Assembly (NCBI GenBank): GCA_026387965.1
Contig: JAPLKR010000091.1
Coordinates: 1-11,292, forward strand
Source: Fusobacteriota bacterium
Lineage (GTDB): Bacteria > Fusobacteriota > Fusobacteriia > JAPLKR01
Length of the DNA stretch: 11,292 nt
Direction of reading: 5' to 3'
The position numbers and the translations under genes were made by a program. The notes beneath the pieces are model-generated. The model worked only from the letters and a program-made list of their open reading frames with translations, was not told the DNA's origin and did not search any database. This document shows, piece by piece, positions 1 to 11,292 of this stretch (position 1 is the stretch's first letter; each line of letters opens with the position of its first letter).

Positions 1-213
1 CCTCACCATCCATGGGAAAGAGGAACTAACGAGAATACAAATGGATTATTAAGGCAGTATTTTCCAAAAGGAACGGACTTCAATACTATTTCAGATAAAG
101 AAATTAGAAACGTAGCTACTCAATTGAATAACAGACCAAGAAAAGTACTTAATTACAAAACGCCCCATGAAGTTTTCTGGGCGGACCTCAATTCTCAATT
201 AAGTTGCACTTAA
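1..213 (+). CDS. IS30-family transposase, C-terminal fragment (cut by window edge)
   Basis: Frame 1 is open from the first base to a TAA at 211–213 and gives 70 residues. It contains the hallmark IS30-family end of the DDE catalytic domain: a PWERGTNENTNG stretch near residues 4–15 that carries the last catalytic Glu, then a QYFPKGTDF block, then the LNNRPRKVLNYKTPHEVF tail at about residues 41–58. This is the transposase that cuts and joins the ends of its own element. The start lies outside the window, so I cannot tell whether the full gene is intact; the visible part has no frameshift or internal stop. It sits immediately upstream of ricT, a place where holB is found in Bacillus, so the element probably inserted next to the operon or interrupted it. 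Confidence 0.93.
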   Translation, partial: PHHPWERGTNENTNGLLRQYFPKGTDFNTISDKEIRNVATQLNNRPRKVLNYKTPHEVFWADLNSQLSCT

Positions 214-222
214 TTTGACAAT
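1..222 (+). mobile_element. Right end of an IS30-family insertion sequence
   Basis: The transposase stop codon lies within the probable right terminal repeat. The stretch at about 203–222, reading GTTGCACTTAATTTGACAAT, resembles the terminal inverted repeats of IS30-family elements from Firmicutes, in which the coding sequence runs into the repeat. The left end is outside the window, so the repeat pair and the target duplication cannot be checked. The exact right boundary is uncertain by about 10–15 bases. Confidence 0.6.
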
Positions 223-274
223 TGAAGAAGTATAAAATATATTAAGTTAACATAATATATTTTTGTTTATCCAT

Positions 275-305
275 ATATAAGTCCATTTTTAAAGGGGACT
301 TATAT
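275..305. repeat. Inverted repeat (10-bp hairpin) between the IS end and ricT
   Basis: Arms 275–284 (ATATAAGTCC) and 296–305 (GGACTTATAT) are perfect reverse complements around an 11-base loop. No T-run follows on either strand, so it is not a convincing intrinsic terminator. The rest of the 214–438 gap is AT-rich. It holds a 10-codon ATG frame at 304–336 preceded by AAAGGGG, and the ricT promoter candidates; I see no other gene in it. The hairpin could be an operator, an RNA leader structure or a leftover of whatever preceded the IS insertion. Confidence 0.4.
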
Positions 306-380
306 GTTGTTGAAAAGTAGATTAAGAACTAATTAATATCCACTCCATGTCCTCGGATTTAACTCTTTTTTCTAAGCAGT

Positions 381-408
381 TTATCATTTGTCTATAATAT
401 GGTATAAT
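381..408 (+). promoter_or_regulatory. Candidate sigma-A-type promoter for the ricT operon
   Basis: TATAAT hexamers occur at 393–398, 403–408 and 414–419. The best pairing is TTATCA at 381–386 with TATAAT at 403–408, spacer 16 bp, about 30 bp before the ricT start. The other two TATAAT copies lack a recognisable -35 at a normal distance. The region is AT-rich, so chance matches are possible, but a perfect -10 just upstream of the first gene of the run is suggestive. Confidence 0.5.
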
Positions 409-438
409 ATAGCTATAATTGTTATGAAAGGGTAACTC

Positions 439-1386
439 ATGAGAGATAAAAAATTTGAAACACGAACCTTAGAAGAACTTATTGTTCCTGAAGATATTAA
501 GAATTATGAAGTGAAGGAGTACTACTGGATTGTAGGAGTAATCTTTAAAAGTGTACTGAAACGTTACTTTTTCGAATCGCCTAAAGATATGATGTTAAAT
601 AAAGGTGATAAAGTTATTGTTGATACTGTAAGAGGACAAGAGATGGGGGAGATATATCTCGCACCCACTAAATTGCATAATACTAAGCTTATCTTGCCTG
701 TAAAGCCTGTACTAAAAAAAGCTACACAAGAGGAAATCAATAAAAGTGAAAAGCAAATAGGAGAAGCAAGAGAAGCTCTCAAACTATGCAAAAAACTTGT
801 ATCTCAGCTAAAACTTGAAATGAAACTTGTATTATCGGAATATACTTTTGATAAATCAAAATTGATTTTTTATTTCTATACGGATGGTAGAGTAGACTTT
901 AGGGATTTACTCAAAGAGCTCGCTGTGGCGTTTAAAATTAGAATAGAACTTAGGCAAATCGGTGTGAGAGATGTTGCTCGTATCCTTGGAGATTACGGAA
1001 TATGTGGACAAGAACTTTGTTGTAGAACTCACATCAATAAATTTGAGTCTATTTCAATTAAAATGGCTAAAACGCAAGGATTAATTACTAATCCTTCTAA
1101 AATATCAGGGTGTTGTGGTAAACTCCGTTGTTGTCTTGCATTTGAAAATGAGCAATATAAGGAGATTATGCTTGATTTTCCTAAATTAAAGCAAGAAGTT
1201 AGAACCGCTGATGGAATAGGAAAAGTACTTTCAATTAACCCAATTTCTCGAGAATTATTCATCCATATCGAAAATGGGGGAAACAGCGTATACAAGCTGG
1301 ATGATATAAAATTTGAAAATGAAGCTTGCGGTGGCTGTAGTAAAGAAAACTGTAACAGTAATCCTAAAGATGAAAAAACAGAGTAA
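439..1386 (+). CDS. ricT: RicT/YaaT-like PSP1-domain protein
   Basis: In B. subtilis RicT works in the cytoplasm with RicA and RicF in an Fe–S-containing complex that promotes RNase Y-dependent mRNA maturation and entry into sporulation, biofilm and competence. The 315-residue product carries the PSP1 core: RVDFRDLLKELA at 151–162, LRQIGVRDVARILGDYG at 171–187, and the Cys signature CGQELCC (189–195) followed by KISGCCGKLRCCL (221–233). Two features differ from the usual protein. About 27 residues precede the normal start-like segment (WIVGVIFK, 30–37), and a C-terminal tail has three more cysteines (297, 300, 305). The ATG at 439 is preferred because GAAAGGG at 426–432 precedes it; a GTG at codon 25 has no good ribosome site. 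The gene heads the operon and overlaps the next gene by 17 bp. Confidence 0.9.
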   Translation: MRDKKFETRTLEELIVPEDIKNYEVKEYYWIVGVIFKSVLKRYFFESPKDMMLNKGDKVIVDTVRGQEMGEIYLAPTKLHNTKLILPVKPVLKKATQEEINKSEKQIGEAREALKLCKKLVSQLKLEMKLVLSEYTFDKSKLIFYFYTDGRVDFRDLLKELAVAFKIRIELRQIGVRDVARILGDYGICGQELCCRTHINKFESISIKMAKTQGLITNPSKISGCCGKLRCCLAFENEQYKEIMLDFPKLKQEVRTADGIGKVLSINPISRELFIHIENGGNSVYKLDDIKFENEACGGCSKENCNSNPKDEKTE

Positions 1387-2008
1387 TCTCTATACTTGTG
1401 AAGTGAAAGAGGATCTAGATTCTCTTTATTTCATTATTCAAAAAAAAATATTTGGACGTTTTTCTGAAGATCCTATTAATTTAGTTAAATTTGCAAAATC
1501 ATTCATCAAGCAAGAGGGTACAATTCTTGATATTGGAACAGGAACAGGTATTATTCCCCTTGCAATTTGTGTAAATTTATTGTCTTATAAAAATATTATA
1601 GCTATTGAGAAAAATTATATTATGTCAGAGATGGCTAAAAGAACTTTTGAGATTCAAAATATCATGAATATCACAATTATTAATCAAGATATTATGTATT
1701 ATAATCCAGAACAAAAATTTGATGTTGTTTTCTGTAATCCTCCTTATTTTAAAACGAATTATGGAAAGCTTCCAAAAAATTCGATCAAAAAAATGGCTCG
1801 ATTTGAGTGTGATATAACTCTAGAAAAAATTATTTTTAAAGTCAAGCATATTTTGAATCATGAGGGACTTTTCTTCATGTGTCATTTAGAGTCAAGAAAA
1901 GATGAAATCTCACGGCTGCTTGTCAAATACTCTTTACGCTGTGACATGTATTTCAAAATAAATAGTGAGAGCACGCTAATATTTTTTAAAATTTCACATC
2001 AATTATAA
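1370..2008 (+). CDS. trmN6: TrmN6-like tRNA1(Val) adenine-37 N6-methyltransferase (YabB family)
   Basis: This is a class I S-adenosylmethionine-dependent methyltransferase of 212 residues. The SAM-binding loop ILDIGTGTGIIPLAI is at about 52–66, and the N6-adenine signature NPPYF at 123–127 follows a FDVVFC strand. By family it methylates N6 of an adenine next to the anticodon of a valine tRNA; the substrate is inferred from homology and synteny with B. subtilis yabB, which lies near yaaT/ricT. The frame is open further upstream to an ATG at 1313, but that would overlap ricT by 74 bp and add a 19-residue low-complexity KMKLAVAV-type leader. The ATG at 1370 (MKKQSNLY) is therefore chosen. It overlaps the end of ricT by 17 bp, has only a weak ribosome site and is probably translationally coupled. 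uvrB follows 12 bp downstream. Confidence 0.85.
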   Translation: MKKQSNLYTCEVKEDLDSLYFIIQKKIFGRFSEDPINLVKFAKSFIKQEGTILDIGTGTGIIPLAICVNLLSYKNIIAIEKNYIMSEMAKRTFEIQNIMNITIINQDIMYYNPEQKFDVVFCNPPYFKTNYGKLPKNSIKKMARFECDITLEKIIFKVKHILNHEGLFFMCHLESRKDEISRLLVKYSLRCDMYFKINSESTLIFFKISHQL

Positions 2009-2020
2009 TGGGGAGAAATT

Positions 2021-4018
2021 ATGAGTGAAAAATTTATACTTTATACACCCTTCGAGGCTACTGGCGATCAGCCAGTAGCTTTGTCGCAATTAACAGAGGG
2101 GCTTGTCAAAGGTGAAAAATTTCAAACTCTTTTAGGAGTCACAGGAAGTGGTAAAACTTTTACAATTGCTAATGTCATTCGTAATGTAAATAAACCAACC
2201 TTAGTCCTCGCTCCAAATAAAACACTTGCGGCTCAACTTTATAAGGAGTATAAAGTGTTCTTTCCAGAAAATAGAGTTGAATATTTTGTTTCTTACTATG
2301 ATTATTTTCAGCCCGAATCATACGTTAAAAGAACAGATACCTACATTGAGAAAGAAGTTTCTATTAATGATGAGATAGATCGTATGAGATATTCGGCGAT
2401 TGCATCCATTACAACACGCAGAGATACCATTATTGTTGCTTCTGTATCTGCTATATATAATCTTGGGGATCCTAAAAATTATAAATCTAACTCTGTAACT
2501 ATTGGGCAAACAGCAATGCTTAACCGTCGAAAAAACATTTTAGAAAAGCTTATTCATATGAAATATGAACGCAATGATACGGTTCTTGAAAAGGGAAAGT
2601 TTTTATCAAAAGGTGAGATTCTTGAAATATCCCCCATGTACTACCCAAATGCATACAGAATAGAATTTTTTGATGAAGATATTGAACGCATTGTAGAAAT
2701 TGACCCCATTACCAAAAAAGTGATTGCTAAACTAAATGAAATATGGCTACTTCCAAATACTTTTTATACGATTCCAAAAAATACACTCGACGATATTACT
2801 GTGTTGATTCAAGAAGACAAAGTAAAACAAGTGGATTATTTTAAGGAAAACAACTTACTTATTGAAGCTCAACGAATTAATGAACGTGTAAATTATGATT
2901 GCGAAATGCTAAAAGAGATTGGATATTGCAAAGGGATTGAAAATTATTCTTATTATCTTTCAGATAGAGAGATAGGGGACGCACCCTATTCATTGATGGA
3001 TTTTTTTCCCAAAGATTTTCTGCTTGTCGTAGATGAATCACATATTACCATACCACAAGTACGAGGGATGTATAATGGTGATCGAAGTCGAAAATTATCA
3101 CTAGTTGAAAACGGATTTCGTCTTCCAGCAGCACTCGAAAATAGGCCTTTACAATTCAATGAATTTTTAATGAAAATTAATCAAGTAATATTTGTCTCAG
3201 CAACTCCAGCAGATTTCGAATTAGAGTGTACTGGTGGAGCATTTGTTGAACAACTCATACGCCCTACAGGACTACTTGACCCAAATATAGAAATCCTTCC
3301 TACAAAATATCAAATTGATACACTTCTTACTGAAATGAAGAAACGTATCGATAAAAAAGAGAAGGTTTTGGTAACTACGCTTACTAAAAAATTAGCAGAG
3401 CAAATTACTGATTACTATCAAGATATTGGATTGCGAGTTCGTTACCTTCACTCAGATGTCGATACACTTGATAGAATTCGGCTTCTTGAAGAGTTTAGAA
3501 ATGATGAGTTTGATGTTATTATAGGAATTAATTTACTTAGAGAAGGGCTTGATATACCGGAAGTAAGTCTTGTTGCAATCTTAGAAGCGGATAAAGAGGG
3601 ATTCTTACGTTCTTACCGCTCACTAATTCAAACCATAGGGCGCGCTGCAAGAAATGTTAATGGAACAGCCATTTTGTTTGCTGATACGATGACTAAGTCA
3701 ATTATACAAGCCGTTAGCGAAACAAAAAGACGTAGAGAAGCTCAAAATCAACACAATATAGACCATAATATTACGCCAAAAAGTATCATTAAAATGAAGG
3801 ATTCCATTTTTACCGATATAGAAATGTTAAAACAAAGGATATTTGGAACAAAGGATATTAAAAATATTACACGTAACTTAACTTTAGATAAAATTAAGAA
3901 AAAAATTTCAGAAAATTCAGAAAAAATGAACCATTATGCTATTGAACTAAATTTTGAAAAAGCCATTGAACTACGCGAAGAGATAAAACAGTTAAAATCC
4001 ATTCTTATAGAACTATAA
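2021..4018 (+). CDS. uvrB: Excinuclease ABC subunit B
   Basis: UvrB is the damage-verifying helicase-like subunit of nucleotide excision repair. It receives DNA from UvrA and recruits UvrC. The 665-residue protein has normal family length and all landmarks: Walker A GVTGSGKT (39–46), the damage-probing beta-hairpin with YYDYFQPESYV (92–102), the DEAD-like box DESH (338–341) followed by PQVRGMYNGDRSRK, helicase motif V INLLREGLDIPE (503–514), motif VI QTIGRAARN (537–545), and a C-terminal UVR motif (about 628–665) that contacts UvrC. The usual SERS before motif VI reads SYRS here. GGGGAG at 2010–2015 sets the ATG start. uvrA is not adjacent in this window, and placement behind ricT–trmN6 is not the common uvrB context. 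Confidence 0.98.
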   Translation: MSEKFILYTPFEATGDQPVALSQLTEGLVKGEKFQTLLGVTGSGKTFTIANVIRNVNKPTLVLAPNKTLAAQLYKEYKVFFPENRVEYFVSYYDYFQPESYVKRTDTYIEKEVSINDEIDRMRYSAIASITTRRDTIIVASVSAIYNLGDPKNYKSNSVTIGQTAMLNRRKNILEKLIHMKYERNDTVLEKGKFLSKGEILEISPMYYPNAYRIEFFDEDIERIVEIDPITKKVIAKLNEIWLLPNTFYTIPKNTLDDITVLIQEDKVKQVDYFKENNLLIEAQRINERVNYDCEMLKEIGYCKGIENYSYYLSDREIGDAPYSLMDFFPKDFLLVVDESHITIPQVRGMYNGDRSRKLSLVENGFRLPAALENRPLQFNEFLMKINQVIFVSATPADFELECTGGAFVEQLIRPTGLLDPNIEILPTKYQIDTLLTEMKKRIDKKEKVLVTTLTKKLAEQITDYYQDIGLRVRYLHSDVDTLDRIRLLEEFRNDEFDVIIGINLLREGLDIPEVSLVAILEADKEGFLRSYRSLIQTIGRAARNVNGTAILFADTMTKSIIQAVSETKRRREAQNQHNIDHNITPKSIIKMKDSIFTDIEMLKQRIFGTKDIKNITRNLTLDKIKKKISENSEKMNHYAIELNFEKAIELREEIKQLKSILIEL

Positions 4019-4040
4019 ATTAATATTTAAAAGGAGACTC

Positions 4041-4682
4041 ATGGGACACTTAAAAAAAAATATTAAGTCTAATTTAATACTAGGTTTTTTTGCAGTATTG
4101 CCGTTAACGATAGTTGTTTTTTGCTTATATTTCATTTATAATTTTATCTATCATATCGTATCGCCATTTATCAATATTTTTAAAATAGACTCGATCATTT
4201 TAAAAAATCTCATTGTACTCGCATCAATAATTGTATTTTTAATTATAATTTTCATTCTCGGACTCTTAATGAGAACACGACCAGGAAGATTTTTGTGGAA
4301 GCATTTAGAGAGTGCAACGCTTGAAAAAATTCCAGGATATAAAGCTATTAATGAGACTGTCTCACATTTTAAAAAATCTGATGAAAAAGAAGGGGCATTT
4401 CAACAAGTAGGGTTTCTAGACCCTTACGGAAGTGATGCCTTGATGATTGGATTTATTACAGCAGAAACAGATGAACGTTACACGGTGTTTGCTCCTTCAA
4501 GTCCCAATCCTACAAGCGGATACGTCTATCATATAAAAAAGGACAAATTTTTGCTGCTTAAAAATACCAAAATGGATGAGGGGCTTCGTGCTATTATCAG
4601 TTGTGGTATAGGAACAGAATATTTAGAAGAGGGGATCGAAAGTATGATCGAATCGAGGAAGGGAAAATGCGAAACTTTATAA
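4041..4682 (+). CDS. DUF502-family membrane protein, copy 1
   Basis: A 213-residue protein of the DUF502 (COG2928) family, which has no established bacterial function; plant relatives are the COV/LCV proteins. Two hydrophobic segments are visible, at about 11–36 and 54–77, followed by a basic RTRPGRF patch. Then comes the family-type block LEKIPGYKAINETVSHF (94–110) and a soluble C-terminal half ending with an ISCGIG motif. It is probably an inner-membrane protein with the C-terminal domain in the cytoplasm. AAGGAG at 4031–4036 directs the ATG. It is the first of three consecutive paralogs; its last 16 bp overlap copy 2, indicating translational coupling. The family assignment is firm, the role unknown. 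Confidence 0.88.
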   Translation: MGHLKKNIKSNLILGFFAVLPLTIVVFCLYFIYNFIYHIVSPFINIFKIDSIILKNLIVLASIIVFLIIIFILGLLMRTRPGRFLWKHLESATLEKIPGYKAINETVSHFKKSDEKEGAFQQVGFLDPYGSDALMIGFITAETDERYTVFAPSSPNPTSGYVYHIKKDKFLLLKNTKMDEGLRAIISCGIGTEYLEEGIESMIESRKGKCETL

Positions 4683-5317
4683 AAACAACTTTTATTTATG
4701 GGGTATTTGCAATACTTCCGCTTATTTTACTCTATATAATTCTAAAAGTAATTTATGACATTATAGGTATTTTTACCACGCCCACTGTAGAACTCCTCGG
4801 AATTGCTAGAATAACTCACAGTTATTTTTTAGGAAATATCATTTTAATTATTTTTTTAATTATTGTGGCTTTTATCATTGGAATATTTTTACAAACCTCA
4901 ATTGGAAAAATTTTATTTGAAATATTAGAAGAAAAAATTTTCAAACTACTCCCAGGCTATTCAATTCTAAGAACTGCTGCAAAACAATTTGGCAGTGAAA
5001 ATGAAAGTATTGGTAGTGGAACAAAAGTAGTACTTGTAAGTCTTTTTGATTCACAAACTCTTTGTACAGGTTTTCTTGTAGATGATTCAAATGTAACTCT
5101 TAAAACTATATATATTCCCAGCGCTCTACATCCATTTCAAGGTACTTTCTATTTAATTCCTACTGAAAGAGTTTTCATCTTAAATGATGTTAAAACTGAA
5201 GAAGGTTTTAAAAGTGTAATTGCCTGTGGTGTGGGAGCAGATAAATTCAATAGAATGATAAAAGTTCAATATGAGGAATTTTTAATGAAAAAAGGAGGGG
5301 CCATTGAAGAACAATAA
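4667..5317 (+). CDS. DUF502-family membrane protein, copy 2
   Basis: A 216-residue paralog of its neighbours with the same plan: hydrophobic segments at about 9–33 and 54–75, LLPGYSILRTAAKQF at 94–108, and the C-terminal ACGVG motif. The frame is open back to an ATG at 4601, but the extra 22 residues (MWYRNRIFRRG…) read through the conserved ISCGIG end of copy 1 and have no counterpart in the other copies. The ATG at 4667, preceded by AGGAAGGG at 4656–4663, places the family's basic–hydrophobic N-terminus right at the start. The sequence differs widely from copies 1 and 3, so the duplication is old rather than a recent tandem event. Function unknown. Confidence 0.87.
   Translation: MRNFIKTTFIYGVFAILPLILLYIILKVIYDIIGIFTTPTVELLGIARITHSYFLGNIILIIFLIIVAFIIGIFLQTSIGKILFEILEEKIFKLLPGYSILRTAAKQFGSENESIGSGTKVVLVSLFDSQTLCTGFLVDDSNVTLKTIYIPSALHPFQGTFYLIPTERVFILNDVKTEEGFKSVIACGVGADKFNRMIKVQYEEFLMKKGGAIEEQ
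5291..5306 (+). promoter_or_regulatory. Strong ribosome-binding site that decides a TTG start
   Basis: AAAGGAGGGG at 5291–5300 followed by TTG at 5304–5306. The site lies inside the 3' end of the preceding DUF502 gene. The nearly ideal Shine–Dalgarno probably compensates for the weak initiation codon. Confidence 0.75.
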
Positions 5318-5930
5318 AAATAACTTTGTAAAATCTAGTTTTATTCTTGGTCTTCTTGCAATCATTCCGATTGTAGTAATTTTTTTATTTTTCCAAATTA
5401 TTCTTAATATGGTCCTTTCTGTTTGTTGGCCACTACTTCATAGCTTTGGTGTAGATAGAATTATTGGAGATTATTTATCAGCTATTTTATCCTTAATTAT
5501 TATATTGGTAATATTATATGTCATTGGCGGATTTGTTAAGACAAGTTTCGGGCTTAAATTCTTTGAATTTGTAGAAGAGTCGATGTTTATCCATCTGCCG
5601 GGATATAAAAAGCTTAAAACAGTCATCATGCAATTTCAAAAAAGTGATGCTAAAAAAATGTTTGAAAGAGTCGCTGTTGCTGACATATTTGGAACTGGTG
5701 TATACAATGTTTGTTTTATTACAGGAGAATCAGTTAGCCGCTTTGTAATATTTGTGCCTACATGTCCACAACCGATAGCGGGGTTCTCATATTATTTATC
5801 AAAAAGCAGAGTAATTATTACAAAGAATATTCAGCTACAAGAAGCTCTTAGAACAACAGTAAGTTGTGGTGTGGGTACTGGCAAAATAATTCAAGAAGTT
5901 TTAAATGCAACACGAATCAATGTCCGATAA
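5304..5930 (+). CDS. DUF502-family membrane protein, copy 3 (TTG start)
   Basis: A 208-residue third paralog: hydrophobic segments at about 12–38 and 57–78, HLPGYKKLKTVIMQF at 97–111, and the C-terminal SCGVG motif. Translation must begin at the TTG at 5304, because it is preceded at the right distance by a very strong ribosome site, AAAGGAGGGG (5291–5300), and gives the same short basic N-terminus as copies 1 and 2. The start overlaps the end of copy 2 by 14 bp. No hairpin terminator follows it, so transcription could continue into the flavoprotein gene 62 bp downstream. Function unknown; co-translation of three copies suggests they could form a hetero-oligomer, which is my inference. Confidence 0.87.
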   Translation: MKNNKNNFVKSSFILGLLAIIPIVVIFLFFQIILNMVLSVCWPLLHSFGVDRIIGDYLSAILSLIIILVILYVIGGFVKTSFGLKFFEFVEESMFIHLPGYKKLKTVIMQFQKSDAKKMFERVAVADIFGTGVYNVCFITGESVSRFVIFVPTCPQPIAGFSYYLSKSRVIITKNIQLQEALRTTVSCGVGTGKIIQEVLNATRINVR

Positions 5931-5992
5931 TATATGTTATGTCTTTTTTATTGTTTCCCTATTATCTATTATAATGTAAGGAGTTTTCTTAT

Positions 5993-7261
5993 ATGACACA
6001 AAATCTGATCTCTTATGATATTATTATTGCAGGAGCTGGCCCAGCGGGTCTTCTTCTTGCTAGTGAGCTTTCTGAAAAGTATTCTATCTTATTGTTAGAA
6101 AAGAACAAAATTGGTACTACCAATAAAAGTTGGTTAACTTATAAAGATCGTTTTAAACGTCTTGGCTTTTCTGATTCTTTTATTCTAAATGAATTCAAAC
6201 AGTGGAATTTTAAAATTCAAAATAGTGAACTCTGTATCGAAGATAATTATATCTGTATCGATGAGTCAAAATTTTTGCTTTATTTAAAAGATATAGCATT
6301 TAAAAATGGTACAGTATTTCTTGAAGATACTCCCCTCACGTCCTATGCGTACACTGCAAATTCAATCAGTGTAAATAATAAATATAAATCAAAATTGTTA
6401 ATTGATTGTTGCGGCATCAATTCTCCCATTCTTGAAAAGAACAAACATTTAATTAAAGAGTCATTATATATTAACTGTTATGGGTATATTGGTGAGTTTG
6501 AAAATTTAGACAATAATAACTACTATACTATGTATGACGAAGGTCTTGACAAAATCTCATGTTTTGGACTAACAAAAATTGCTCCCTCTGAAGCTTTTAT
6601 TCTGTTTCTTACTTACTCTACGGAAAAGTCAAATTTCAAAGATTATGAAGAACGTATCCAAGCTGGCCTAAAAATCCATAATGTACCACCACATAAGCGC
6701 GTTAGAGATAAAATAGCTAACTACCCAACTCATGAGCTGAAATGTATAACTCTCGATCATATTGTACTTTTAGGAGATTCTGCGTCGTCATCTCCTGCAT
6801 TTAGTGGCATGGGATTTAACGAATGCCTTAGACGCTATAAATATTGGTCCAATTTTATCGATACGTGGTTGGAAAATGGAAAGTATAAGAAAAGAAACTT
6901 GAAAATTCCCAAAGATTATGCGCGTTCTTTTAATAAGCTTTTATTTGAGATGTTTGCAATACTCGTTATCCATGCAAATATAAATATTATGGAGCATCTC
7001 ATGAATGCTACTAAATATATCAATCCAAAACATTTACGACTCATTATGAGAAATGAAGTTTCTGAAAAAGAAGTAATTGATATGATTAAAGGTCTTTTTA
7101 AAGAACACGCTTTTTTAGAGTTTATAAAAACTCTTGATACGGTTACTTTAATTAAAATATTACGTTTAACCTCTAAACTCTCTAAAAGCTTAACTTTAAA
7201 AACACTCTATAATTTAGTACATCCACACCATAAAATTTCTCTGCATGACATTTATAAATAA
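5993..7261 (+). CDS. FAD-dependent oxidoreductase, lycopene-cyclase/geranylgeranyl-reductase-like
   Basis: A 422-residue flavoprotein. The N-terminus has a Rossmann dinucleotide fold: YDIIIAG leading into GAGPAG (14–19), with the acidic residue that binds the ribose at E36. A second FAD-contacting motif, HIVLLGDSASSSPAFSGMGF (256–275), carries the Gly–Asp pair of this superfamily. The middle block YGYIGEF (163–169) followed by FGLTKIAPSEAFILFLTYS recalls the layout of lycopene beta-cyclases, so the substrate may be an isoprenoid or another hydrophobic compound. This is a fold-level assignment; I see no carotenoid gene nearby, and the true substrate is unknown. TAAGGAG at 5977–5983 gives the ATG at 5993. 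It lies tail to tail with the NRPS gene, so a shared role in a natural product pathway is possible but unsupported. Confidence 0.75.
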   Translation: MTQNLISYDIIIAGAGPAGLLLASELSEKYSILLLEKNKIGTTNKSWLTYKDRFKRLGFSDSFILNEFKQWNFKIQNSELCIEDNYICIDESKFLLYLKDIAFKNGTVFLEDTPLTSYAYTANSISVNNKYKSKLLIDCCGINSPILEKNKHLIKESLYINCYGYIGEFENLDNNNYYTMYDEGLDKISCFGLTKIAPSEAFILFLTYSTEKSNFKDYEERIQAGLKIHNVPPHKRVRDKIANYPTHELKCITLDHIVLLGDSASSSPAFSGMGFNECLRRYKYWSNFIDTWLENGKYKKRNLKIPKDYARSFNKLLFEMFAILVIHANINIMEHLMNATKYINPKHLRLIMRNEVSEKEVIDMIKGLFKEHAFLEFIKTLDTVTLIKILRLTSKLSKSLTLKTLYNLVHPHHKISLHDIYK

Positions 7262-7266
7262 AATAA

Positions 7267-7446
7267 GAAACTGTACGATGGGATGAATTATTAATTGCTG
7301 TACATAATGTGATCAAAAAAACAGTTCTGCAACGTTGCCTAAAAACCAACGAGCTTCAACTTACCACGAATGTACCAGGAGATGTAAACGCATTTACAAC
7401 AGGACTTTATAACTATCGTATACTGAGCGCTGTCCCTGTAAGATAA
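7267..7446 (+). pseudogene. Possible gene remnant, 59-codon open stretch without a start
   Basis: Between TAA at 7264–7266 and TAA at 7444–7446 one frame stays open and reads ETVRWDELLIAVHNVIKK, ending in FTTGLYNYRILSAVPVR. The composition looks protein-like, but there is no ATG and no ribosome site; only a GTG at 7309 could start it, with nothing convincing before it. I do not recognise the family. It could be the tail of a decayed gene that once lay here, or a chance open frame. From its stop to 7706 I see only the two hairpins listed separately and a GC-richer patch at about 7547–7566. Confidence 0.25.
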
Positions 7447-7513
7447 GCAAATTCAAAGATTCTAATTGTTGCTTCAAGTGGAACTAAGTAGTCAACCCTT
7501 TATAACAAAATTA

Positions 7514-7538
7514 AGAGAGCTTTAAAAGCTCTCTTTTT
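7514..7538 (+). terminator. Intrinsic terminator on the plus strand
   Basis: AGAGAGCTTT (7514–7523) and AAAGCTCTCT (7525–7534) are perfect reverse complements and are followed by TTTT (7535–7538). The innermost A–T pairs must open to form a loop, which leaves a GC-containing stem of about 8 bp. It lies about 250 bp past the flavoprotein stop and would end plus-strand transcription before the convergent NRPS gene. Confidence 0.75.
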
Positions 7539-7588
7539 CATTATATGGGGTAGCGTCCGGAAAACGCGAAATAACAACGCTAAGCAAA

Positions 7589-7632
7589 AAAACAAGCTTA
7601 AACCTTTGAAATTAAAGGTTTAAGCTTGTTTT
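7589..7632 (-). terminator. Long perfect hairpin terminator of the NRPS gene
   Basis: Arms 7589–7607 and 7614–7632 are perfect 19-bp reverse complements with a 6-base loop (GAAATT). On the plus strand the hairpin is preceded by a run of seven A (7586–7592) that partly overlaps the left arm, so read on the minus strand it ends in a T-run, as expected for a terminator. It begins about 75 bp after the NRPS stop codon. A short T-run also follows on the plus strand, so it may work in both directions as a back-up for the terminator at 7514–7538. Confidence 0.85.
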
Positions 7633-7706
7633 GAAATTTGTACAGTCTTGATACTTTCAATTATTTATTGGAACTGACAATTTCCCAACGATTGTATGAT
7701 GCTTTT

Positions 7707-10700
7707 TTAACCTAACAATGCCATAATTTTCATATACTGCTCTTTTTTGGTCATCTCATCTTTTAAAATATTAAATAGTAATTCAGGATTTGAAAACGCA
7801 TATTCTTTTATTTCTTGAGCCGATACTTCTAATATGACAGTTTCATACAAGGCTTCGGCAGTATAACTTGCTTTTTTTTGCTCAAACAAATTAAATGCAC
7901 CAAGAATTGATGAATCACCATAGAGTCCAACTGACCTTATCCACCCACCTGAAATACTTTGTAAAATCTCTACAGCTCCTTCAATAACAACATACAGTTT
8001 ATTATCACGATTGCCCTCTTTGAATATCTCCATATTAATATTATAATTTTTCAATGCCATTTTTTTACCAATACTTCTTATTAGAGTTTCATCTAATGTA
8101 TAAAAAATTGGAACTTTAGATACTAATTGATATCTTTTCTGGAATGCATCATCTACCATTCCTAATAAATCATTCCCTTGAATTTTATACCAAGTAAATC
8201 CTAAGTTAGATAAAATCATATTGGTTTTTTCTCCTTGACAAACTATCAATGTTTTTTCACTGTCTTCATCTAACCACCCAAAATGTAACATAAATTTATT
8301 GATATAATCTTCAAAAGCCTTCGCTGAAAAATTTGTATGAAGTATCTTTAGGAACTCATCTATTCCTAGCTTATTAAAGTGGATTTTTTCAGTAGTATTT
8401 GATAAGCACTCAATAATTGATGTCATATCAGGAGAATATAAATGAAAACACTGATTTTGAAGTTCTCTTTTATCAAATAGTAACGTTATCCCTTTTGCAG
8501 TATAGTCAACGCAAGACATCTCTGCACTTGAAAAAGTTTCACATAAACATCCTAAATTAAGGGCTGATTTAATTGTATGAAAAAATGCATTGTCCTCTAA
8601 ATTTTTTTGGTGCTTTTTTGTTTGTGAATTAAATACTAAATTTCCAATACGATAAATTGATGTATTAATCCCTAATTCTCTGGCTCTAACAGTCTCACGC
8701 TCACCTTCTAATTTTGTTTGTATGTACACATTATCTGATTCAGGTAGAGAATAAATATCATCATCTTCGGAAAATGCTGAATATTTGGTACCTTCTATGT
8801 TAAGTGCATTGATAACTGAACTAGTAGATACATAGTGAAAATCCTTTTTAATACCTTCAAGTGCTAATTCGATAAGACGTTTCACTGGTATAACATTATC
8901 ATGATAAAATTTATCATACTCTCCATAATGCCCAACATTGGCAGCGCAGTGAATAATACTTTCAACACTCTCTGCTAATATTGAATAATTGTGTGGCACA
9001 ACACCTAATTTTTCATCGGATAAATTTCCAGAAAACACAACAACTCTGGTTTTGTATTTTTTCAATGATTCACCAAAATATTGTTGATATGTTATTTCAG
9101 TTCTTTCAAAAGCATCAACATCACTTTTACCACGGACAATACAATAAACTTTTTTATCACTTTCTTCTAAGAGTCTATTCAATACATGAGATCCTAAAAA
9201 ACCAGTAGCTCCTGTTAATAGTATAGTATTAACATTTGAAGAAGTGTAATTTATACCACGTGAGTTTTCCACTGATTTTTGATACTTCTTGTTAGCTAGC
9301 ACTAAATACTCTTTAAACTCATCAGAATTTGAAAGTTCAATAGATTTTTGAATTCGATTTTTTATTGATGTAAATTTATCCATCAAATCATATTTTTGAG
9401 TTTCTGTGTTATCCAAAAGCTCTCTAATAGTTTTAAATTTAAAGTTATCAGTAACAGCGATATTAAACCCATTAGACTGTAATTTAACAGTAAGTCCTAC
9501 TGCTTTTAATGAATTCACACCTAAATCATTGAAGTTATCATCAATGCCAACCTTTTTCATTCCTAGAACCTGCGCATATATTTTAGCTACTGTTGCTTCT
9601 GTTTCATTTCTTGGAGCAACATATTCAGTTTTAATCGTCATTTCAATTTTTGGAATTGGAAGAGCTTTTCTATCTACTTTACCATTAGGGGTTAAAGGGA
9701 AGTTTTCCATATGTACAAATAACGTTGGAACCATGTATTCAGGCAGATTTTTTTCCAGTTTTTCCTTTAATTCTTCAATGGATTCAGCTTCCCTAGATAC
9801 ATAATACCCTACTAAGTACTTCCCACGTATTTCATCATCTATAGCTAAGATTGCTACATCTTCTATCGAACCAATTTCAAGCATTCTGGACTCTATTTCG
9901 CCTATCTCTATTCTAAACCCTCTTATCTTTACCTGGTGATCTATCCTTCCTATTATTCTAATTGTACCATCAAAACAGTACTGTGCTAAATCCCCTGTCT
10001 TGTATAATCTTTCATACCCTCTCTCACTATTAAAGGGATTCTTTACAAACACTTTTTCTGTTAACTCTGGTTTCTTATAGTAACCTGCTCCTACTCCTAA
10101 ACCTGAAATACACAACTCTCCAGAAATTCCAAAGGGTAAGAGATTCATGCTACTGTCAACTATATATATGCCCGTGTTTGTTTTGGGCATTCCAATAGGA
10201 ATATTATCTTCATAATGTTTTACATCATAACATGTTGCGTATAATGTGCATTCGGTAGGGCCATATCCATTGATGAATCTATAATTTCTGGGAATAAATT
10301 TTCTGAGTTTTTCACCCCCTGTATCCAAACATCTTAGGCAATCACTATCATATTCTTCCATATATTGTTCTGCAAGTTGAGTTGTAAAAAAAATTGATAC
10401 AACTTTGTTTTTCTCAATATAATTATGAATTTCATGAAGTGAAAGTCGTATCTCATCTCTAATAATATGTATCGCCGCTCCGACTGTTAACGTAGGAAAT
10501 ACTCCTATTATATGGGCGTCAAAACTAAAACTTGCGTGCACTGCAACAGATTCTCCGTATTTAATCCCTCTGTCTCCTCTGATCTCATCTACAAAGCACG
10601 CTATATTCCTATGAGTAAGTATTGCTCCTTTAGGTTGTCCTGTTGTTCCACTCGTGTATATTAAGCAAAAATACTCTTCTAAATCCTCTTCACGCTCTAT

Positions 10701-11292
10701 ATCTTTCGCAGTTAACTCATATTCGAACTCTTTTGCATCTATATACTCTCCTGAGTACGAAACCGTCTTTATTAGACTCTTTTCACTTATTAAGCATAGC
10801 GATTCACTATCTTTCAACATATACTCTATTCTATCTAATGGGTATTTTGAATCTATTGGGCAGTACGCTCCTCCTGCTTTTTGTATAGCTAACATTGCTA
10901 CTATTATCTCTATATCGCGTCCTAACAATACGCCTACAAAGCGATTCTTACCTACACCTCTACTTCTCAGCTCTTTTGCTAAACTGTTTGCCATCCCATT
11001 TAACTCTGAATAGCTTACTCTTCGTTCACCGCATACTACTGCTACTGCTTCCGGTTCCTTTTTTACTGAATCTTCAAATTGTTTTATTATACTGCGTTCT
11101 TTATACTCCTCGCCTCCTCGTGAGAAATGACTTAGTATATACTCGCGTTCCTCTTCTGTTATCATCTCTACTTCTGAGATGGTTTGATTCTCAAACTCTA
11201 ATATATTTTCTAATACCTTTATATAGTGTTCTTTAAACCGTTCCATCGTTTCTCGTTGGAATAGTGATGTCTTATAGTTTAATGTAAAATTC
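7707..11292 (-). CDS. NRPS, terminal part: (C)–A–T–thioester reductase–CAP_ED-like domain (5' end beyond window)
   Basis: The frame runs open through the right edge. An in-frame ATG at 11246 is internal, because the 15 codons before it (NFTLNYKTSLFQRET) and the residues after it are the typical end of a condensation domain. Residues below count from that Met (1179 visible). Adenylation domain about 55–530: A3 YTSGTTGQPKG, A5 NGYGPTE (326–332), A7 YKTGDL (415–420), A8 GRIDHQVKIRGFRIE, A10 NGKVDRK (521–527). Carrier domain: DNFNDLGVNSL, phosphopantetheine Ser579. Thioester reductase about 672–1000: GATGFLG (679–685) and catalytic YIQTK (Tyr841, Lys845), which would release the peptide as an aldehyde or alcohol using NADPH. 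The C-terminus (about 1044–1160) looks like a cyclic-nucleotide-binding fold, an unusual fusion. The stop is at 7707–7709 and a strong hairpin follows. The peptide product cannot be told from one module. Confidence 0.95.
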   Translation of the reverse strand, partial: NFTLNYKTSLFQRETMERFKEHYIKVLENILEFENQTISEVEMITEEEREYILSHFSRGGEEYKERSIIKQFEDSVKKEPEAVAVVCGERRVSYSELNGMANSLAKELRSRGVGKNRFVGVLLGRDIEIIVAMLAIQKAGGAYCPIDSKYPLDRIEYMLKDSESLCLISEKSLIKTVSYSGEYIDAKEFEYELTAKDIEREEDLEEYFCLIYTSGTTGQPKGAILTHRNIACFVDEIRGDRGIKYGESVAVHASFSFDAHIIGVFPTLTVGAAIHIIRDEIRLSLHEIHNYIEKNKVVSIFFTTQLAEQYMEEYDSDCLRCLDTGGEKLRKFIPRNYRFINGYGPTECTLYATCYDVKHYEDNIPIGMPKTNTGIYIVDSSMNLLPFGISGELCISGLGVGAGYYKKPELTEKVFVKNPFNSERGYERLYKTGDLAQYCFDGTIRIIGRIDHQVKIRGFRIEIGEIESRMLEIGSIEDVAILAIDDEIRGKYLVGYYVSREAESIEELKEKLEKNLPEYMVPTLFVHMENFPLTPNGKVDRKALPIPKIEMTIKTEYVAPRNETEATVAKIYAQVLGMKKVGIDDNFNDLGVNSLKAVGLTVKLQSNGFNIAVTDNFKFKTIRELLDNTETQKYDLMDKFTSIKNRIQKSIELSNSDEFKEYLVLANKKYQKSVENSRGINYTSSNVNTILLTGATGFLGSHVLNRLLEESDKKVYCIVRGKSDVDAFERTEITYQQYFGESLKKYKTRVVVFSGNLSDEKLGVVPHNYSILAESVESIIHCAANVGHYGEYDKFYHDNVIPVKRLIELALEGIKKDFHYVSTSSVINALNIEGTKYSAFSEDDDIYSLPESDNVYIQTKLEGERETVRARELGINTSIYRIGNLVFNSQTKKHQKNLEDNAFFHTIKSALNLGCLCETFSSAEMSCVDYTAKGITLLFDKRELQNQCFHLYSPDMTSIIECLSNTTEKIHFNKLGIDEFLKILHTNFSAKAFEDYINKFMLHFGWLDEDSEKTLIVCQGEKTNMILSNLGFTWYKIQGNDLLGMVDDAFQKRYQLVSKVPIFYTLDETLIRSIGKKMALKNYNINMEIFKEGNRDNKLYVVIEGAVEILQSISGGWIRSVGLYGDSSILGAFNLFEQKKASYTAEALYETVILEVSAQEIKEYAFSNPELLFNILKDEMTKKEQYMKIMALLG

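Follow-up and report, generated by a model that had tools for sequence, protein, structure and literature searches.

A cyclic-nucleotide-binding-like domain fused to the terminal reductase of an NRPS and recurring in distantly related bacteria

Control of NRPSs is thought to act mainly via gene expression and substrate supply. An NRPS gene in the stretch of DNA analyzed here (the window, 11,292 bp, which is the complete contig C135 of a Fusobacteriota genome of 1.79 Mb in 141 contigs) raises the question of whether release of the product could be controlled as well: a sensor-like domain is fixed on its release domain, which suggests post-translational control of the final NRPS step. We asked what this domain is, whether it occurs elsewhere, and what it might do.

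Domain architecture of the window NRPS

The gene (7707 to 11291, minus strand, as are all its domains) is an open frame of 1,194 aa, truncated on its 5' side by the contig edge. It encodes the C-terminal 51 residues of a condensation (C) domain (11136 to 11288; PF00668 positions 405 to 455), an adenylation (A) domain (10077 to 11078; PF00501, 3.3e-70), to which an AMP-binding_C match adds, a thiolation (T, carrier) domain with LGVNSLKA (9411 to 9593; PF00550, 8.6e-9), and a terminal thioester reductase (R) domain with TGATGFLG and YxxxK (8127 to 9242; PF07993, NAD_binding_4, 4.1e-45). Since the C-domain residues overlap and precede the listed ATG at 11246 and run off the contig, this ATG is not the true start, which lies beyond the contig. 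A perfect 19-bp inverted repeat with a 6-nt loop (7589 to 7632), a probable terminator, follows the stop. The best sequence matches of the R domain among solved structures were 6vtj, 4u7w and 4f6c, and a fold search with the R domain and its tail returned 4w4t (E 2.6e-26). The archaeal T-R structure 6vtj aligned up to "LSNLGFTWYKI", immediately N-terminal of the tail, showing that the R domain is complete. Having A, T and then a complete R with TGxxGxxG and YxxxK, the window protein has the composition of an R-terminated NRPS; it would be the last module, and its product is predicted to be an aldehyde or alcohol, released through reduction with NAD(P)H.

The preliminary description had proposed that the frame runs on from the reductase into a fused CAP_ED domain, to be compared with PF00027. 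Indeed, reading the frame from 11291 to the stop at 7707 revealed neither a stop nor a frameshift between R and the tail, and the tail comprises a linker helix, MVDDAFQKRYQLVSK (8115 to 8159), and a CAP_ED/cNMP_binding domain, here called CNB (7710 to 8114); the coordinates given earlier were thus right to within about 60 bases of 7710 to 8159. PF00027 matched significantly, at E values from 1e-10 to 4e-12 (1.3e-10 with the full protein, 7.6e-12 with the last 157 aa, and 4.3e-12 at 7800 to 8048 in a genome-wide search), with scores of 41.6 to 46.6 bits that exceed the curated cut-off of 27.5. Among PDB sequences the top matches were Crp/Fnr regulators (E 5.7e-7). The top NCBIfam match was a family 2B encapsulin with a CNB (5e-8), at 32.5 bits against a family cut-off of 400. 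An AlphaFold2 model of R-CNB from a 24-row alignment (pLDDT 86, pTM 0.87) had, in its CNB part at a moderate pLDDT of about 55 to 81, the element order expected of a CNB: helices, beta strands, a short helix like that of a phosphate-binding cassette (PBC), and the B and C helices. Modeled alone from three sequences, the CNB reached a pLDDT of 47, too low for this model to be used. The matches listed by the R-CNB fold search were R domains and other Rossmann-fold reductases, so this search was uninformative on the CNB. No HTH was seen after the CNB, either in the protein end or in the downstream frames; the protein stops after a short C helix and does not have the C-terminal HTH of a Crp/Fnr transcription factor. 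With no HTH or other output domain behind the CNB, its sole output in cis would be the R domain.

Other genes in the window include three similar-looking membrane proteins in a row (4041 to 5930; DUF502 by Pfam for the first only) and, convergent with the NRPS, an FAD-dependent oxidoreductase similar to geranylgeranyl reductase or lycopene cyclase (5993 to 7261), possibly a tailoring enzyme. A fragment at the contig edge (1 to 213) resembles the C terminus of an IS30-type transposase, although Pfam gave no match to it at 1e-3. At its end, contig C67 of this genome (G000) encodes a free-standing condensation-like protein, an MFS exporter and the opening portion of an NRPS condensation domain (L038, 12171 to 15303). 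Its MFS protein is 39% identical to that of an R-CNB NRPS locus described below (genome G156), where the MFS gene lies two genes ahead of the NRPS and a free-standing condensation-like protein is also found; the 5' end of the window NRPS is therefore probably on C67. Another NRPS start in this genome (L041, 3592 to 5445; contig C1) encodes a formyltransferase domain, an unassigned stretch and an A domain that is truncated where the contig stops.

Occurrence of the fusion in other genomes

A profile scan of contigs with an R-domain alignment headed by the window R-CNB yielded 80 loci with an R domain, and at two of them the match also spans a CNB: L048 (JAKPTH010000542.1, unclassified MAG) and L049 (JAIETT010000240.1, Burkholderiales-labelled MAG). 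These two served as the profile for later whole-genome searches. Full-length R-CNB was detected in 5 of 39 genomes of a small phylum (three copies in G193, two each in G149, the source of L048, and in G156, and one each in G192 and G187). A second lineage contributed five genomes: that of L049, G501 and G632, drawn from the same class, and G833 and G837, from the order of G501, each with a single copy. The search for further fusions that had been suggested for this locus thus yielded 14 more proteins, all with the CNB terminal and from distantly related bacteria, which brings the total to 15 with the window. Three of these NRPSs were scanned whole by Pfam, and each had several C and A domains and ended in T-R-CNB. 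The frame is uninterrupted in 14 of the 15 genes, with ORFs of up to 5,194 aa in other assemblies; the copy at L049 (also L158) has an in-frame TAA within the profile match, reflecting decay or an assembly error.

The fusion was not found in 398 Bacillota genomes, though 13 of them carry a related R domain, nor in 98 genomes of the window's class other than its own; among 389 broad relatives the R-CNB profile matched in the window genome only, and none of the plasmid R domains searched spans a CNB. We conclude that R-CNB is a real, conserved enzyme type, and neither an artefact nor a one-off.

Conserved residues, ligand site and history of the tail

We aligned the 15 fused CNBs and compared them with 25 other CNBs, mostly from Crp/Fnr-sized proteins. 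The linker Arg, one Gly, a Gly-Trp in the beta4-5 flap and the Glu in "TAE" were invariant in all fused tails, and an Ala in the linker was present in 14 of 15. The Gly-Trp (7941 to 7946 in the window, minus strand) marks the fused domains: it was present in 15/15 of them and in 0/25 of the others. Furthermore, the C-helix end of the fused CNBs is hydrophobic, LxxL[IV][IV], and the Tyr and Lys of R were unchanged in 11/11 R-CNB proteins aligned. The window protein combines a terminal R with a CNB that has the linker Arg, the Gly-Trp flap and the invariant Glu, the features by which we propose to define an R-CNB NRPS family.

In cyclic-nucleotide sensors, the phosphate is held by two PBC residues, Glu and Arg (Glu72 and Arg82 in CRP). 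At the corresponding positions, assigned by eye on the alignments, the window tail has Ala twice, and its PBC, GDSSILGAFNLFEQKKASYTAEA (7851 to 7922, minus strand), is thus degenerate, without the canonical Glu or Arg of such a sensor. The Arg is missing at its site in all 15 fused CNBs, which have Ala, Ser or Val there, while it is kept in 16 of the 25 others; the Glu was found in 7 of the 15. Since the aligned Arg is missing throughout, a literal cyclic-nucleotide sensor is unlikely, and so is a classical cAMP gate in the window protein, as judged from these alignments. The cyclic nucleotide that had been considered as a ligand was not borne out at this site, in the window or in the other 14 proteins. 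In four fused CNBs an Arg precedes the aligned position by one residue, and these may have a shifted phosphate site. Between related pairs, dN/dS was 0.05 to 0.15 for the CNB and 0.06 to 0.12 for R, indicating strong purifying selection on both. A constraint on the CNB about equal to that on the catalytic R argues against a passenger domain.

In a tree of 54 R domains, the R-CNB proteins were scattered within one clade (support 100/100), mixed with tailless R domains. A single R-CNB clade in this tree was rejected (p-AU 6e-8). The CNB tree, built when 11 fused CNBs were known, placed all of these together to one side of a branch whose support is modest (69/81), a weak signal of a single origin with which the common linker and Gly-Trp motif agree. 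The simplest reading of these trees is one ancient fusion followed by repeated loss or transfer, so that the tail would probably be ancestral and would have been lost or replaced repeatedly. The same clade also contains many R domains that lack a tail yet presumably work; release as such thus does not require it.

Replacement was seen in four proteins of this clade, in which PAS and histidine-kinase ATPase domains follow R in place of the CNB: three in G151 (L054/L189 on contig C4, L159 on C61 and L160 on C257) and one, with two PAS domains, in G528 (L184 on C6). Their H-box, read by eye, is HDIRSP. On a Cysteiniphilum plasmid, a gene for a PAS protein lies immediately after an R-terminated NRPS. 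We regard this recurring association of release domain and sensory module as the best indirect evidence that the tail has a signaling role. We found no report of a kinase fused to R in the literature searched. Two loci in Clostridia MAGs (L103, 2156 to 6265, and L120) encode A-T-R fused to an iron-containing alcohol dehydrogenase (PF00465), as read from Pfam for L103 and from similarity for L120; this fusion suggests release directly to the alcohol.

Possible roles of the tail and comparison with known systems

Any role of the tail has to accommodate what is directly established: the fusion, its recurrence, the purifying selection, the family-specific invariants and the missing Arg of the cyclic-nucleotide site. 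Having no output domain of its own, the CNB would act in cis only on R (or T), or would be a dimerization or docking surface. With moderate confidence, we propose that it is a cis-acting regulatory or docking domain on reductive release, without a canonical cyclic nucleotide. The CNB would be a fixed, functional part of R that regulates or positions it; its partner might be an effector other than a canonical nucleotide, a partner protein, or its own R or T domain, contacted via the Trp flap and the linker Arg. Reductive release could thereby be coupled to a cellular state. Release as the controlled step, the ligand and the direction of signaling are parts of this proposal that we infer. A broader idea, which we put forward tentatively, is that the NRPSs with R-CNB and those with R-PAS-histidine kinase are signal-coupled lines, in which cellular signaling would either switch the release of a peptide aldehyde or receive a report of it, and an ancestral tail would later have been lost or swapped. 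No conserved signaling partner was found among the genes that neighbor R-CNB NRPSs. Some clusters share MFS exporters and NRPS genes, and the others have no obvious regulator in common.

The tail could instead sense nothing and serve as a structural element, a homodimerization or docking surface that keeps the assembly line in one piece or anchors it to a partner. The conserved positions fit such a function, as they are the surface-loop Trp, the linker Arg and the C-helix end and not the residues of the cyclic-nucleotide pocket, and CRP dimerizes via its C helix. However, the C helix is short here, and the PAS-kinase tails that substitute for the CNB in related R domains point to signaling; we consider a purely structural tail rather unlikely. 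A true cyclic-nucleotide gate on release is improbable: despite the CAP_ED profile match and the Glu retained in nearly half of the family, the Arg is missing at its aligned site in every member and the window lacks the Glu too, and members that do not bind cyclic nucleotides are common in the CRP/FNR superfamily.

Less probable still is a chance fusion with the remnant of a Crp/Fnr gene, carried along neutrally. In its favor, tailless R domains are numerous and the fused CNBs are divergent (24 to 25% identity between lineages), but fifteen recurrences under purifying selection with family-specific invariants speak against it, and no remnant of an HTH was seen after the stop. Together with the replacement by PAS-histidine kinases, this conservation favors a regulatory role over that of a passenger. 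The window itself is one contig of a fragmented assembly, broken inside the NRPS, which would invite suspicion of misassembly or misbinning. Since other assemblies have the same architecture in large uninterrupted ORFs, an artefact is refuted for the architecture, and we give this explanation a negligible chance.

If the broader idea of signal-coupled lines is true, a release enzyme and a sensor or signaling module are united within one protein. T-R-CNB is a compact unit of about 640 residues that is suited to testing control of release. In addition, the family points to NRPS clusters in lineages that have received little study, and more members are easy to find by its conserved motif.

Both R-terminated NRPSs and CNB domains are familiar, and what appears to be new is their fusion as a conserved family: in the open-access literature searched, which leaves most subscription papers outside, we found no paper describing it, in agreement with the earlier remark that the architecture has no standard precedent. 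The window R domain shares its fold, NAD(P) motif, Tyr/Lys pair and position after T with those of AusA (4f6c), MxaA (4u7w and 4w4t) and the archaeal T-R protein (6vtj). Nearly all R domains compared end within a few to about 110 residues without a CNB, whereas the window R continues into the linker helix and CNB. PF00027 is common to the tail and the CAP_ED domains of Crp/Fnr regulators of the CRP, FNR, ArcR and PrfA type; unlike these, the tail has no HTH and no PBC Arg, has the Gly-Trp flap and linker Arg, and is joined to a biosynthetic enzyme. Family 2B encapsulins also carry a CNB on a protein that is not a regulator, but theirs is a shell protein and not an NRPS. An enzyme-linked CNB that works in cis is also known from mycobacterial Pat, a CNB-acetyltransferase gated by cyclic nucleotides; Pat binds cAMP via a canonical cassette, whereas the window tail has no such cassette.
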